Below are positions 1-64,000 of a DNA stretch of 64,000 nucleotides, piece by piece; positions within the stretch are counted from its first letter, which is position 1, and every line of letters starts with the position of its first letter. The stretch is from contig SVAG01000004.1 in NCBI GenBank assembly GCA_015059545.1, positions 62,001-126,000 on the forward strand, written 5' to 3'. Source of the DNA: Lactobacillales bacterium (GTDB lineage: Bacteria; Bacillota_I; Bacilli_A; RF39; UBA660). The position numbers and the translations under genes are program-made. The notes below the pieces were generated by a model that was not told the DNA's origin, ran no database searches, and saw only the letters and a program-made list of their open reading frames with translations.

Positions 1-2
1 TA

Positions 3-2270
3 GAATATAAAGAATATGAACAATTATTACCATTCTTAAGTGTTAATAAAAAAGCATTCTTTATAACATGTGCTGATTATGTAACAATGGAAGATGGTAC
101 AGGTATCGTACATATTGCACCAGCATTTGGGCAAGATGACTATGAAGTTGGACTTAAATATGACTTACCAGTATTAAATCCAGTAGATGAAGCAGGATGT
201 TATACTGATGGACCTTGGAAAGGTAGATTAGTTGTAGATTCTGAACTTGAAATAGATATAATTAAATATTTAGCAAGTGAAGATAAATTATTTAAAAAAC
301 AAAAAATGGAACATAACTATCCACATTGTTGGAGATGTAAAACACCACTTGTTTATTATTCAAAACAAAGTCTTTATATAAAAACAACTGGTTATAAAGA
401 TAAAATAATAGAAGCTAATAAAAAAGTTAATTGGTATCCATCTTATGTAGGAGAAAAAAGATTTGGAAACTGGTTAGAAAATATGAATGACTGGGCAATC
501 AGTCGTAATAGATATTGGGGTACACCAATTCCATTATGGAGATGTGAATGTGGTCATGATATAATGGTTGGATCAAGAGAAGAATTAGTTGATTTAGCTA
601 TTGAAGATATTGATACAAGTATCGAATTACATAGACCATTTGTTGATGATGTACATATTAAATGTTCTAAATGTGGTAAACATATGAATAGAGTACCAGA
701 TGTACTTGATTGTTGGTTTGATAGTGGAGCAATGCCTTTTGCTCAATATCATTATCCATTTGAAAATAAAGAATTATTTGAATCACAATTCCCAGCTGAT
801 TTTATCGCAGAAGGAATTGATCAAACAAGAGGATGGTTCTATACATTACTTGTTATTGGAACATTTGTTAAAGGATGTAGTCCATATAAAAATGTAGTAG
901 TAAATGATTTAGTATTAGATAAATTTGGTGGAAAAATGCATAAATCAAGAGGTAATGCAGTTGCTCCAATGCCAATATTAGAAAAATATGGTGCAGATGC
1001 TACAAGATTCTTTATGCTTCATTCTTCACCAGTTTGGACACCATTAAAATTTGATGAAGATGGAATTAAAGAAATGTTATCTAAATTCTTTAATACTTTA
1101 AAAAATACTTATAATTTCTTCTCAATGTATGCTAATACAGATAATATAGATCCAACTACATATGAAGTAGCTTATGATGATTTAGAAGAAATAGATAAAT
1201 GGTTAATAAGTAAATATAATAAATTAGTTAAAAATGTAACTGAATCAATGGATGAATATGATTTAAATAAAGTTACAAAATATTTAGTAGAATTTGTGTC
1301 AGAAGATTTATCTAACTGGTATATTAGACGTAATAGAAAAAGATTCTGGGCTTCAGAACTTGATAATAGTAAAAAAGCTGTATACAAAACTACATATGAA
1401 GTACTTATTGGAGTATCAAAATTACTTGCTCCATTATGTCCATTCATAAGTGATGAAATTTATACTAAATTAACAGAAGAAGAATCAGTACATTTAGCTG
1501 ATTATCCTAAATATGATGAATCATTAATTAATTTAAATATTGAAAATCGTATGGATTTAGTAAGAGATTTAATATCTATGGGTAGAAATGCTAGAGAAGA
1601 TGTTAAAATCAAAGTTAGACAACCAATTAGTGAAGTATTACTAGATGGTAATAATGAAGAATTAATAAGTGATTTAGTACCTCTAATTAAAGAAGAATTA
1701 AATGTTAAAGAAGTAGTATTTATAACTAACTTAGATGAATACATGAACTTTAATGTTAAACCAAACTTTAAAGAAGTAGGTAAAGTATTTGGTCCTAAAA
1801 TAAAAGAATTTGGTAGTGTTCTTGAAAATTTATCAAAAGAAGAAATAAATAAACTTAATAATGATGAAGTAATCACTATAACTTTAGCAGGAGAAGAAGT
1901 AGAAGTTAATAAAAATATGACTGATATTAGAATAAGTGCTAAAGAAGGATTTGACGTAGTATATCAAAATAATAATTTCATTATCTTAAATACAAATTTA
2001 ACAGATGAATTAATTAAAGAAGGTATAGCTCGTGAAATGATTTCAAAAGTACAAAATATCAGAAAAGAAAGTGACTTTGAAATAACTGATCGTATTAACT
2101 TATATTATAGTGGAGACGAATTAGTAAAAGATTCTGTTAAAGAATATGAAGAATTTATTAAGAGTGAAACATTATCAGTTTTAGTAGAAGAAAAAGAAAA
2201 TATAGAAAATAGTTATGATTTAAATGGCCACGACACATATATTGAAGTAGAAAAGAATAAAACAGCTTAA
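3..2270 (+). CDS. ileS: Isoleucyl-tRNA synthetase, type 2 (5' truncated by window edge)
   Basis: Charges tRNA-Ile in the cytoplasm. The reading frame is open from base 3, so the first methionine (position 87) is internal and the HIGH motif lies outside the window. Visible are the editing-domain stretch GTGIVHIAPAFGQDDYE, the class I segment DWAISRNRYWGTPIPLW, the catalytic lysine loop KMHKSRGN (nt 933-947 for KMHKS, with His in place of the usual Ser) and the C-terminal helix REMISKVQNIRKESDFEITD. The HIAPAFG editing sequence and this C-terminal region are typical of type 2 IleRS, the form linked in other bacteria to mupirocin insensitivity. The stop codon lies inside the terminator hairpin. 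A valyl or leucyl enzyme is excluded by the editing and C-terminal sequences. Confidence 0.95.
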   Translation, partial: EYKEYEQLLPFLSVNKKAFFITCADYVTMEDGTGIVHIAPAFGQDDYEVGLKYDLPVLNPVDEAGCYTDGPWKGRLVVDSELEIDIIKYLASEDKLFKKQKMEHNYPHCWRCKTPLVYYSKQSLYIKTTGYKDKIIEANKKVNWYPSYVGEKRFGNWLENMNDWAISRNRYWGTPIPLWRCECGHDIMVGSREELVDLAIEDIDTSIELHRPFVDDVHIKCSKCGKHMNRVPDVLDCWFDSGAMPFAQYHYPFENKELFESQFPADFIAEGIDQTRGWFYTLLVIGTFVKGCSPYKNVVVNDLVLDKFGGKMHKSRGNAVAPMPILEKYGADATRFFMLHSSPVWTPLKFDEDGIKEMLSKFFNTLKNTYNFFSMYANTDNIDPTTYEVAYDDLEEIDKWLISKYNKLVKNVTESMDEYDLNKVTKYLVEFVSEDLSNWYIRRNRKRFWASELDNSKKAVYKTTYEVLIGVSKLLAPLCPFISDEIYTKLTEEESVHLADYPKYDESLINLNIENRMDLVRDLISMGRNAREDVKIKVRQPISEVLLDGNNEELISDLVPLIKEELNVKEVVFITNLDEYMNFNVKPNFKEVGKVFGPKIKEFGSVLENLSKEEINKLNNDEVITITLAGEEVEVNKNMTDIRISAKEGFDVVYQNNNFIILNTNLTDELIKEGIAREMISKVQNIRKESDFEITDRINLYYSGDELVKDSVKEYEEFIKSETLSVLVEEKENIENSYDLNGHDTYIEVEKNKTA

Positions 2271-2285
2271 TAGCTGTTTTTTTTG
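2259..2285 (+). terminator. Intrinsic terminator of ileS
   Basis: Perfect 9-bp stem AAAACAGCT / AGCTGTTTT with a TAAT loop that includes the ileS stop codon, followed by a T run. Confidence 0.9.
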
Positions 2286-2289
2286 TATA

Positions 2290-2511
2290 TTATCTATAAT
2301 ATCCTCCATAATAATTACCAGGATAATAATTATTATAATATGGTCTATATGGAGGTCTATAATATGGTCTTGGATAGAATGCTGGAGCAAGCAAACCTCC
2401 TGTAATACCTCCTAATACAAATGGTCCTAAAAAACCTCCACCTATAAATCTATCATCATTACTTTTATAAGGATTAGAACTATTATAATAAATTGGATAG
2501 TTAGAATACAT
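2290..2511 (-). CDS. Gly/Tyr/Pro-rich small protein
   Basis: A 73-residue protein of no recognised family. Residues 24-46 are a glycine-rich hydrophobic stretch (GGGFLGPFVLGGITGGLLAP). The C-terminal third is built of Tyr, Pro, Arg and Asn (repeated PYY/PYRPYYNNYY), like the tails of Bacillus spore-coat or surface-associated small proteins. The start has a strong ribosome site (AAAGGGG just upstream on the minus strand), so it is probably translated. It is transcribed against ileS and diverges from the aminopeptidase gene. A coat or envelope role is inference from composition only. Confidence 0.6.
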   Translation of the reverse strand: MYSNYPIYYNSSNPYKSNDDRFIGGGFLGPFVLGGITGGLLAPAFYPRPYYRPPYRPYYNNYYPGNYYGGYYR

Positions 2512-2563
2512 AATAAAACCCCTTTCACAATATATTATGTAATAATTAGAAAAGAGTGAGAAA

Positions 2564-3673
2564 ATGGAAGAAAAAATAAAAAAATTAAGCAGTACAATAG
2601 TAAATTATTCTTTAGAAGTAAAAGAAAATGATAGGGTATTAATAACAGTTCAAACAGATAAACCTAATACATTAGTAAAATATTTAATAAAAGATATAGT
2701 AGATAAAAAAGGAATACCTTTTGTTAAAATGATTGATCCTGAAGTAAGTGCACTTTTATCAGAATTAACAGATGATTCAAGAATAAAAGAATTAAAAAAA
2801 CATAATGAATTTGATGTAGATAATTATGATTGTTTTATAAATATAAAATATTCTACTAATGATTTTGAAAATAATAATATAAAAGCTGAAACTCGTAAAA
2901 ATTTAGGAGAAGCCATTAAAAAGAGTGATGCTATTAGAATAAATGAAAGAAGATGGGTATTACTTAATTATCCATCAAGATTAGATGCATATAAAGCTAA
3001 TATGAAAACAAGTGATTTTTTCAAGTTTTCTATAGATGCAATGAATATAGATTATAGTAAAATGTATGATGATGTAAAACCTTTAAAAGAATTAATGGAA
3101 AAAACAAAGAATGTTAGAATAATAGGTCCTAATACTGATATAACATTTAGTATTGAAGGAATGAAAGCTATACCTTGTTGTGGTAAATGTAATATACCAG
3201 ATGGAGAAATATATACAGCGCCTATAAGAAATAGTGTTAATGGTATAATTACTTATAATACAGAAAGTCCTTATCAAGGATATGTATTTAAAAATGTATC
3301 ATTAAAATTTAAAGATGGAAAAATAATAGAAGCTACTGCAGATTCTAATAATGAAAAACTAAATGAAATATTTGATACTGATGAAGGAGCTAGATATATA
3401 GGAGAATTTGCAATTGGATTAAATCCAGCAATAAGAAATCCTATGGGAGATATTTTATTTGATGAAAAAATAATTGGTAGTATTCATTTTACTCCTGGTA
3501 AAGCATATCATGATGCATATAATGGAAATGATTCTAGTATACATTGGGATTTAGTACTAATTCAAAGAGAGGAATATGGTGGAGGAGAAATGTATTTTGA
3601 TCATACTTTAGTTAGAAAAGATGGTAAGTTTGTATTAGATGAATTAAAACATTTAAATTATGAAAATAAATAA
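2564..3673 (+). CDS. M29-family metallo-aminopeptidase
   Basis: Cytoplasmic aminopeptidase of the AmpS/PepS (thermophilic aminopeptidase, MEROPS M29) family, which releases N-terminal residues from peptides using two metal ions. The 369-residue length is close to the family norm of about 370-410. Candidate metal ligands in the family order are E215 (DGEIYTAP), E281 (YIGEFAIG), H308 and Y315 (HFTPGKAYHDAY), and H327/D329 (SIHWDLV). The start ATG follows a purine-rich AGAAAAGAGTGAGAAA stretch. The gene stands alone between a divergent small gene and the next + strand gene, and is probably a housekeeping peptide-recycling enzyme. Confidence 0.9.
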   Translation: MEEKIKKLSSTIVNYSLEVKENDRVLITVQTDKPNTLVKYLIKDIVDKKGIPFVKMIDPEVSALLSELTDDSRIKELKKHNEFDVDNYDCFINIKYSTNDFENNNIKAETRKNLGEAIKKSDAIRINERRWVLLNYPSRLDAYKANMKTSDFFKFSIDAMNIDYSKMYDDVKPLKELMEKTKNVRIIGPNTDITFSIEGMKAIPCCGKCNIPDGEIYTAPIRNSVNGIITYNTESPYQGYVFKNVSLKFKDGKIIEATADSNNEKLNEIFDTDEGARYIGEFAIGLNPAIRNPMGDILFDEKIIGSIHFTPGKAYHDAYNGNDSSIHWDLVLIQREEYGGGEMYFDHTLVRKDGKFVLDELKHLNYENK

Positions 3674-3704
3674 AAAAATCACATATATTTAAATAGGTGA
3701 TGAT

Positions 3705-4550
3705 ATGAAAAAACTATTTCAAATTATAGGATTTATTTCTTTAATGGGATTTAGTTTTTTTTATACAGAAAAAACAATTAGTGTTGTAAAAGAATATGAT
3801 GATATTATGATTAATATAAGAAGTATAGAAAAAGAATATAAAAAAGAACCTATACAAGCTATTATTACAGGTAATAAAATAATACCAGGTATAAGCGGAA
3901 GTAAAATAGATATAAATAGAAGTTATAGTAAAATGAAAAGATATGGTAAGTTTGAAAAATCTTTAATAGTTTTAAAAAAAATAGAACCTAATAATTTATT
4001 AGAAAAAAATAAACATAAATATATAGTAAGTGGTAATAAAAATAAAAAAATGATTAGTTTAATATTTCTAGTTGATAAAAATGATAGTATAGATGAAATA
4101 ATAAATATATTAGATAAAAAAGAAATAAAAGGTAATTTCTTTGTAGATTTAAAATGGTTAGAAAAGAATAATAATTTAATACCTATTCTTGTAAGAGAAA
4201 ATCATATAGTAGGTAATTTAAGTCATAATATGGATTATTTAGATAGTTCTTTTATATGGATGGAAACAATTATAGAAAAGATTGGTAATCAAAGTATTGG
4301 TTATTGTTATAGTGAAAAAGAAAATAAAGATATAATAAGTATTTGTAAAAAGAATAATAATTATACTATAATGCCTAATATAATTATAGAAGATAATCCA
4401 TATACAAATGTAAAAGAAAAATTAGTAAGTGGAGGTATTATATCTTTTAAAATAAATGATAATTTAATAGAAGAACTTCCTATTATTATTAATTTTATAA
4501 AAAGTAAAGGTTATAAGGTAGAAAATTTAAATATACATTTAGAAGAATAA
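3705..4550 (+). CDS. Polysaccharide-deacetylase-like protein, probably inactive
   Basis: A 281-residue protein with an N-terminal signal anchor (residues 4-20) and a C-terminal half (about 112-280) laid out like a NodB/polysaccharide deacetylase domain: a first strand MISLIFLVDK, then IIDILDKKEIKGNFFVD, then GNLSHNMDYL. In active enzymes the first strand carries TFDDGP and the later motif GNHTxxH. Here the catalytic and zinc Asp pair is missing (IFLVDK) and only one His of the H-x-x-x-H pair remains. I infer a membrane-anchored, catalytically dead homologue acting outside the cell, perhaps binding glycan. The family call rests on a weak pattern, and hypothetical exported protein is the alternative. 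Confidence 0.6.
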   Translation: MKKLFQIIGFISLMGFSFFYTEKTISVVKEYDDIMINIRSIEKEYKKEPIQAIITGNKIIPGISGSKIDINRSYSKMKRYGKFEKSLIVLKKIEPNNLLEKNKHKYIVSGNKNKKMISLIFLVDKNDSIDEIINILDKKEIKGNFFVDLKWLEKNNNLIPILVRENHIVGNLSHNMDYLDSSFIWMETIIEKIGNQSIGYCYSEKENKDIISICKKNNNYTIMPNIIIEDNPYTNVKEKLVSGGIISFKINDNLIEELPIIINFIKSKGYKVENLNIHLEE

Positions 4551-4579
4551 AAAAAAAGAATTTTTAAAATTCTTTTTTT
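4551..4579. terminator. Bidirectional terminator
   Basis: Near-perfect palindrome AAAAAAAGAATTTT / AAAATTCTTTTTTT between two convergent genes; A-run and T-run flanks allow termination in both directions. Confidence 0.85.
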
Positions 4580-5567
4580 ATTCTTCTGTATTTGAATTAG
4601 AAACTAATGATTTTTTATAAGCTTTTTCTACTTCTGTATCATTGATTTTTAAATTATATGATTCTCTAATTTCTTTCCAAGTATTGTCATATAATTTTTC
4701 ATCATTACTTAATTTGTTTCCAGCAATTTCTTTTAATATTTTTGATTTAGAATCTTTTAAACTAGGTTTTTTAGTATTACTTACTTTTAAAATAATATGA
4801 TATCCATAAGTACTTTCAATAGGTTCTTTAGTATATTTACCATCTTCTAGTTTAATAGAAGCTTCAAAGAATTCATCAACCATATCACCTTTAGTGAAGT
4901 TTTCGATTAAACCTTCATTTTTAACTGAACCTGTATCATCAGAATATTCTTTAACTAAATCAGCCCATTTTTCACCATCATCTAATTTTTTGATTACCTT
5001 TTTAGCTGTTTCTAATGCTTTTTTTTCTGCTTCTTCAATTTGTTCATCAGACATATTATCTTCTGTTTTTGGTGAAATTAATATATGTTTAACTGTATAA
5101 TTACCATATATTTCTTTTTCATAATATTCATTTATTTCATCTTCAGTAACATTTTTACCAATATATTTTTTTACTGTTAATTCTTTTTTGTATTCATTAG
5201 CATATTCATCAACTAAAGCATTTTCATTAGCATATCCATATTGAGCTAATGTGTTATTCCAGTCATAACCAGCAGCTTCATATTGACTTCTCATTGAAGC
5301 AACTTGTGCTTTACCATGTTCTTCTGCTTCTTTTAAATCTTCTTCTGATTTAATTTCTTTTTTTACAATGTAATTATCAATCATAGTAATTACAGCACTT
5401 GAACCATATGTTTCTTTTAATTCATCAAATAATTCTTCAGCAGTTATTTTTTTACCTTTAACTGAAGCAACAACCTCTTTACCATCTTTTAATTCTACTT
5501 CTTTTTTACACCCTGAGCATACTAATAACATACTACAAAGTGAAACGATTAATAACTTCTTTTTCAT
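4578..5567 (-). CDS. prsA: PrsA-like foldase lipoprotein (parvulin PPIase)
   Basis: Extracytoplasmic peptidyl-prolyl isomerase that helps secreted proteins fold at the membrane surface. It has an N-terminal signal peptide ending in a lipobox-like CSGC with lipidated Cys20. The -3 residue is Cys rather than the usual Leu. A SurA/PrsA-like N-domain covers about 30-155 and a parvulin domain about 158-262 (VKHILISPK ... GYHIILKVSN), followed by a charged C-terminal helix. The 329 residues are slightly longer than Bacillus PrsA (about 290). The start has a perfect AAAGGAGG site and a promoter upstream. It is monocistronic, ending in the shared bidirectional terminator. Confidence 0.93.
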   Translation of the reverse strand: MKKKLLIVSLCSMLLVCSGCKKEVELKDGKEVVASVKGKKITAEELFDELKETYGSSAVITMIDNYIVKKEIKSEEDLKEAEEHGKAQVASMRSQYEAAGYDWNNTLAQYGYANENALVDEYANEYKKELTVKKYIGKNVTEDEINEYYEKEIYGNYTVKHILISPKTEDNMSDEQIEEAEKKALETAKKVIKKLDDGEKWADLVKEYSDDTGSVKNEGLIENFTKGDMVDEFFEASIKLEDGKYTKEPIESTYGYHIILKVSNTKKPSLKDSKSKILKEIAGNKLSNDEKLYDNTWKEIRESYNLKINDTEVEKAYKKSLVSNSNTEE

Positions 5568-5594
5568 GCTTATCCTCCTTTAAGTTACAAGTAT

Positions 5595-5623
5595 ATTTTA
5601 TCAAAATTTATAATAAATTACAA
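5595..5623 (-). promoter_or_regulatory. Promoter of prsA
   Basis: On the minus strand: -35 TTGTAA, 17-base spacer, -10 TAAAAT preceded by TGA (extended -10), ending about 28 bases before the prsA start codon. Confidence 0.7.
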
Positions 5624-5703
5624 GAAAAATAAGCATAAGTAATCACATAATAAAAAAAAATCCATACAATAATGTGAAAAGATAAAAAAAGGAGGAATGT
5701 TAT

Positions 5704-5787
5704 ATGTGTAATTCAGGTGTATCAGGAGCTGCTATTGTTCTAGTTTTATTTATTCTTTTAATCATTATACTAGGGGCTTATATCTAG
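5704..5787 (+). CDS. YjcZ-like tiny membrane protein (27 aa)
   Basis: The 27-residue product begins MCNSGVSGAAIVLVLF and ends LLIIILGAYI: a short Ser/Gly head and one hydrophobic segment. This matches the pattern of the Bacillus YjcZ family of sporulation-associated micropeptides, which have a GGGFALIVVLFILLIIVG-type core. AAAGGAGG (5689-5696) lies 7 bases before the ATG. It is followed 18 bases later by a second protein of the same type with its own GGAGG site, so the two form a bicistron. The role is inferred as a single-pass membrane micropeptide, and expression only in spores cannot be shown here. Confidence 0.75.
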   Translation: MCNSGVSGAAIVLVLFILLIIILGAYI

Positions 5788-5805
5788 TAGATAAGGAGGT
5801 TTAAT

Positions 5806-5931
5806 ATGTCTTGTCAAAACAATTGTAATGAAAATGTTTGCTGTGAATCAAGACGTGGTGGGAGTGGATTTGTAATCATCGTTGTATTATATATCTTACT
5901 TGCTATCATATTAGGTTCTTGCATATATTAA
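5806..5931 (+). CDS. YjcZ-like tiny membrane protein (41 aa)
   Basis: A 41-residue product with a Cys-rich head (MSCQNNCNENVCCESRRGG, five Cys) and a single hydrophobic segment FVIIVVLYILLAIILGS. AAGGAGG precedes the ATG. It is the second cistron after the 27-aa homologue and ends at a terminator whose stem starts at the stop codon. The shared hydrophobic core VLYILLAIILG versus VLFILLIIILG suggests the two are diverged duplicates. Confidence 0.75.
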   Translation: MSCQNNCNENVCCESRRGGSGFVIIVVLYILLAIILGSCIY

Positions 5932-5963
5932 TAAAAGGGGAATAACCTCTTTTATTTTTTTTT
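5931..5963 (+). terminator. Terminator after the micropeptide pair
   Basis: 10-bp stem ATAAAAGGGG / CCTCTTTTAT (one G-U pair), AATAA loop, then nine T. Confidence 0.85.
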
Positions 5964-5993
5964 AATTTATAGTAAAATTATATTGGTGATATT

Positions 5994-6893
5994 ATGTTAA
6001 AGGTAGAAAATGTAACCAAATATTATGGTGATTTTAAAGCTGTTGATAATTTATCATTTACAGTAAATAAGGGAGAAATCTTTGGACTTCTAGGAGTAAA
6101 TGGAGCAGGTAAAACAACAACTTTTAGAATGATTATGGGATTATTAGATCCAACAGAAGGAAATATTACATTAGATGGTAAAAAAATAGATTATGATGTT
6201 ACAGATGATATTGGTTTCTTAACTGAAGAAAGAAGTTTACTTACTAAATTAACAGTAAAAGAACAAGCAATATTTTATGGTAATCTAAAAAATATGAAAA
6301 ATGATGAAATATTAGAAAGATTAGATTATTTACTTGATAAATATGGAATAAGTGAATATAAAGATAAAAAGATAAAAGAATTATCTAAAGGTAATCAACA
6401 AAAAATACAGTTTATTTTAGCTATATTAAATAAACCAAAATTATTAATATTAGATGAACCATTTTCAGGATTAGATCCATTTAATGTAGAACTATTTAAA
6501 CAAGAAATAGTTGAATTATCAGAAAATGGTAGTATGATTATCTTTTCATCACATCGTATGGAACATGTAGAATTATTCTGTAAAAAACTTGCTATTATAA
6601 TGAAAGGTAAAACAGTTATAGAAGGATATTTAAAAGATATAAAAGAAAAATATCGTAAAAAAAATATATTTATTAAAGCAAATATAAAAAGAGAAGATTT
6701 AACTAAAATACCAGGAGTAGTAGGAGTAATAGAAAAGTCAGATGAATTTGAAGTGAAAATAATAGATAATGAAGTAGTAGATAAAGTATTTGATGTTGTT
6801 AAAAAGAAAGGTAATGTTACTAAATTTGTAGTAGAAGAACCATCATTAAATGAAATATTTGTATCGAAAGTAGGTAAAGAATATGATAAATAA
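5994..6893 (+). CDS. ABC exporter ATP-binding subunit (NatA/YhaQ-like)
   Basis: Cytoplasmic ATPase of a two-gene ABC-2 exporter. Walker A GVNGAGKT is at residues 34-41, a Q-loop-like region at about 75-80, the signature in the divergent form LSKGNQQ at 130-136, and Walker B LLILDEP at 150-156, followed by the H-loop SSHRMEHVE. The C-terminal extension ends in PSLNEIFVSKVG, as in NatA-type proteins. Its last 11 bases overlap the permease gene, showing translational coupling. By family it drives export of ions or small toxic molecules; the substrate is not identifiable. Confidence 0.9.
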   Translation: MLKVENVTKYYGDFKAVDNLSFTVNKGEIFGLLGVNGAGKTTTFRMIMGLLDPTEGNITLDGKKIDYDVTDDIGFLTEERSLLTKLTVKEQAIFYGNLKNMKNDEILERLDYLLDKYGISEYKDKKIKELSKGNQQKIQFILAILNKPKLLILDEPFSGLDPFNVELFKQEIVELSENGSMIIFSSHRMEHVELFCKKLAIIMKGKTVIEGYLKDIKEKYRKKNIFIKANIKREDLTKIPGVVGVIEKSDEFEVKIIDNEVVDKVFDVVKKKGNVTKFVVEEPSLNEIFVSKVGKEYDK

Positions 6894-8190
6894 GTTATTA
6901 TTTTTAACTAAAAATAGTTTCATGAGAAAAGTTAAAACTAAATGGTTTATAGCTGCCAATATCATTTTAGCGTTTGTTATATGTGCAGTAATGAATATTG
7001 ATTCAATTATTAATTTATTTGGTGGAGACTTTAATGAAAAAACAAAAGTATATGTAGTAGATAATACAAATTATTCATTTGATTTATTAAATGAAAACTT
7101 AAAACAAGTTAGTAAAACAATAAATGATTCTGAAGATTCAGGATATGAACTTAAAAAATCTAAAAAAACAAAAGAAGAATTAGTAGAAAAATTAAAAGAT
7201 GAAGAAATCATCATAATAATTAATGAAGATAAAGAAAATACTTTAGATGTTACGCTTGTTTCAGAAGGATATATTGATACAATGGATTATCAAGTATTAT
7301 ATGGAGCAATTAATAGTACAAAAACAATGATTGCAATAAATAATTCAAATGTAGATCCAAGTATTCTTACAAATATATATAAAGAGGTAGAAATAAAAAG
7401 AGAATTATTAGATGAAACTAAGAAAACAGAAGATGAAAATATGGAAATGATTATGACTACTGTATTTCCAATTATTATCTTACCATTCTTTATGTTATCA
7501 ATTATTTTAATTCAATTAATAGGAGCAGAAATAAATGATGAAAAATCAACAAGAGGAATGGAAATAATCATATCAAATGTATCTGCTAAAACACATTTTT
7601 ATTCAAAAGTAATTGCAAATAATTTATTTATATTATTACAAGGATTATTATTAATACTTTATTGTGTAATAGGATTCTTAATTAGAAAAGTAGTTCCAAC
7701 TCCATCAGGAGGATTAGAAGCTGGAATATCAGAAATCATAAGTAGTATTTCAATAGTAGATTTTGTAGATAAACTAATATATATAATTCCAATTGTATTA
7801 TTACTTATGGCATTAACATTTATAGCTTATTCTTTAGTAGCAGGTATACTTGCTTCTATGACTACAAATGCAGAAGATTTTAATCAATTACAAACACCAA
7901 TAATTATTATTTCATTAATAGGATATTATCTAGCAATGATGGCAGGAGTATTTAAAGGTGCATTATTTATAAGAATACTATCTTATGTACCATTTATATC
8001 AGCTATTTTATCCCCATCATTATTAGTATTAGGACAAGTTGGAATAATAGATATAGTAATATCAATTGTAATTATGATATTATCAATATTTGTATTAACA
8101 AAATATGGTCTTAAAATATATAAAGTTGGAATACTTAATTATTCTTCAAAAGATTTATGGAAAAAGATGTTTAAAGCTATAAAAGAGTAA
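6883..8190 (+). CDS. ABC-2 type permease (NatB/YhaP-like)
   Basis: Membrane partner of the preceding ATPase. One membrane segment near residues 22-40 is followed by a large extracytoplasmic loop (about 55-185, rich in Lys and Glu), then five more hydrophobic segments (about 195-225, 245-265, 300-330, 345-370, 380-420). The motif IGAEINDEKSTRGMEIIISN is typical of ABC-2 permeases of the NatB class. The gene overlaps the ATPase gene by 11 bases and its stop codon lies inside a terminator, so the two form a complete transcription unit. Confidence 0.9.
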   Translation: MINKLLFLTKNSFMRKVKTKWFIAANIILAFVICAVMNIDSIINLFGGDFNEKTKVYVVDNTNYSFDLLNENLKQVSKTINDSEDSGYELKKSKKTKEELVEKLKDEEIIIIINEDKENTLDVTLVSEGYIDTMDYQVLYGAINSTKTMIAINNSNVDPSILTNIYKEVEIKRELLDETKKTEDENMEMIMTTVFPIIILPFFMLSIILIQLIGAEINDEKSTRGMEIIISNVSAKTHFYSKVIANNLFILLQGLLLILYCVIGFLIRKVVPTPSGGLEAGISEIISSISIVDFVDKLIYIIPIVLLLMALTFIAYSLVAGILASMTTNAEDFNQLQTPIIIISLIGYYLAMMAGVFKGALFIRILSYVPFISAILSPSLLVLGQVGIIDIVISIVIMILSIFVLTKYGLKIYKVGILNYSSKDLWKKMFKAIKE

Positions 8191-8200
8191 CATCTTTTTT
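8161..8200 (+). terminator. Terminator of the NatAB-like operon
   Basis: Stem AAAAAGATG (8161-8169) / CATCTTTTT (8191-8199) with a 21-base loop containing the stop codon, then T run. The long loop makes it weaker than others here. Confidence 0.6.
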
Positions 8201-8202
8201 TA

Positions 8203-8231
8203 TTGAAAAATAATATAAAAAGTGATATACT
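8203..8231 (+). promoter_or_regulatory. Sigma-A type promoter of ltaS
   Basis: TTGAAA (8203-8208), 17-base spacer, TATACT (8226-8231), with TGA immediately before the -10 (extended -10). A start point near 8238 would lie just upstream of the ribosome site at 8244-8251. This places the upstream in-frame TTG at 8203 inside the promoter, so it cannot be the start codon. Confidence 0.8.
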
Positions 8232-8256
8232 TGATTATGTATTAGAGGTGATTTTT

Positions 8257-10332
8257 TTGACAAAGAAAAATATCAAAGAAAAAAATAAAAATTTTGATTT
8301 CAAAGCAATTAAAGATAAAACTATTAAGACTTTATGTGATGTTAAACAATGGTCAAAAAGTTATATAAGTACAAATATACTTTTCATGACATTTGTTATT
8401 ACATCTTTAATAAATGCATATTTAATAAGATTTTTTACAGTTAAAAATTATTTTAATGTAAAACCTATAGTTGCAGATTTTGCAGTTATATTAATAATAG
8501 GTGCTTTTGGATATTTATTTAAACCAAAACATCAATTTAAGTATTATTTTACTTGGTCAGTTTTATTTGTCCTTGTATGTGTTGTAAACTCTGTGTATTA
8601 TGCAAATTATTTATCATTTGCATCATTCTCATTATTAAAAACTTCAACACAAGCTGTAGGAGTTGGAGATGCAATAGGAAGTATTTTAGAAATAAAAGAT
8701 TTATGTTATATATATCAAATAGTTGCAATTATATTTGTACATAGTTTTTTAAAGAAGAAAAAATATTATGATAAAGTTGCTAAAATAGAAATAGGTAAAG
8801 TTAGAGCTGTAAATACTTTTATAGTGGGTATAATATTTATAGGATTATTTATTTCAATGTTAACCTCTAAAGATATAAGTCGTTTAGGAAAACAATGGAA
8901 TAGAGATTCTGTTGTTATGGAATTTGGTATATATACATATCAAATAAATGATTTAGTATCAACTTTAAAAGCTGAACTTAATCCACTTTTTGGATATGAT
9001 GAAAGTGCTAAAGAATTTAGAGAATATTTTGACACAAAAGAAGATACTTCAACAATAAATAAATATACAAATATGTTTGAAGGCAAAAGTGTAATTGCTA
9101 TACATGCTGAAAGTATTCAAAATTTTGTACTTGATGCAAGCTTTAATGGAATAGATGTTGCTCCAAATTTAAAAAGATTAGCTAGTGAAGGATTATATTT
9201 TTCAAATTTCTATTCACAAGAAAGTGTAGGAACTAGTAGTGATACAGAATTTACATATTCATCTTCATTAATGCCATCGACAAGTGGAACAGTATTTATG
9301 AATTATTTTGATAGAGATTATAGAACTACACAAAAATTCTTTAAAGAAAAAGGTTATTATGTATTTAGTATGCATGGTAATAATTGTTCTTTCTGGAATA
9401 GAGAAACAACTCATATAAGTTTAGGATATGATAGATTCTATTGTCATACAAAAGATTATAAAATTGATGAAACAATAGGTCTTGGTCTTTCAGATAAATC
9501 ATTCTTTAGACAATCTATTCCTATCATAAAACAAATAGATAAAGAAAATAAAAATTTCTATGGTACTATGATTATGCTTACAAATCATACTCCATTTACT
9601 GATATAGATGAAGTAAGTGATTATAAAGTAACTAAAAAATATCAAAAATTAAATGAAGAAACTGGATTAACAGAAGAAGTAGAAGCTCCTTATTTAGAAG
9701 GTACTACAATAGGAAGTTATTTTAAATCAGTAAATTATGCTGATGAAGCATTAGGACAATTATTAGAAGATCTTGATAAAGAAGGAATTTTAGATGATAC
9801 AGTTATTATAATTTATGGTGATCATGATAATAAATTAAAAAAATCTGAGTATAATAAATATTATAATTATGTTCCTGAAACAGATTCATATCTAAAAAAA
9901 GATGATGAAGGTTATACAAATGTTGATTATTATTTCTATGAATTAAATAGAAAAGTACCATTAATAATTTGGTCAAAAGATAAAAAACTTAAAACAGAAG
10001 TTACTGAAGTAATGGGAATGATAGATGTACAACCAACACTTGGTAATATGTTTGGATTTAAAAATGAATATGCTTTAGGAAACGATATATTTAGTGTAGA
10101 TGAAAATATTGTAGTATTCCCATCAGGAAATTGGCTTACAAATAAAATGTATTATAGTCAAAGTAAAGATGAAGGAAAATTACTTGACGAAAATGAAACA
10201 GTTAGTTTAGATTATATAAAAAATAATAATGAGTATGCTGAAAAACTAATTGCTTTATCAAATGATGTTATTATATACGATATGATTAAGAAACACGAGG
10301 AAGCACAAGAATTATTAAGCGAGGTTGAATAA
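8257..10332 (+). CDS. ltaS: Lipoteichoic acid synthase family protein
   Basis: Polyglycerol-phosphate (or related) polymerase of the cell envelope, using an extracellular sulfatase-fold domain. I choose TTG at 8257 as the start because AGAGGTGA lies 6 bases upstream and the longer frame runs through the promoter. There are five N-terminal membrane segments (about 42-62, 70-88, 97-119, 147-165, 187-204) and then an extracellular catalytic domain. Candidate active-site residues are E285 (HAESIQNF), the nucleophile T326 (VGTSSDTEF) and D522/H523 (YGDHDN), matching the E, T and DH ligands known from staphylococcal LtaS. A small membrane-anchored protein is translationally coupled downstream (stop and start share one base). 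Confidence 0.92.
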   Translation: MTKKNIKEKNKNFDFKAIKDKTIKTLCDVKQWSKSYISTNILFMTFVITSLINAYLIRFFTVKNYFNVKPIVADFAVILIIGAFGYLFKPKHQFKYYFTWSVLFVLVCVVNSVYYANYLSFASFSLLKTSTQAVGVGDAIGSILEIKDLCYIYQIVAIIFVHSFLKKKKYYDKVAKIEIGKVRAVNTFIVGIIFIGLFISMLTSKDISRLGKQWNRDSVVMEFGIYTYQINDLVSTLKAELNPLFGYDESAKEFREYFDTKEDTSTINKYTNMFEGKSVIAIHAESIQNFVLDASFNGIDVAPNLKRLASEGLYFSNFYSQESVGTSSDTEFTYSSSLMPSTSGTVFMNYFDRDYRTTQKFFKEKGYYVFSMHGNNCSFWNRETTHISLGYDRFYCHTKDYKIDETIGLGLSDKSFFRQSIPIIKQIDKENKNFYGTMIMLTNHTPFTDIDEVSDYKVTKKYQKLNEETGLTEEVEAPYLEGTTIGSYFKSVNYADEALGQLLEDLDKEGILDDTVIIIYGDHDNKLKKSEYNKYYNYVPETDSYLKKDDEGYTNVDYYFYELNRKVPLIIWSKDKKLKTEVTEVMGMIDVQPTLGNMFGFKNEYALGNDIFSVDENIVVFPSGNWLTNKMYYSQSKDEGKLLDENETVSLDYIKNNNEYAEKLIALSNDVIIYDMIKKHEEAQELLSEVE

Positions 10333-10949
10333 TGAAAAAAAGAAGATTAAAAACATGGCCTATAATTATATTGTTAATATTTATAATATTAATAATTTGT
10401 ATAATAAGTATAATATCTAGTTTAAATAATAGTAAAAAAATAAGTACAGAAACAATAGATACAATAAAAAAATATAATTATAATTTAAAACAAAATGAAA
10501 GTACTTATTATAAAGAATTATTTAAAGAATTAAAAAGTGAATTAAAAAAAGATAAAATGGATGAAAAAAAATATGCAAGTATAATTAGTAAGATGTTTTT
10601 AACCGATTTTTTAAGTTTAAATAACGCTATTAATAAAAATGATGTAGGAGGAACAGATTTTATCTATTCTACTTATAAAGATACTTTTATAACAAAAGCA
10701 AAAGATACATTATATTTATATATTGAAAATAATATATATGGTGATCGTAAACAAGAATTACCTATAGTAGAAGAAGTGAAAATCATTAATATAGAAAACA
10801 AAAAATATGATGGAGAAAAAGTAGATGATGAAAATGCATACTATATTGATTGCGAAGTTGTTTATAAAAAAGATTTAGATTATCAAAAAAAGGTCAATTT
10901 GATTTTAGTTCATAACAAAGATAAACTAGAAATAGTTAGTATGAAATAG
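10332..10949 (+). CDS. Single-pass membrane protein coupled to ltaS
   Basis: No family recognised. It is 205 residues with a short basic N-terminus, one membrane segment (about 9-31, almost all Ile/Leu) and an extracytoplasmic Lys/Glu-rich domain with predicted strands near the C-terminus (IDCEVVYKKDLDYQKKVNLILVH). The ATG shares its A with the ltaS TAA, so the two are translated together and the protein probably acts with, or regulates, the LTA synthase at the outer face of the membrane. That link is inference from coupling alone. Confidence 0.75.
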   Translation: MKKRRLKTWPIIILLIFIILIICIISIISSLNNSKKISTETIDTIKKYNYNLKQNESTYYKELFKELKSELKKDKMDEKKYASIISKMFLTDFLSLNNAINKNDVGGTDFIYSTYKDTFITKAKDTLYLYIENNIYGDRKQELPIVEEVKIINIENKKYDGEKVDDENAYYIDCEVVYKKDLDYQKKVNLILVHNKDKLEIVSMK

Positions 10950-10967
10950 ATCAATTGATCTTTTTTT
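10948..10967 (+). terminator. Terminator of ltaS operon
   Basis: Palindrome AGATCAATTGATCT containing the last gene's TAG stop, followed by seven T. Confidence 0.75.
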
Positions 10968-10968
10968 A

Positions 10969-10977
10969 TGTTATAAT
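10969..10977 (+). promoter_or_regulatory. Extended -10 promoter
   Basis: TGTTATAAT directly after the T run of the upstream terminator and 16 bases before the next ATG; no clear -35. Confidence 0.6.
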
Positions 10978-10992
10978 TAATTAGGTGATATT

Positions 10993-11652
10993 ATGCTAAA
11001 ATATGTAATATTAGATTTTGGAAAAGTAATTGCAGGTCCTACAACAGGTGATTGGTTTATGACACCTTGCTTTTTAGAAAATGTAGATATTAATTTAATA
11101 GATAAAGAATTATTTAAAGAAGCACTTAACAAATATGGACATTTTAAAGATGGATTAATTACTACTTTAGAAGAAGAATATGAATGTTTTTATAATTTAT
11201 ATAGTAATGCATTAAAAGAAATAAATTATCCTAAATATTGTGATGAAATAGCTAAAAATATAGCACATAATTTTACATATAAAAATGATAAATATACTTT
11301 TTATAATGGTATAGAAAAAGAACTAGAAGAATTAAATAAAAAATATACGTTAATATTACTTACTGATAATTGGCCATGTGTTAATAGAATATTAGATGAA
11401 AAAAATCTTACTAAGTATTTTAGTAAAATATACGTTTCATCTATATATGGAAAACAAAAAAAAGATTATGTCTTGTTTGATTACCCAATAAGTGATTATA
11501 ATATAAAAGAAAAAGAAGCTATATTTATAGATGATAATGAATCACTGCTTGATATAGCTAAATTAAAAGGATTAGATGTAATGTTAATGGATAGAGAAGG
11601 TATTGTAGAAACTTCTAAATATAATATAATAAATAACTTAAAAAACTTATAA
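10993..11652 (+). CDS. HAD-superfamily hydrolase (YihX-like)
   Basis: Likely small-molecule phosphatase of the HAD-IA class. The nucleophile motif is LDFGKV (D8, with Gly rather than Asp at +2, as in YihX-type members). Motif II is LILLTDNW, the conserved Lys is likely in YGKQKKDY, and motif IV is AIFIDDNESLLDIA. The long insert after motif I is a helical cap. The 219-residue length fits. It follows a 15-base leader from the extended -10 promoter and ends at a perfect-palindrome terminator, so it is monocistronic. The substrate is unknown. Confidence 0.85.
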   Translation: MLKYVILDFGKVIAGPTTGDWFMTPCFLENVDINLIDKELFKEALNKYGHFKDGLITTLEEEYECFYNLYSNALKEINYPKYCDEIAKNIAHNFTYKNDKYTFYNGIEKELEELNKKYTLILLTDNWPCVNRILDEKNLTKYFSKIYVSSIYGKQKKDYVLFDYPISDYNIKEKEAIFIDDNESLLDIAKLKGLDVMLMDREGIVETSKYNIINNLKNL

Positions 11653-11676
11653 AAAACTACTATAGTAGTTTTTTTT
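11651..11676 (+). terminator. Terminator with ACTACTATAGTAGT stem
   Basis: Palindrome with core AAACTACTATAGTAGTTT at 11654-11671 and a T run. The identical 18-base core recurs at 12771-12788. Confidence 0.85.
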
Positions 11677-11677
11677 G

Positions 11678-11686
11678 TGTTATAAT
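11678..11686 (+). promoter_or_regulatory. Extended -10 promoter
   Basis: TGTTATAAT immediately downstream of the terminator T run; the next gene starts 22 bases later. Confidence 0.6.
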
Positions 11687-11708
11687 AGGAATTTAAGGAT
11701 GTGAAAGT

Positions 11709-12782
11709 ATGAATTATTTTGATAAACTAAATGATGAAGTTAAGGCTTATTTCAAGATATTGTCTCCTGTTTTTCCAGAATGGTTAATAGATTATATAAA
11801 TACAAAAGAAATGCAAAGACTTGAAAATATAAGTTTAAGTTGTGGAATGGATTATACTAATTGTTTTAATATTAGATACTGGTATTCTAATTTAGATCAT
11901 AGTATAGGTGTAGCTTTAATTGTATGGAATTTTACGCATGATAAAAAACAAACATTGGCTGCTTTATTTCATGATATAGCAAGTCCAACATTTAAGCATT
12001 GTATAGATTTTATGAATGGAGATTCAGAAACACAAGAATCAACTGAAGAAAAAACTGAAGAGATAATAAGAAATAGTAAAGAAATAATGGAAATATTAAA
12101 TAGAGATAATATTAAAGTAGAAGAAGTATCAGATTATCATATATATCCTATAGCAGACAATAACACTCCAAGATTATCTGCAGATAGATTTGAATATACA
12201 TTTTCAAGTGGATTAATATTTCATAGAATATGGGAAGTAGATAAAATTAAGCATATTTATGATAATATTGTAATTTTAAAAAATGAAGATGGAATAGAAG
12301 AATTAGGTTTTAAAGATTATAGAGTATGTGAAGAATATATTGATATAATACATAAAATATGGCCAGAATGGGTAAGTGATAAAGATAGAACATGCATGCA
12401 ATTTTTAGCTGATATAGTTACATCTATGTATATCAAAGGATATATAACTATAGATGATTTATATGTGTTATCAGAAAATGAAGTAATAGATAAAATTTTA
12501 AATTGTGATGATTCATATATTCAAAATGCATTTAAACAATTTCAAAATGCTAATAATGTTTTTAGTAGTGATAATTATATTGAAGATAAGTATTGTATTA
12601 GTGTTAAATCTAAAACAAGATATATAGTACCTTTAACTATATATGAAGATAAAATAGTTAGAATAAATGAAGTATCAGAACAATCTAAACAACAAATAGA
12701 TAATTACTTAAATATGAAATTTAGTAAATATACGGGATTTAATTTTGAGTTTAAACCATATCAAAAAAAGAAACTACTATAG
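11709..12782 (+). CDS. HD-domain phosphohydrolase (dGTPase/SAMHD1-like)
   Basis: Putative metal-dependent nucleotide phosphohydrolase. The HD motif elements are H64 (NLDHSIGVAL), H88-D89 (ALFHDIASPTFKH) and a later Asp in LSADRFEYTF, in the order and spacing of SAMHD1/dGTPase-type proteins. There the second motif reads HDIGHGPFSH; the Gly-His after HDI is replaced here by Ala-Ser. The 357-residue length is right for this class. The stop codon lies in the 3' terminator. Deoxynucleotide hydrolysis is the family-based guess; other HD substrates are possible. Confidence 0.75.
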   Translation: MNYFDKLNDEVKAYFKILSPVFPEWLIDYINTKEMQRLENISLSCGMDYTNCFNIRYWYSNLDHSIGVALIVWNFTHDKKQTLAALFHDIASPTFKHCIDFMNGDSETQESTEEKTEEIIRNSKEIMEILNRDNIKVEEVSDYHIYPIADNNTPRLSADRFEYTFSSGLIFHRIWEVDKIKHIYDNIVILKNEDGIEELGFKDYRVCEEYIDIIHKIWPEWVSDKDRTCMQFLADIVTSMYIKGYITIDDLYVLSENEVIDKILNCDDSYIQNAFKQFQNANNVFSSDNYIEDKYCISVKSKTRYIVPLTIYEDKIVRINEVSEQSKQQIDNYLNMKFSKYTGFNFEFKPYQKKKLL

Positions 12783-12791
12783 TAGTTTTTT
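12771..12791 (+). terminator. Terminator, same stem as at 11654
   Basis: AAACTACTATAGTAGTTT followed by T; the TAG stop of the HD gene is in the stem centre. Confidence 0.8.
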
Positions 12792-12792
12792 A

Positions 12793-12801
12793 TGTTATAA
12801 T
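12793..12801 (+). promoter_or_regulatory. Extended -10 promoter
   Basis: TGTTATAAT, 24 bases before the ABC exporter ATG and directly after the terminator. Confidence 0.6.
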
Positions 12802-12824
12802 GATTAGGTAGTAAGGAGTGGGTT

Positions 12825-14549
12825 ATGAAGGAATTATGTAGCAATTTAAAATTTACTTGGAAATATGCAAAAGATTTAAAAAATATATTAATTAAATATA
12901 TTTTATGTAATGTAGTATCAATTATAATAAGTATAGTTGTTCCTATGATAAGTGCTAAAATTATTATAGCTTTAACTGACAATAGTTTTGAACAATTAAT
13001 TTATATGGCAGTATTAATTTTCTTTATAGAAAATTTAAGAAATTTTATTCATTATTTTGCAAGATATTATTCACAAGTAATGTATAGAGAAAGTTTTATA
13101 AAAATACAAACAGATTTAGGTAAAAATATATTAAGACTTGAAAATAAAATAATAGATGAAAATAATTCAGGTGTATTTATTCAAAGACTTACTAATGACA
13201 CTAGTAGACTTGCAGATATATTTAATGTATTAAATATGTATATTTCTAATATAATTATGAATATAGGAATATTTGGAGCAATATTTATAATAGATAAAAC
13301 AGTATTTATATATTTAATAATCATGTTGATAATTTTATATATTATTGAACATATTAGAACTAAAAAGTTTACAGAAGAAGATAAAATATTTAGAAAAGAA
13401 AATGAAAAAGTATCAGGTTTTGTTGGTGAAATTGTAAGAGGGGCTAGAGATATCAAAATGCTTAATTCAGAATCTAGCTTTATAAATGAATTACATTTAA
13501 AAGTAAAAGCATTAAATAATAAAAGATATGATATGAATACAGTTGATAGAAAATATAGTTTACTTAGAGGTTTTACTAGAGATTTAACTGATTTATTATT
13601 AATTTTATTACTAGTATATTTAATTAAATATAATGGATTAGCAGTAGCGTCTGCACTTATAATTCACAATTATTCTACTAGAGTACCATCAATAGTAGAT
13701 TATATTGGAATGTTACTTGATAGAGTAAAAGATTATAATTTATCAGCTTCAAGAATATTTGCTATTATAGATAGTGAAGAATTTAAAAAAGAAGAATTTG
13801 GTACTAAGCATTTAGATCATGTTGAAGGAAATTTTGAATTTAAAAATGTAGTATTTTCTTATGATGAAGAAAAAGTACTTAATAAAGCAAATTTTAAAAT
13901 AAACGCTAATGAAACAGTAGCTTTTGTAGGTAAAAGTGGAGCTGGTAAAAGTACAATATTTAGTTTACTATGTAAAATGTATGATATTGAAAAAGGTAAA
14001 ATAACAATAGATGGAATTGATATTAAAGAGTTAGATAGAGAATCTATAAGAGGTAATATAACTATAATAAGTCAAAGTCCATATATATTTAATTTAAGTA
14101 TAAGAGATAACTTAAGACTAGTAAAAGAAGATATAACAGAAGAAGAAATGATAGAAGCTTGTCATGTAGCTTGTTTAGATGAATTTATTGAATCTCTTCC
14201 TGATAAATATGATACAATAGTAGGAGAAGGTGGAGTAAATTTATCAGGTGGACAAAAGCAAAGATTAGCAATCGCGAGAGCTTTAGTTCAAAAAACAGAA
14301 ATAATTTTATTCGATGAAGCAACAAGTGCTTTAGATAATGAAACACAAAGTAAAATACAACAAGCAATTAATAATATGAAAGGTGAATACACTATATTAA
14401 TAATTGCTCATAGATTATCTACAGTAATAAATAGTGATAGAATTTTATTCTTAGATAATGGAAAAATAGTAGATGAAGGAACACATAAAGAATTATTAAA
14501 AAATAATAAAGAATATAAAAAATTATATGAAGCTGAAATAACAAAGTAG
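12825..14549 (+). CDS. ABC exporter, fused membrane and ATPase domains
   Basis: Half-transporter of the multidrug/lipid exporter type. Residues 1-310 carry six membrane segments (first at about 27-47) with the intracellular GFVGEIVRGARDIKML coupling region. The ATPase domain follows with Walker A GKSGAGKST, signature LSGGQKQRLAIARAL, Walker B IILFDEATSALD and the H-loop IIAHRLST. At 574 residues it is full length and most likely works as a homodimer. GGAGTGGGTT precedes the ATG. The GDPD gene starts 7 bases after its stop, so the two are one operon. Substrate unknown; a peptide, lipid or drug is possible. Confidence 0.92.
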   Translation: MKELCSNLKFTWKYAKDLKNILIKYILCNVVSIIISIVVPMISAKIIIALTDNSFEQLIYMAVLIFFIENLRNFIHYFARYYSQVMYRESFIKIQTDLGKNILRLENKIIDENNSGVFIQRLTNDTSRLADIFNVLNMYISNIIMNIGIFGAIFIIDKTVFIYLIIMLIILYIIEHIRTKKFTEEDKIFRKENEKVSGFVGEIVRGARDIKMLNSESSFINELHLKVKALNNKRYDMNTVDRKYSLLRGFTRDLTDLLLILLLVYLIKYNGLAVASALIIHNYSTRVPSIVDYIGMLLDRVKDYNLSASRIFAIIDSEEFKKEEFGTKHLDHVEGNFEFKNVVFSYDEEKVLNKANFKINANETVAFVGKSGAGKSTIFSLLCKMYDIEKGKITIDGIDIKELDRESIRGNITIISQSPYIFNLSIRDNLRLVKEDITEEEMIEACHVACLDEFIESLPDKYDTIVGEGGVNLSGGQKQRLAIARALVQKTEIILFDEATSALDNETQSKIQQAINNMKGEYTILIIAHRLSTVINSDRILFLDNGKIVDEGTHKELLKNNKEYKKLYEAEITK

Positions 14550-14556
14550 GTGATTT

Positions 14557-15294
14557 ATGAAAAAAGATCTTTCTTTTTTAAAAGAAAATTTAATAGCTCA
14601 TAGAGGAGCACATAATATAAATAAAGGTATACCTGAAAATAGTATAAAATCATTTGAAGAAGCAATCAAACATAATTATATTATTGAACTAGATATACAT
14701 TTATTAAAAGATAATAATATTGTAGTATTTCATGATGATGATTTAAAAAGAATGACAGGTTTAAATAAAAAAATTAAAGATACTACATATGAAGAAATTA
14801 AAGATTTAAAACTTCAAAATACAGATAATTATATACCATTATTTAAAGATGTTTTAGAATTAGTAGATGGAAAAGTTCCAATTATTGTTGAATTTAAACA
14901 TGACGTTAAATGTGGTAGATTAGAAAAAGAAACTATGAAGTTATTAAATAAATATAAAGGTAAATATGTTATGAAAAGTTTTAATCCACTTACATTAATT
15001 TGGTTTAAAAAGAATTATCCAGATGTAATTAGAGGACAATTATCATATAACTTTAAAGGTAAAAAGATAAATTTAATACATAAATTTTTCTGTAAAAATA
15101 TGTTGCTTAATTTTATTACTAAACCTGATTTTATATCATATGGAATTAAATCAATGCCAAATAAAAAAATTAATAAATACAGAAAAGATATACTTATATT
15201 AGGTTGGACAATAAAAACAAAAAAAGATTTAGAAAAAGCTAAAAAATATTGTGATAACTTTATATGTGAGAATTTAGAAGAATTAAATAATTAG
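14557..15294 (+). CDS. Glycerophosphodiester phosphodiesterase
   Basis: Hydrolyses glycerophosphodiesters to glycerol-3-phosphate and an alcohol. Motifs of the GDPD TIM barrel are present: H15-R16-G17 (LIAHRGAH), E27-N28 (IPENSIKSF), E44 and D46 (IELDIHLLKD), H59 (VVFHDDDLKRMTG) and a later metal-ligand Glu in PIIVEFKHD. The 245-residue length is typical of the cytoplasmic form and no signal peptide is visible. Cotranscribed with the ABC exporter, it ends at a strong terminator. In a bacterium with an LTA synthase it may recycle glycerophosphate products. Confidence 0.92.
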   Translation: MKKDLSFLKENLIAHRGAHNINKGIPENSIKSFEEAIKHNYIIELDIHLLKDNNIVVFHDDDLKRMTGLNKKIKDTTYEEIKDLKLQNTDNYIPLFKDVLELVDGKVPIIVEFKHDVKCGRLEKETMKLLNKYKGKYVMKSFNPLTLIWFKKNYPDVIRGQLSYNFKGKKINLIHKFFCKNMLLNFITKPDFISYGIKSMPNKKINKYRKDILILGWTIKTKKDLEKAKKYCDNFICENLEELNN

Positions 15295-15315
15295 CACTAA
15301 AAAATAGTGCTTTTT
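15293..15315 (+). terminator. Terminator of ABC-GDPD operon
   Basis: AGCACTA / TAGTGCT stem with A-rich 5-base loop and T run. Confidence 0.85.
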
Positions 15316-15357
15316 AATTTTATAAATGATACAATAAATATAGAGAGTAAAAAAATA

Positions 15358-15386
15358 TTGACAATTAAAAATCATTATAGTAAAAT
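15358..15386 (+). promoter_or_regulatory. Consensus sigma-A promoter of a tiny transcription unit
   Basis: TTGACA (15358-15363), 17-base spacer, TAAAAT (15381-15386). Start point near 15393, just before an AAAGGAG ribosome site. Confidence 0.8.
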
Positions 15387-15415
15387 ACCTTCAAACGAAA
15401 GGAGTGTGATTAATA

Positions 15416-15490
15416 ATGAAAAAATTAGAATTAAGAAATATTGTTATTTGTGAAAATAGTGGGTTAATCGCACTTCTTTTAGCTATATAA
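15416..15490 (+). CDS. 24-residue leader or stand-alone peptide
   Basis: A 24-codon reading frame with a basic, charged N-terminal half (MKKLELRNIVICENSG) and a hydrophobic end (LIALLLAI). AAAGGAG at 15398-15404 lies 11 bases upstream. A consensus promoter precedes it and a strong terminator (15515-15539) follows 25 bases after its stop, before the kinase gene at 15571. Two readings fit: a leader peptide whose translation controls read-through into the kinase/methyltransferase/APH operon, or an independent micropeptide with a membrane-seeking tail. It is not one of the YjcZ-like peptides. Confidence 0.5.
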   Translation: MKKLELRNIVICENSGLIALLLAI

Positions 15491-15514
15491 AATATGGTTA
15501 TTATTGTTGTGTGT

Positions 15515-15539
15515 AACTCTCTATTTTAGAGAGTTTTTT
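15515..15539 (+). terminator. Terminator between leader peptide and kinase gene
   Basis: Perfect 9-bp stem AACTCTCTA / TAGAGAGTT with TTT loop and T run. No separate promoter is obvious between it and the ATG at 15571, so read-through may be the route of expression. Confidence 0.85.
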
Positions 15540-15570
15540 GTTGTAAAAAACTCTAGAATGGAGTGATAAG

Positions 15571-16176
15571 ATGAATAAAAATATAATAGTAACAGGTGTT
15601 TCAAGAGCCGGGAAAACTACTTTAGCAACCAAAATAGCTAATGAATTAAATTATAACTTAATAAGTATAGATGATATGATTAGTGCTTTAGAAGCTTATC
15701 CAAATCTTAATATACATCATGATGGTGACATGGAAGAAGTATCAAAAAATTTTGTACCTTTTCTTAAAATATTTTTAAAAGAAACAGTAGATAATAAACC
15801 ATATTATGAAGGTCAAAGATATGTTATAGAAGGAACTTATATTGATTTTGAAGAAATAATACCATTTTTAAATGACGGAATTTGTAAAGATAGATATGAA
15901 ATAATAGGTTTAGTGTTAGATAATGAAAATGAAGAAGAATTATTTGATATTATAAAAAATAATGATACAGAAGATGAATGGACATATTGGTGTGATGATG
16001 AAGAACTTAAAGGTAATGTTAGATATTTTATTGAAAGAAATAAATATTTTAAAGAAAAATTTAATAAATATAATATAAAAACTATTAATTCATCTATTAA
16101 TAGAGAAGAAGAATTTAATAAATTTATATCTTTATATGGAGAAAAAGATGGGAAGAAAAACACAAATAAAATGTAG
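15571..16176 (+). CDS. P-loop NTPase, small-molecule kinase-like
   Basis: A 201-residue protein with Walker A GVSRAGKT at residues 9-16 and a following LISIDDMISALE, as in nucleotide or shikimate kinase-fold proteins where the Asp binds substrate or metal. A LID-like basic region is not obvious. The VIEGTYIDFEEIIPFL stretch resembles the second strand of AAA_33/adenylate-kinase-like proteins. GGAGTG precedes the ATG. The downstream methyltransferase gene overlaps its 3' end by 29 bases. It starts a run of enzymes (kinase, methyltransferase, two APH domains, kinase, GNAT). The substrate is unknown, and antibiotic or metabolite phosphorylation is only a possibility. Confidence 0.7.
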   Translation: MNKNIIVTGVSRAGKTTLATKIANELNYNLISIDDMISALEAYPNLNIHHDGDMEEVSKNFVPFLKIFLKETVDNKPYYEGQRYVIEGTYIDFEEIIPFLNDGICKDRYEIIGLVLDNENEEELFDIIKNNDTEDEWTYWCDDEELKGNVRYFIERNKYFKEKFNKYNIKTINSSINREEEFNKFISLYGEKDGKKNTNKM

Positions 16177-16639
16177 TGGCTCTATTGATAGATTTGAAGA
16201 AGTAGCAAGTTTTATATATGATAGATTTGGTAATTCAATAAAATATATTGCTGATGTTGCTGGTGGGCAAGGAATGCTTAGTAGAATACTAAATAAAAAA
16301 TATAATTATGAATCTGAAGTAATAGATCCTAGACATTATCAAGTAGTAGGAGTTAAAAATAGAGAAAGCGAATATTATAGTAGTATGGCTGATTACTATG
16401 ATTTAATTGTAGGGTTACATCCAGATGAAGCAATAAGAGAAGTTGTTGAATCAGCTAAAGTACGACCTATATTAGTTTTACCTTGTTGTAATTTTTGGGA
16501 TAGAACTAAAAAATTAGGTACAAAAGAAATGGTAGAAGAAATTACAAAATGGTTAAAAGAAAATAATATTAAATACGAAATAATAACATTTAAGTTTAAA
16601 GGGCCAAAAAATATTGGGATCTTAACATATAAAAAATAG
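16148..16639 (+). CDS. SAM-dependent methyltransferase-like protein
   Basis: A 163-residue protein with a class I methyltransferase motif I-like loop ADVAGGQGMLSRIL (about 35-48), an acidic strand end SEVIDPRHYQ and the motif VRPILVLPCCNFWDR where a NPPY-like catalytic loop would fall. I choose ATG 16148 because TGGAGA ends six bases upstream; the in-frame ATG at 16136 would use those bases as codons and has no ribosome site. It overlaps the kinase gene. The two Cys in LPCCNFW are unusual. Target (RNA, protein or small molecule) unknown. Confidence 0.6.
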   Translation: MGRKTQIKCSGSIDRFEEVASFIYDRFGNSIKYIADVAGGQGMLSRILNKKYNYESEVIDPRHYQVVGVKNRESEYYSSMADYYDLIVGLHPDEAIREVVESAKVRPILVLPCCNFWDRTKKLGTKEMVEEITKWLKENNIKYEIITFKFKGPKNIGILTYKK

Positions 16640-16649
16640 AGGTGATAAA

Positions 16650-18542
16650 ATGAATGTAGAAAAATATTGTTTAATAAATAATTTAGGTAATGTAGTTAAT
16701 ATAACAAAATTAATAGGTGGATTAATGCATAAAATGTTTAAAGTAGAAACAGATAAAGGAATATATGCTATTAAAGTATTAAATAAAGAAGTAATGAGTA
16801 GAGAAGAAGCTTATGATAATTTTGTTATATCAGAAACAATTGCTAATAGGGCAAAAGAAAATGGTATAGATGTATCTTGTGCTATAAAAATAAATGGTAA
16901 TTATTTAAATAAATTTGAAGATATGTATTATATGGCATTTAATTTTGTTAATGGTAAAACATTAAAAGATGAAGAAATAACTATAGAACATTGTAAAAAA
17001 ATAGGGGATGTTTTATCAAAAATACATTTATTAGATTATAAAGATATAGGTTTAGAAAGTAATATAATAAAGTATAAAAAATTATATGATTGGGAAAGTT
17101 ATATAAATAATCCTAATTTTTCAAATATGTATTATAAAGAATTATATTTAAATAACTATAAAAAATATAATTCAATATTAAAAAGAGCAAATGAAAGATT
17201 TAATAATACTAATATAGTACAAACCATTTGTCATAGAGATATGGATCCAAAAAATGTAATGTGGAATAATGATAATCCAATAGTTATAGATTGGGAATCA
17301 GCATCACTTGCAAACCCACATAGAGAGTTATTAGAAGATGCTCTATCTTGGTCAGGATTTTTAAGTAATAATTTTAATCAAGATAAATTTGTTGCTGTAA
17401 TAGAAGCATATTCAAAAAATATAGATATTAAGGATGTTGAATGGTATGACGTTATATGTGGTAATTTAGTAGGTAGATTTGGATGGTTAAAATATAATCT
17501 TGAAAGAAGTTTAGGAATAAAATCAGATGATTTAGAAGAAATGAAACTAGCTGAAAATGAAGTTTCTAAAACAATAGATGAAATAAATAGATATTTAGAT
17601 TTAATAGGTACTATGTATGATATTATTAATGAATTAATAATTACTAATGATAAAAATTATGATGAAATTATAGAAAAGATAATTGATAATAATGAATTAT
17701 TAAAAGGTAAAGAATACGAACTTATAAATTCAGGTTTTACAAATACGATTTATAGAGTAGAAGATTATATAATTAGAATATGTACTAATTTAAAAAATGA
17801 AGAAAGATTTAAAAATGAAATAGATTTTTATAATAAAAATAAAGATAATGATAAAGTTCCAACCTTATATGTAGGAGACATAACTAAAAGTATAGTTCCA
17901 TATTATTATGAAATAATGGAAAAAATAAATGGACAAACTTTATATGAAGTATGGTATAAAATAACAGAAGAAGAAAGAAAAAATATTGTAATAAAGATTA
18001 TTGATATTTTAAAATCATTTCATAGTTTAGATGTAGAACCTTATGATTTTAATAGTTTTATTAAAAATAAAATATCTACATTATTAGAAGAATGTGAATT
18101 AACTGATGAAGACTTTTATTTATTATTAGATATGTGTGATACATATTTTAATGAAAATAAATTTGGACTTATACATGGTGACTTACATTTTGATAATTTT
18201 ATATATGATGGTGATAAATTAAGTTTATTAGATTTTGAAAGATATATGGTAGGACCAATTGATTATGATTTTAAAATATTTTCAAGATATGATAAAGAAC
18301 CTCATTTATGGGCGAGTGCTAAAACAGATATGATAACTGTAGAAAATGACTATCAAAATTTAATGAATATGTTTTTAGAAAATTATCAAGAATTAAATGA
18401 AATACCCTATATAAATGAAAGATTAGAATGTTATAAAATAATAGAATTATTAGAAAATTATAAAAATACAAAAAATGAAGATAGATTAGAAGAAATAGTT
18501 GATAGAATTAACAATTTAAAAGTGAAAAAAACATTAAAATAG
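16650..18542 (+). CDS. Tandem aminoglycoside-phosphotransferase-like protein
   Basis: A 630-residue protein made of two APH/choline-kinase domains. The N-terminal unit has the nucleotide-binding Lys in YAIKVL (K42), the catalytic loop HRDMDPKNVMW (H195, D197, N202) and metal Asp214 in VIDWE. The C-terminal unit (from about 350) has the loop HGDLHFDNFIYD (H509, D511, N516) and Asp528 in LLDFE. All catalytic residues are present in both halves, so both may be active. The usual APH length is about 260-300, so this is a true fusion. AGAGGTGATAAAATG marks the start. By family it phosphorylates a hydroxyl of a small molecule (aminoglycoside, macrolide, choline, homoserine); which one cannot be read. 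Confidence 0.85.
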   Translation: MNVEKYCLINNLGNVVNITKLIGGLMHKMFKVETDKGIYAIKVLNKEVMSREEAYDNFVISETIANRAKENGIDVSCAIKINGNYLNKFEDMYYMAFNFVNGKTLKDEEITIEHCKKIGDVLSKIHLLDYKDIGLESNIIKYKKLYDWESYINNPNFSNMYYKELYLNNYKKYNSILKRANERFNNTNIVQTICHRDMDPKNVMWNNDNPIVIDWESASLANPHRELLEDALSWSGFLSNNFNQDKFVAVIEAYSKNIDIKDVEWYDVICGNLVGRFGWLKYNLERSLGIKSDDLEEMKLAENEVSKTIDEINRYLDLIGTMYDIINELIITNDKNYDEIIEKIIDNNELLKGKEYELINSGFTNTIYRVEDYIIRICTNLKNEERFKNEIDFYNKNKDNDKVPTLYVGDITKSIVPYYYEIMEKINGQTLYEVWYKITEEERKNIVIKIIDILKSFHSLDVEPYDFNSFIKNKISTLLEECELTDEDFYLLLDMCDTYFNENKFGLIHGDLHFDNFIYDGDKLSLLDFERYMVGPIDYDFKIFSRYDKEPHLWASAKTDMITVENDYQNLMNMFLENYQELNEIPYINERLECYKIIELLENYKNTKNEDRLEEIVDRINNLKVKKTLK

Positions 18543-18557
18543 AAAGGAGTGATTCCT

Positions 18558-19049
18558 ATGTGTAAAGTAATTCTTATATGTGGCAAAATAGCTGCTGGTA
18601 AATCATATTATGCAAGAATTTTAAAAGAAAAAGAAAATGCTGTTATTTTATCAACAGATGAAGCAACATATGATTTAATTAATAATGAACAAGGAGAATT
18701 TTATAATATATTTGCTACTAGAGTAAATAATTATTTAAAGAAGAAAACTGTTGAAATAGTTAACGCAGGTGCTAATGTTATATTAGATTGGGGATTTTGG
18801 ACAAAAGAAGATAGATTAAAAATTTCAGAATACTTTAAATCACATAATATAATTTATGAATGGCATTATATAAGTATAGATGATGAAACATGGTATAAAA
18901 ATATAGAAGAAAGAAATAAAAGAATAGAAGAGGGTAATGGGGGTTCTGATTTTTATGTAGATGAAGGACTTATGAATAAATTATTATCTATGTTTGAAAT
19001 ACCAAATGAAGAAGAAATGGATGTAGTTTATAAAGTAAAAAGAAAATAA
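18558..19049 (+). CDS. AAA_33-type P-loop kinase
   Basis: A 163-residue protein with Walker A GKIAAGKS at residues 9-16 and the acidic motif ILSTDEATYDL (Asp after the second strand). It then has NVILDWGFWTKEDR and ERNKRIEEGN, the layout of zeta-toxin/gluconate-kinase-like ATP-binding proteins that phosphorylate small molecules. I choose ATG 18558: the GTG at 18549 overlaps the AAAGGAGTG ribosome site, which is ideally placed for 18558. It lies seven bases after the tandem APH protein gene and 10 bases before the GNAT gene, clearly in the same operon. Confidence 0.75.
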   Translation: MCKVILICGKIAAGKSYYARILKEKENAVILSTDEATYDLINNEQGEFYNIFATRVNNYLKKKTVEIVNAGANVILDWGFWTKEDRLKISEYFKSHNIIYEWHYISIDDETWYKNIEERNKRIEEGNGGSDFYVDEGLMNKLLSMFEIPNEEEMDVVYKVKRK

Positions 19050-19059
19050 GGGGGACAAT

Positions 19060-19614
19060 ATGACAAAGATAAAATTAATTATTCCAAAAATAGAAGAATT
19101 ATATTATAGGAAAAAACTATTAGAAGATAAAGATACAATGTCATATAATCAAGGTTTTGATTTAGATATAAAAGGTTATGATAAGGAAACAGGTATTATA
19201 ATTAAAACAGATGAAGAATTAGAAAATTGGTATTATAAATGGGTTAATAATGAACCAAATAGATTTTACTATTACATTTATGATACAGAGAAAAATAAAT
19301 ATGTTGGAGAAATATATTGCTATTATAATTCAGATTTAGATATGTATGATACAGGTGTTATTGTAGAATCAATTAATAGAGGTAATAATTATTGTTATGA
19401 ATCATTGATAGAATTTGAAAGAATTGTATTTGAAGAATATAATATAAATGCTCTTAGTGATATAATACCAATTGATAGAGTAGGTGCAATTAAATCATTT
19501 AAAAAAGCAGGTTTTAAAGAAACAGAATTAATTAAAGAAGAATATGTATTTGGAGAAAAACAATTAGCAAAACAATTATTAATTACAAGAGAAGATTATT
19601 TAAATAGGAGATAA
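19060..19614 (+). CDS. GNAT-family N-acetyltransferase
   Basis: Acetyl-CoA dependent acetyltransferase, 184 residues. The core strands read FYYYIYDTEKNKYVGEIYCYY and DTGVIVESINRGNNYCYESL (motif A, with RGNNYCYE in the acetyl-CoA pyrophosphate loop position Q/RxxGxG/A). The C-terminal NINALSDIIPIDRVGAIKSF is followed by KKAGFKE, the classic GNAT motif B. GGGGGACAAT precedes the ATG. It belongs to the same operon as the upstream kinase and the ASCH gene (1-base gap). Substrate unknown. Confidence 0.85.
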   Translation: MTKIKLIIPKIEELYYRKKLLEDKDTMSYNQGFDLDIKGYDKETGIIIKTDEELENWYYKWVNNEPNRFYYYIYDTEKNKYVGEIYCYYNSDLDMYDTGVIVESINRGNNYCYESLIEFERIVFEEYNINALSDIIPIDRVGAIKSFKKAGFKETELIKEEYVFGEKQLAKQLLITREDYLNRR

Positions 19615-19615
19615 T

Positions 19616-20005
19616 ATGAAAGTAATAACAATTAAACAACCATTTGCAACTTTAATAAAAGAAGGATTAAAAGAATATGAATTTAGAACTTGGAAAACAA
19701 ATTATAGAGGAGATATTTTAATTCATGCTGGAAAAAGTATAGATAAAGTAGCAATGACAAAATTTGAACATTTAAATTTAGAATATCCAACTGGATGTAT
19801 TATTGCTAAAGCAACTATAACAGATTGTATCTTAATAGATGATAATTTTAGAAAAAAATTAAAACTTAAAAATAATTTAGTATATTCTGGTATAATAGAT
19901 GATGAAGAGTGGAATGGTTATGGTTTTAAATTAGAAAATATAGAAGAAGTAGAACCTATAGAAATAAATGGTAAATTAAGTTTGTGGGATTATAAGGAGA
20001 AATAA
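19616..20005 (+). CDS. ASCH-domain protein
   Basis: A 129-residue single-domain ASCH (PUA-like fold) protein. Diagnostic features are the N-terminal ITIKQPFATLIKEGLKEYEFR, TWKTNYRGDILIHAG and the C-terminal PIEINGKLSLWDY. ASCH proteins bind RNA or modified nucleosides, and some hydrolyse N4-acetylcytidine. The start lies one base after the GNAT stop with AGGAGATAAT as ribosome site, and the next gene starts one base after its stop, so it is translated within a tight operon. Confidence 0.85.
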   Translation: MKVITIKQPFATLIKEGLKEYEFRTWKTNYRGDILIHAGKSIDKVAMTKFEHLNLEYPTGCIIAKATITDCILIDDNFRKKLKLKNNLVYSGIIDDEEWNGYGFKLENIEEVEPIEINGKLSLWDYKEK

Positions 20006-20006
20006 T

Positions 20007-20399
20007 ATGAAAAAAATAATTAGTATACTAGTAACAATTTTATTATTTTGTGGATGTAGTAACGGAATTAATCTTAATAATAATTCTAAAGAATTAAAAA
20101 TAAATTTATATAGTAATTCTTCTACAGGATATGAATGGACTTATAAAGTTTCTAATGAAGATATAATAAATATATCTAAAAGTTATAAAACAAATTGTCC
20201 TAGTGATGTAGCAGGTTGTGGTGGAGAAAACGTATATACTATAAAACCACTTAAAGAAGGAAAAGTAACTATTACATTTAAATATGCTAGAAGTTGGGAA
20301 TCATCAGAATATGATTTAGAAGCAATATATGAAATAGTAGTAGATAAAGATTTAAATATTACTGAAACACATGAGGGTACATATTTTGAAGAAAAATAA
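20007..20399 (+). CDS. Chagasin-family (I42) protease inhibitor lipoprotein
   Basis: A 130-residue exported lipoprotein: signal peptide with lipobox FCGC (Cys17), then one immunoglobulin-like I42 domain. All three inhibitor loops are recognisable: NSSTGYEW (residues 37-44, the NPTTGY loop), GCGG (70-73, the GxGG loop) and YARSWE (93-98, the RPW/F loop). Family members block papain-like cysteine peptidases by inserting these loops into the active-site cleft. It is the last gene of the operon, ending at a bidirectional terminator. The inhibited enzyme may be host-derived or the organism's own; no papain-like peptidase is seen in the window. Confidence 0.85.
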   Translation: MKKIISILVTILLFCGCSNGINLNNNSKELKINLYSNSSTGYEWTYKVSNEDIINISKSYKTNCPSDVAGCGGENVYTIKPLKEGKVTITFKYARSWESSEYDLEAIYEIVVDKDLNITETHEGTYFEEK

Positions 20400-20425
20400 A
20401 ATTCAATCTTATGATTGAATTTTTT
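20397..20425. terminator. Bidirectional terminator
   Basis: AATTCAATC / GATTGAATT stem with TTAT loop, A and T runs on either side, between convergent genes. Confidence 0.85.
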
Positions 20426-21122
20426 CTATTATATTAATTAGTTCATTAAAATCTTTAACTTTATAATCAGATAACTCATTTATTTCATCTCTATCATTAT
20501 CAGAATATTTATCATATATATTTATAACATCTATATTAGCTGTTTTAGCAGCTATAATACCACTTAAAGAATCTTCTATAGTAATACAGTTTTTAGTATT
20601 AATATTTAATTCATCTAATAGTTTTAAATATATTTCAGGATCAGGTTTACTATTATGTACGTCATCTTTTAGTAATATTAAATCAAAAGTATCATCAATA
20701 TTACATTTACTTATGATATTTTTATTTTCATTTTTATAAATATTCATATCAAAATTAGTAGTATTAGATGCGATTGCTAAGATGAAACCTTTTTCTTTAG
20801 CAATTTTAATAAATTTGTCAGCATTTTCTTTAAAATCAACTTTTGTTTTAAGTGTTTCATAACAAATTTTTTTTCTTAATTCATGAATTTCATCAAGTTC
20901 TAATTTAGAATTATATCTTTCTTTTAAATAATTGTCATAATTTAGGTAAATATTTCCAACTCTATTGTTTGCTAAAAAATTATCTCTTTCTAATCCGATG
21001 TTATCATGTATTTCTCCACCAATAGCTTTTATAACTTCTTTATCTATTTCATTCCATATTCCTATAGTATCAAGTAAGGTTCCATCTATATCAAATATTA
21101 TAACTTTTTTATCTTTAAACAT
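20409..21122 (-). CDS. HAD-IA phosphatase (beta-phosphoglucomutase-like)
   Basis: A 237-residue HAD phosphatase. Motif I is IIFDIDGTLLDT (nucleophile D11, acid D13), motif II LAIASNTTN, motif III lysine in NSKPDPEIYLK and motif IV TIEDSLSGIIAAK. A helical cap of about 75 residues sits between motifs I and II. GAGGTG precedes the start on the minus strand. It runs against the flanking genes and shares the terminator with the I42 lipoprotein gene. Sugar-phosphate dephosphorylation is the family-based guess. Confidence 0.88.
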   Translation of the reverse strand: MFKDKKVIIFDIDGTLLDTIGIWNEIDKEVIKAIGGEIHDNIGLERDNFLANNRVGNIYLNYDNYLKERYNSKLELDEIHELRKKICYETLKTKVDFKENADKFIKIAKEKGFILAIASNTTNFDMNIYKNENKNIISKCNIDDTFDLILLKDDVHNSKPDPEIYLKLLDELNINTKNCITIEDSLSGIIAAKTANIDVINIYDKYSDNDRDEINELSDYKVKDFNELINIIEKIQS

Positions 21123-21192
21123 TTTTACACCTCAAATATTATTTTATATAAATAATTTTTTTGTGTCAATTGTATATTCAACTAATATTATA

Positions 21193-21201
21193 TGATATAA
21201 T
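21193..21201 (+). promoter_or_regulatory. Extended -10 promoter
   Basis: TGATATAAT 18 bases before the ATG at 21220; GGGAGG ribosome site follows. Confidence 0.55.
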
Positions 21202-21219
21202 CTTATTAAGGGAGGTTAT

Positions 21220-21618
21220 ATGAAAAAAATAGTTATTTCAGGAAGTAGTAAATTACAAGATAAAGTAAACTATTGGTTAAATCATTTTAAAAATAAAGGA
21301 TATCAAATTTTAGATTATCCTAAGTTTGTATCTTTAGATAATTATGAAAATGAATTACCAAAAATATACAAAGACTTTTATAGTGCTTTAGAAAATACAG
21401 ATGTTTATTTTTTAATGAATGAAGAAAAAAATGGTATTAAAGGATATATAGGAGCAAGTTCAATTGCAGAATTAACTTATGTTGTAATTTTAAATTTAAT
21501 TCATAATAAAAATATAGACATTTATATTTTGAATATGCCTAGTGAAGAAGTTTCTTCATATGATGAAGTTAAATTCTGGTTAGATCAAGGTTGGATAAAA
21601 CTATATGAGGAGGATTAA
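21220..21618 (+). CDS. Nucleoside deoxyribosyltransferase/SLOG-like Rossmann protein
   Basis: A 132-residue protein with a first strand KKIVISGSSK, an acidic helix and ENTDVYFLMNEEKNGIKGYIGASSIAELTYVV. The D-V-Y-F-L strand followed by GYIGASSIAELTYA-like residues resembles the active-site strand of nucleoside 2-deoxyribosyltransferase-like proteins (GxxxE), which bind nucleotides. The C-terminus (WLDQGWIKLY) is free of known motifs. It overlaps the ribosome site of the NUDIX gene, so the two are coupled; a nucleotide-related role fits the neighbour. The family call is tentative. Confidence 0.5.
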   Translation: MKKIVISGSSKLQDKVNYWLNHFKNKGYQILDYPKFVSLDNYENELPKIYKDFYSALENTDVYFLMNEEKNGIKGYIGASSIAELTYVVILNLIHNKNIDIYILNMPSEEVSSYDEVKFWLDQGWIKLYEED

Positions 21619-21619
21619 T

Positions 21620-22174
21620 ATGAATTTAAGAGAACAAATAGAAAAATATATACCTTATAATGAACAAGAAGAGGTTGATAAAAAATCTTTTTTAGCTTTT
21701 ATTGATACTTTTGATGATGTATTAACTAGAGATAATATATTTGGTCATTTTTCATCGTCTGCATTTGTTGTTAATAAGGAAAGAACTAAAATGTTAGTAG
21801 TATATCATATTATTAACGATGGATGGATTTATCCAGGTGGTCATGCAGATGGAGAAGATGATTTATTAGGTGTTGCTGTAAGAGAAGTTGAAGAAGAAAC
21901 AGGTTTAAAAACTAAAGTATTGGATGAAAATATATTTGCTATTCAAGCAGCTCCTGTAAAAGGGCATATTAAAAAAGGTAAATATGTTCCTGCTCATATT
22001 CATTATGATGTATTATATCTTTTAGAAGCAGACGATATATTAGAATTATCATTTAGAGATGATGAAAGTAAGGGCGTAAAATGGATAGATTTTAAAGATG
22101 CTACAAATAATGAAATAGTGGATTTTATTAGACCAGTTCATAAAAAAATAATAGAAAAATTACAAGAACAATAA
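21620..22174 (+). CDS. NUDIX hydrolase
   Basis: Hydrolyses a nucleoside-diphosphate-linked compound. The Nudix box is GHADGEDDLLGVAVREVEEE plus TGL, matching Gx5Ex7REUxEExGU except that Asp replaces the first Glu. The catalytic REVEEE is intact. I choose ATG 21620 because GAGGAGG (21607-21613) lies seven bases upstream, inside the longer frame that begins at 21605. Length is 184 residues. It is cotranscribed with the upstream Rossmann gene and the deformylase-like gene. Function may be pyrophosphate house-cleaning; substrate not readable. Confidence 0.9.
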   Translation: MNLREQIEKYIPYNEQEEVDKKSFLAFIDTFDDVLTRDNIFGHFSSSAFVVNKERTKMLVVYHIINDGWIYPGGHADGEDDLLGVAVREVEEETGLKTKVLDENIFAIQAAPVKGHIKKGKYVPAHIHYDVLYLLEADDILELSFRDDESKGVKWIDFKDATNNEIVDFIRPVHKKIIEKLQEQ

Positions 22175-22185
22175 GAGGTGATTAT

Positions 22186-22806
22186 ATGTTAAAAGCAATT
22201 ACAATTAATGATGATGAAGCGTATTTAAGACAAGTATCAAAAGAAGTTGATATTAAAAATGATAACGAATTAGAAAATGATATAAAAATATTAGAAGATT
22301 TCTGTAAAGAAAATTCAGTTATGGCAATGGCTGCTATTCAGTTAGGTATTCCAAAAAGACTTATATATTTAAAAAATACTAATTTAGATATAATTCAAAG
22401 AATGCAAACTAATTCTTCTACTGAAGAAGATGAAATTTATAATGAAGCTAGAGTATTAATTAATCCAGTTATAATTAAAAGGGAAGGTTTAACAGAATAT
22501 TGGGAAGCATGTGCTAGTTGTTTAGATAATTTTGGACATGTTTTAAGGCCATATAAGATTGAACTAGAATATGAAGATATAAATGGAGAAAAATATAGAG
22601 ATACATTTATAGGATTTGAAGCAACTGTGTTATCACATGAATTTGATCATTTAAATGGAGTATTACATATGGATATTGCAGAAGAAGTATTAGTAATGCC
22701 TGCAGAAGAAAGAAAAATTTGGAGACAATCTCACGATTATAAAATATTTCAAGAAGATGGAGATTATGAAGAATTAAAGAGTAAACAAAAAATATATAAA
22801 AAATAA
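22186..22806 (+). CDS. Divergent peptide deformylase-like protein
   Basis: A metallohydrolase of the deformylase fold, 206 residues. Motif III HEFDHLNG (H151, E152, H155) and motif II EACAS (metal Cys109) are intact. Motif I, normally GxGxAAxQ, reads VMAMAAIQ (45-52): Q52 is kept but both glycines are replaced. Motif II lacks the usual Gly (EGCLS). An insert at about 67-88 and an acidic C-terminal tail are extra. It may be a second, specialised deformylase or act on another N-acyl substrate; whether a canonical copy exists elsewhere cannot be known. GAGGTG site 7 bases upstream. Confidence 0.8.
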   Translation: MLKAITINDDEAYLRQVSKEVDIKNDNELENDIKILEDFCKENSVMAMAAIQLGIPKRLIYLKNTNLDIIQRMQTNSSTEEDEIYNEARVLINPVIIKREGLTEYWEACASCLDNFGHVLRPYKIELEYEDINGEKYRDTFIGFEATVLSHEFDHLNGVLHMDIAEEVLVMPAEERKIWRQSHDYKIFQEDGDYEELKSKQKIYKK

Positions 22807-22879
22807 ATATTAATTAATAGGTTACATATATACTTAATAATTTACTTTTTTACTATAATATAGTGAAGGGGGAGTTTAT

Positions 22880-23014
22880 ATGTACGGATATGGTCCAGAA
22901 TATGGATGTGGCTATGGTGGTATAGGATGGATTTGGATTATAATTGTAATATTTATAATATTCTTTATTTTCTGTAATAATGGTAATAATTTAGGATATA
23001 ATAGATGTTGTTGA
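22880..23014 (+). CDS. Small Gly/Tyr-rich membrane protein (44 aa)
   Basis: The 44-residue product has a Gly/Tyr head (MYGYGPEYGCGYGGIG), one hydrophobic segment WIWIIIVIFIIFFIFC and a polar tail NNGNNLGYNRCC. It resembles YjcZ-type micropeptides and is the third of its kind in the window. AAGGGGGAG precedes the ATG and a perfect-palindrome terminator follows. The gene ends in TGA, showing that TGA is a stop in this organism. Confidence 0.7.
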   Translation: MYGYGPEYGCGYGGIGWIWIIIVIFIIFFIFCNNGNNLGYNRCC

Positions 23015-23022
23015 TAGAATAT

Positions 23023-23057
23023 AAAAAAGATTTATAAAATTTTATAAATCTTTTTTT
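23023..23057 (+). terminator. Terminator of the 44-aa protein gene
   Basis: Long palindrome around GATTTATAAAATTTTATAAA, flanked by six A and seven T. Confidence 0.85.
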
Positions 23058-23141
23058 GTATAATTGTGTAAAGTTTTGATGATTATATTTGAAATAGAAA
23101 TATGAATATTATATAATAAATGTAATGATGGAGGAATGTAA

Positions 23142-24056
23142 ATGATATTAGATGATATTAAAAAAGTATCGAATGATATGGTAAAGAATTTTGTTGAAGA
23201 ATTAGGATATGATGGGGAATATTATGTAACAACATCAAAATGCCCAATGATATTTGGAAACATTTTAGTACCTGGAAAATTTTATACAGCAGGTAGTAAA
23301 GAATTACAACACTTTTTATCAAGAATAAATTTAGATGAAAAGAGAAAAGAATATGTCAATTCTGAAGGATTGATAGTTGTAAATAAAATTTATAAAGAAA
23401 AACCAGCAGATGCTGATTTATATACTACTTTTATTCATGAACAATTTCATTCAAATAGAATGTTGTTAATTAATAAACAATACAATGAAAATGAAGATAT
23501 AAATTCAGTTTTTTATAGTAATGGTCATTTTGAACAAAATAGTAATAGTAGTCATCCATATTATGCAGATGCATCTCAAGATATTTTAAAAGGATCAATT
23601 GATGATAGTAAACAATTAATTGATAAGTATGATGAAATGTCTGATGAGAAAAAAGAAGATATTTCATTCGAAAATGAAGTTGTTGAAGGAAAAATGAATG
23701 AACAATTTAGAATAGATGAAGCTTTAGTTGAAACAATGTCAATAGCTGCATATATGAAATTTAAACAACCAAATCTTAGTATCATGGATATAGTAAAGAA
23801 TATAAATGCAAAATATGATGGTGAAGATATACATGCAATTACTAATATTATTATTAGACATAATGATTTAGAATTATTTAAATGGATGTTAGATCCACTT
23901 TCATATCAATTAGATGATATAAATTATGACTATTTTGAACATTATATAACTTCTGAAGATATGCAAGATTTAAAAGATTTAAAAGATTCTGATGAAATAG
24001 TTTTTGATGATGACAGTATTGATGAAGAAATATTAAATTCTAGAAAACATTATTAA
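23142..24056 (+). CDS. Putative HExxH metallopeptidase
   Basis: A 304-residue protein of no named family with a zinc-peptidase motif IHEQFHSNR (H99, E100, H103) and a downstream Glu-rich helix IDEALVETMS (E193 or E197), suitable as the third ligand of a gluzincin. No signal peptide or membrane segment is visible, so it should be cytoplasmic. The C-terminus is highly acidic (DLKDLKDSDEIVFDDDSIDEE). ATGGAGGAATGTAA gives a good ribosome site. It is monocistronic with its own terminator. The spacing resembles toxin- or phage-associated zincins more than housekeeping peptidases, but that is only an impression. Confidence 0.6.
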   Translation: MILDDIKKVSNDMVKNFVEELGYDGEYYVTTSKCPMIFGNILVPGKFYTAGSKELQHFLSRINLDEKRKEYVNSEGLIVVNKIYKEKPADADLYTTFIHEQFHSNRMLLINKQYNENEDINSVFYSNGHFEQNSNSSHPYYADASQDILKGSIDDSKQLIDKYDEMSDEKKEDISFENEVVEGKMNEQFRIDEALVETMSIAAYMKFKQPNLSIMDIVKNINAKYDGEDIHAITNIIIRHNDLELFKWMLDPLSYQLDDINYDYFEHYITSEDMQDLKDLKDSDEIVFDDDSIDEEILNSRKHY

Positions 24057-24081
24057 AAAGATGATTTAATCATCTTTTTTT
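24055..24081 (+). terminator. Terminator of the metallopeptidase gene
   Basis: AAAAAGATGATT / AATCATCTTTTT stem overlapping the stop codon, T run. Confidence 0.85.
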
Positions 24082-24170
24082 ATTATGTTTGTGTCTTATT
24101 TTTTTTATAAAGATAAAAATAATTAATAAAATGGATTAAAAAAATACAATTTAATCTTTGTAAACAAAAG

Positions 24171-24196
24171 AAAAACCTTATATTTCAAAGGTTTTT
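24171..24196 (-). terminator. Terminator downstream of tRNA-Gly
   Basis: On the minus strand, stem AAAAACCTT / AAGGTTTTT followed by CTTTTG; lies 11 bases beyond the tRNA 3' end. Confidence 0.7.
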
Positions 24197-24206
24197 AATT
24201 TCTAAA

Positions 24207-24280
24207 TGGAGCGGATGAGGAGAATCGAACTCCCGTAGTCAGCTTGGAAGGCTGAGGTTCTACCATTAAACTACATCCGC
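24207..24280 (-). tRNA. tRNA-Gly (anticodon UCC), CCA encoded
   Basis: On the minus strand the sequence begins GCGGATGTAGTTTAATGG and folds as a cloverleaf. The acceptor stem is GCGGATG/CATCCGC with discriminator U73, as usual for bacterial tRNA-Gly, and CCA is encoded. The anticodon loop is CTTCCAA with anticodon TCC, and the T-arm contains GTTCGATTC. It is a solitary tRNA gene with its own promoter and terminator. Confidence 0.95.
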
Positions 24281-24298
24281 ATCAAGTAGACATTTATA

Positions 24299-24326
24299 AT
24301 TATACCAAAAAAATAAACGATGTCAA
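24299..24326 (-). promoter_or_regulatory. Promoter of tRNA-Gly
   Basis: Minus strand TTGACA (24321-24326), 16-base spacer, TATAAT (24299-24304), 18 bases before the tRNA 5' end. Confidence 0.8.
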
Positions 24327-24461
24327 TAAGTTTTAGAAAAAAAATTAATTTTTTTTGTAACTTATATAAATATTATATTAAAAATAGTTAAAAATATTCA
24401 ATTTAAAAAAATATGTTTAATTATTTTTAGATTAATGTTATAATAAAAAAGATACTATAGA

Positions 24462-24490
24462 TTGAAAAAAATAAAAAAAAGTAATATAAT
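24462..24490 (+). promoter_or_regulatory. Promoter of the GGDEF-protein operon
   Basis: TTGAAA (24462-24467), 17-base spacer, TATAAT (24485-24490), 26 bases before the ATG. A TGTTATAAT at 24436-24444 could serve as a second promoter. Confidence 0.7.
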
Positions 24491-24516
24491 TTATTATGTA
24501 GAAATGGAGAGTTAGT

Positions 24517-25005
24517 ATGAAAATTATAAAAAACAATAAAGGTATATTTATTACATTGTTTATAATATTAATTTTTGCAATTGCTGGTATATTTGCTTTA
24601 AAGGCATTTTTTCCATCAGGAAATGAATATGGTAATAGATTAAAAGGAATTGAAAAAGTTAGTTTTTCAGATAAAGAAATAACTAAATTAGAAAAAGAAA
24701 TTAAAGATAGAGAAAAAGTAAAAAAAGTATCTATAAATATTAAAGGTAAATTAATAAATATAATGCTTACAGTAGAAAATGATGCTGATATATCTGATAT
24801 GAAAGATCACTGTAAGGAAAAATTAGAATTATTTGATGAAGAAGAATTAAGTTATTATGATTTACAATTTTATTTGATAGCAGAAGAATCAAAAGAATCT
24901 AAAGATGATAAAGAATCTAAAGAAGAAAAAGAAGAAGATACTAAATATCCTGCTATTGGTTACAAACATAAAACAAGTAGCGAAATAAAATGGTCTAATA
25001 ACTAA
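24517..25005 (+). CDS. Membrane-anchored acidic protein, unknown
   Basis: A 162-residue protein not assigned to a family. A basic N-terminus and one membrane segment (about 9-31) lead to an extracytoplasmic domain (about 45-125, mixed strands and helices). A Lys/Glu/Ser-rich linker EESKESKDDKESKEEKEEDT and a short tail follow. It is 11 bases upstream of the dual-sensor GGDEF-like protein, cotranscribed with it and ending just before its GAGGTGG site. It may be an accessory subunit of that sensor; this is inference from position. Confidence 0.65.
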   Translation: MKIIKNNKGIFITLFIILIFAIAGIFALKAFFPSGNEYGNRLKGIEKVSFSDKEITKLEKEIKDREKVKKVSINIKGKLINIMLTVENDADISDMKDHCKEKLELFDEEELSYYDLQFYLIAEESKESKDDKESKEEKEEDTKYPAIGYKHKTSSEIKWSNN

Positions 25006-25016
25006 GAGGTGGTAAC

Positions 25017-27062
25017 ATGAATAAGAAGAAAATAGTAATTATAAGTGTATTAATTGCAATAATAGCAGTAATTGCAACTAGTGTATATTTATATTTAAAT
25101 AGAGAAGATAAAAATACAACTTTAACTATATTAGAAAAACAATGGATTGAAAAAAATAAAAATGAAGTAATTGATTTATCAATAGTAAATAATGTTCCAA
25201 TCTTTAATTATGATGGAGAAGGAGTATTCTTTGATTTTATTAAATCATTAGAAAAAACTACAGAACTTAATTTTAATAAATTATCTTATGAAATTGGTAA
25301 AGAACCAACAAGTTCTTATGCATTTAAAATTGTTGATAAAGTAAAGGATAATCATATATTAATATATGAAGATAATTATGTATTAATAACAAAAGAAAAT
25401 ATAAAATATAACAATTTAAAAGAAATTAATTCTTATACCGTTGGTGTTTTATCTAAAGATTTAGATAGTGTTAATTATTATTTAAAAGCAAATGAAAATT
25501 TCTTATATAAAGCATATGATAGTAATGATAAATTATTAAATTCTATTAATGATGTTAATAGTGGTATAGATGCAATTGTTTTACCTAAAACAATCTATAT
25601 GAAAGAAATAGTAGAAAAAGAAAATTTTAATATAAGTTATAATATAACTGAAATGAAAAAATATTATGTTTTAGAGTTAGGTGATTCTCAAAAATTAAAT
25701 AATATTATTAGAAAATATTTTGAAAAATGGTATAGAGAAGAGTATCAAGAATCATTTAATGAAAATTTTTCAAATAATTATTTTGCATTTAAACAAATAT
25801 ATCAACAAGAAAAAGTTAATTTTAGTGGAAAAAGATATAAATATGCATTCATTAATTATGCTCCATATGATTCATTAATTGGAGATAGATTAGTTGGTAT
25901 TAATTATGAATTAATAAAAGGATTTGCTAAAGTAGCAGGTATAGAAGTAATTTATGATGAATATAAAAACTATGAGGAATTAATAAAAGCATTTAATAAA
26001 AATGAAATAGACTTTTATTTAAATGCATCAAGTATAAATGAATATGATTTAGATATTTATGAAACCGTATCTATATATGATGAAGAAATAGTAGTTTTAT
26101 CTAAATTAGATAAAAATCTTACTATAAATTCTATTTCATCATTAAAAGATATGAATGTTATAACAATAAAAAATAGTAAAATAGAACAAGAATTAATAGA
26201 TAATAATATCAAAGTTACATCATATAATAATATAAACAATTTATTAGATAATAAAAAAGATAATGATGTAATTGTTATAGATAAAGCTACATATGATACT
26301 TATATTTATAATTCATTAAAAGATTATAAAATAGATTATATTTATAATTTAGATAATTCATACAATTATATTGTAAAAGATATAGAAGATAATAAAGTAT
26401 TTTATAATTATTTAGATTTTTATTTATCATTTATAAATGAAAATGAATATAAAAATAATATAAATCATACTATGTTTGTAGAAAAAATTACTGATAATAA
26501 ACCATTAATAATAATATTAGTAGTATTTGTTATTTTAGTAATAATTTCAACTGCTATTTTAATTAAAAAACTTAAACCTGAAAAGAAAAAGGTAACAATT
26601 AGTAAAGAAGATAAATTAAGATATATCGATATGTTAACATCTTTAAAGAATAGAAATTACTTAAATGATTCAATGGAAAAATGGGATAGTAGTGAAATTT
26701 ACCCACAATCTATAGTTGTAGTTGATTTAAATAATGTTGCTTATATTAATGATAATTATGGACATGAAGAAGGAGATAATATAATTAAAGAAGCAGCTTC
26801 TATATTAATCAATACTCAAATTGAAAATACTGAAATTATGAGAACTAATGGAAATGAATTCTTAATTTATATGGTTGAATATGAAGAAAAACAAGTTGTT
26901 TCTTATATTAGAAAATTAAATAAAGAATTAAAAGATTTAAATCATGGATTTGGTGCTGCTATAGGATATAGTATGATAACTGATGAACTTAAAACACTTG
27001 ATGATGCTATTAATGAAGCAACACTTGATATGAAAACAAATAAAGAGGAAACTCAAAATTAA
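25017..27062 (+). CDS. Membrane sensor: two solute-binding domains and a degenerate GGDEF domain
   Basis: A 681-residue receptor-like protein. Membrane segment 5-25; two tandem extracytoplasmic solute-binding (SBP_bac_3-like) domains at about 35-245 and 270-485, the second containing RYKYAFINYAPYDS and GINYELIKGFAKVAGIEVIY; membrane segment 496-516; then a GGDEF-type domain 535-675 with LTSLKNRNYLN and the first metal Asp570 (VVVDLNNVAYINDNYGHEEGD). The signature reads RTNGNEF (611-615 NGNEF): Asn replaces Gly and the metal-binding Asp/Glu of GGD/EEF, so cyclic-di-GMP synthesis is unlikely. It may bind nucleotide or signal by dimerisation. Cotranscribed with the 162-aa membrane protein. Confidence 0.82.
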   Translation: MNKKKIVIISVLIAIIAVIATSVYLYLNREDKNTTLTILEKQWIEKNKNEVIDLSIVNNVPIFNYDGEGVFFDFIKSLEKTTELNFNKLSYEIGKEPTSSYAFKIVDKVKDNHILIYEDNYVLITKENIKYNNLKEINSYTVGVLSKDLDSVNYYLKANENFLYKAYDSNDKLLNSINDVNSGIDAIVLPKTIYMKEIVEKENFNISYNITEMKKYYVLELGDSQKLNNIIRKYFEKWYREEYQESFNENFSNNYFAFKQIYQQEKVNFSGKRYKYAFINYAPYDSLIGDRLVGINYELIKGFAKVAGIEVIYDEYKNYEELIKAFNKNEIDFYLNASSINEYDLDIYETVSIYDEEIVVLSKLDKNLTINSISSLKDMNVITIKNSKIEQELIDNNIKVTSYNNINNLLDNKKDNDVIVIDKATYDTYIYNSLKDYKIDYIYNLDNSYNYIVKDIEDNKVFYNYLDFYLSFINENEYKNNINHTMFVEKITDNKPLIIILVVFVILVIISTAILIKKLKPEKKKVTISKEDKLRYIDMLTSLKNRNYLNDSMEKWDSSEIYPQSIVVVDLNNVAYINDNYGHEEGDNIIKEAASILINTQIENTEIMRTNGNEFLIYMVEYEEKQVVSYIRKLNKELKDLNHGFGAAIGYSMITDELKTLDDAINEATLDMKTNKEETQN

Positions 27063-27084
27063 AAGTCATTTTTGACTTTTTTTT
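27061..27084 (+). terminator. Terminator whose 3' arm carries the next -35 box
   Basis: AAAAGTCA / TGACTTTT stem with TTTT loop, T run to 27084, overlapping the stop codon of the sensor gene. Confidence 0.85.
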
Positions 27085-27101
27085 ATATATTTTGGTATAC
27101 T
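27072..27101 (+). promoter_or_regulatory. Promoter of yihY-like gene, embedded in the terminator
   Basis: TTGACT (27072-27077, part of the terminator 3' arm), 18-base spacer, TATACT (27096-27101), 18 bases before the ATG. Confidence 0.7.
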
Positions 27102-27119
27102 ATATATAGTAGGTGAGTT

Positions 27120-27953
27120 ATGGATACAATAAAAAGATATTTAAAAAAATTATTTAAACTTATCAATAAAGAAGAAATGAAAATATTACCTGGACATTTA
27201 TCCTTTTTCTTAATATTGTCATTAATTCCAACGATAACGTTAATTGCTATAATATGTCATATATTTGGTATTTCTACTATGGATATACTTAATTTTGCTT
27301 CTACTATAGTACCAGAAGCTGTTATGGATTTAATAAGTCCGTTTGTTGATTCAAGTGGAAATGGTGGAATGTTATTATATTTTGTAATTGGTTTTATATT
27401 AGTATCAAATGGTGCTCATGCAATTATTCTTACATCAAATACATTATATGAAATAAAAGATACTAATTATTTAAAAGGAAGAATAAAAGCATTATTCTTA
27501 ACCATACTATTAATGTTCTTATTTGTTTTTATTCTTATAGTTTTAGCATTTGGAAATATGATATTAGGTTTTATATTAGATTTTAAAATATTTAGTAATG
27601 TATCAACTTTAATATATAATTTATTTATATATTTAAAATGGCCAATAGCATTCTTTATAATTTATATTTTATTAAAACTTATTTATACAATAGCACCAGA
27701 TAAGAAAATTAAAAGTGAAAGTGTTACTAGAGGATCTATATTTACAACAATTGGATGGATTATTATAACAGCGATATATTCTTATTATGCCAATAATATA
27801 GCAAATTATGATATGTTTTATGGTAATTTATCTAACATAATTATCCTTATGATGTGGATTTATATTATAGCTTATATATTCGTTATAGGAATAGCTATAA
27901 ATGTTAGTAGTTATAATAATATGGAAGAAACTACTAGTGATAAAACTGATTAA
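27120..27953 (+). CDS. YihY/BrkB family membrane protein
   Basis: A 277-residue inner-membrane protein of the YihY (formerly misnamed RNase BN) family. The N-terminal signature ILPGHLSFFLILSLIPTITLI matches the family's A-AYYxxFSLxPL-like start. About six membrane segments follow (33-53, 83-103, 125-150, 165-185, 200-220, 240-260) with the C-terminal LMMWIYIIAYIFVIGIAINV. The molecular function of the family is unsettled. It is monocistronic, with an unusual structured 3' region before the convergent VanY gene. Confidence 0.88.
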   Translation: MDTIKRYLKKLFKLINKEEMKILPGHLSFFLILSLIPTITLIAIICHIFGISTMDILNFASTIVPEAVMDLISPFVDSSGNGGMLLYFVIGFILVSNGAHAIILTSNTLYEIKDTNYLKGRIKALFLTILLMFLFVFILIVLAFGNMILGFILDFKIFSNVSTLIYNLFIYLKWPIAFFIIYILLKLIYTIAPDKKIKSESVTRGSIFTTIGWIIITAIYSYYANNIANYDMFYGNLSNIIILMMWIYIIAYIFVIGIAINVSSYNNMEETTSDKTD

Positions 27954-27959
27954 ATTACA

Positions 27960-28068
27960 GATACTATAAAAGGATATATATTGTTACCGTATATATCTAG
28001 CAGACTACCATATAGTATCCGATTTAGTTTTACTGTGAACTAATAAGTATTATGAATTAGGTAATATC
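27960..28068 (+). ncRNA. Unassigned structured RNA in the yihY 3' region
   Basis: The 145-base space between yihY and the convergent vanY-like gene holds a nested fold. The outer helix GATACTATA (27960-27968) pairs with TATAGTATC (28011-28019), 9 bp perfect. The inner helix runs 27972-27981 with 28089-less coordinates 27989-27998 (10 bp, two G-U). The hairpin loop is UGUUACC (27982-27988) and a 12-base bulge AGCAGACTACCA lies on the 3' side only. A second hairpin follows (TTAGTT / AACTAA), and GGTAA at 28060-28064 is complementary to the loop UUACC, allowing a pseudoknot. No known riboswitch signature is recognised. It may be a 3'-UTR regulatory RNA or sRNA; strand assignment is by position only. 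Confidence 0.4.
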
Positions 28069-28087
28069 TCCTTTATCTCATATAAAC

Positions 28088-28111
28088 AAAAAAGGACATT
28101 AGTCCTTTTTG
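28088..28111. terminator. Bidirectional terminator
   Basis: AAAAAGGAC / GTCCTTTTT stem with ATTA loop; the vanY-like stop codon is in the loop. Confidence 0.85.
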
Positions 28112-29064
28112 TTTTCTATATAATAAGCATAATATTCATCATATGTAATTTTTTCTTTATATATTTTTGTAGCTACATCTTTACCTACATATCTATAATG
28201 CCATGATTCATAAGAATATCCAGTTAATTCTTCTTTATCTTTTGGATATCTAAGAATAAATCCATATTTATGAGCATTTTCACTTAACCATTTAAATTCA
28301 TCAGTATTTTCAAAATCGTTCATTTTACTACCATAAGTTACAATATCAAGTGTAAGTCCTGTTTGATGTTCAGAGTGTCCTGGTCTTGCTGCAACACTAT
28401 CTGCCCATTTTTCTCCTTTATTGTTAGAATAAGAATTCCATAATTTTTCTTGATAATCATAAGTTCTATATGCTGATGTAATAATAAGACTTAAATCTTC
28501 TTTTTTTGCATCAGTCCACATTTCAATAAATTTTTCATAAACTTCTTTTTTTATTTGATTTTCTCCATATGCATATAAGTTTTTAACATCAACTAAATCT
28601 GTAGGAGTATATTCTTTAGTAAGATTATTGTATTTATTTACTAACATTAAATTGCCATCTTCTACTTTTGTTTTAGTAACTGCTTTTTCATCATAAAATT
28701 TGTAATTTGCTTTAGTATTAATCATGCTTATAGTATATGATAAATCATCATTTTCACTTTTTTTATAATATTCTATATATTTATCTAAATTAGAAAATAT
28801 AAAATATTTTTGTTTCATAAATTTAACTATTAATTTATTATATTTTTTATTAAGTAGTTTATTTATTTGTTTGTTATCTAATTTCTTTATCTCTTTTATT
28901 TCTTTTTCTGAATATCCGATTTGTAATAATTTATAGTCATAACTGTTTTTATAATCAATTCTTTCTTTAATATTTGAAATTCCCGCAATCAAAGCAATTA
29001 TAATAAGTAGTGAAAGTACAAACAATTTTATGACTTTCTTTTTAATTCTTCTTCTTTTTTTCAT
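28099..29064 (-). CDS. D-Ala-D-Ala carboxypeptidase, VanY/M15B type
   Basis: Membrane-anchored zinc peptidase that trims the terminal D-Ala of peptidoglycan stems. It has a very basic N-terminus and one membrane segment (11-29), a linker domain to about 150, and then the M15 catalytic domain. ITSAYRTYDYQEKLW leads in, with zinc ligands H233 and D240 in GHSEHQTGLTLDI and H289 in ESWHYRYVG, and catalytic Glu286. The 321-residue length fits VanY-like enzymes. A minus-strand extended -10 (29091-29099) serves it. Nothing links it to a vancomycin operon; a housekeeping wall-remodelling role is likely. Confidence 0.92.
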   Translation of the reverse strand: MKKRRRIKKKVIKLFVLSLLIIIALIAGISNIKERIDYKNSYDYKLLQIGYSEKEIKEIKKLDNKQINKLLNKKYNKLIVKFMKQKYFIFSNLDKYIEYYKKSENDDLSYTISMINTKANYKFYDEKAVTKTKVEDGNLMLVNKYNNLTKEYTPTDLVDVKNLYAYGENQIKKEVYEKFIEMWTDAKKEDLSLIITSAYRTYDYQEKLWNSYSNNKGEKWADSVAARPGHSEHQTGLTLDIVTYGSKMNDFENTDEFKWLSENAHKYGFILRYPKDKEELTGYSYESWHYRYVGKDVATKIYKEKITYDEYYAYYIENKKD

Positions 29065-29090
29065 AGTATCACCTAGTTTAATTATAACAT

Positions 29091-29099
29091 GTTTTATAA
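29091..29099 (-). promoter_or_regulatory. Extended -10 promoter of the vanY-like gene
   Basis: TGTTATAAT on the minus strand, 26 bases before the start codon. Confidence 0.55.
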
Positions 29100-29162
29100 A
29101 AAAGTAAATGTATATATTTAAATATTTAAAACATTATAATAATAAGAAAATAGAGGTGTATT

Positions 29163-29675
29163 ATGGAACTTTTTTTATTATGTTTGAAAATATTTTTTGT
29201 TCGAATAATAGATGTATCATTAGGTACTATTAGAACAATAGTTACAGTTAAAGATAGAAGAATTATTGCTTCTTTAATAGGTTTTATAGAAGTATTTGTA
29301 TGGTTTGTTATTGTAAAAGAAGCTTTAAATACAGATGAAACAAGTTTATTTGTCGCAATTTCTTATGCTTTAGGTTTTTCAACTGGTACATATATAGGTT
29401 CTTATTTATCTAACAAATATATAAAAGGAAATTTTGGAGTACAAGTAATAACTAGTAAAGAAATTTTAATTAAAAAATTAAGAAGTGTTGGGTATGCTGT
29501 ATCAGTAATAGATGTTAAAGGTCATTATGAAGATATAGAAAAATTTATGTTATTTATAGAAATAGATAAACATGATTTTAACCATTTAAAAGATTTTATA
29601 AAATTATATGATAAAAAAGCTTTTATTGTTGTAAATGAAACTAAGTATGTACAAAATGGATATTTTCAAAAATAA
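29163..29675 (+). CDS. UPF0316/DUF2179 membrane protein (YebE-like)
   Basis: A 170-residue protein with three membrane segments (about 2-20, 34-54, 60-85), including IIDVSLGTIRTIVTVKDRR and ASLIGFIEVFVWFVIVKEAL, which are diagnostic of the UPF0316 family. The cytoplasmic C-terminal DUF2179 domain (about 95-165) contains GYAVSVIDVKGHY. DUF2179 domains are thought to bind small ligands, but the family's role is not established. AGAGGTGTATT precedes the ATG. Confidence 0.88.
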   Translation: MELFLLCLKIFFVRIIDVSLGTIRTIVTVKDRRIIASLIGFIEVFVWFVIVKEALNTDETSLFVAISYALGFSTGTYIGSYLSNKYIKGNFGVQVITSKEILIKKLRSVGYAVSVIDVKGHYEDIEKFMLFIEIDKHDFNHLKDFIKLYDKKAFIVVNETKYVQNGYFQK

Positions 29676-29677
29676 TA

Positions 29678-29686
29678 TGTTATAAT
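29678..29686 (+). promoter_or_regulatory. Extended -10 promoter
   Basis: TGTTATAAT, 16 bases before the next ATG; starts three bases after the UPF0316 stop. Confidence 0.55.
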
Positions 29687-29702
29687 TATACTAGGTGTTA
29701 GT

Positions 29703-30806
29703 ATGAAGAAAATATTTAAAATATTAATTTTCGTTTGTGTTGTTTTTTTTATAATAGGTTTTGTTAGATATAAAAAGAATAATAAAATATATAATATGTT
29801 AACAGATGATTATAAACAAAAATATTATATAAATGAATTATATGAATCTAAAGAAATAAATTATAGATTAATATTAAATAAAAGAGAAAAAAAACTATAT
29901 GATTTTTATATTAATAAAATTATTAATTTTGAAAATAATTTTTCATTTGATTTAAGTGAATATGATTATACTTATAGTCATGAATATTTTGAAAAAATAT
30001 CAAAAATTAATAGAGCTGTAATGATGGATCATCCAGAACTTATTTATTTTGGTTATCCAGAAATGAGTAAACAAAAAAATTCGAAAATAGTTACTATAAA
30101 AATACATTATATAATGAATAAAGAAGAATACTTAAAAAATATTAAAATGATAAAAAATCAAATTGAAAATATTAAAAATGAAACTATAAATATGGATGAA
30201 TATTCAAAAGTTAAATATGTTTATGAATATTTAGGAAATAAAAATAATTATGGAAATCAATCTGATCCAGTTAGTCAATCAGCATATGCAGCATTTAATG
30301 ATAATTTATCTCCTGTGTGTGCTGGATATGGTAGGGCTTCACAAATTATTTTTAATAATATAGGTGTTACTTCTATGTTAATATCTGGTGATTTAAAATC
30401 TACATGGCTTACAGGAGATAGTCATGAATGGAATGTAGTAAAAATAAAAAATCAATATTATATATATGATGTAACACAAAGTAGTATTTTAAAAGGTACT
30501 ACTGGAAAAATATCGTATGTAGGATTTTTAACTAAAAATAAAAGTATTTATTCAGCAGAGTATAAGAAAAGTAATCCTTATATAAATGGAAAAGAATATG
30601 ACTATTATGAGATGAATAACTTAGTTTATTCATATAATAGAAAAAAAACAAATGAATTAAAATCATTATTAAAAAATAAATATACAGAATTAAAAATGAA
30701 AAATATAAGTGAATTTAAAAATGATTATTCCGATATAAAAATGGAATTAAATTTAAAAACATATTATGTTATAGATGATATTGTTGTTTTAGAAAAGAAT
30801 AATTAA
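29703..30806 (+). CDS. Membrane-anchored transglutaminase-like protein
   Basis: A 367-residue protein with an N-terminal signal anchor (about 4-21) and an extracellular transglutaminase/papain-fold domain. The catalytic triad is visible: Cys206 in LSPVCAGYGRAS, His241 in GDSHEWNVV and Asp256 in YYIYDVTQSS. Members are found in Gram-positive cell-surface proteins and may act as peptidases or cross-linkers. It sits among wall carboxypeptidases (VanY-like upstream, PBP5-type downstream), so a wall or surface-protein role is likely. Confidence 0.88.
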   Translation: MKKIFKILIFVCVVFFIIGFVRYKKNNKIYNMLTDDYKQKYYINELYESKEINYRLILNKREKKLYDFYINKIINFENNFSFDLSEYDYTYSHEYFEKISKINRAVMMDHPELIYFGYPEMSKQKNSKIVTIKIHYIMNKEEYLKNIKMIKNQIENIKNETINMDEYSKVKYVYEYLGNKNNYGNQSDPVSQSAYAAFNDNLSPVCAGYGRASQIIFNNIGVTSMLISGDLKSTWLTGDSHEWNVVKIKNQYYIYDVTQSSILKGTTGKISYVGFLTKNKSIYSAEYKKSNPYINGKEYDYYEMNNLVYSYNRKKTNELKSLLKNKYTELKMKNISEFKNDYSDIKMELNLKTYYVIDDIVVLEKNN

Positions 30807-30820
30807 TTATTCTTTTTTTT
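30793..30820 (+). terminator. Terminator of the transglutaminase-like gene
   Basis: AAAAGAATAATTAATTATTC palindrome continuing into eight T; contains the stop codon. Confidence 0.8.
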
Positions 30821-30853
30821 ATTTAATTTCATAATCTTTATTAGAGGTGAATT

Positions 30854-32032
30854 ATGAAGAAATTTGTAGGTATGTTTTTAATATTATTATTTGTATTTCC
30901 TAGTATCGTATTAGCTAGTGATACAATAAGTGTTAATAAGGAAGTTGCAGATATAGCTGGAAATGCTAAAAGTGCTATTTTAATAGAAGCAACAACTGGT
31001 AAAATTATATTTGAAAAGAATTCGCATGAAAAATTAGCTCCTGCTTCTATGACTAAAATTATGAGTATGTTACTTATCATGGAAAACATTGATAAAGGAG
31101 TTATTAGTTGGGATGATACAGTAACAACAAGTGAAAATGCATCTAGTATGGGTGGAAGTCAAATACTTCTTGAAACTGGAGAACAAATGAGTGTTTATGA
31201 TATGTTTAAAGGTATAGCTGTAGCAAGTGGAAATGATGCTGTAGTAGCTTTAGCTGAATATATTGCAGGATCAGAAGAAGAATTCGTTAATATGATGAAC
31301 AAAAAAGCTAAAGAGTTAGGATTAAAAGATACAGTGTTTAAAAATCCTCATGGTCTTGATACAGCAAATCACTATTCAAGTGCATATGATATGGCTTTTA
31401 TTGCTAAAGAATTAGTTAAATATGAAAAAGTATTTGAATTTACTTCCATTTATGAAGATTATTTAAGAAAAGGTACAGATAGAGAATTATGGTTAGTAAA
31501 TACAAATAAATTAGTTAGATTTAACCCAATAGTAGATGGACTTAAAACTGGATTTACTAGTGAAGCAGGGTATTGTTTAACTGCAACAGCTAAGAAAAAT
31601 AATATGAGACTTATATCAGTTGTAATGGGAGAACCTGATACTAAAACAAGAAATAGTGAAACAACAAGTTTACTTGATTATGGATTTGCTAAATATAAAG
31701 CAGAAAATATAGTAACAAAAGATACAGTAATAGATAAATTAAAAATAGAAAAAGCTTCTAATAAAAGTGTGGATATTACACCAATTAATGACTATTCAGT
31801 GATTTTAGAAAAAACAGATAAAATAGGTAAAATAACTTATGATTTAAAATTAAAAAATATAAAGCTTCCTATTAAAAAAGGAGATAAAATAGGTACACTA
31901 ATAATAAAAGAAGATAATAAAAAAATAAGTGAAGTAGATGTTACTGTAAAACAAAATTTAAAGAAAGCTAATATGTTAGAATTATATGGAACTTATTTAA
32001 AAAGTATATTAAATGGAAATATTAATTTTTAG
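30854..32032 (+). CDS. D-Ala-D-Ala carboxypeptidase, PBP5/DacF type (S11)
   Basis: Secreted penicillin-binding protein that removes the terminal D-Ala of wall pentapeptides. Signal peptide 1-21 with an ALA-like end (VLAS). Active-site motifs are in order: S65-M-T-K68, S125-G-N127 and K231-T-G233 (DGLKTGFTSEAG). A C-terminal beta domain (about 290-370) follows. The extreme C-terminus ends with ELYGTYLKSILNGNINF, a possible weak amphipathic anchor. The 392-residue length is standard. Terminator directly after the stop. Confidence 0.95.
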   Translation: MKKFVGMFLILLFVFPSIVLASDTISVNKEVADIAGNAKSAILIEATTGKIIFEKNSHEKLAPASMTKIMSMLLIMENIDKGVISWDDTVTTSENASSMGGSQILLETGEQMSVYDMFKGIAVASGNDAVVALAEYIAGSEEEFVNMMNKKAKELGLKDTVFKNPHGLDTANHYSSAYDMAFIAKELVKYEKVFEFTSIYEDYLRKGTDRELWLVNTNKLVRFNPIVDGLKTGFTSEAGYCLTATAKKNNMRLISVVMGEPDTKTRNSETTSLLDYGFAKYKAENIVTKDTVIDKLKIEKASNKSVDITPINDYSVILEKTDKIGKITYDLKLKNIKLPIKKGDKIGTLIIKEDNKKISEVDVTVKQNLKKANMLELYGTYLKSILNGNINF

Positions 32033-32053
32033 AACATTTTATATGTTCTTTTA
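32031..32053 (+). terminator. Terminator of the S11 carboxypeptidase gene
   Basis: AGAACAT / ATGTTCT stem, 5-base loop, then TTTTATTG. The stem starts at the stop codon. Confidence 0.75.
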
Positions 32054-32082
32054 TTGTTTAACAAACAAATGTATGGTATAAT
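32054..32082 (+). promoter_or_regulatory. Promoter of BRO-N/dinB operon with operator-like motif in the spacer
   Basis: TTGTTT (32054-32059), 17-base spacer, TATAAT (32077-32082). The spacer contains AACAAACAAATGTA (32060-32073), also found upstream of dinD at 60673-60686. Confidence 0.65.
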
Positions 32083-32140
32083 TAAATAGAAAAGAAGACA
32101 AAATATAAAGAGATAGAATAAAGAAGATTTGTAGTAATAT

Positions 32141-32155
32141 TTATACTTAGTATAA
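32141..32155 (+). promoter_or_regulatory. Inverted repeat TTATACT-T-AGTATAA in the leader
   Basis: Perfect 7-base inverted repeat just before the GAGGAGG ribosome site. The same half-sites with a 3-base spacer overlap the dinD -10 at 60709-60725. Confidence 0.5.
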
Positions 32156-32170
32156 GAGGAGGAAACAAAA

Positions 32171-33019
32171 TTGAAAGAAAATAAAATAGATACTATTACA
32201 AATTTATTTGAAGGTAGTGAAATAAGAAGCATATGGGATAGTGAGAAAGAAGATTACTATTTTAGTGTGGTTGATGTTATTGGTGTATTGACTGAAAGTA
32301 GTGATCCTTCACATTATTGGAGAACCTTAAAATCAAGAATGATTAAAGAAGGAAATGAAACCGTCACAAATTGTGACAGGTTCAAATTAAAAGCAAAAGA
32401 TGGTAAAATGCGTATAACTGATATGCTAGATACTGAAGGAATATTTAGATTAATTGAATCTGTACCTAGCCCTAAAGCAGAACCATTTAAAATGTGGTTA
32501 GCGTCTTTAGGAAAAGAAAGAATTGATGAAGTTTTTGATCCAGAAAAAGCAATTGATAGAGCTATTGATTATTATCGTAAAAAAGGTTATTCAGATATCT
32601 GGATTGAAGTTAGATTAAAAGGTATACTTAATCGTAAAAAATTAACAGATGTATGGAAAGAAAATGGTATAACTGAAAATTATGAATATGCAATGTTAAC
32701 AAATGAAATATATAAAAATTGGTCTGGTATGAAAGCTCAAGAATATAAAGATTTTAAAGGTATTAGAAAAGAATCATTAAGAGATAATATGACAGATATA
32801 GAAGTAATACTTACTGACTTAGGTGAAGTAACTGCAAGAGATATAGCTAAACAAGAACGTCCTCAAGGTTTGAAAGATAATTTGGCTGTTGCTAAAAGAG
32901 GTGGAGAAGTATCTAAAATAGCAAGAGAATCTTATGAGTTACAAACTGGTCATAGTGCTATAACTAATAAGAATTCTATTGGTGGAAGATATATTGATAC
33001 TAGTAAACAATTAAATTAA
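32171..33019 (+). CDS. BRO-N/antirepressor-like protein
   Basis: A 282-residue protein with an N-terminal BRO-N (phage antirepressor) domain: EIRSIWDSEKEDYYFSVVDV, TESSDPSHYWRTLKSRM, DTEGIFRLIESV and FKMWLASLGKERIDE. A helical C-terminal region with RLKGILNRKKLTDVWKE and KNSIGGRYIDT follows. The start is TTG with GAGGAGG nine bases upstream. It is 26 bases before dinB, in one operon. BRO-N proteins bind DNA and often act with the SOS/phage response. Here its fixed place before a translesion polymerase suggests a DNA-damage function rather than a prophage remnant. Confidence 0.8.
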   Translation: MKENKIDTITNLFEGSEIRSIWDSEKEDYYFSVVDVIGVLTESSDPSHYWRTLKSRMIKEGNETVTNCDRFKLKAKDGKMRITDMLDTEGIFRLIESVPSPKAEPFKMWLASLGKERIDEVFDPEKAIDRAIDYYRKKGYSDIWIEVRLKGILNRKKLTDVWKENGITENYEYAMLTNEIYKNWSGMKAQEYKDFKGIRKESLRDNMTDIEVILTDLGEVTARDIAKQERPQGLKDNLAVAKRGGEVSKIARESYELQTGHSAITNKNSIGGRYIDTSKQLN

Positions 33020-33045
33020 AATATATAATTAAGGAAGGTGATAAG

Positions 33046-34251
33046 ATGGATAAAATAATAATGCATATAGATGTTAATAATGCCTTCTTATCATGGAGTG
33101 CACTTGATTTACTTAATAAAGGTTATAAATATGATATTAGAAATAGTTATGCAGTAATAGGTGGAGATGAAAGTAGAAGAAGTGGAATAGTACTTGCTAA
33201 AAGTAATAGTGCTAAAAAATTAGGAATAGTAACAGGAGAAACTTTATATAGTGCAAGACGTAAATGTAAGGTTCTTAGAACTTATTATCCTAATTATCAT
33301 TTCTATCAAAAAATGTCTAAAAGTTTATTTGAATTACTTAGTAAATATACTGATGATATAGAAGTAGCTTCTATAGATGAATGTTATATGGATTACACAA
33401 AAATAAAACATTTATATGGGGATGAAGTAGAATTTGCACATAAACTAAAAAAAGAAGTATATGATACTTTAGGATTTACTGTTAATATAGGAATAGCTAA
33501 TAATAAATTATGTGCTAAAATGGCTAGTGATTTTTCTAAACCATATAAAGTACATACTTTATATGATAGTGAAGTTAAAGAAAAAATGTATCCTTTAAAA
33601 GTAGGGGAATTATTTGGAATTGGAAGAAAAACAGTTCCTAAATTAGAACAATTAGGAATAAATACTATTGAAGATTTAGCTAATTTTGATCCACTTGAAC
33701 TTTCTAAATATTTTAAAAATCAAGCTATTAAAATGATCGAAAGTGCTAGAGGTATAAATAATGATCCAGTAAAAAATATAAGAGATGAAAGAAAATGTTT
33801 AAGTAATGAAACAACATTAGAAAAAGATTTTACAGATAAAAATGAAATATTAGTTATTTTAAGAGAAATAAGTAATAATTTAGCTAAAATACTTAGAAGT
33901 GAAAACAAATATTGTAATGTAGTAGAAGTACATTTAAAAGATAATATGTTTAAAACAATATCACATCAAAAGAAATTAAATAATGCGACTAATTTAACAA
34001 ATGAAATATTTGAAGCTACTAAAGTACTTTTAAATGAAATGTATAATGGTGAACCTATTAGATTAATAGGTATAAGATTAGATAAATTAGTTAGTAAAAG
34101 TAATCATCAAGTATCTTTATTTGAAGAAATAAAGGTGAGAGATAAAGATATTAAATTAGAAGAAACTATTGATTCATTACAAAATAGATTTGGTGATAAA
34201 ATAATAGGCAGTGCTAATAAAAGTAATAGAAATATAAAAAAGAAATACTAG
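33046..34251 (+). CDS. dinB: Y-family DNA polymerase IV
   Basis: Error-prone translesion polymerase. The catalytic carboxylates are D9 (MHIDVNNAF) and D111/E112 in ASIDECYMDYT, and F14 is the likely steric gate. The finger motif GIVLAKSNSAKKLGI and the thumb helix-hairpin-helix LFGIGRKTVPKLEQLGI are present, and the little-finger domain extends to about 350. The last residues (KIIGSANKSNRNIKKKY) do not form a clear beta-clamp motif, but VSLFEE at about 351-356 may serve. It is cotranscribed with the BRO-N gene, and its stop overlaps the convergent ClpX-like gene by four bases inside a shared hairpin. Confidence 0.93.
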   Translation: MDKIIMHIDVNNAFLSWSALDLLNKGYKYDIRNSYAVIGGDESRRSGIVLAKSNSAKKLGIVTGETLYSARRKCKVLRTYYPNYHFYQKMSKSLFELLSKYTDDIEVASIDECYMDYTKIKHLYGDEVEFAHKLKKEVYDTLGFTVNIGIANNKLCAKMASDFSKPYKVHTLYDSEVKEKMYPLKVGELFGIGRKTVPKLEQLGINTIEDLANFDPLELSKYFKNQAIKMIESARGINNDPVKNIRDERKCLSNETTLEKDFTDKNEILVILREISNNLAKILRSENKYCNVVEVHLKDNMFKTISHQKKLNNATNLTNEIFEATKVLLNEMYNGEPIRLIGIRLDKLVSKSNHQVSLFEEIKVRDKDIKLEETIDSLQNRFGDKIIGSANKSNRNIKKKY

Positions 34252-34268
34252 TTTTTAGTATTTCTTTT
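34238..34268. terminator. Bidirectional terminator spanning two overlapping stop codons
   Basis: 13-bp stem AAAAGAAATACTA / TAGTATTTCTTTT with GTTTT loop. Both convergent genes end within it. Confidence 0.85.
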
Positions 34269-35696
34269 CTTTCTTAATATATAAGGTGGTACTTGGTCTA
34301 ATGATCTTTTAGTAACATTTATACTTTCATATACATCTTTATCATCAGATACTTCAAATAAAGCATCATCTAAAATTTCATTTAAAGTATTTTTAATACC
34401 GCTAGCACCAATACCTTTTTTATGTGCTATTTCTGCAATTTTTTTAATAGCTGCATCAGATACATTTAATTTAACATTTTTTTCTTTAGCTAAATTTTTA
34501 AATTCGTCTAAACAATTGTTTCTTGAATGTCTAATAATATTTTCAATATCTTCTACAGTTAATTTTTCAACATTTATTAAACTAATTCTTCTTAAAAAAT
34601 CATCTATAAGGCCATATTTTTTTAAATCATCTAATGTTATTTCTGAAAATTCTTTTTCAGAATTTGTAATATCACTACAAAAACCTATATTTTTTTTCTT
34701 TTTTACTATGTCTGTGAAAGCTCCTAATAATATAACAGTTAAATTATTTGTACTAAAATTAACATAATGTTCTTTTTCAAAAGAACCAACATTTATTCTA
34801 AAACTTGTTCCTTCCATTAAAGATAGTAAAGAATTTAAAAATCTCTTTCCAGATACATCATCATCAGATGTGTTAACTTTTTTATCTATTTCATCGATAA
34901 CTAATATTCCTTTTTCAGCAAGTGCTAAATTATTACCAGCTATATTATATAATTTTATAAGCATTTCTGATACTGAAGCTCCTTGGTATCCTGCTACTGA
35001 ATATTGTTCAGAATCTTCGACAATTATTGGAATATTTGCTTTTTCTGCTATACTTCTAAATATTTCTGTTTTACCGCATCCACTAGGACCAATAACAAGT
35101 AAATCTGTTTTGTTTCTATAATTTTTAATTTTAGTATTTTTATCGATTGTTATTATTGCTTTTTTTATTGCTTTATCTTGTCCAAAAACGCTTCCTTTTA
35201 AATAATTGTATACTTCTTTAACATCAAATTCAATATTTACTTCTTCTTCAGAAACCTCATATTTTTGTGAAAAATCTTTTATAACACTTTCATTTTCATT
35301 AAATGTATTATGTTCACAAGTTGCTATAATTATTTTTTCATCAGTATCTGGTTCAATTTTATAAGTACTTGTTATATCTTTTTCTTTATCATATTCTTGG
35401 ATATAATCGTAATCAGTTATATCATCTCTATATTCAATTGTAGCATCTTCTAATGAATAACCTGCATATATATTTGTTAACTCTTTAATAGGCAAAGCAA
35501 ATCCAATTCCAAGTTCTTCTTCTGACATTGTACCTTCATATAAATTTCCAATATTTTCTTCAAATCCATCTACTTTAAAAGAAAATTGATTAATAGGTAT
35601 ACATTTTACTACGTTAAGTGGTGTTAAAGTAGTAATATTTTCTTTTTCATAGTTTTGAAGTTGAAAAACGATTCCAATATGTGTATATTTTTCCAT
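34248..35696 (-). CDS. ClpX-like AAA+ unfoldase with a novel N-terminal domain
   Basis: A 482-residue ATPase. The AAA+ module starts near 160 (VYNYLKGSVFGQDKAIKKA) with Walker A GPSGCGKT (203-210), the pore-loop region GYQGASVSEML, Walker B ILVIDEID (264-271), and VKKKKNIGFCSD, where I337-G-F339 matches the IGF loop that docks ClpX onto ClpP. Arginines LRRISL and the C-terminal small domain GIGASGIKNTLNEIL are also there. The Cys4 zinc domain of true ClpX is absent. Instead a 155-residue acidic N-terminal domain of unknown family is present. I infer an alternative substrate-selecting unfoldase for ClpP. Confidence 0.85.
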   Translation of the reverse strand: MEKYTHIGIVFQLQNYEKENITTLTPLNVVKCIPINQFSFKVDGFEENIGNLYEGTMSEEELGIGFALPIKELTNIYAGYSLEDATIEYRDDITDYDYIQEYDKEKDITSTYKIEPDTDEKIIIATCEHNTFNENESVIKDFSQKYEVSEEEVNIEFDVKEVYNYLKGSVFGQDKAIKKAIITIDKNTKIKNYRNKTDLLVIGPSGCGKTEIFRSIAEKANIPIIVEDSEQYSVAGYQGASVSEMLIKLYNIAGNNLALAEKGILVIDEIDKKVNTSDDDVSGKRFLNSLLSLMEGTSFRINVGSFEKEHYVNFSTNNLTVILLGAFTDIVKKKKNIGFCSDITNSEKEFSEITLDDLKKYGLIDDFLRRISLINVEKLTVEDIENIIRHSRNNCLDEFKNLAKEKNVKLNVSDAAIKKIAEIAHKKGIGASGIKNTLNEILDDALFEVSDDKDVYESINVTKRSLDQVPPYILRKKRNTKN

Positions 35697-35757
35697 AAAA
35701 CCACCCCGATTAGTTTTCTATTCTAACATATTTAAGATTTAAAAACAATCATTTTTA

Positions 35758-35766
35758 TGATATAAT
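35758..35766 (+). promoter_or_regulatory. Extended -10 promoter of tex
   Basis: TGATATAAT, 21 bases before the tex ATG. Confidence 0.55.
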
Positions 35767-35787
35767 TTTTATGGAAAGTAGGTTATT

Positions 35788-37941
35788 ATGAATAAAGAGA
35801 TAATAAAAAGTATAAGTAATGATTTAAATATAAAAGAAATACAAGTAGAAAAAACATTAGAACTTTTAATGGAAGGTAATACTATTCCTTTTATTGCACG
35901 TTATAGAAAAGAAGTAACAGGTGCTTTAGATGAAGAAAAAATTAAAAGTATAAACGAAGTATATGAGTATCAAGTTAATTTATTAAGTAGAAAAGAAGAT
36001 GTTATTAGATTAATAGATGAAAAAGGTTTAATGACTGATGAATTAAGAGAAAAAATAATGAGTGCTACTAAATTAGTAGAAGTAGAAGATTTATATAGAC
36101 CATATAAAGAAAAGAAAAAAACAAAAGCTACAGATGCAATTAATAATGGACTTGAACCACTTGCTAAAATGATTATGTCATTTAAAGTAACAGATTTGGA
36201 TTCTACTGCATCTAAATATATAAATGATAAAGTTAAATCAGTAGAAGAGGCTATACAAGGTGCATCTTATATAATAGCTGAATGGATAAGTGATAATGCA
36301 TATTACCGTAAATGGATAAGAAATTTTACATATAGAAATGGTATTATTGTATGTAAAGTAAAAAAAGATCATGAAGATACAAATAAAGTATATGAAATGT
36401 ATTATGATTATAATGAAAAGGTAAGAGAAATTAAACCTCATAGAGTACTTGCTATAAATAGAGCAGAGAAAGAAAAAGTAATTACTGTAAGTATTAGTGT
36501 AGATAAAGATGAAATATTTAACTTTCTAGAAAGTAAAAATATTAAAGATGAAAAAAATGTAGCTTGTAACATTGTAAAAGAAGCTATTAAAGATAGTTAT
36601 AAAAGATTAATAGAACCGTCTATTGAAAGAGAAATAAGAAGTGAATTAAAAGAAAAAGCAGAAGTAGTTGCTATTGATAACTTTGGTAAAAATTTAGAAG
36701 GTTTATTATTACAACCTCCTATAAAAGAAAAAATAGTTTTAGCGTTTGATCCAGGATTTGTTAATGGATGTAAAATAGCAGTTGTAGATAAAAATGGTAA
36801 ATACCTAGATTCAACAGTTATTAAACCATTCTTAAAAAATATAAGTGAAACTAGTATTAAATCTTGTAAAGAAGAAATAGTAAGATTAGTAAAAAAATAT
36901 AATGTTGATATTATAGCTATAGGAAATGGTACAGCATCACGTGAAAGTGAAAAATTCTGTAGTGAATTAATTAAAGAATATAATTTAGATACAAAATATG
37001 TAATTGTATCAGAAGCAGGAGCATCCATCTACAGTGCATCTAAACTTGCTATTGAAGAATTTCCTGATTTAGAAGTAGAAAAAAGAAGTGCTGTTAGTAT
37101 TGGTAGAAGACTTCAAGATCCATTATCAGAACTTGTTAAAATACCACCAGATGGTATAGGTGTAGGTCTTTATCAACACGATGTATCTGCAAAAGATTTA
37201 AAAGAAAATTTAGATTTCGTTGTTACTAAAACAGTTAATAATGTAGGAGTTAATATAAATACAGCTTCAACATCTTTATTAAAATATGTTTCTGGTATAA
37301 CAAGTAAAAATATAGAAAAAATTATTAGTTATAGAGAATCAAAAGGTAGAATTAATTCAAGAGAAGAAATCAAAAAACAAAAACTATTAAGTGATAAAGT
37401 ATATGAACAAGCTATTGGTTTCTTAAGAATAACTGAAGGTGTTAATATTTTAGATGAAACTAGTATTCACCCTGAAAGTTATGATATTACATTAAAATTA
37501 TTAGAATCATTAGATTTAAAATTAACTGATATTGGTAGTGAAATATTAAAAGAAAAATTAGAAAATATAAATTTAGAAGAATACACTACTAAATTAAATA
37601 CAGATATTTATACATTAGAAGATATCGTTAAATCACTTATTACACCTAATAGAGATCCTAGAGATGAAATGCCACAACCAATATTAAAAAGTGATGTTTT
37701 AAATATAGAAGATTTAAGTGTTGGTATGAAACTTCAAGGTACAGTTAGAAATGTAGTAGATTTTGGAGCTTTTATAGATATAGGACTTCATAATGATGGA
37801 TTAGTTCATATATCAAAAATAACTGATAAGTATATAAAACATCCTAGTGAAGTATTAAGTGTTGGAGATATAGTTGATTGCTATGTAGATCAAATAAATG
37901 TCGAAAAAGAAAAAGTGAATTTAAGATTAACAGAAAAATAG
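35788..37941 (+). CDS. tex: Tex-family RNA-binding transcription accessory protein
   Basis: A 717-residue cytoplasmic nucleic-acid-binding protein. Domains in order: Tex N-terminal helical region (IPFIARYRKEVTGALDEE), YqgF-like RNase H fold (about 310-440; LAFDPGFVNGCKIAVVDKNG), helix-hairpin-helix pair (about 470-545; VNTASTSLLKYVSGI-like) and a C-terminal S1 domain (645-715; GMKLQGTVRNVVDFGAFIDI). Length and order match Tex. It is monocistronic, with a terminator and a new promoter directly downstream. Confidence 0.95.
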   Translation: MNKEIIKSISNDLNIKEIQVEKTLELLMEGNTIPFIARYRKEVTGALDEEKIKSINEVYEYQVNLLSRKEDVIRLIDEKGLMTDELREKIMSATKLVEVEDLYRPYKEKKKTKATDAINNGLEPLAKMIMSFKVTDLDSTASKYINDKVKSVEEAIQGASYIIAEWISDNAYYRKWIRNFTYRNGIIVCKVKKDHEDTNKVYEMYYDYNEKVREIKPHRVLAINRAEKEKVITVSISVDKDEIFNFLESKNIKDEKNVACNIVKEAIKDSYKRLIEPSIEREIRSELKEKAEVVAIDNFGKNLEGLLLQPPIKEKIVLAFDPGFVNGCKIAVVDKNGKYLDSTVIKPFLKNISETSIKSCKEEIVRLVKKYNVDIIAIGNGTASRESEKFCSELIKEYNLDTKYVIVSEAGASIYSASKLAIEEFPDLEVEKRSAVSIGRRLQDPLSELVKIPPDGIGVGLYQHDVSAKDLKENLDFVVTKTVNNVGVNINTASTSLLKYVSGITSKNIEKIISYRESKGRINSREEIKKQKLLSDKVYEQAIGFLRITEGVNILDETSIHPESYDITLKLLESLDLKLTDIGSEILKEKLENINLEEYTTKLNTDIYTLEDIVKSLITPNRDPRDEMPQPILKSDVLNIEDLSVGMKLQGTVRNVVDFGAFIDIGLHNDGLVHISKITDKYIKHPSEVLSVGDIVDCYVDQINVEKEKVNLRLTEK

Positions 37942-37960
37942 ATTTTTATCTATTTTTTTT
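37935..37960 (+). terminator. Terminator of tex
   Basis: AAAATAGAT / ATCTATTTT stem with TTTT loop overlapping the stop codon; T run. Confidence 0.85.
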
Positions 37961-37961
37961 C

Positions 37962-37990
37962 TTGACTGAAATTATATAAAAAGATATAAT
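37962..37990 (+). promoter_or_regulatory. Promoter of the giant prepilin gene
   Basis: TTGACT (37962-37967), 17-base spacer, TATAAT (37985-37990), 25 bases before the ATG; begins right after the tex terminator. Confidence 0.8.
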
Positions 37991-38015
37991 TTTTATAGTA
38001 AAGGAAGTGTAAAGA

Positions 38016-40880
38016 ATGAGACACAAAAATAAAAAGGGATTTACACTAATAGAACTTTTAGCCGTAATAATAATTATAGGAATAATTGCTCTTATTGCAG
38101 TTCCAAAAATGGCTAATGTAATAAAAGATTCTAAAAAGAAAACTTTTGAAAGTAGTGCAAATGGACTAGTAGAAAGTGCTAAAATATATTATTCTTCAAA
38201 AACAGATGATGTAGATTTTGAAGGTAAAGTTTTTAAATTTGGAAAAAATGGAGATATAAGCGGATTAAAATTTAAAGGGGAAAAACCAACAGATGGTGAA
38301 CTGGTAGTAAATTCATCTGGTGAAATAAAAATGTACATAACAGATGGTGAATATTGTGCCTTTAAAGATTTCAAAAGCAATGTTATAACTATAACTGAAG
38401 GAAAAGAATGTGTTCTTAAATCTGAAACACCTATAATTAGTTTAGCAGTAAACAAAGTTACAACAAATAGAATTTCTTTAGTAGCAGAATGTAGTTATGA
38501 ATCTGGAAAAGAAATTAATATAGATAAATATGAATTTAGTAAAGATGGTGGAAAAACTTGGAATTCAACATCTGATAAAAATTATTATACATATAGTAAT
38601 CTAGAACAAAAAGAATATACATTTGCAGCAAGATGTATAACAACAGCAGGAACATCTGCTTCAAAACAAATAGTAACAAGTACAACAAAAATAGATGAAG
38701 TGATAATTAATGTACCAGAAGGATGGGCAAGAGAAAAAGAAATAACAATTTCTTATCCAAAAGGTAGATATGAATATCAATATCAAGAATTAGATAATGA
38801 TAGTACAATAAGTGAAGATAAATGGGTAACTGTAGAAGAAACAGAAAACGGAAGTACACATAATGTATTTAAGAAAACATATACTGAAAATAAATATATA
38901 ATAGCTAGAGTGTTAGATAATACAGGTAATTATGTTGATTCAGCAAGTACAGCTATTCAAAAAATTGATAGAACTCCACCAGTATGTGGTAATTGGACAG
39001 GTAATTCTGAATGGACAAATAAAAATGTTACAGTAAAAGTATCATGTAATGAAACACAAGATGAAACTAACAATATAAGTGGATGTTCATCAAGTAGTTA
39101 TGATGTAAAAACATATTCAACAACAACAAAAACAGAAGCATTATCATATACAATAAAAGATAATGCAGGTAATGAAACAACATGTTCAGATACAGTAGAT
39201 GTTTATGTTGATAAAACAGCTCCGTCAATACCTACTATAGTTAACTCAAGTAGTGGTAATTGGACGAAAGATGATGTAACAATTACAGCATCATCAACAG
39301 ATACACATTCAGGTATAGATCAAATATATTATGGTTATGCAGATTCACCAACATTAACTAATTGGGGAACTGATTATGTAGAAATTACGAATGGTAAAAA
39401 AATAAGTGGTACTTGGACATACGCAACAAATACTACAGTATATATTAGAGCATGTGATGTTGCAGGTAATTGTTCAGCTAGTACAACAACACCATTAAAA
39501 ATTGATCATACAGCACCAGATGCAATAACAATAAGTAGTGTAGATAATAATGCAACCAGTATAAAAATAAATTATACTGGTGGAGCTGATTCACAATCGG
39601 GTATTTTAAAATATGTATGTCACTATGGTACAAGTACTTCATTAGGTTCAACAAAGGATTTATCATCAACTGCTACAAGTTGTACGATAACAACAAATAC
39701 AGGAACAAAATATTATTATAAAATATGTGCAATAAATAATGCTGGATTAGAAACATGTAGTAGTGTTGGAAATGTAACAACATGGATAGGAATACCAAGT
39801 GATACATATACTACAGGTGATGAAATTACATATGGTGGAAAAACATGGTTAGTTGTAAAAGATAATGGTTCTACTACAACATTGATAAGTAAATCAAATA
39901 TAGCTACAGGAGCATATACAAGTGCAACAACTTCAATAGATAGTTATATAAGTGGAAATACAACATTTGCATTAGATAAATCATTATTGGCATTAACAGG
40001 AGCAGGATTACCAACAAGAACAGCAATGCCAGCTAATTCAAGTGGAACACCATTCTGGACAAAAACAACAGGTGGAGATGGATATTATATTTTAAATAGT
40101 AATGGAGCTACAACATATACAAAATATTCACGATCATCAACATCAAAATATACCTCTACAGTAACAGATGGTAATGTAACAACAGGAACAACTACAACGA
40201 TATATAATGGTTTAAGTAGTAGTACAGCAGCTTTAAGTGCAGAATCAAGTGCAACAAATATAACTTTAACGAATGGAGGATATAGTAATTCTCCAATATA
40301 TGCATCAACTGATCGAACATCGGCAAGTTATACAGCAAGTAGTAATATTTCTACATATACAAAATATATTACAGCAATAACAGCACTTCAACCTACTGAT
40401 GCATATAGTGGACAAATTTATGGTTATGCTGTAGACATATTTACGGCTACTCCAGGTACTGCTAGAACTTCTAGTTCAACTAAAACTGTATCATACTGTA
40501 ATAAAACAAGTGGTGTAGCAAGTGGAACTGTTAAAATAAATTCAACGATGGCAAGCAACACCTCTATAACAGGTAATGAATGTGCAACATGTAAACTTAA
40601 TTGTATGGATGTAGCAACTATACGTTATGGATGTTCTGGATCAGGATGTCAAAGTTATTGTGACACTACTGCTGAAGTTAAAAATCAATTGTTATGGTAT
40701 TATAATCAAGAAGTTGGATCTACACAAACTGTTACATTAACAGCATCTTCTAGTAAATGGAAAGCAGGAACAGTTAACGTTGCAGATTCAGCTAGTTGTA
40801 CTAAATATAATAATTATACATTATCAAGTCCAACTAAAAATATAGGTATAAGAACTGTGATAACAGTAAAAGAAAGATAA
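38016..40880 (+). CDS. 954-residue prepilin-like protein with adhesin-type repeats
   Basis: The N-terminus is a perfect type IV prepilin/pseudopilin signal: basic leader MRHKNKKG, cleavage before F9, Glu at mature position 5, then a 22-residue hydrophobic helix. Pilins are usually 120-200 residues; this one is 954. After a pilin-like head (to about 130) come fibronectin/Ig-like repeats. One begins TPIISLAVNKVTTNRISL, and others are marked by DRTPPVCGNWTGNSEWTNKN, DKTAPSIPTIVNSSSGNWTK and DHTAPDAITISSVDNNATS, with paired Cys. A C-terminal Thr/Ser-rich region (about 600-954) starts GDEITYGGKTWLVVKDNG and has a Cys cluster CATCKLNC. I infer a surface adhesin mounted on or near a pilus-like fibre. 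Confidence 0.85.
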   Translation: MRHKNKKGFTLIELLAVIIIIGIIALIAVPKMANVIKDSKKKTFESSANGLVESAKIYYSSKTDDVDFEGKVFKFGKNGDISGLKFKGEKPTDGELVVNSSGEIKMYITDGEYCAFKDFKSNVITITEGKECVLKSETPIISLAVNKVTTNRISLVAECSYESGKEINIDKYEFSKDGGKTWNSTSDKNYYTYSNLEQKEYTFAARCITTAGTSASKQIVTSTTKIDEVIINVPEGWAREKEITISYPKGRYEYQYQELDNDSTISEDKWVTVEETENGSTHNVFKKTYTENKYIIARVLDNTGNYVDSASTAIQKIDRTPPVCGNWTGNSEWTNKNVTVKVSCNETQDETNNISGCSSSSYDVKTYSTTTKTEALSYTIKDNAGNETTCSDTVDVYVDKTAPSIPTIVNSSSGNWTKDDVTITASSTDTHSGIDQIYYGYADSPTLTNWGTDYVEITNGKKISGTWTYATNTTVYIRACDVAGNCSASTTTPLKIDHTAPDAITISSVDNNATSIKINYTGGADSQSGILKYVCHYGTSTSLGSTKDLSSTATSCTITTNTGTKYYYKICAINNAGLETCSSVGNVTTWIGIPSDTYTTGDEITYGGKTWLVVKDNGSTTTLISKSNIATGAYTSATTSIDSYISGNTTFALDKSLLALTGAGLPTRTAMPANSSGTPFWTKTTGGDGYYILNSNGATTYTKYSRSSTSKYTSTVTDGNVTTGTTTTIYNGLSSSTAALSAESSATNITLTNGGYSNSPIYASTDRTSASYTASSNISTYTKYITAITALQPTDAYSGQIYGYAVDIFTATPGTARTSSSTKTVSYCNKTSGVASGTVKINSTMASNTSITGNECATCKLNCMDVATIRYGCSGSGCQSYCDTTAEVKNQLLWYYNQEVGSTQTVTLTASSSKWKAGTVNVADSASCTKYNNYTLSSPTKNIGIRTVITVKER

Positions 40881-40911
40881 AAAAATATCAGATTATTCTG
40901 ATATTTTTTTT
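40880..40911. terminator. Bidirectional terminator
   Basis: AAAAATATCAGA / TCTGATATTTTT stem with TTAT loop between convergent genes. Confidence 0.85.
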
Positions 40912-41825
40912 CCTTGATAAGAGTCTCTTCTAACTAATTCTTTATCTATTTCATTTAATACAGTAAATTTTTTAGGTAACCAATTAGGTTCTATTAAATC
41001 TTCTAATTTAGGATCACCAGTAATTCTATTTATAACTATTTCTGGTCTTAAATATTCTAATTGATCACATACAATGTCTACATATGCTTCTTTAGTTAAA
41101 ATATGGAATGGTTTTTCTTTGTAAATTTTTTCTAATTTTGTGTTTTTTAAAATACTTAACATGTGTATTTTAATTCCTTGAATATCTAATTTATTTAAAT
41201 ATTTAATTGTTTCAATCATCATATCTTTTGTTTCATAAGGAAGTCCATTTATAACATGAACTACAACATTAATATTTCTTTTTCTAAGTTCATTAACACA
41301 GTTTTCAAAACAATCTAAAGAATGACATCTATTTATAAAATTAGATGTTTCTTCATGTATAGTTTGTAAGCCTAATTCTATTGTTAAATATGTTTTTTTA
41401 GATAATTCTTCTAAATAATCCATGCATTCATTTGTTATAGAATCGGGTCTAGTTGCTATATTAAGACCTATAACATTATTAAGTTTTAATATAGTTTCAT
41501 ATTTTTCTATTAAAATATCTAGTGGAGCATATGTATTAGTGTGAGCTTGAAAATATCCAATATATTTACCATCTTTCCATTTTTTCTCCATTATTTCTTT
41601 TACTTCATTAAATTGAGTTACTAAATCTTTATCTTTATCTCCTGCATATTCACCACTACCTAAATTAGAACAATAAATACATCCACCATATCCAACAGTT
41701 CCATCTATATTAGGACAAGTAAATCCAGCATTTAAACTTATTTTAAATACTTTAGAATTAAATTTATTTTTATAAAAATAATCAAGTGTATGATATCTTT
41801 TATTATTATAAGAATATTTAAACAT
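40893..41825 (-). CDS. Radical SAM protein, TIGR01212/YtqA family
   Basis: A 310-residue radical SAM enzyme. The 4Fe-4S cysteines are C37, C49 and C52 (GFTCPNIDG...GGCIYCSN), the CX11CX2C spacing of the YtqA/YhcC family. GYFQAHTNTYAP, IGLNIATRPDSI, TIELGLQTIHEETSNFINR and VVHVINGLPYETKDMM continue the barrel. Members occur in nearly all Firmicutes, and a tRNA-modification role has been proposed. It is monocistronic on the minus strand, sharing its terminator with the giant prepilin gene. Confidence 0.92.
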   Translation of the reverse strand: MFKYSYNNKRYHTLDYFYKNKFNSKVFKISLNAGFTCPNIDGTVGYGGCIYCSNLGSGEYAGDKDKDLVTQFNEVKEIMEKKWKDGKYIGYFQAHTNTYAPLDILIEKYETILKLNNVIGLNIATRPDSITNECMDYLEELSKKTYLTIELGLQTIHEETSNFINRCHSLDCFENCVNELRKRNINVVVHVINGLPYETKDMMIETIKYLNKLDIQGIKIHMLSILKNTKLEKIYKEKPFHILTKEAYVDIVCDQLEYLRPEIVINRITGDPKLEDLIEPNWLPKKFTVLNEIDKELVRRDSYQGKKISE

Positions 41826-41918
41826 AAAATCACCAATTCTATTATACCTATAAAATAATTGAAAATATAGTGAAAATTACTAAATTTTAACAAAAAACTT
41901 TATAAATTAATATATTTT

Positions 41919-41927
41919 TGATATAAT
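41919..41927 (+). promoter_or_regulatory. Extended -10 promoter of the YfcC-like permease
   Basis: TGATATAAT, 18 bases before the ATG; TGGAGG ribosome site between. Confidence 0.55.
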
Positions 41928-41945
41928 TATTATGGAGGTTATAAT

Positions 41946-43412
41946 ATGAAAAAGAATAGTGTTATTAAAGCCATATTATTTGCATTTTTGGCATACGTGG
42001 TTTTAAGTTGGATTATTCCAGGTGGAGCATTCTCTCAAGGTTCTTTTACTAAAGGAGATACAAATCCTATTGGAATAGGGGATATAGTTATTTATCCTAT
42101 AACAACTTCTATTACATCAGTATTTGCTCTTATCGGTATAGTAGTTTTATTAATCGGTGGACTTTATGGTGTAATGAATAAAACAGGTGTATACCAAAAA
42201 ATGGTAGAAGGAACAGTTAAAAAATTTAATGGAAAAGAAAAAGCATTCTTAATTACTTCAATATTAGTATTTGCTATTTTAGCTTCATTAACAACTTTAA
42301 CACTTCCATTAATAATTATGGTACCATTCTTTGTAGCTGTAATTTTATCATTAGGTTACAATAGAATGACAGCATTATTATCAACTTTTGGTGCTATTTT
42401 AGTTGGTAATATGGGAACTATAGTAGGTTACAATGCTAGTGGATATAATTATGTTAATTATTTCTTCCAATTAAAAGTAACTGATAATATAGGTGCAAAA
42501 ATAGCGTTATTAGTTTTATTAGTAATTATTTTAACATTGTTTGTTATTAAAACTAGTAAACTACAAAAAGTGGAAACTAAAAAAGGTAGAAAATCTTCTA
42601 AAAAAGAAGAAGTTGCTACTGAAAGCTTAGAAATACCTTTATATAAAAAGGTAGAAGAAAGCAAAAAAAGCAGTATTCCATTAGTTGTTATTTTAGTTTT
42701 AACACTTATCGTTGCTTTAGTAGCAATGTTTGATTGGGCTGGAGCATTAGGTGTTGAAAAGACAATCTTTACTGAATGGTATAATGATATTATGGCAGTT
42801 AAATTAAATGGATATCCATTATTTAAAAATTTAATTGGTTCAGTAAATCCATTTGGTTATTGGTCAAATTTTGAATTATCAATGTTATTAATTATAGTAA
42901 TTATAATAATAGGATTTGTTTATAATTTAAAAGTAAAAGAAACATATGAAGCAGTGGTAGAAGGTATGAAAGAAATGCTACCAGTTGCTGTAGTAGCTGT
43001 TTTAGCTAATGTATTATTATTTGTAGATGTTACATTATTAAATAATTCATCACAAACAATAGTAGCAACAATATATAATGTATTCTTTGAAATGTCAGAA
43101 TCATTTAATTTTGCAATAGTAAGTATTGTTTCAGCTATTGGTTCATTAGTTAATAATGATGTATATTATTTAATAAATAGCTTATATGATCCAGCAACAG
43201 CATTATATGCAAAAAATTTAAAAGAATTTACATATATTATGCAAGTTATTTATGGATTTGTTATGATGGTTGTACCTACAAGTGTAGGATTAGTAATAGG
43301 TTTAAAATATTTAAATGTTTCATTTAAAGAATGGTTTAAAGAAAACTGGAAATTATTATTAAGCTTATTAGTTGCAGCATTATTAGTAATTGCTATAGTA
43401 GCGTTAATTTAA
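41946..43412 (+). CDS. YfcC/ArcD-like permease (ion transporter superfamily)
   Basis: A 488-residue membrane protein with about 12 hydrophobic segments. LSWIIPGGAFSQGSF near the N-terminus is typical of YfcC-type C4-dicarboxylate/basic amino acid carriers. The paired half-membrane motifs (STFGAILVGNMGTIVGYNASG and SIVSAIGSLVNNDVYYLINS) match the IT superfamily layout of two inverted repeats. A cytoplasmic charged loop (about 200-240) divides the halves. By family it is an amino-acid, peptide or dicarboxylate transporter driven by an ion gradient; the substrate is not predictable. Confidence 0.8.
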   Translation: MKKNSVIKAILFAFLAYVVLSWIIPGGAFSQGSFTKGDTNPIGIGDIVIYPITTSITSVFALIGIVVLLIGGLYGVMNKTGVYQKMVEGTVKKFNGKEKAFLITSILVFAILASLTTLTLPLIIMVPFFVAVILSLGYNRMTALLSTFGAILVGNMGTIVGYNASGYNYVNYFFQLKVTDNIGAKIALLVLLVIILTLFVIKTSKLQKVETKKGRKSSKKEEVATESLEIPLYKKVEESKKSSIPLVVILVLTLIVALVAMFDWAGALGVEKTIFTEWYNDIMAVKLNGYPLFKNLIGSVNPFGYWSNFELSMLLIIVIIIIGFVYNLKVKETYEAVVEGMKEMLPVAVVAVLANVLLFVDVTLLNNSSQTIVATIYNVFFEMSESFNFAIVSIVSAIGSLVNNDVYYLINSLYDPATALYAKNLKEFTYIMQVIYGFVMMVVPTSVGLVIGLKYLNVSFKEWFKENWKLLLSLLVAALLVIAIVALI

Positions 43413-43435
43413 GGGTTAAAACCCTTTTTCTTTTT
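43411..43435 (+). terminator. Terminator of the YfcC-like gene
   Basis: AAGGGT / ACCCTT stem with TAAA loop, followed by TTTCTTTTT. Confidence 0.8.
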
Positions 43436-43467
43436 GTAAAAAAATGATAAAATAGTTATGTGATAGT

Positions 43468-44100
43468 ATGAAATATAGTATAAATGGTATAGAATGTAAT
43501 GTTGTAGTAGAAAAAAAGAATAATAAAAATACTTATTTAAGAGTAAAAGAAAATAATCAAATTTTAATAACAACTAATTATTTTACAAGTAAGAAACAAA
43601 TATTAAAAATATTAGAATCAAATGAAAAATTTATATTAAAAAATTTAGAAAGATTAGAAAAAAAACAAGAAAAAAACGATAAATTTTATTTATTAGGTAA
43701 AGAATATAATATTATATTACTTCCTAATTCTAAAGTAGAAATTATTGATAATAATATATATGTTGATAATTATAGAAAATTAGAATTATGGTTAAATAAA
43801 GAAATGAAAAAATTATTTTTATCTAGGTTAGATTATATATATAATAAATTTGAAGAAGATATACCATATCCTAGTTTAAGAATTAGAAAGATGAAAACTA
43901 GATGGGGAGTATGTAATAAAAATGCTAAAGTAGTTACACTAAATAGTGAATTATTAAGATATGATTTAGAAAAATTAGATTATGTAATAACACATGAATT
44001 ATCTCATTTTATATACTTTGATCATTCTAAATCATTTTGGACATTAGTAGAAAAGTATTGTCCAAATTATAAAAAAATAAGAAAAGAATTAAGGGATTAA
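43468..44100 (+). CDS. YgjP-like zinc metallopeptidase (DUF45/M48-like)
   Basis: A 210-residue protein. The family hallmark KMKTRWGVCN is followed by the zinc motif THELSHFIYFDHSKSFW with H176, E177, H180 and third ligand H186. The N-terminal beta region (to about 100) matches YgjP-type proteins. No signal peptide, so cytoplasmic. The next gene starts one base after its stop, so it is translated together with the HD protein. Substrate unknown. Confidence 0.9.
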   Translation: MKYSINGIECNVVVEKKNNKNTYLRVKENNQILITTNYFTSKKQILKILESNEKFILKNLERLEKKQEKNDKFYLLGKEYNIILLPNSKVEIIDNNIYVDNYRKLELWLNKEMKKLFLSRLDYIYNKFEEDIPYPSLRIRKMKTRWGVCNKNAKVVTLNSELLRYDLEKLDYVITHELSHFIYFDHSKSFWTLVEKYCPNYKKIRKELRD

Positions 44101-44101
44101 T

Positions 44102-44830
44102 ATGGAAGATTTAAAAAATGAATTTAGTTTATATATCAAAAATAACTATGATATGAGTAATGATAATATAATAAGAAAATATTATCATTCATATAGAGTT
44201 ATGGATTTATGTAGAATAATTGCTAAAAGTGAAAATATGAATAATAATGATATAGAAATAGCTTCATATATGGGTTTATTGCATGATATAGGAAGATTTG
44301 AACAATGGAAATTATATAATACTTATAATGATTTAAAATCTATAGATCATGCTGACTTAGGTATTAAAATATTATTTGATTATCAAAAAATAAAAAGATT
44401 TTATTTACTTAAAGATAATTATGATGAAATATATGATGCTATAAGATATCATAATAAATTAGAAATACCTAATAGTTTATCAGAACATAATAAAAGAATG
44501 TGTAAGGTACTTAGAGATGCAGATAAATTAGATATACTTTATTTAATATCAATAAAGGCAATTAAAACAGAAGAATCAAACGAAGAAATATCTTCTAAAG
44601 TAAAAGAAGCATTTTTAAATAAAAAATCAATTGATAAAAAAGATGTTAAAAATCCAAATGATAGTATATTACTTAGATTTGCTTTTATATTTGATTTAAA
44701 CTATAAAAGTTCATTTTGGTATTTAAAACAATATAAGTTAATAGATAGAATATATGATAATTTAACTAATAAAGAAATGTTTAAACCATATTTTGAATTG
44801 GTAAAAAATTATATTGACAATTATAAATAA
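44102..44830 (+). CDS. HD-domain phosphohydrolase (paralogue of 45082 gene)
   Basis: A 242-residue HD-domain protein. Metal-site residues are H29, H61-D62 ([19 protein letters not shown]), further histidines in SIDHADLGIK and YHNKLEIP, and an Asp in LRDADKLDILYL. It is clearly paralogous with the protein encoded 250 bases downstream (same order of motifs, similar length). The -35 box of the valine T-box promoter lies in its 3' end. It may hydrolyse nucleotides or signalling phosphates; the exact function is unknown. Confidence 0.85.
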   Translation: MEDLKNEFSLYIKNNYDMSNDNIIRKYYHSYRVMDLCRIIAKSENMNNNDIEIASYMGLLHDIGRFEQWKLYNTYNDLKSIDHADLGIKILFDYQKIKRFYLLKDNYDEIYDAIRYHNKLEIPNSLSEHNKRMCKVLRDADKLDILYLISIKAIKTEESNEEISSKVKEAFLNKKSIDKKDVKNPNDSILLRFAFIFDLNYKSSFWYLKQYKLIDRIYDNLTNKEMFKPYFELVKNYIDNYK

Positions 44831-44842
44831 AATTAATATAAT
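44814..44842 (+). promoter_or_regulatory. Promoter of the valine T-box operon
   Basis: TTGACA (44814-44819, inside the upstream coding region), 17-base spacer, TATAAT (44837-44842). Confidence 0.85.
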
Positions 44843-44848
44843 TAGATA

Positions 44849-45067
44849 GTAAATACAAAGAAAAAGAGGAGTAATTATAGGCGTTTTATAGAGAGTTAGT
44901 GGTAGGTGTAAACTAATAAACAAATATAATGAAGGTAGCTTTGGAGTAGAATATCTGAATATTTAGGATATTACGTAATTATGCGTTAAATAAAAGAGGT
45001 AATTATTTAATTACAAATTAAGGTGGTACCACGTATAATCACGTCCTTATATAGGATGTGATTTTTT
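44849..45067 (+). promoter_or_regulatory. T-box riboswitch (valine specifier)
   Basis: tRNA-sensing leader that allows read-through when uncharged tRNA-Val binds. The stem I elements AGAGAGTTAGTGGTAGGTG and TAAACTAATAA are present. The likely specifier is GTA (Val) at 44935-44937, in the context GGTAGCTTTGGAG. The T-box core AAGGTGGTACCACG is at 45020-45033. The terminator has 11 bp (45037-45047 with 45053-45063) and a T run. It controls an HD gene and valS, which agrees with the Val specifier. Confidence 0.93.
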
Positions 45068-45081
45068 ATTTGGAGGTTAGT

Positions 45082-45798
45082 ATGAAAGAAATATTTGATA
45101 AATATGTTAGTAATTATAATTTAGAAAATGAAAAAATCAGATCTAGATATAAACATTGTCTTAGAGTAATGGAATTGAGTAGAAAATATTCTAAATTATT
45201 AGGATTTAGTGATTATGATGTAGAACTTGCTACATTAATTGGATTAATACATGATATAGGAAGATTTGAACAAATAAAAATATATGATAGCTTTGATGAT
45301 TCTAAAACAGTAGATCATGCTCATTTTGGTGTTAAAATCTTATTTGAAGAAGGAATGATTAAATCATTTTGGAAAAATGAAGAAGATTATGAATTAATAA
45401 GATTTGCTATAGAAAATCATAATAAATTTAAAATACCTAATATAGATGATGAAAGAATAATGAAACATGCAAAACTAATTAGAGATATGGATAAATTAGA
45501 TATTGTTTATTTATTAGGATATTTAAAAGATTTTAATACAAAAGCAACTAATGATGATATATCAGAAGAGTTTGTAAATGGTATTAAAAATCATCATTCA
45601 TTACTATATAAATATAGAAAAAATCCTAATGATGATATAGTTATAAAATTTGGATATGTATTTGATATATATAATGATATTTGTTTAATTGAAATGAAAG
45701 ATAATTTAAATCATTATTATGAACAAATAGGAAATAAAGAAAAATTTGAAAAAATATATTTAGAAGTTATGAAATATATAGATGAAAGGACTTGTTAA
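45082..45798 (+). CDS. HD-domain phosphohydrolase under valine T-box control
   Basis: A 238-residue HD protein with H25, H57-D58 ([19 protein letters not shown]), [12 protein letters not shown] and [14 protein letters not shown], the paralogue of the protein encoded just upstream of the T-box. I choose ATG 45082 because TGGAGG (45071-45076) precedes it; the GTG at 45058 lies within the terminator. It ends one base before the valS ATG. Its control by charged tRNA-Val is unusual and suggests a link to translation, starvation or alarmone-type nucleotides, but this is inference. Confidence 0.85.
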
Positions 45799-45799
45799 T

Positions 45800-48322
45800 A
45801 TGTTAGAAACAAAATATAATCATTTAGAAGTAGAAAAAGGAAAATATGAAAATTGGAAAGATAAAGGTTATTTTAATTCTGGAGATTTATCTAAGAAACC
45901 ATACTGTATAGTTATTCCACCTCCTAATGTAACAGGTAAATTACATTTAGGACATGCTTGGAATACAACATTACAAGATATAATAATCCGTTATAAAAGA
46001 ATGGATGGATATGATGCATTATGGTTACCAGGAATGGATCATGCTGGTATAGCTACACAAGCTAAAGTTGATAGAAAACTAAAAGATGAAGGTATTGATC
46101 CTAGAAGTATGACTCGTGAAGAATGGTTAGAACATGCTTGGAATTGGAAGCATGAATACGCTAAAAATATCCATGAACAATGGGCTAAAATGGGATTAAG
46201 TCTAGATTATACTAAAGAAAGATTTACATTAGATGAAGGACTATCTGATGCTGTTAAAAAAGTATTTGTTGATTTATATAATGAAGGATTAATCTATAGA
46301 GGAGAAAGAATCATTAACTGGGATCCAGAAGCAATGACTGCTTTATCAAATGAAGAAGTTATTTATAAAGATGATGAAGGAGCATTTTATCATTTAAAAT
46401 ACTTTGTAGAAGGGACAAATGATTATTTAGAAGTTGCTACAACTCGCCCTGAAACATTATTTGGAGATACTGCAGTTGCTGTAAATCCTGAAGACTCTAG
46501 ATACAAAGATTTAATAGGAAAAAATGTTATTTTACCTATTGTAAATAAAGCAATTCCAATTGTTGGAGATCTTCATGCTGATCCAGAATTTGGAACAGGT
46601 GTGGTTAAAATAACTCCAGCTCATGATCCTAATGACTTTGAAGTAGGAAATAGACATAACTTAGAAAGAGTAGTAGTAATGAATCCAGATGCTACTATGA
46701 ATCAAAATGCAGGTAAATATGAAGGAATGAGTCGTGAAGAATGTAGAGAAGAATTAATTAAAGATTTAAAAGAACGAGATCTACTTATTAAAATAGAAAC
46801 TATGGTACATAGTGTAGGACATTCAGAAAGAACTGATACTGTAGTAGAACCATATTTATCTAAACAATGGTTTGTTAAAATGAGACCATTAGCTGATAGA
46901 GTATTAGAAAATCAAAAAAATAAAGATACAAAAGTTAATTTTGTACCAGAAAGATATGAAAAAACAATGAATCACTGGATGGAAATAACATATGATTGGT
47001 GTATTTCTAGACAATTATGGTGGGGGCATAGAATACCTGCATGGTATAAAGGTGAAAAAGTATATGTAGGAATAAATCCTCCAGAAGGAGAAGGTTGGGT
47101 TCAAGATAATGATGTTCTTGATACTTGGTTTTCAAGTGCTTTATGGCCATTTTCAACATTAAATTGGCCTAACACTGATGATGAATTATTAAATAGATAT
47201 TATCCAAATAATTGTTTAGTAACAGGTTATGATATTATTCCATTCTGGGTTAATAGAATGACTTTCCAAGGATTACATTTTACAGATAAAAGACCTTTTA
47301 AAGATTGTTTAATTCATGGATTAATTAGAGATAAACAAGGTAGAAAAATGTCTAAATCATTAGGTAATGGAGTAGATCCTATGGATGTTATTGAAAAATA
47401 TGGATGTGATTCATTACGTTATTTCTTATCAACAAGTTCTGCAGCAGGTATGGATTTAAGATATGATGAAGAAAAAGTTTCATCAACATGGAACTTCATT
47501 AATAAATTATGGAATGCTTCAAGATTTGTTTTAATGAATTTAGAAGGATTTAATGAATCAGATTATACATTAGATAATTTATCTATTAGTGACAAGTGGA
47601 TACTAACTAAAATGAATAATTTAATAGAAAATGTAAGAAATCATATGGAAAAATATGAATTCAATGTAGTAGGTAGTGAATTATATAGTTTCATATGGAA
47701 TGATTATTGTGATTGGTATATTGAACTTTCTAAAGGAGATATGTCTAATACAAATAAAAGTGTACTTTTAAAAATTTTAACAAATATTTTAAAAATGTTA
47801 CATCCTTTTATGCCATATGTTACAGAAGAAATATATTCAATGTTACCTATTAAAGATAGTGAATCTATTATGATAAGCAAATATCCAGAAAAAGAAAATC
47901 ATATTTATGAAGAAAAAGAAATAATGGATAAAATAATAGAAGATATAGTATCTATTCGTAATTTAAAAGCAACTAATAATATTACAAAAGCTGCGTATGT
48001 TAATTATGAAATAGAAGAAGCTTATAAAAATATCTATGTAAAACAATTAAAATTAGATAAACATGAATATGTAGATAGTTCTGATTTACAAAATATTAAT
48101 TATAAATCTAAATATATTACTATTAATTATTATGAGCAAAAAGAAAGTAATAATGAATCTAATTTAGAAGAAATTAATAAATTAAAAGCTTCAATAGAAA
48201 GAAGAGAAAAACTATTAAGTAATGAAAATTATGTTAATAAAGCTCCAGTTAATATAGTAGAAATGGATAGAAAGAAATTAGCTGAAGAAAAAGAAAAATT
48301 AGCACTTTTAGAAAATAAGTAG
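45800..48322 (+). CDS. valS: Valyl-tRNA synthetase
   Basis: Charges tRNA-Val, 840 residues. HIGH-type motif HLGH at 49-52 ([18 protein letters not shown]), the ValRS editing domain with [24 protein letters not shown] at 516-520, the anticodon-binding helices, and a C-terminal coiled-coil arm ([17 protein letters not shown]). I choose ATG 45800: GAAAGGA (45785-45790) is a good ribosome site, while the in-frame ATG at 45782 would consume it. It is the second gene of the T-box operon and ends at a GAAA-loop terminator. Confidence 0.97.
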
Positions 48323-48339
48323 AAATACTTATTTTTTTT
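48313..48339 (+). terminator. Terminator of valS
   Basis: AAATAAGTA / TACTTATTT stem closed by a GAAA tetraloop, overlapping the stop codon; T run. Confidence 0.9.
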
Positions 48340-48446
48340 ACAAAAATTACCATATTTTCTATGTATATATAATAAATAAAAGTAAAAAATAATAATGTGA
48401 TTAATGTCAATAATTTACAAAATTCAACAAAAAATTTTTAAACTAC

Positions 48447-48476
48447 TTGACTATATCAGTTGCATTATGATATTAT
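48447..48476 (+). promoter_or_regulatory. Promoter of the short prepilin gene
   Basis: TTGACT (48447-48452), 18-base spacer, TATTAT (48471-48476), about 33 bases before the ATG with AGAGGAGG between. Nothing else is seen in the 120 bases upstream. Confidence 0.7.
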
Positions 48477-48509
48477 AGTAATGTAAAAAATAGAGGAGGA
48501 ATAAAAAGT

Positions 48510-48941
48510 ATGAAACAAAACAAAAAAGGTTTCACATTAATCGAATTATTAGCTGTTATCGTAATTTTAGCTATCATAGCATTAATTGCTACTCCAATCA
48601 TCTTAAACATGATTAACGATGCTAGAGAATCAGCTGCAAAAGACAGTGCTTATGCATATTTAGATGCTGCTGAAACTTATGTAGCAATGAATATGATGTT
48701 TACTACAAGTAATGGATCAGTAGCTACTGAATATAATGTAACACCAGCATATGTTGAAGGTGGTTGTGATGTTAAAACTACATTAAAAGAAGGAAGTTGT
48801 GGTTGGGTTGCTGCTTTAAACGATACAGTTAAAGGTACTAAACCAACAGCAGGAACAATTACATATAAAGATGGTGCAATAGCTGACATGTCTTTAGAAT
48901 ATGGTGAATATAAATTCACTTTAGCTCAATTACAAAGCTAA
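48510..48941 (+). CDS. Type IV prepilin/pseudopilin (ComGC-like)
   Basis: A 143-residue pilin precursor. Leader MKQNKKG, cleavage before Phe8, mature FTLIELLAVIVILAIIALI with Glu5, then a helix and a globular head with two Cys (EGGCDVK, EGSCGW) that could form a disulfide. Leader and helix closely match those of the 954-residue protein. Codons such as TTC, ATC and AAC are more frequent than in neighbouring genes, suggesting high expression as a major subunit. It has its own promoter and terminator. No prepilin peptidase, assembly ATPase or platform gene is in the window. Confidence 0.92.
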   Translation: MKQNKKGFTLIELLAVIVILAIIALIATPIILNMINDARESAAKDSAYAYLDAAETYVAMNMMFTTSNGSVATEYNVTPAYVEGGCDVKTTLKEGSCGWVAALNDTVKGTKPTAGTITYKDGAIADMSLEYGEYKFTLAQLQS

Positions 48942-48964
48942 TAACAAATAAATTCGATTAACTT

Positions 48965-48990
48965 AAAAACTAGTTTTGCTAGTTTTTTTT
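48965..48990 (+). terminator. Terminator of the short prepilin gene
   Basis: AAACTAG / CTAGTTT stem with TTTTG loop and T run. Confidence 0.85.
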
Positions 48991-48999
48991 ATTTATGTT

Positions 49000-49008
49000 T
49001 GCTATAAT
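49000..49008 (+). promoter_or_regulatory. Extended -10 promoter
   Basis: TGCTATAAT, 17 bases before the O-antigen-ligase-like ATG. Confidence 0.55.
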
Positions 49009-49025
49009 TAATAATAGGTGAAAGT

Positions 49026-50408
49026 ATGAAAAATATTGTATTTAAAACAAAATTTGATGAATGTAAAACATTAAAAGAAATACTAGATAAAATAAATGAT
49101 ACTTTCTTTGAAAAATCATCATATTATTTACTTAATTTATGGATATTATATCCATTACTTATGATGTTTATAACTTATAGAATTAGTAATGTTTTAGCTA
49201 GAAATATAATGTATTATATTTTAATAATAGTTGGTATGTCTGGGATATTAATTGGAACAATATATACTTTAAAAAAATTTTATAAAAAAGAAAAATTTAA
49301 TATAAAAAAATATTTACCTATTATATTTGGAATTGTTTTATTGATATGGTGTATATTTACTAGTTTTTTTTCAGAAAGAATAAGCTTGTCATTATTTGGC
49401 GAAGGTTATAGAAGAGAAGGATTATTTACTTATTTCTTGTATTCAGGTGTTTTATTATTAGGAATAATGTTAAAAAATAAAAAATTATTATTAAAAACAT
49501 TTAATAATTTCTTATTTGTACAAATAATAGTAGCTATAATAGCTTTAATAAATAATTCATTTACGTATTCATTAATGAATAATCAAGAACCTTATACAGG
49601 AATATTTTCTCAGTTTAATCATTATGGTTATTATTTAATGTTTGGTGTATTATTATCTATATTCATGTTTTTAGATAATAATAAATTATATAAAAAAATA
49701 TTGTATTTAATTATTTATGGATTATTATTGTATACTTTGATTATGAATGATACATTTGGAAGTTTTTTAGCTATTTTTGTAACATTTATATTAATAATTA
49801 TTTATTATATTTTTATTAAGAAAAAGATTAAAATATTAATACCAATAATATCTATATTTATTTTAGTTTCTATGTGTACTTATAAGTATAATCAAAATGT
49901 TGTTTGTAGAAATATAAAAGGATTATTGGTAGATTTAAAAATAGTAAATGAAGTTGTAAAAGAAACAAAAAAAGTTGATAAAAAGAATAAAAATAAAAAA
50001 TTATATAAAATTAATTATATTGGTACTACTAGAGGTACTTTATGGAGATATGGTTTTAAATATATTGGAAATAGTCCTATCGTAGGAAAAGGTATAGAAT
50101 CAACATATTATTTATATCCAAAAGATAATATTAATCAATCTAGACCTCACAATATTTTAATTCAATTTGGTATATTTACTGGTATACCAGGTATAATACT
50201 TTATATTTTATTTATAGGATCAATATTAATTAGGAACCTTAAGAAAATAAAAATATTAGATAATTTAAATATATTTAGCTTATTTATAGTAGTGTGCTAT
50301 TTAATATCATCTATGTTTGGTAATTCTATGTTTTATACATCACCATATTTCTTAATTTTCTTAGGAATAATTTGTAAAAATGCATTTTATAAAAAAGAAT
50401 TAACTTAA
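49026..50408 (+). CDS. O-antigen ligase/polymerase-like membrane protein
   Basis: A 460-residue protein with about 10-12 membrane segments. A large extracytoplasmic loop (about 295-385) contains GTTRGTLWRYGFKYIGNSPIV and SRPHNILIQFGIFTGIPG. The RxxxW...G and RPHN motifs are the signature loop of the Wzy_C/WaaL family, which joins glycans to lipid or protein acceptors or polymerises them. It lies directly after a prepilin gene; some bacteria use such ligases to glycosylate pilins, so a pilin-glycosylation role is a reasonable guess. The stop codon is within its terminator. Confidence 0.82.
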   Translation: MKNIVFKTKFDECKTLKEILDKINDTFFEKSSYYLLNLWILYPLLMMFITYRISNVLARNIMYYILIIVGMSGILIGTIYTLKKFYKKEKFNIKKYLPIIFGIVLLIWCIFTSFFSERISLSLFGEGYRREGLFTYFLYSGVLLLGIMLKNKKLLLKTFNNFLFVQIIVAIIALINNSFTYSLMNNQEPYTGIFSQFNHYGYYLMFGVLLSIFMFLDNNKLYKKILYLIIYGLLLYTLIMNDTFGSFLAIFVTFILIIIYYIFIKKKIKILIPIISIFILVSMCTYKYNQNVVCRNIKGLLVDLKIVNEVVKETKKVDKKNKNKKLYKINYIGTTRGTLWRYGFKYIGNSPIVGKGIESTYYLYPKDNINQSRPHNILIQFGIFTGIPGIILYILFIGSILIRNLKKIKILDNLNIFSLFIVVCYLISSMFGNSMFYTSPYFLIFLGIICKNAFYKKELT

Positions 50409-50421
50409 ATTCTTTTTTTGT
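50391..50421 (+). terminator. Terminator of the ligase-like gene
   Basis: AAAAAGAATT / AATTCTTTTT stem with 6-base loop containing the stop codon. Confidence 0.8.
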
Positions 50422-50462
50422 TTAAAAAAATGTGTTAATATTATTATTAAGGAGGTATAGCT

Positions 50463-51743
50463 ATGTTAAAAGAAAAATTATTACCAGCTGATACATTTGT
50501 TGTTGTAAATAAAACTGTATTAAATGATCAAGATAGAAAAATTTTAACGATGTTATATCAACCTATTATAGGATCAAATTCTATTAGTTTATTTTTTACA
50601 TTGTGGTCTTATTTAGATAAATTAGAGTTAATGAGTATAGAGTGTACACATCATCATTTAATGATGAGTATGAGAAATAGATTAGAAGAAATAATAGAAT
50701 CAAGAGAAAAATTAGAAGCAATTGGTCTTATTAGAACTTATGTAAAAAAAGATAATATAAATAATTATATATATGAATTATATTCACCTTTAAATCCATA
50801 TGAATTTTTAAACAACCCAATTTTAAGTGTATCTTTATATAATAATGTGGGTAAAGTAGAATATGAAAAAATAAAAGAGTATTTTAAAATACCTAGATTT
50901 AATTTAAGAGATTATGAAGATATATCTTGTAATTTTTCAGATGTATTTGAAGTATCAAATATTAGTTCATTTGAAAATATGACTAATGATTTAAAAAGAG
51001 TAAATATAAATAAATTAAGTTTAGTATCTAAAATAGATTTAGAAAATGTTATATCTTTAATACCAGATGAAATGCTAAATATTAGAAGTATAACAAGAGA
51101 TACAAAAGATTTAATCTATAAATTATCTTTTATATATAATTTAGATGATGAACAAATGAGTGAATTAATAAGAAATTCATTAAGTGATAAAAAAACAATA
51201 GATAAAAATCTATTAAGAGAAAATTCTCGTAAATTCTATCAATTTGAAAATAGTGGTAAATTACCATCTATTGTATATAGAAATCAACCAGAATATTTAA
51301 GAAAACCAGTTGGAGATACATCTAATAGAGCAAAAATGATATATCAATTTGAAACAACTAGTCCTTATGATTTCTTAGTAAGTAAACATAGTGGATCAAC
51401 ACCAACTAAAAATGAATATAAAATATTGGAATATTTACTTATAGATATGAATTTAAAACCAGGTGTTGTAAATGTACTTATAGATTATGTTTTAAAAATT
51501 AATAATAATAAACTAGTTAAAAATTTTATAGAATTAATTGCAGAACAATGGTCAAGAAGTAAAATAGAAACAGTAGAAGATGCGATGAATTTTGCTGAAA
51601 AAGAATATAAGAAAACAAAAAATATAAAACAAACTACTAAAAAGATAGAACAAAAACCTGATTGGTTCAATAAAGAAATTAAAAGTAGTGAAGCAACAGA
51701 TTCAGAAATAGATGAAATAAATAAAATGTTAAGTGAATATTAG
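50463..51743 (+). CDS. dnaB: DnaB-type replication initiation/membrane attachment protein
   Basis: Bacillus-type DnaB (not the helicase), the helicase co-loader, 426 residues. The N-terminal DDBH1 region reads VVVNKTVLNDQDRKILTMLYQPIIG and the Leu-rich helices IRTYVKKDNINNYIYELYSP follow. The C-terminal DnaD-like DDBH2 domain spans about 300-390 (SPYDFLVSKHSGSTPTKNEY ... FIELIAEQWSRSKIETVEDA). It is followed by dnaI as in other Firmicutes, which supports the assignment. AAGGAGGTATAGCT gives the ribosome site. Confidence 0.9.
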   Translation: MLKEKLLPADTFVVVNKTVLNDQDRKILTMLYQPIIGSNSISLFFTLWSYLDKLELMSIECTHHHLMMSMRNRLEEIIESREKLEAIGLIRTYVKKDNINNYIYELYSPLNPYEFLNNPILSVSLYNNVGKVEYEKIKEYFKIPRFNLRDYEDISCNFSDVFEVSNISSFENMTNDLKRVNINKLSLVSKIDLENVISLIPDEMLNIRSITRDTKDLIYKLSFIYNLDDEQMSELIRNSLSDKKTIDKNLLRENSRKFYQFENSGKLPSIVYRNQPEYLRKPVGDTSNRAKMIYQFETTSPYDFLVSKHSGSTPTKNEYKILEYLLIDMNLKPGVVNVLIDYVLKINNNKLVKNFIELIAEQWSRSKIETVEDAMNFAEKEYKKTKNIKQTTKKIEQKPDWFNKEIKSSEATDSEIDEINKMLSEY

Positions 51744-51766
51744 ATTAATTTCTAATATTTTTTTAT
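51736..51766 (+). terminator. Terminator of dnaB
   Basis: AATATTAGA / TCTAATATT stem, 6-base loop, T run; contains the dnaB stop. A new extended -10 follows, so dnaI is separately promoted. Confidence 0.8.
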
Positions 51767-51792
51767 AAATTCTATTAATTTAGTAAATAAAA

Positions 51793-51801
51793 TGTTATAA
51801 T
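51793..51801 (+). promoter_or_regulatory. Extended -10 promoter of dnaI
   Basis: TGTTATAAT, 23 bases before the dnaI ATG. Confidence 0.55.
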
Positions 51802-51824
51802 TGATTTAGTTAGTAGGTGGGAAT

Positions 51825-52739
51825 ATGCAAAAACTTAAAGATAGTATTAAATTAGAAAAAAGTAATGATTTTGATTTATTAGGAGCATTTAATGAAGCAT
51901 TAAAGGATCCTAAATTTAAAACATTAATTGATAAATTAAAATTACCATATGAAGAACTTTCTAAATATACAACAGTATTAGAAGATTGTAGTATTGAATA
52001 TAATCATTGTCTAAATTGTAAAAATATATTAGATTGTAAAAACAAAATAAAAGGTTATGCATATTTACCTGAAATAGAAAATAAAAAAATAAAATTTGGA
52101 TATAAAATGTGTAAGAAAAATGAAAAAATAACTAAAGAAAATAAACATTTAGAAAATGTATATTGTTATAATATTCCAGCACAAGTTAGAAGTGCTAAAA
52201 TGAAAGAAATAATTACAGATGATAAAAATAGATTTGCTACTATAAAATGGCTAAATAATTTTATTAAGAATTATGATTCTAAAAAGCCAGGTAAAGGACT
52301 ATATTTATACGGTTCATTTGGTAGTGGTAAAACTTATTTAATATCAGCAATGTTTAATGAACTTGCTAAAGAAGGAGTTAAAAGTGCTATTATCTTTTGG
52401 CCTGAATATTTAGTAAATTTAAAAAGTTCATTTGGACAAAGTGATTATCAAGAAAAAATAGATAAAATAAAAAAAGTTTCATTATTATTAATAGATGATA
52501 TAGGAGCAGAAACTACTACTGCATGGAGTAGAGATGAAGTGTTATGTCCTATAATGCAATATAGAATGCAAGAAGGCTTACCAACATTTTTTACATCAAA
52601 TTTAGATATTAATATGTTAGAACAACATCTAGCAACTTCTAAAAATGGAATAGAAGAAGTTAAAGCAAGAAGAGTTATTGAACGTATTGATTATTTAACA
52701 GAAAAAATAGAAATGGTTAGTAAAAACTATCGTAAATAA
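51825..52739 (+). CDS. dnaI: Helicase loader DnaI
   Basis: AAA+ ATPase that loads the replicative helicase, 304 residues. The N-terminal zinc domain has Cys62, Cys65, Cys71 and Cys96 (HCLNCKNILDCKNK ... YKMCKKN). Walker A GSFGSGKT is at 163-170, Walker B LLLIDDIGAE, sensor 1 FFTSNLDINML and arginine finger ARRVIERI follow. The gene order dnaB-dnaI and the later thrS match Bacillus subtilis. GTAGGTGGG precedes the ATG. Confidence 0.95.
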   Translation: MQKLKDSIKLEKSNDFDLLGAFNEALKDPKFKTLIDKLKLPYEELSKYTTVLEDCSIEYNHCLNCKNILDCKNKIKGYAYLPEIENKKIKFGYKMCKKNEKITKENKHLENVYCYNIPAQVRSAKMKEIITDDKNRFATIKWLNNFIKNYDSKKPGKGLYLYGSFGSGKTYLISAMFNELAKEGVKSAIIFWPEYLVNLKSSFGQSDYQEKIDKIKKVSLLLIDDIGAETTTAWSRDEVLCPIMQYRMQEGLPTFFTSNLDINMLEQHLATSKNGIEEVKARRVIERIDYLTEKIEMVSKNYRK

Positions 52740-52758
52740 GTAATTGGGGGATTTTGGT

Positions 52759-55128
52759 ATGTATAGTTTAGAAAAGAAAATAAAAAGAATTGATAAAATT
52801 AAATCTTTAGAAGAAAAGAAAATATATATTTTAAATTTAATTAAGAATTTTAATAATAATAAAAAAATTATTACAATTGATTATATCTATACTACTTATC
52901 AAGGTAAATATAATAGATTATTACAAGCAAAACGTTTTTATAGTGAAAATAATAAGGAAAAGAAACTATTTAAATTAAATAAAGAATTAGAAGAAGTACA
53001 AGAAGTATGTGATATGTTATCTAGTATTAAGAATTCAATATCTAAAGAACATAAACATTCAATAAAACTCCTTTTATCAGAAAAACAAATTAAAGATGTA
53101 GATTGTGCTATTAATCATGATACATATAGTTTGATAAAAAAATTAAATGAATCAGATAGTTCTACTATGAGATTAGAAATTTTAGATGAATTAAAAGAAA
53201 TATATAATGCTTCTTTAAAAGAATTAAGAAAACAAGATAAATCAAGAATATATGAAAAAATAAAATTGATTAAAATATTAATTAATTTTGTTAATGATTC
53301 TATAAGAGCAGAACATAAAAAAGTATCTAAACAAAAAAGAGAAAATATAAAATTAGATGAAGAAAAAGAAACTTCTACTTTAAGTAGAAGACAGATGCAA
53401 ATAATTAATGATATGAAATGTGGTAAAGAATTAATATCATATGATATCAAAGATATTTTAGCGGCATATAAAGAATTTATTACTAGTTTTGTTAATGTGT
53501 ATCCTAAATATGTATTAATGTATGCTAGAGATATAACTGATAGGATAGTAAATGATACTATTAATTATGATGAAGTGATTATTTTAATTGGATCTATCAA
53601 AGACACTATTAAAAATCGTTTATTACAAATAAATAAAGAAAATGAACAAGAAAGAGCTATATTAAAAGAAATAAGAATAGTTTTTGATTTTATATGTAAA
53701 AATTATTCAGAAGATAAAACTAAGACAAAACATCATTATGGTTATGATGTAATATATCATTTTTTACAATCTGAAGAAGGTTATCCATATTTAAAGAAAA
53801 TAGCGCACCATATGCCTAGTTTAGTAAATGTAAGAAGTAATGGTGAACATATATTAATTACAATATTAAAAGAATTTATTTATAATCAAAAATTAATGTT
53901 AAAAGATAAAAATAGTGATTATATAAATCCGGATTATTTAAAACAAGTATATATATTATTTAGTCATTCAGAATATTTAAAAATAACTAAGGATGAAAAA
54001 ATAGAAATAGATCATTTAATTAATAAGTATATAGATTATCTAAAGAGTAATATCGATAAATTAGATAGACATAAAGAGATGAAAGCTGAAATATGTGCTT
54101 TAAAAACTAAAAATTATTTTATGAATAAATCAGCCAAATTAAAGAGCATAAATGATGGTCAATTATTATGGCAAGCTAATTATATACCACATAATAGAGA
54201 AAATGCTTTAAATAGACACGATAGAATAGATATATCAGATGAAAAACCAATTTGTTTTAATGATAATACTTGTTATTCTGTAATAGAAAATGATAATGAA
54301 AAAATATTAAAAATTAGTGTTTTAGATTTAGCTTGTATGATTCCAAATAATGCTACTATAGATAGTCAAATGTATAATGATATGATTGAACATAATGATA
54401 TTCATTTTCAAATATTAAGACATTTAAGATTTGATTATAGTAAGTTGAATCCTACAATTACATATGAACTTTCTTTTGATAAAATAAATTCAACTGTTAA
54501 ATTTAGAATTTATAGAAGTAAGACAAGTGTTACAAAATGTGATGATAAAGATTTATTCTATGAAAGTAATGAAACATTAAATAAATTATCTAAATTAACA
54601 CATAAACTAGGACTTGCTAATAATATACCATGTGATTATATGAATATTCCAACAATTGAAATAATTGCAAAACAATTATTAAATATTCAATTAATTGAAT
54701 ATTTAGATAATAATAATATTCCTTTTATATATGGTGGAATAGAATATATTAATGATTATATTAATAATATGAATAATTTAAATACTATTTTTTCTAGATT
54801 AGATAGAGATGAATTTAAAGAAATTTATAATTTAATAAATAGTAATGTAGGTGAATTTGGTTATTCAAAAGAAAAATTTGAAACAGATGGAATATATGAA
54901 TTAAGTTTATTAAATAATGTAAATTATTTAATGTTATTTAATCAAAGATTAATAATTGATTTAATTTTAAAACAAGAAGAATTAAAATCAAAAGAAGAAT
55001 ATCAAAAAGAAATAGATGATTTAGAACATAATTTAAATTTAAGTATAGATCATATTAGACCAAATGATATGAAATTTAAAAATAAAAGAAAAAGAAATAA
55101 GTTAAAAGAATATAATTTTGGTTATTGA
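52759..55128 (+). CDS. Large protein with a probable inactive RNase R-like (RNB) domain
   Basis: A 789-residue protein not in a family I can name. I choose ATG 52759 (GGGGGA seven bases upstream) over the in-frame TTG at 52744. Residues 1-270 are highly charged helices. From about 485 the sequence follows the RNB exoribonuclease order: RIDISDEKPICFND, ISVLDLACMIPNNATID, SKLNPTITYELSF (about 562), then LLNIQLIEYLDNNNIPFIYGG and NYLMLFNQRLI (about 720), corresponding to the SPIRRYPD region. The active-site Asp cluster (DARDFDDA in RNase R) and the SPIRRYPD arginines are not conserved, so it should be catalytically dead. It lies 19 bases after dnaI and probably shares its transcript. Confidence 0.6.
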   Translation: MYSLEKKIKRIDKIKSLEEKKIYILNLIKNFNNNKKIITIDYIYTTYQGKYNRLLQAKRFYSENNKEKKLFKLNKELEEVQEVCDMLSSIKNSISKEHKHSIKLLLSEKQIKDVDCAINHDTYSLIKKLNESDSSTMRLEILDELKEIYNASLKELRKQDKSRIYEKIKLIKILINFVNDSIRAEHKKVSKQKRENIKLDEEKETSTLSRRQMQIINDMKCGKELISYDIKDILAAYKEFITSFVNVYPKYVLMYARDITDRIVNDTINYDEVIILIGSIKDTIKNRLLQINKENEQERAILKEIRIVFDFICKNYSEDKTKTKHHYGYDVIYHFLQSEEGYPYLKKIAHHMPSLVNVRSNGEHILITILKEFIYNQKLMLKDKNSDYINPDYLKQVYILFSHSEYLKITKDEKIEIDHLINKYIDYLKSNIDKLDRHKEMKAEICALKTKNYFMNKSAKLKSINDGQLLWQANYIPHNRENALNRHDRIDISDEKPICFNDNTCYSVIENDNEKILKISVLDLACMIPNNATIDSQMYNDMIEHNDIHFQILRHLRFDYSKLNPTITYELSFDKINSTVKFRIYRSKTSVTKCDDKDLFYESNETLNKLSKLTHKLGLANNIPCDYMNIPTIEIIAKQLLNIQLIEYLDNNNIPFIYGGIEYINDYINNMNNLNTIFSRLDRDEFKEIYNLINSNVGEFGYSKEKFETDGIYELSLLNNVNYLMLFNQRLIIDLILKQEELKSKEEYQKEIDDLEHNLNLSIDHIRPNDMKFKNKRKRNKLKEYNFGY

Positions 55129-55152
55129 CAAAATGATTATAAATGGTAAAAT
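55125..55152 (+). promoter_or_regulatory. Promoter of the threonine T-box operon
   Basis: TTGACA (55125-55130, overlapping the upstream TGA stop), 16-base spacer, TAAAAT (55147-55152). Confidence 0.8.
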
Positions 55153-55158
55153 TAGTTT

Positions 55159-55360
55159 ATAAAGATTTTGATTAGGACACGTTTATTAGATGATATTTTA
55201 AGAGAGTTATCGGTTGGTGTAAGATAATAATTAGTTTAATAAATACTACCTATGAATTGAGCTCGAAAGAGATTTCCGGTTAATACCGTTATACAATTAA
55301 GCAACAAGGTAGGATGGTACCGCGTTTATACGCTCCTTAAATTATTTTAAGGAGTTTTTT
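55159..55360 (+). promoter_or_regulatory. T-box riboswitch (threonine specifier)
   Basis: Stem I elements AGAGAGTTATCGGTTGGTG and TAAGATAATAATTAG resemble those of the valine T-box at 44849. The specifier is ACT or ACC (Thr; 55245-55250). The T-box core AAGGTAGGATGGTACCGCG is at 55306-55324, and the terminator CTCCTTAAA / TTTAAGGAG (55333-55354) is followed by six T. It precedes an unknown gene and thrS. Confidence 0.93.
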
Positions 55361-55381
55361 ATTTAGGAGGGGAATAAATTT

Positions 55382-55963
55382 ATGGAAGAGAATTTTGCAG
55401 ATTTATTAGAACAGTATTTAGATGAAGAAGAAATAGAACTGAAAAAAAGAGAAGATGAATTAGAATTAGTTAAGGAAACAGTACAAATTCAAACAGAATC
55501 GAATTTTAGTAAAGAGGATTCTATAACGATTGATAGATATGTTAATGAATTTTTAGGTATACCAGGTGATTGTTCAAATTTATTACATTGTGGGCTTAAA
55601 GATTTAGAATGTGAATATGTTATGGGAGTTGATAATAATTTTGCTAATAAAAATCCTGAATTAGTACATCAAGGATATTTATTGTTAGTAATAGATGCTC
55701 ATAATAAAAGAGGTACTTATATAAATCCTTATCATTTAAGAAAATATATAGATAATGATGCTGAAAAAGAATTGAAAGCTTTTTATAAAAAAAGTGTACA
55801 GGATTTTAAGAAAATCGATTTATTATATAATGAATATCAAATGTTAGTAAAACAAGTAAGAAATAATGAAAAATTTTATAATTTAATTGTTGAAGCACAT
55901 AAAAGAAGACAATTAAGAGAATTAGAAATGAGGGAAAATGATGATCAACATAAAAGAAAATGA
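55382..55963 (+). CDS. Unknown protein between the threonine T-box and thrS
   Basis: No family recognised. It is 193 residues: an acidic, probably coiled-coil N-terminus (LLEQYLDEEEIELKKREDELELV), a central segment with two Cys (IPGDCSNLLHCGLKDLECEYV), LLLVIDAHNKRGTYINPYHLRKYID, and a basic helical C-terminus. No signal peptide or membrane segment. AGGAGGGGAATAAATTT precedes the ATG. Its 3' end overlaps thrS by 26 bases, so they are translationally coupled and both answer to uncharged tRNA-Thr. A role in translation is likely by context only. Confidence 0.75.
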   Translation: MEENFADLLEQYLDEEEIELKKREDELELVKETVQIQTESNFSKEDSITIDRYVNEFLGIPGDCSNLLHCGLKDLECEYVMGVDNNFANKNPELVHQGYLLLVIDAHNKRGTYINPYHLRKYIDNDAEKELKAFYKKSVQDFKKIDLLYNEYQMLVKQVRNNEKFYNLIVEAHKRRQLRELEMRENDDQHKRK

Positions 55964-57680
55964 AAATTTAAGTATAATGAATCATAGTTGTGCTCACTTA
56001 ATGGCACAAGCTATCAAACATTTATATCCAAATGCTAAATTTTGGGTAGGACCAGTAATATCTGAAGGATTTTACTATGATATAGATTTAGAAGATGAAG
56101 TATTAACAGAAGAAGATTTACCAAAGATTGAAAAAGAAATGAAAAAATTAAGTAAAGATGGTAAAAGAATAGTTAGAAATGAATTAAGTAAAGAAGAAGC
56201 TTTAGAAATGTTTAAAGATGATCCATATAAAGTAGATTTAATATCTAGAATGGACGAAGAAGAAAATGTTATTTCTTGTTATACACAAGGAGATTTCACT
56301 GATTTATGTAGAGGACCACATGTTGATACTGTAAAAGTATTAAAAAACTTTAAATTACTTAAAGTATCAGGTGCTTACTGGAAAGGTGATGCAAATAACA
56401 AAATGCTTCAAAGAATATATGGTGTTTGTTTTGAAACAGAAGAAGATTTACAAGCACATTTAAATGAACTTGAAGAAGCTAAAAAAAGAGATCATAAACG
56501 TTTAGGTAAAGAATTAGAATTATTTATGATTAGTGAATATGGACCAGGATTTCCATTCTTTCTACATAAAGGAATGATTGTTAGAAATTTATTAGAAAAC
56601 TATTGGTATGATGAACATACAAAAGAAGGGTATGAATTTATTAAAACACCTATAATGCTTAATAAAGAATTATGGGAATTATCAGGACATTGGTTTAACT
56701 ATAGAGAAAATATGTATACTTCAGAAATTGATGATAGAACATTTGCAGTTAAACCTATGAACTGTCCAGGTGGAATGTTAGTATATAAAAATTCATTACA
56801 TTCATATAAAGATCTTCCATTAAGAATTGGAGAATTAGGACAAGTACATAGACATGAAGCAAGTGGAGCTTTAAATGGTTTATTTAGAGTTAGAACTTTT
56901 ACTCAAGATGATGCTCATATATTTATGACTGAATCACAAATTGAAGAAGAAGTAGTAAGACTTATTAATTTTATTGATAGAGTTTATGCAATGTTTGATT
57001 TAACATATGATATAGAATTATCTACAAGACCAGAAGAAAAATATATAGGTGATATAGAAATATGGAATAAGTCAGAAAAAGCACTTCAAGATGCATGTAC
57101 TAAAGCAGGGCATGAATGTAAAATAAATCCAGGTGATGGTGCATTCTATGGACCAAAACTTGATTTCCATATTAAAGATTCATTAGGTAGAGTATGGCAA
57201 TGTGGAACTATTCAATTAGATATGAATTTACCAGAAAGATTTGATTTAACATACATAGACAAAGATGGATCTAAGAAAAGACCAGTTATGTTACATAGAG
57301 TAATATTTGGTTCAATAGAAAGATTTATAGGTATTTTAATTGAACATTATGCAGGTGCTTTCCCAACTTGGCTTTCACCAGTACAAGTTAATATAATTCC
57401 AGTTAATAATGAATATCATTTAGAATATGCTCGTGAAGTAAAACAATTATTACTTGATAATAATATAAGAGTAGAACTAGATGATAGAGATGAAAAACTA
57501 GGATATAAAATGAGAGAAAGTCAAACTAAGAAAATACCATTTACTTTAATATTAGGACAAAATGAAGTAGATAATAAAACAATTAGTTATCGTAAATTTG
57601 GTACACAAGAAACAATTACTTTAAATAGTCAAGAATTTATAGATATGTTAAATTATGTAATAAAAAATAAAGAAAGATAA
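55938..57680 (+). CDS. thrS: Threonyl-tRNA synthetase lacking the TGS domain
   Basis: Charges tRNA-Thr, 580 residues. It begins directly with the editing domain (H16...H20 in MNHSCAHLMAQ and C-H in LCRGPHVD), without the N-terminal TGS domain of the usual ~640-residue enzyme. Class II core motifs follow: FPFFLHKGMIVRNLL, the zinc Cys in KPMNCPGGMLVY with later His residues, motif 2 RHEASGALNGLFRVRTFTQ and motif 3 HRVIFGSIERFIG; the anticodon domain is at the end. Two adjacent ATG codons at 55938 and 55941 could serve as start. The stop is in a palindromic terminator. Confidence 0.96.
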   Translation: MMINIKENENLSIMNHSCAHLMAQAIKHLYPNAKFWVGPVISEGFYYDIDLEDEVLTEEDLPKIEKEMKKLSKDGKRIVRNELSKEEALEMFKDDPYKVDLISRMDEEENVISCYTQGDFTDLCRGPHVDTVKVLKNFKLLKVSGAYWKGDANNKMLQRIYGVCFETEEDLQAHLNELEEAKKRDHKRLGKELELFMISEYGPGFPFFLHKGMIVRNLLENYWYDEHTKEGYEFIKTPIMLNKELWELSGHWFNYRENMYTSEIDDRTFAVKPMNCPGGMLVYKNSLHSYKDLPLRIGELGQVHRHEASGALNGLFRVRTFTQDDAHIFMTESQIEEEVVRLINFIDRVYAMFDLTYDIELSTRPEEKYIGDIEIWNKSEKALQDACTKAGHECKINPGDGAFYGPKLDFHIKDSLGRVWQCGTIQLDMNLPERFDLTYIDKDGSKKRPVMLHRVIFGSIERFIGILIEHYAGAFPTWLSPVQVNIIPVNNEYHLEYAREVKQLLLDNNIRVELDDRDEKLGYKMRESQTKKIPFTLILGQNEVDNKTISYRKFGTQETITLNSQEFIDMLNYVIKNKER

Positions 57681-57694
57681 TATTATCTTTCTTT
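57669..57694 (+). terminator. Terminator of thrS
   Basis: Perfect palindrome AAAGAAAGATAAT / ATTATCTTTCTTT with the stop codon inside; the T run is short. Confidence 0.65.
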
Positions 57695-57737
57695 AATATT
57701 TTAAATTATTTTTTATATAATTAATAAAGGTGATATT

Positions 57738-58385
57738 ATGAAAGAAAAAAATGTATTAAAATTTTATGTACTAGCAACCACTTTAAAAAATAAAGTAAGA
57801 AGTGGATTATTACTTTGGAAAGTAGATAAAGATAGATTAGAAAGTGTTGCTGAACATATATATGGAACTTGTATATTAGCTATTGGAATAGATAGTGAAT
57901 ATGATTTGGATATTGATTTAAATAAAGTATTAAAGATGTTAGTATTACATGAACTTGAAGAAGTAATAATAGGTGATTTAACACCTTTTGATGAAGTAAC
58001 AAAAGAAGAAAAATTAAATAGTGGTAAAGAAGCTGTATCTAAAATATTAAAAGATTTAGTTAAAAAAGAAGAATATGAAATCTTATTAGATGAATTTAAT
58101 TCTCATATTACAAATGAATCTATATTCGCATATATGTGTGATAAAATGGAATGTGATATTCAAATGAAATTATATGAAGATTTAGGATGTAATGATTTAA
58201 ATAAAGAAGATTTAAAACCATTAAAAAATAAAAAAATACAAGAATTAATAGATAATGGTTCTAATACTATTGCGGATATATTTATTGAATATGATAAAGA
58301 ATTATATAAAGATAATAAAGTATTTTTAAGTATATTAGATTATATAAAGAAAAATAATTTAAAAGATTTATTAGAAATAGAATAA
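57738..58385 (+). CDS. HD-domain protein, YfbR/HDDC2-like
   Basis: A 215-residue protein resembling YfbR/HDDC2-type 5'-deoxynucleotidases: KVRSGLLLWKVDKDRLESVAEHIYG (first His), LVLHELEEVIIGDLTPFDEV and a later Asp in MCDKMECDIQ. The usual HD pair reads HE here (H-E-L-E-E), a conservative change of the metal ligand seen in some relatives. Likely hydrolyses deoxynucleoside monophosphates. AAAGGTGATATT precedes the ATG. Fourth HD protein in the window. Confidence 0.8.
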   Translation: MKEKNVLKFYVLATTLKNKVRSGLLLWKVDKDRLESVAEHIYGTCILAIGIDSEYDLDIDLNKVLKMLVLHELEEVIIGDLTPFDEVTKEEKLNSGKEAVSKILKDLVKKEEYEILLDEFNSHITNESIFAYMCDKMECDIQMKLYEDLGCNDLNKEDLKPLKNKKIQELIDNGSNTIADIFIEYDKELYKDNKVFLSILDYIKKNNLKDLLEIE

Positions 58386-58410
58386 TTAATAATTTAATGT
58401 TTATAATATT

Positions 58411-58447
58411 AATGCCTAGATAATTTTCTCTCTAGGCATTTTTTTAG
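58411..58447 (+). terminator. Terminator with AATGCCTAGA stem
   Basis: Perfect 10-bp stem AATGCCTAGA / TCTAGGCATT, 10-base loop and T run. It ends the YfbR-like gene's transcript. Confidence 0.85.
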
Positions 58448-58480
58448 TATATATTTTAATTTAAAGGTTATAATAAAAAT

Positions 58481-58517
58481 ACCTAGGCGATATTATCCCT
58501 AGGTTTTTATTTTTTAA
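58481..58517 (+). terminator. Second, related hairpin with ACCTAGG stem
   Basis: ACCTAGG / CCTAGGT stem with a 10-base loop and T-rich tail, six bases after a GGTTATAAT -10-like element (58466-58474). Any transcript from that promoter would end after about 35 bases. The 58386-58572 spacer holds only these two hairpins and two promoter-like elements. Confidence 0.6.
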
Positions 58518-58539
58518 GTATATAAATCTACAAATTTTA

Positions 58540-58548
58540 TGGTATAAT
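58540..58548 (+). promoter_or_regulatory. Extended -10 promoter
   Basis: TGGTATAAT, 24 bases before the repeat-protein ATG; GGAGGGG ribosome site. Confidence 0.55.
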
Positions 58549-58572
58549 AGATTATATAATAGGAGGGGTAGA

Positions 58573-60045
58573 ATGAATAATTCTAATAATGAGATGGACT
58601 GGGCAGGAAGTATTTTTAATCAACAACCAGTAAATCCAATAAATAATGTAGGAACACCACAAACAAATAGTATTCCTCAAGTAGAAAATAAAATACAACC
58701 ACAACAAGTGAATCCAACAAGTAATGTAGGAATAGCTCAAACAAATAGTATTCCTCAAGTAGAAAATAAAGTACAACCACAATCAATAAATTCAACAAGT
58801 AATGTAGGAATGGCACAAACAAATAGTATTCCTCAAGTAGAAAATAAAGTACAACCACAATCAGTAAATTCAACAAATAATGTAGGAATAGCTCAAACAA
58901 ATAATATTGCTCAAGTAGAAAATAAAATACAACCACAACCAGTGAATTCAACAAGTAATGTAGGAATAGCTCAAACTAATAGTGTTTCACAAGTAGAAAA
59001 TAAAGTACAACCACAACCAGTGAATTCAACAAGTAATGTAGGAATAGCTCAAACAAATAATATTCCTCAAGTAGAAAATAATATGAATCAACAAACTAAT
59101 AGTTCTCTAAATACTCAAAGTGATAATGAAAATTTATTAAGAGCTTTTATTGGAAAAAATTATGAAAAAATAACGACAAGAGTATTTAATTTTGCAGGTT
59201 TCTTTTTTACAACGTTATATATGTTTTATAGAAAAATGTTTTTATATGGATTAATTGTATTTATATTAAATTTAATTATTATTAATGTTATAAAAAATAT
59301 GTTTGTTACATTAGCATTTAATATTTTTGTTGGTTTATTTGTTAATAGAATATATTTAATGTATGCTAAGAAAAAAATTAAAAATATTGAAAATGCAAAT
59401 CCACAAAAAAGTGAAAGTGAAAAAGCTGTTTTATGTGAAGTTAAAGGTGGAACAAGTGTAGGTAATGTTATTTTAGGATTGATTGTTGAATTTGTAATTG
59501 CAGTTGTTATTGTTATTATCATGTCTCTTGTAGGTATTGCATCTATTTTTGGTAGCTTATTTAAATCACCAATGGATAACTATGAAAAAAATTATACGGT
59601 TGATGGTCCTTATGATGGTTCAATGAGTTATAGTACAACAGTTAAACTTAAAGATGAATTTGATATGGATGTACCTGATGACTTTGTAGAAGGATTTATG
59701 CATGATGAAGCTAGTTATAAATATGAATATAGTGAAAGTGAAGGTTCAACAAGCATATGTAGTTTTTCATTTGCTAAAGTACTAGGATATTCATCAGCTT
59801 CTAAATTAGCTAATGAAATGTCTAGTTATTATAGTAATAGTGAAGCAACACCTGTAGCAGTTAAAATAGTTAATGATATTAATTGGTATCATTTCTCATT
59901 TGATGGAATGATGGATATGGATGAAATGTATTTAATGAATAAAGGAAAAGATGTATATTTATTACACTTTGAAATAGATGATGATCGTTTAACAGAATGT
60001 AATAAGTATAAAAATGAAGTTATTAATTCAATAAATGTAAAATAA
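58573..60045 (+). CDS. Membrane protein with six 26-residue N-terminal repeats
   Basis: A 490-residue protein. Residues 21 to about 173 are six repeats of the type NSTSNVGIAQTNSIPQVENK plus VQPQPV, a disordered Asn/Gln/Pro/Val tract with no Cys or aromatic residue. A central membrane module (about 180-330) with FAGFFFTTLYMFYRKMFLYG resembles DUF2628-type domains. After a hydrophobic segment (about 297-325) an extracytoplasmic C-terminal domain (about 335-490) contains GPYDGSMSYSTTVKLKDEFD. The repeats lie on the cytoplasmic side if the first membrane segment goes outwards. Function unknown. Confidence 0.75.
   Translation: MNNSNNEMDWAGSIFNQQPVNPINNVGTPQTNSIPQVENKIQPQQVNPTSNVGIAQTNSIPQVENKVQPQSINSTSNVGMAQTNSIPQVENKVQPQSVNSTNNVGIAQTNNIAQVENKIQPQPVNSTSNVGIAQTNSVSQVENKVQPQPVNSTSNVGIAQTNNIPQVENNMNQQTNSSLNTQSDNENLLRAFIGKNYEKITTRVFNFAGFFFTTLYMFYRKMFLYGLIVFILNLIIINVIKNMFVTLAFNIFVGLFVNRIYLMYAKKKIKNIENANPQKSESEKAVLCEVKGGTSVGNVILGLIVEFVIAVVIVIIMSLVGIASIFGSLFKSPMDNYEKNYTVDGPYDGSMSYSTTVKLKDEFDMDVPDDFVEGFMHDEASYKYEYSESEGSTSICSFSFAKVLGYSSASKLANEMSSYYSNSEATPVAVKIVNDINWYHFSFDGMMDMDEMYLMNKGKDVYLLHFEIDDDRLTECNKYKNEVINSINVK
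58633..59091 (+). repeat. Six in-frame 78-bp tandem repeats
   Basis: Units begin at 58633, 58711, 58789, 58867, 58945 and 59023 (the last incomplete). Each encodes 26 residues; differences are mostly single bases. Copy number is likely to vary between strains. Confidence 0.9.
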
Positions 60046-60072
60046 AACTATACAATTATGTATAGTTTTATT
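60044..60072 (+). terminator. Terminator of the repeat-protein gene
   Basis: AAAACTATACA / TGTATAGTTTT stem with ATTA loop; the tail ATTTG is a weak T run. Confidence 0.75.
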
Positions 60073-60083
60073 TGTTATGAATA

Positions 60084-60092
60084 TGTTATAAT
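60084..60092 (+). promoter_or_regulatory. Extended -10 promoter
   Basis: TGTTATAAT, 15 bases before the ATG at 60108. Confidence 0.55.
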
Positions 60093-60107
60093 TAATATGG
60101 TGATAGT

Positions 60108-60671
60108 ATGAAATATAACGAAATAAAAACACCAGAAGATTTACTAAAATTTATGGAAGAAAATATTATTTATGGATTTGTATCTAGAGATAATAAAATA
60201 TATGATGATCCTAATTCAGAAGAATGGAATAATGATTGGTATCATGAATGTATAGTTCAGGATGGCGAAGGGTTGTTAGAAACAAAATATGGTACGTGCT
60301 TTGATCAAGTTGAATTAGAAAGAAAATGGTTTAGTGAAAATAACTACAATTTTAAAACAATATTTTTATGGTTTGAAGTAAATAAACCTAATAACTTACC
60401 AACACATACATTTTTAATATATGAAAAAGATAATAAATATTATTGGTTTGAACATGCTTATTTTAATTATAAAGGAATACATGAATTTAATAGTGAAGAA
60501 GAATTAATGGAATATGTAAAAGATAAACAATTAGAATATGCAATAGAAACAAAAAGAGCAACTTTAGAAGATAAGAAATATATAAATATTTATGAATATG
60601 ATAAACCATTAAAGAATTTAAATATGGAAGATTATATAAATTATGTAATAAGTAGTGATTTAATAAAATAA
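60108..60671 (+). CDS. Transglutaminase-like superfamily protein
   Basis: A 187-residue cytoplasmic protein with a Cys-His arrangement of the transglutaminase/papain fold: Cys in LLETKYGTCFDQVELERKWF, His in NLPTHTFLIYEKDN and a following strand YYWFEHAYF with an acidic or amide residue for the third position. No signal peptide. The family call rests on this motif order and is moderately sure. It precedes dinD, whose promoter begins right after its stop, so they are probably independent. Confidence 0.65.
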   Translation: MKYNEIKTPEDLLKFMEENIIYGFVSRDNKIYDDPNSEEWNNDWYHECIVQDGEGLLETKYGTCFDQVELERKWFSENNYNFKTIFLWFEVNKPNNLPTHTFLIYEKDNKYYWFEHAYFNYKGIHEFNSEEELMEYVKDKQLEYAIETKRATLEDKKYINIYEYDKPLKNLNMEDYINYVISSDLIK

Positions 60672-60672
60672 A

Positions 60673-60688
60673 AACAAACAAATGTACG
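60673..60688 (+). promoter_or_regulatory. Motif shared with the dinB operon promoter
   Basis: AACAAACAAATGTACG: the first 14 bases are identical to 32060-32073. It lies directly upstream of the dinD -35. Confidence 0.5.
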
Positions 60689-60696
60689 CAAAATTA

Positions 60697-60726
60697 TTGA
60701 CTTTGAACTTATACTTTTAGTATAAT
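60697..60726 (+). promoter_or_regulatory. Promoter of dinD
   Basis: TTGACT (60697-60702), 18-base spacer, TATAAT (60721-60726). The inverted repeat TTATACT-TTT-AGTATAA (60709-60725) overlaps the -10. Confidence 0.75.
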
Positions 60727-60758
60727 ATTGTTGAAAAAATATTAATCTGGAGGTATAA

Positions 60759-61598
60759 ATGAATAAAGTAATTGATTATAATGAAAAGATATTTGAAAAC
60801 ATAAAACATTTTGATGAGTATGGAAATGAGTATTGGAGTGCTAGAGAGTTAATGCCATTACTTGAATATAGTAAATGGGAAAATTTTAATAAAGTTATAA
60901 AAAGTGCGATGATTGCTTGTGAAACTAGTAAAAATGATCTTTATGACCATTTTCCTGAGTTCAGGAAAATGGTTGATATAGGTTCAAAAACAAAAAGAGA
61001 AATCATAGATTATCACTTATCAAGATATGCATGTTATTTAATAGTACAAAATGCTAATCCCAAAAAGAAATCAGTAGCTTTAGGACAAACATATTTTGCT
61101 ATTCAAACTAGAAAACAAGAAATAACTGAATTAGAATATTCACGTCTTTCAGAAGATGAAAAAAGATTATATAGAAGAAAACAAACAAAAGATGGTAATA
61201 AAACATTATATAAAATTGCTAAAGAAAAAGGTGTTAAAAATTTTGATAAATTTACTAATGCTGGATATAAAGGGTTATATAATGGTGAAACTGCAAATGA
61301 TATTGCAAAAAGAAAAGGTTTACGTTATAGAGAAGATATATTAGATAATATGGGAAGTGTAGAATTAGGTGCTAATATTTTTAGAATAACTCAGACAGAA
61401 GCTTTATTAGAAAAACAAAAAATTCCTAGTGAACAGACTGCAACTAATACACATTATAAAGTTGGAAAAGCTGTTAGAGATACTATAAAAAAACTTGGTG
61501 GTACTATGCCAGAAGATTTACCAACTCCAGAAAAATCTATAAAAGAATTAGAACGTGAAGAAATATTAAAACTAGAAAATAATAATTTGACAAAATGA
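60759..61598 (+). CDS. dinD: DNA-damage-inducible protein D
   Basis: A 279-residue DinD homologue. The N-terminal BRO-N-like part reads NEYWSARELMPLLEYSKWEN, followed by GSKTKREIIDYHLSRYACYLIVQNANPKK and ALGQTYFAIQTRKQE, the family hallmarks, then NMGSVELGANIFRITQTEALL. In Escherichia coli DinD is SOS-induced and interferes with RecA filaments. TGGAGG precedes the ATG. Promoter elements shared with the BRO-N/dinB operon suggest common control. Confidence 0.92.
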   Translation: MNKVIDYNEKIFENIKHFDEYGNEYWSARELMPLLEYSKWENFNKVIKSAMIACETSKNDLYDHFPEFRKMVDIGSKTKREIIDYHLSRYACYLIVQNANPKKKSVALGQTYFAIQTRKQEITELEYSRLSEDEKRLYRRKQTKDGNKTLYKIAKEKGVKNFDKFTNAGYKGLYNGETANDIAKRKGLRYREDILDNMGSVELGANIFRITQTEALLEKQKIPSEQTATNTHYKVGKAVRDTIKKLGGTMPEDLPTPEKSIKELEREEILKLENNNLTK

Positions 61599-61605
61599 AA
61601 AATAC

Positions 61606-61634
61606 TTGACAAAAAAAGTTTAATATTATAAAAT
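61606..61634 (+). promoter_or_regulatory. Promoter of the first structured leader
   Basis: TTGACA (61606-61611), 17-base spacer, TAAAAT (61629-61634). The predicted start point, about 61641, is the first base of the conserved RNA element. Confidence 0.8.
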
Positions 61635-61640
61635 AACATA

Positions 61641-61750
61641 GCAAGTGAGGAGATATAAGCAATTTATGTGAGCTATCTCGGGTTAATAGCCTACACAATT
61701 ATTAAAGTAATTGGAGTCACGAATAATAATTTATTCGTGGCTTTTTTGTA
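61641..61750 (+). ncRNA. Candidate ON riboswitch, copy 1
   Basis: Aptamer-like region 61641-61720 with terminator 61715-61747. Helices: closing P1 GTGA / TCAC (61717-61720); P2 GAGATA / TATCTC with internal loop TAAG / GAGC and a short apical stem; a short GG / CC hairpin; a variable hairpin CAATTA / TAATTG; then GGAGTCAC. The terminator pairs AGTCACGAATAA with TTATTCGTGGCT, using the P1 3' strand, so P1 and terminator exclude each other. It precedes the unknown gene at 61782. No known riboswitch consensus was recognised. Confidence 0.65.
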
Positions 61751-61781
61751 TTTTTTTACACGAATAAGAAGGAGGGATAGT

Positions 61782-62405
61782 ATGATAAAAAATTTGGAAA
61801 CATTATCTGATAAGGAAAAATTAAAAATGATATTGAATGGATCTAGTTATGCAATGCATGTAGCTTATTCAGATAAAGAAATGTATGAAAAATCTAAAGA
61901 AGGAAAATTAGAAAATATAGAAGAGTATCAAAAACGTGATATAAATATTCTTTCATTATTAGAAGGATTAGGATATCCAATGGATGAATTAGGAACATAT
62001 TTATATAAAGATGTTATTGTAGAAGTGTATGAAATTGTAAAAGATGTTTCTAAAAGAACTGATATGGATAAATGTAGAGATTTAATGAAAGAATTAAATG
62101 ATGCTTATTCTAATTTTTATAGATGGATTGCACGTGATGATAAAGAAATGGGAATTGCATCATTTCATTTATATATAGAACAAGCTATATCAAAAATAGA
62201 TGAAGAAGCTATTGATCAAGAATTAGCTATTAAAGTATTTGGATCAAATCCAGAAGATATGAATTATGGATTACAAGCATTCCAATTAGCGTCTTATGTA
62301 GCTAATCATTATTCAATGAAACCAGAATTTAACAAACAAAAAATAATGAGTTTATCAAATTTACAAAAAAACATTAAATTAAAAAATGCAAGTGAGTGTG
62401 TATAA
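61782..62405 (+). CDS. Unknown helical protein under structured-leader control
   Basis: A 207-residue cytoplasmic protein, probably all helical. I choose ATG 61782 (GGAGGGATAGT upstream); the upstream open frame runs through the leader RNA. The segment ILSLLEGLGYPMDELGTYLYKDVIVEVYEIVKD loosely recalls the Spo0A C-terminal DNA-binding layout (GYxYLxxAI), but the match is too weak to call. Other features: ISKIDEEAIDQELAIKVFGS and an ending KLKNASECV. Its last codons overlap the second copy of the leader RNA, so translation could disturb that RNA's folding. Confidence 0.7.
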   Translation: MIKNLETLSDKEKLKMILNGSSYAMHVAYSDKEMYEKSKEGKLENIEEYQKRDINILSLLEGLGYPMDELGTYLYKDVIVEVYEIVKDVSKRTDMDKCRDLMKELNDAYSNFYRWIARDDKEMGIASFHLYIEQAISKIDEEAIDQELAIKVFGSNPEDMNYGLQAFQLASYVANHYSMKPEFNKQKIMSLSNLQKNIKLKNASECV

Positions 62406-62495
62406 GTATTTAATGCGAGCTACACAGGGATAAAATCCTACACGTGAAAACACGGAGTCACAATCTATTTAATAGATATGATTCTGTGTTTTTTT
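62388..62495 (+). ncRNA. Candidate ON riboswitch, copy 2
   Basis: Aptamer-like region 62388-62461 with the same conserved blocks as copy 1: GCAAGTGAG, TATAAG, GAGCTA, CCTACAC and GGAGTCAC. P2 is TGTGTA / TACACA here instead of GAGATA / TATCTC (five of six pairs changed with pairing kept). The variable hairpin is CGTG / CACG with AAAA loop. The terminator pairs ACACGGAGTCA (62450-62460) with TGATTCTGTGT (62479-62489), again consuming the P1 3' strand. It starts inside the upstream gene's last codons and precedes the ABC exporter. Confidence 0.65.
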
Positions 62496-62506
62496 GTATT
62501 CTAATA

Positions 62507-62515
62507 TGTTATAAT
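62507..62515 (+). promoter_or_regulatory. Extended -10 promoter after the second leader
   Basis: TGTTATAAT, 23 bases before the ABC ATPase ATG. It would give some expression independent of the structured leader. Confidence 0.5.
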
Positions 62516-62538
62516 TATTATAATAGGGAAGTGATAGT

Positions 62539-63519
62539 ATGAAGATTATAGAAGTAAAAAAATTATTAAAAGAATATAAATATAAAGTAAAAGATGAAAA
62601 AAAAGGATTCTTTTATAATTTATTTAATGAAAAAGAAAAAGTATTAAAAGCTGTAAATAATATTTCTTTTGATATTGAAGAAGGAGAAACTGTAGCTTTT
62701 ATTGGACCAAATGGTGCTGGTAAATCAACTACAATAAAAATGTTAACAGGTATTTTATATCCAACAAAAGGTGAAATAAAAATATGTGGATTAACACCTA
62801 TTAAAGATAGGAATGAATTAGCTTATAATATTGGAACTGTATTCGGACAAAGAAGTCAATTATTACCAAATTTACCATTAACAGAAAGTATGGAAATGTT
62901 TGGAACTATGTATGATATGGATAAAAATCAAATAAAAAAAAGAACTAAAGAATTAGTAGCGTTATTTGAATTAGAAGAATTTATAAATCAACCTGTTAGA
63001 AAGTTATCTTTAGGGCAAAGAATGAGAGCTGAAATCGCAGTTTCATTAATTCATAGCCCTAAAATTATCTTTTTAGATGAGCCTACAATTGGATTAGATG
63101 TAGTCTCAAAAAAGAATCTAAGAGATTTATTAATCAAAATTAATAAAGAAGAAAAAGTCACAATCTTTTTAACAAGTCATGATACTGAAGATATTCAAAG
63201 TATATGTGATAGATGTATAATCATAAATCATGGAAAAATAATTATTGATACTTCTACAAAACAATTAATGAAAGATTATGTAAAAAATAAAAATATTATT
63301 ATAACTCCTAATACAGTATTTGAAGAATTTCCTGAATTAATAAATGGAGTAAAATATGAAAAGAAAAGTAAAAACCAAATAATTGTTAATGTAGATACTG
63401 AAGTAGTAAGTACTCAAAAAGCTTTACAAGATTTAATTAAAAAATTAGACATAGATGATATTAATATTGAAAATGAATCACTTGAAAACATTATTAGAGG
63501 TATTTATGAAGAAAATTAA
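62539..63519 (+). CDS. ABC exporter ATPase, COG4586 type
   Basis: A 326-residue ATPase of the COG4586 class that pairs with two DUF990-type permeases. An N-terminal extension KKGFFYNLFNEKEKVLKAVN is typical of the class. Walker A GPNGAGKST, Q-loop GTVFGQRSQL, signature LSLGQRMRAE, Walker B IIFLDEPTIGLD and H-loop LTSHDTED are all intact, and a C-terminal regulatory domain spans about 240-326. The permease gene overlaps its 3' end by 14 bases. Relatives export toxic compounds in some bacteria. The upstream structured leader suggests induction by its ligand. Confidence 0.92.
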   Translation: MKIIEVKKLLKEYKYKVKDEKKGFFYNLFNEKEKVLKAVNNISFDIEEGETVAFIGPNGAGKSTTIKMLTGILYPTKGEIKICGLTPIKDRNELAYNIGTVFGQRSQLLPNLPLTESMEMFGTMYDMDKNQIKKRTKELVALFELEEFINQPVRKLSLGQRMRAEIAVSLIHSPKIIFLDEPTIGLDVVSKKNLRDLLIKINKEEKVTIFLTSHDTEDIQSICDRCIIINHGKIIIDTSTKQLMKDYVKNKNIIITPNTVFEEFPELINGVKYEKKSKNQIIVNVDTEVVSTQKALQDLIKKLDIDDINIENESLENIIRGIYEEN

Positions 63520-64000
63520 ATTTGCAATTACAGTCATAAAAATATTTATGAAGAATCAAATACAAGATAAAACAAATTTAATATTAGATGTTTTCAATAT
63601 GGTTTCAAGATGTTTAATAGTATTCTTACTATATGCATATATATTTAAGCTAAATAATGGAACTATAAATGGAGTAGATTATAAAACTACAATGTGGAGT
63701 ATGTTTATATATTTTGGTCTAATGATATTAAATATAAGAAGATTAGATAATATTATTATGACAGAAGTTAAAAGTGGTAATGTAGAAATGTTTATGAATA
63801 AACCAACTAGTTATTTATTAATTTCTTTTTATAAAGTTTTAGGACAAGGATTATTTTCGTTTTTATTTATTAGTTTATTGGGTTCTATAATTATGGCATT
63901 ATTTGTTGGAATACCAAATTTAAATTTATCTATATTTATTCCAACATTTATAATTACATTATTTTTAGGACAAATATTAGGATTAATGATATATGCAATA
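63506..64000 (+). CDS. ABC-2 permease, DUF990/COG4587 type (3' truncated by window edge)
   Basis: The first 165 residues run to the window end without a stop. Four hydrophobic segments are visible (about 26-47, 57-75, 101-131, 140-165), with NIRRLDNIIMTEVKSGNVEMFMNKPTS-type sequence between them, as in the permeases of COG4586-linked exporters (E-x-x-x-G-x-x-E/D-x-x-L/M-x-x-P). The ATG overlaps the ATPase gene end, with TTAGAGGT as ribosome site. A second permease gene is expected just beyond the window. Confidence 0.85.
   Translation, partial: MKKIKFAITVIKIFMKNQIQDKTNLILDVFNMVSRCLIVFLLYAYIFKLNNGTINGVDYKTTMWSMFIYFGLMILNIRRLDNIIMTEVKSGNVEMFMNKPTSYLLISFYKVLGQGLFSFLFISLLGSIIMALFVGIPNLNLSIFIPTFIITLFLGQILGLMIYAI

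Follow-up and report, generated by a model that had tools for sequence, protein, structure and literature searches.

Paired leader RNAs before a Spo0A-C-like gene and an ABC exporter: a probable orphan class of ON riboswitch in Bacilli and Clostridia

Two related leader RNAs occur in a 64-kb stretch of bacterial DNA (hereafter the window, meaning all of the stretch that was analysed), and we consider it likely that they are aptamers of an orphan class of riboswitches, turning genes on through transcription attenuation in response to a toxic, probably amine-bearing ligand. The nascent leader would fold either as a four-stem junction closed by a 4-bp helix, P1 (GUGA/UCAC), or as an intrinsic terminator, and the invariant joining nucleotides (G, UAA/AGC, UACA, and GAG) would form the presumed ligand pocket. 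In the absence of ligand, the terminator would win and the genes would be OFF; ligand binding during transcription would hold P1, and the polymerase would proceed into genes for export or detoxification. The ligand would be a compound that the cell exports or acetylates. If so, this orphan class would join the small list of riboswitches linked to such functions.

Two leader RNAs and the genes around them

The initial annotation had located two leader copies, at 61641-61720 and 62388-62461, and both are present there, each with GCAAGTGAG...GGAGTCAC; the pattern of shared words matches the window at exactly these two places and never matches in 100 shuffles. Matched by our covariance model with 73.7 and 79.0 bits, respectively, the aptamers span 61645..61720 (copy 1) and 62392..62461 (copy 2) on the plus strand. 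The promoter, the terminators, and the genes that follow the two copies are on this strand too. In copy 1, P1 is formed by 61645-61648/61717-61720, P2 by 61650-61655/61674-61679, and P3 by 61681-61683/61689-61691, while P4 runs from 61696 to 61713, and the joining regions J3/4 and J4/1 read UACA and GAG. In copy 2, the corresponding positions are 62392-62395/62458-62461 for P1, 62397-62402/62421-62426 for P2, and 62443-62446/62451-62454 for P4. As had been described, P2 keeps its pairing while changing from GAGATA/TATCTC to TGTGTA/TACACA, and the variable hairpin, here named P4, stays paired in both copies; P3 (GGG...CC) and a hairpin in the internal loop, P2b, are additions to that description.

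Copy 1 precedes the gene for a 207-residue protein (61782..62405), and copy 2 is located between this gene and an ABC gene, its conserved UAA being the stop codon (62403-62405) of the former. The ABC gene (62539..63519) encodes the ATPase of a DrrA-like exporter (PF00005, E=7e-31; TIGR01188 drrA below its cut-off), which we take to be of the COG4586 type, and it is followed by an open frame for the first permease (63506..64000), which runs past the end of the window; homologous permeases at related loci match PF06182 (ABC2_membrane_6).

As a single sequence, the 207-residue protein has no match in Pfam or NCBIfam, and a profile search against PDB sequences failed to recover Spo0A, so the relation to Spo0A considered here is one of fold only. 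In the AlphaFold2 model (pLDDT 83), residues 47-176 resemble the C-terminal domain of Spo0A (1fc3_C), with a VIA-align Z of 12.4 and an rmsd of 2.5 over 111 residues; the next unrelated rows reach at most 3.5, and for helical proteins Z values up to about 13 may lack specificity. The model thereby points to the fold of the DNA-binding (trans-activation) domain of Spo0A, and the earlier suggestion that the protein may act on the same compound as the RNA looks wrong in this light: given the predicted fold, a regulator is more likely than an enzyme that processes the ligand.

Two other features were observed on the 5′ side of the locus. A gene for a Bro-N domain protein (PF02498; 60759-61598), of a kind that phages and mobile elements often carry, lies directly 5′ of copy 1, and an in-frame 78-bp tandem repeat (58623-59081; 5.9 copies, 90% matches) falls within the N-terminal half of a putative membrane protein.

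A conserved and covarying structure

Over 140 unique copies were gathered from Bacilli and Clostridia, and their consensus consists of P1 (GUGA/UCAC), a G, the 6-bp P2 with an internal loop (UAA/GAGC) and the optional hairpin P2b, P3 (GG.../...CC), J3/4 UACA, the variable hairpin P4 with C-G as its first pair, and J4/1 GAG. The predicted architecture is a four-stem junction, and the internal loop resembles the UAA/GAN motif.

This leader structure is conserved and covaries. In a MAFFT alignment of 31 homologues that was not fitted to the structure, 95.9% of the cells are paired, as opposed to 77.1% after shuffling, and P2 shows double-sided changes at 6/6 pairs with 100% pairing. Across the homologues, each of the six P2 pairs varies on both strands while remaining 99-100% paired, and P1, P3, and P4 covary too; among 105 distinct sequences, 18 of the 20 pairs show double-sided changes in an alignment fitted to the model. 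In a blind scan for mutual information, the predicted pairs come out on top, joined by a non-canonical pair of the internal loop (positions 14 and 69) whose two letters are coupled, A-G giving way mostly to U-U. Because P1 is short (4 bp) and seldom varies, its covariation rests on few sequences; there is one clean double change, ACGA/UCGU, in locus L063. Since the scan of a genome collection selected some of the conserved letters, the fair test is offered by the 44 copies falling outside the scan pattern, and nearly all of these keep UACAC and GGAGUC.

Around 20 unpaired or junction positions are nearly invariant across the two classes, and these positions bear on the question of whether the junction is held by a small molecule or by a regulatory protein, as in the RNA targets of LicT or PyrR. 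An RNA-binding protein could yield the same signature, a single regulator of this kind could serve diverse targets in small genomes, and the first gene behind many copies in Bacilli encodes a protein with a fold of nucleic-acid-binding type, namely the Spo0A C-terminal-like fold. On the other hand, this gene follows only a minority of the copies (13 proteins in its cluster) and is absent from the clostridial first genes listed. Known targets of protein antiterminators are usually simple hairpins, unlike an element with so many strictly kept junction letters. We therefore regard a protein-binding antiterminator as unlikely and favour a ligand-binding junction.

Terminator overlap and promoter position

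Folding places the 3′ strand of the GTGA/TCAC closing helix inside the downstream terminator hairpin in both copies, as the initial annotation had noted. Terminator 1 (61714..61747; hairpin 61714-61743, U-run 61742-61747) has J4/1 and the 3′ strand of P1 in its 5′ arm, and terminator 2 (62451..62496, with a U-run after the hairpin) has the 3′ strands of P4 and P1. The overlap is general. Of 139-140 leaders, 129 have a hairpin before the U-run that captures at least three of the four P1 3′ nucleotides, whereas shuffling the downstream sequence gives an expectation of 57. This control is high (41%), since the fixed P1 strand readily finds partners in A+T-rich sequence. In many copies, the terminator also takes the 3′ strand of P4. 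The expression platform and the aptamer are thus mutually exclusive.

P1 appears in the minimum-energy fold of only 3 leaders, and forcing it has a median cost of 10.6 kcal/mol; in the window, copy 1 goes from -30.3 to -20.5 kcal/mol and copy 2 from -34.5 to -20.8 kcal/mol when P1 is imposed. These values imply that the ground state is the terminated one and that the default is OFF. From the mutual exclusion of P1 and the terminator, we infer ON control, in which stabilisation of the junction would prevent termination. A default OFF state with a weak 4-bp P1 might also be expected of an attenuator that senses folding conditions, such as temperature, Mg2+, or transcription speed, rather than a specific ligand; this seems extremely improbable to us, as the strict letters of the joining regions exceed what a pure energy switch needs and the regulated genes are those of detoxification, not of ion or stress homeostasis.

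The sigma-70-type promoter TTGACA-17-TAAAAT predicted for copy 1 is present (61606..61634), and promoter-like sites ending about 10 nt 5′ of P1 accompany 112 of the 139 family members, compared with 14 of 136 controls taken from stretches 200 nt further upstream; the copies without such a site are mostly second copies. This spacing is relevant to ribosome-mediated attenuation, in which a leader ORF would stall under translation inhibitors and disrupt the terminator, as occurs before many resistance genes. The regulated genes do look like a resistance set, but RNAs that start a few nucleotides 5′ of P1 are too short there to accommodate a ribosome-binding site. Only 16 of 141 leaders combine a start codon and an SD-like sequence, and it is the structure that is conserved and not the reading frames. 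A leader-peptide attenuator is thus not supported and seems extremely improbable to us, and we retain the reading of an aptamer coupled to a terminator.

A divergent copy (L038:1501-1575; G005:C13) has no terminator, and its J4/1 GGAG extends to an SD-like GGAGG before the start codon, in the place of the P1 strand, which suggests either that this copy is decaying or that it is a translational form of the switch.

Comparison with known riboswitches

A scan with Rfam had been proposed as a check that could remove the novelty of the element, and no known class matches: Rfam 15 gave no hit on either window copy, even at E<=10, or to the element in six diverse homologue loci at E<=1. As a positive control, the same library detects a T-box leader (44849-45051; RF00230, 135.8 bits) and a tRNA elsewhere in the window. 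In the literature that could be searched, which took in several motif-discovery papers but neither bioRxiv nor most subscription papers, we found no description of the motif; within the reach of Rfam and of these sources, it is undescribed. With an Rfam-negative, covarying element in which P1 excludes the terminator, the computable parts of the initial reading as a novel ON-type riboswitch hold.

Several known systems share some properties with this RNA. The yjdF riboswitch, which controls resistance genes and probably senses compounds that resemble xenobiotics, has a different architecture, and our element shows no Rfam match. Guanidine-IV and its variant Gd4v deserve closer comparison because they share GNAT and exporter genes with the element: they are likewise leader RNAs with an intrinsic terminator, located before GNAT and multidrug exporter genes and common in gut bacteria, Gd4v is likewise an orphan, and the ON control shown for guanidine-IV is the one we infer here. 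Nevertheless, guanidine-IV and Gd4v consist of two hairpins joined by a pseudoknot, with the terminator stem forming part of the binding structure (PMC7736828, PMC9788692), whereas here a four-stem junction is predicted, P1 excludes the terminator, and the terminator lies outside the aptamer. Furthermore, the main gene of Gd4v is a transaminase, and none was seen behind this element. We dropped this identity on the grounds of architecture.

The ykkC family (guanidine-I and its relatives) resembles the element in its eclectic downstream mix of exporters and enzymes, which made ykkC a long-standing orphan (PMC7266159), but there is no match in sequence or structure in the Rfam scans. SAM-I and its spermidine variant share the four-stem junction and terminator control (PMC10853860) but have other conserved letters, and an Rfam match is absent here. 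In the spermidine variant, moreover, the ligand raises termination before polyamine synthesis genes (PMC10853860), in contrast to the ON logic that appears to operate here before genes for export and acetylation. By these comparisons, the element fits none of the named riboswitch classes. It could still be argued that a divergent member of such a class, for instance of the SAM-I clan, guanidine-IV/Gd4v, or the T-box, was missed by the Rfam models, given the shared junction of SAM-I and the shared genes of guanidine-IV; the absence of matches at permissive thresholds and the unlike architecture of guanidine-IV/Gd4v make this very unlikely, and we treat the RNA as a class of its own.

Downstream genes and possible ligands

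Among the first genes behind the element (n=114) are 32 GNAT acetyltransferases (Pfam), 29 ABC ATPases, 5 MFS transporters, 3 nucleotidyltransferases, 2 S66 peptidases, and 2 nucleotide phosphodiesterases, the ABC ATPase being DrrA-like and accompanied by ABC2_membrane_6 permeases. The same kinds of genes are found in Clostridia as in Bacilli. Clostridial copies stand 5′ of GNATs that match NF007527 below its cut-off and that we take to be YhhY-type, and other clostridial targets are PseH- or SpeG-like GNATs and TetA(P)-like MFS transporters; one clostridial locus (L230) has an operon of an MccF-type S66 peptidase and two GNATs. Judged by these assignments, the downstream genes form an eclectic but coherent set for detoxification and export.

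Also clostridial is a perfect copy, with promoter and terminator, directly 5′ of a full glutaminyl-tRNA synthetase gene (L217/L224; G1244:C108 near 22698). This target is unique and may give a clue to the ligand. MccE, RimL, and MccF inactivate inhibitors of the aminoacyl-nucleotide type (PMC3817062), and the combination of RimL/YhhY-like acetyltransferases, an MccF-type peptidase, and a tRNA synthetase recalls a defence against such inhibitors. On the basis of this chemistry and of the synthetase gene, one may suppose that the RNA is a toxin or antibiotic sensor for an amine-bearing inhibitor, for example an aminoacyl-nucleotide inhibitor of a tRNA synthetase, that induces the whole detoxification set; we consider this possible, if rather unlikely. 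The set would comprise YhhY-, RimJ/L-, and PseH-like acetyltransferases, the MccF-type peptidase, nucleotide hydrolases, a spare GlnRS, and exporters, and tandem copies would sharpen the response. For the orphan riboswitch that we favour, the ligand, once found, would give a function to several uncharacterised GNATs and to the COG4586-type ABC exporter, and it could expose a toxin commonly met by gut bacteria.

The sequences upstream of motif-free orthologues of a GNAT found behind the element were searched for a known riboswitch that might name the ligand, and nothing relevant was found. Before one GNAT orthologue (L202; G785:C1 near 147633), the sequence looks like what is left of the 3′ arm of a decayed terminator, and it has no aptamer.

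Distribution and serial arrangement

The strict pattern matches in 28 of 288 genomes of the window's order, and the reversed pattern in none. A covariance model with a search of related genomes had been proposed as a further check, and strong covariation is seen in over 100 homologues. The model was built in two rounds (R1, then R2). Within the window's family (small-genome Bacilli), it finds the element at E<=1e-5 in 36 of 268 genomes, so that most lack it, and a survey of the class outside this family (296 genomes) gave no match at E<=0.1. When a species-level genome collection was scanned, at least 80 loci were recovered; the matches listed come mostly from uncultured Bacilli, including Candidatus Onthousia and Candidatus Ventrenecus, with some from Clostridia (DTU069, DTU070, Ruminiclostridium sp., and Caloramator sp.). 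The element occurs in 17 of 321 clostridial genomes overall, in 12 of 33 from the order to which DTU070 belongs, and in 21 of 195 from that of the Caloramator record.

Several candidates were discarded. Two weak matches of the phylum survey (L154 and L155) lie within coding sequence and are false, as is the candidate copy L046, and four pattern matches in viral contigs are all due to chance, in unrelated sequence. A clostridial copy had no match in plasmid and phage collections.

At 17 loci, two copies are found in direct tandem, and at 8 loci there is a gene between the two copies, as in the window. Where the copies differ in P2, the first is of the GAGATA, AGCACA, or a similar subtype, and the second is usually TATGTA or TGTGTA. 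This serial layout, with a gate before each gene and two subtypes usually in a fixed order, is unusual. In the window, gate 1 would act before the Spo0A-C-like DNA-binding protein and gate 2 before the ABC exporter, and such gates in series would be expected to give a steeper or a two-threshold response. The arrangement lends itself to studies of how the dose response depends on the stacking of riboswitches. At one locus (L101:4229-4343), the 5′ half of the aptamer is partly duplicated directly before an intact copy, which is probably the product of a recent duplication event.
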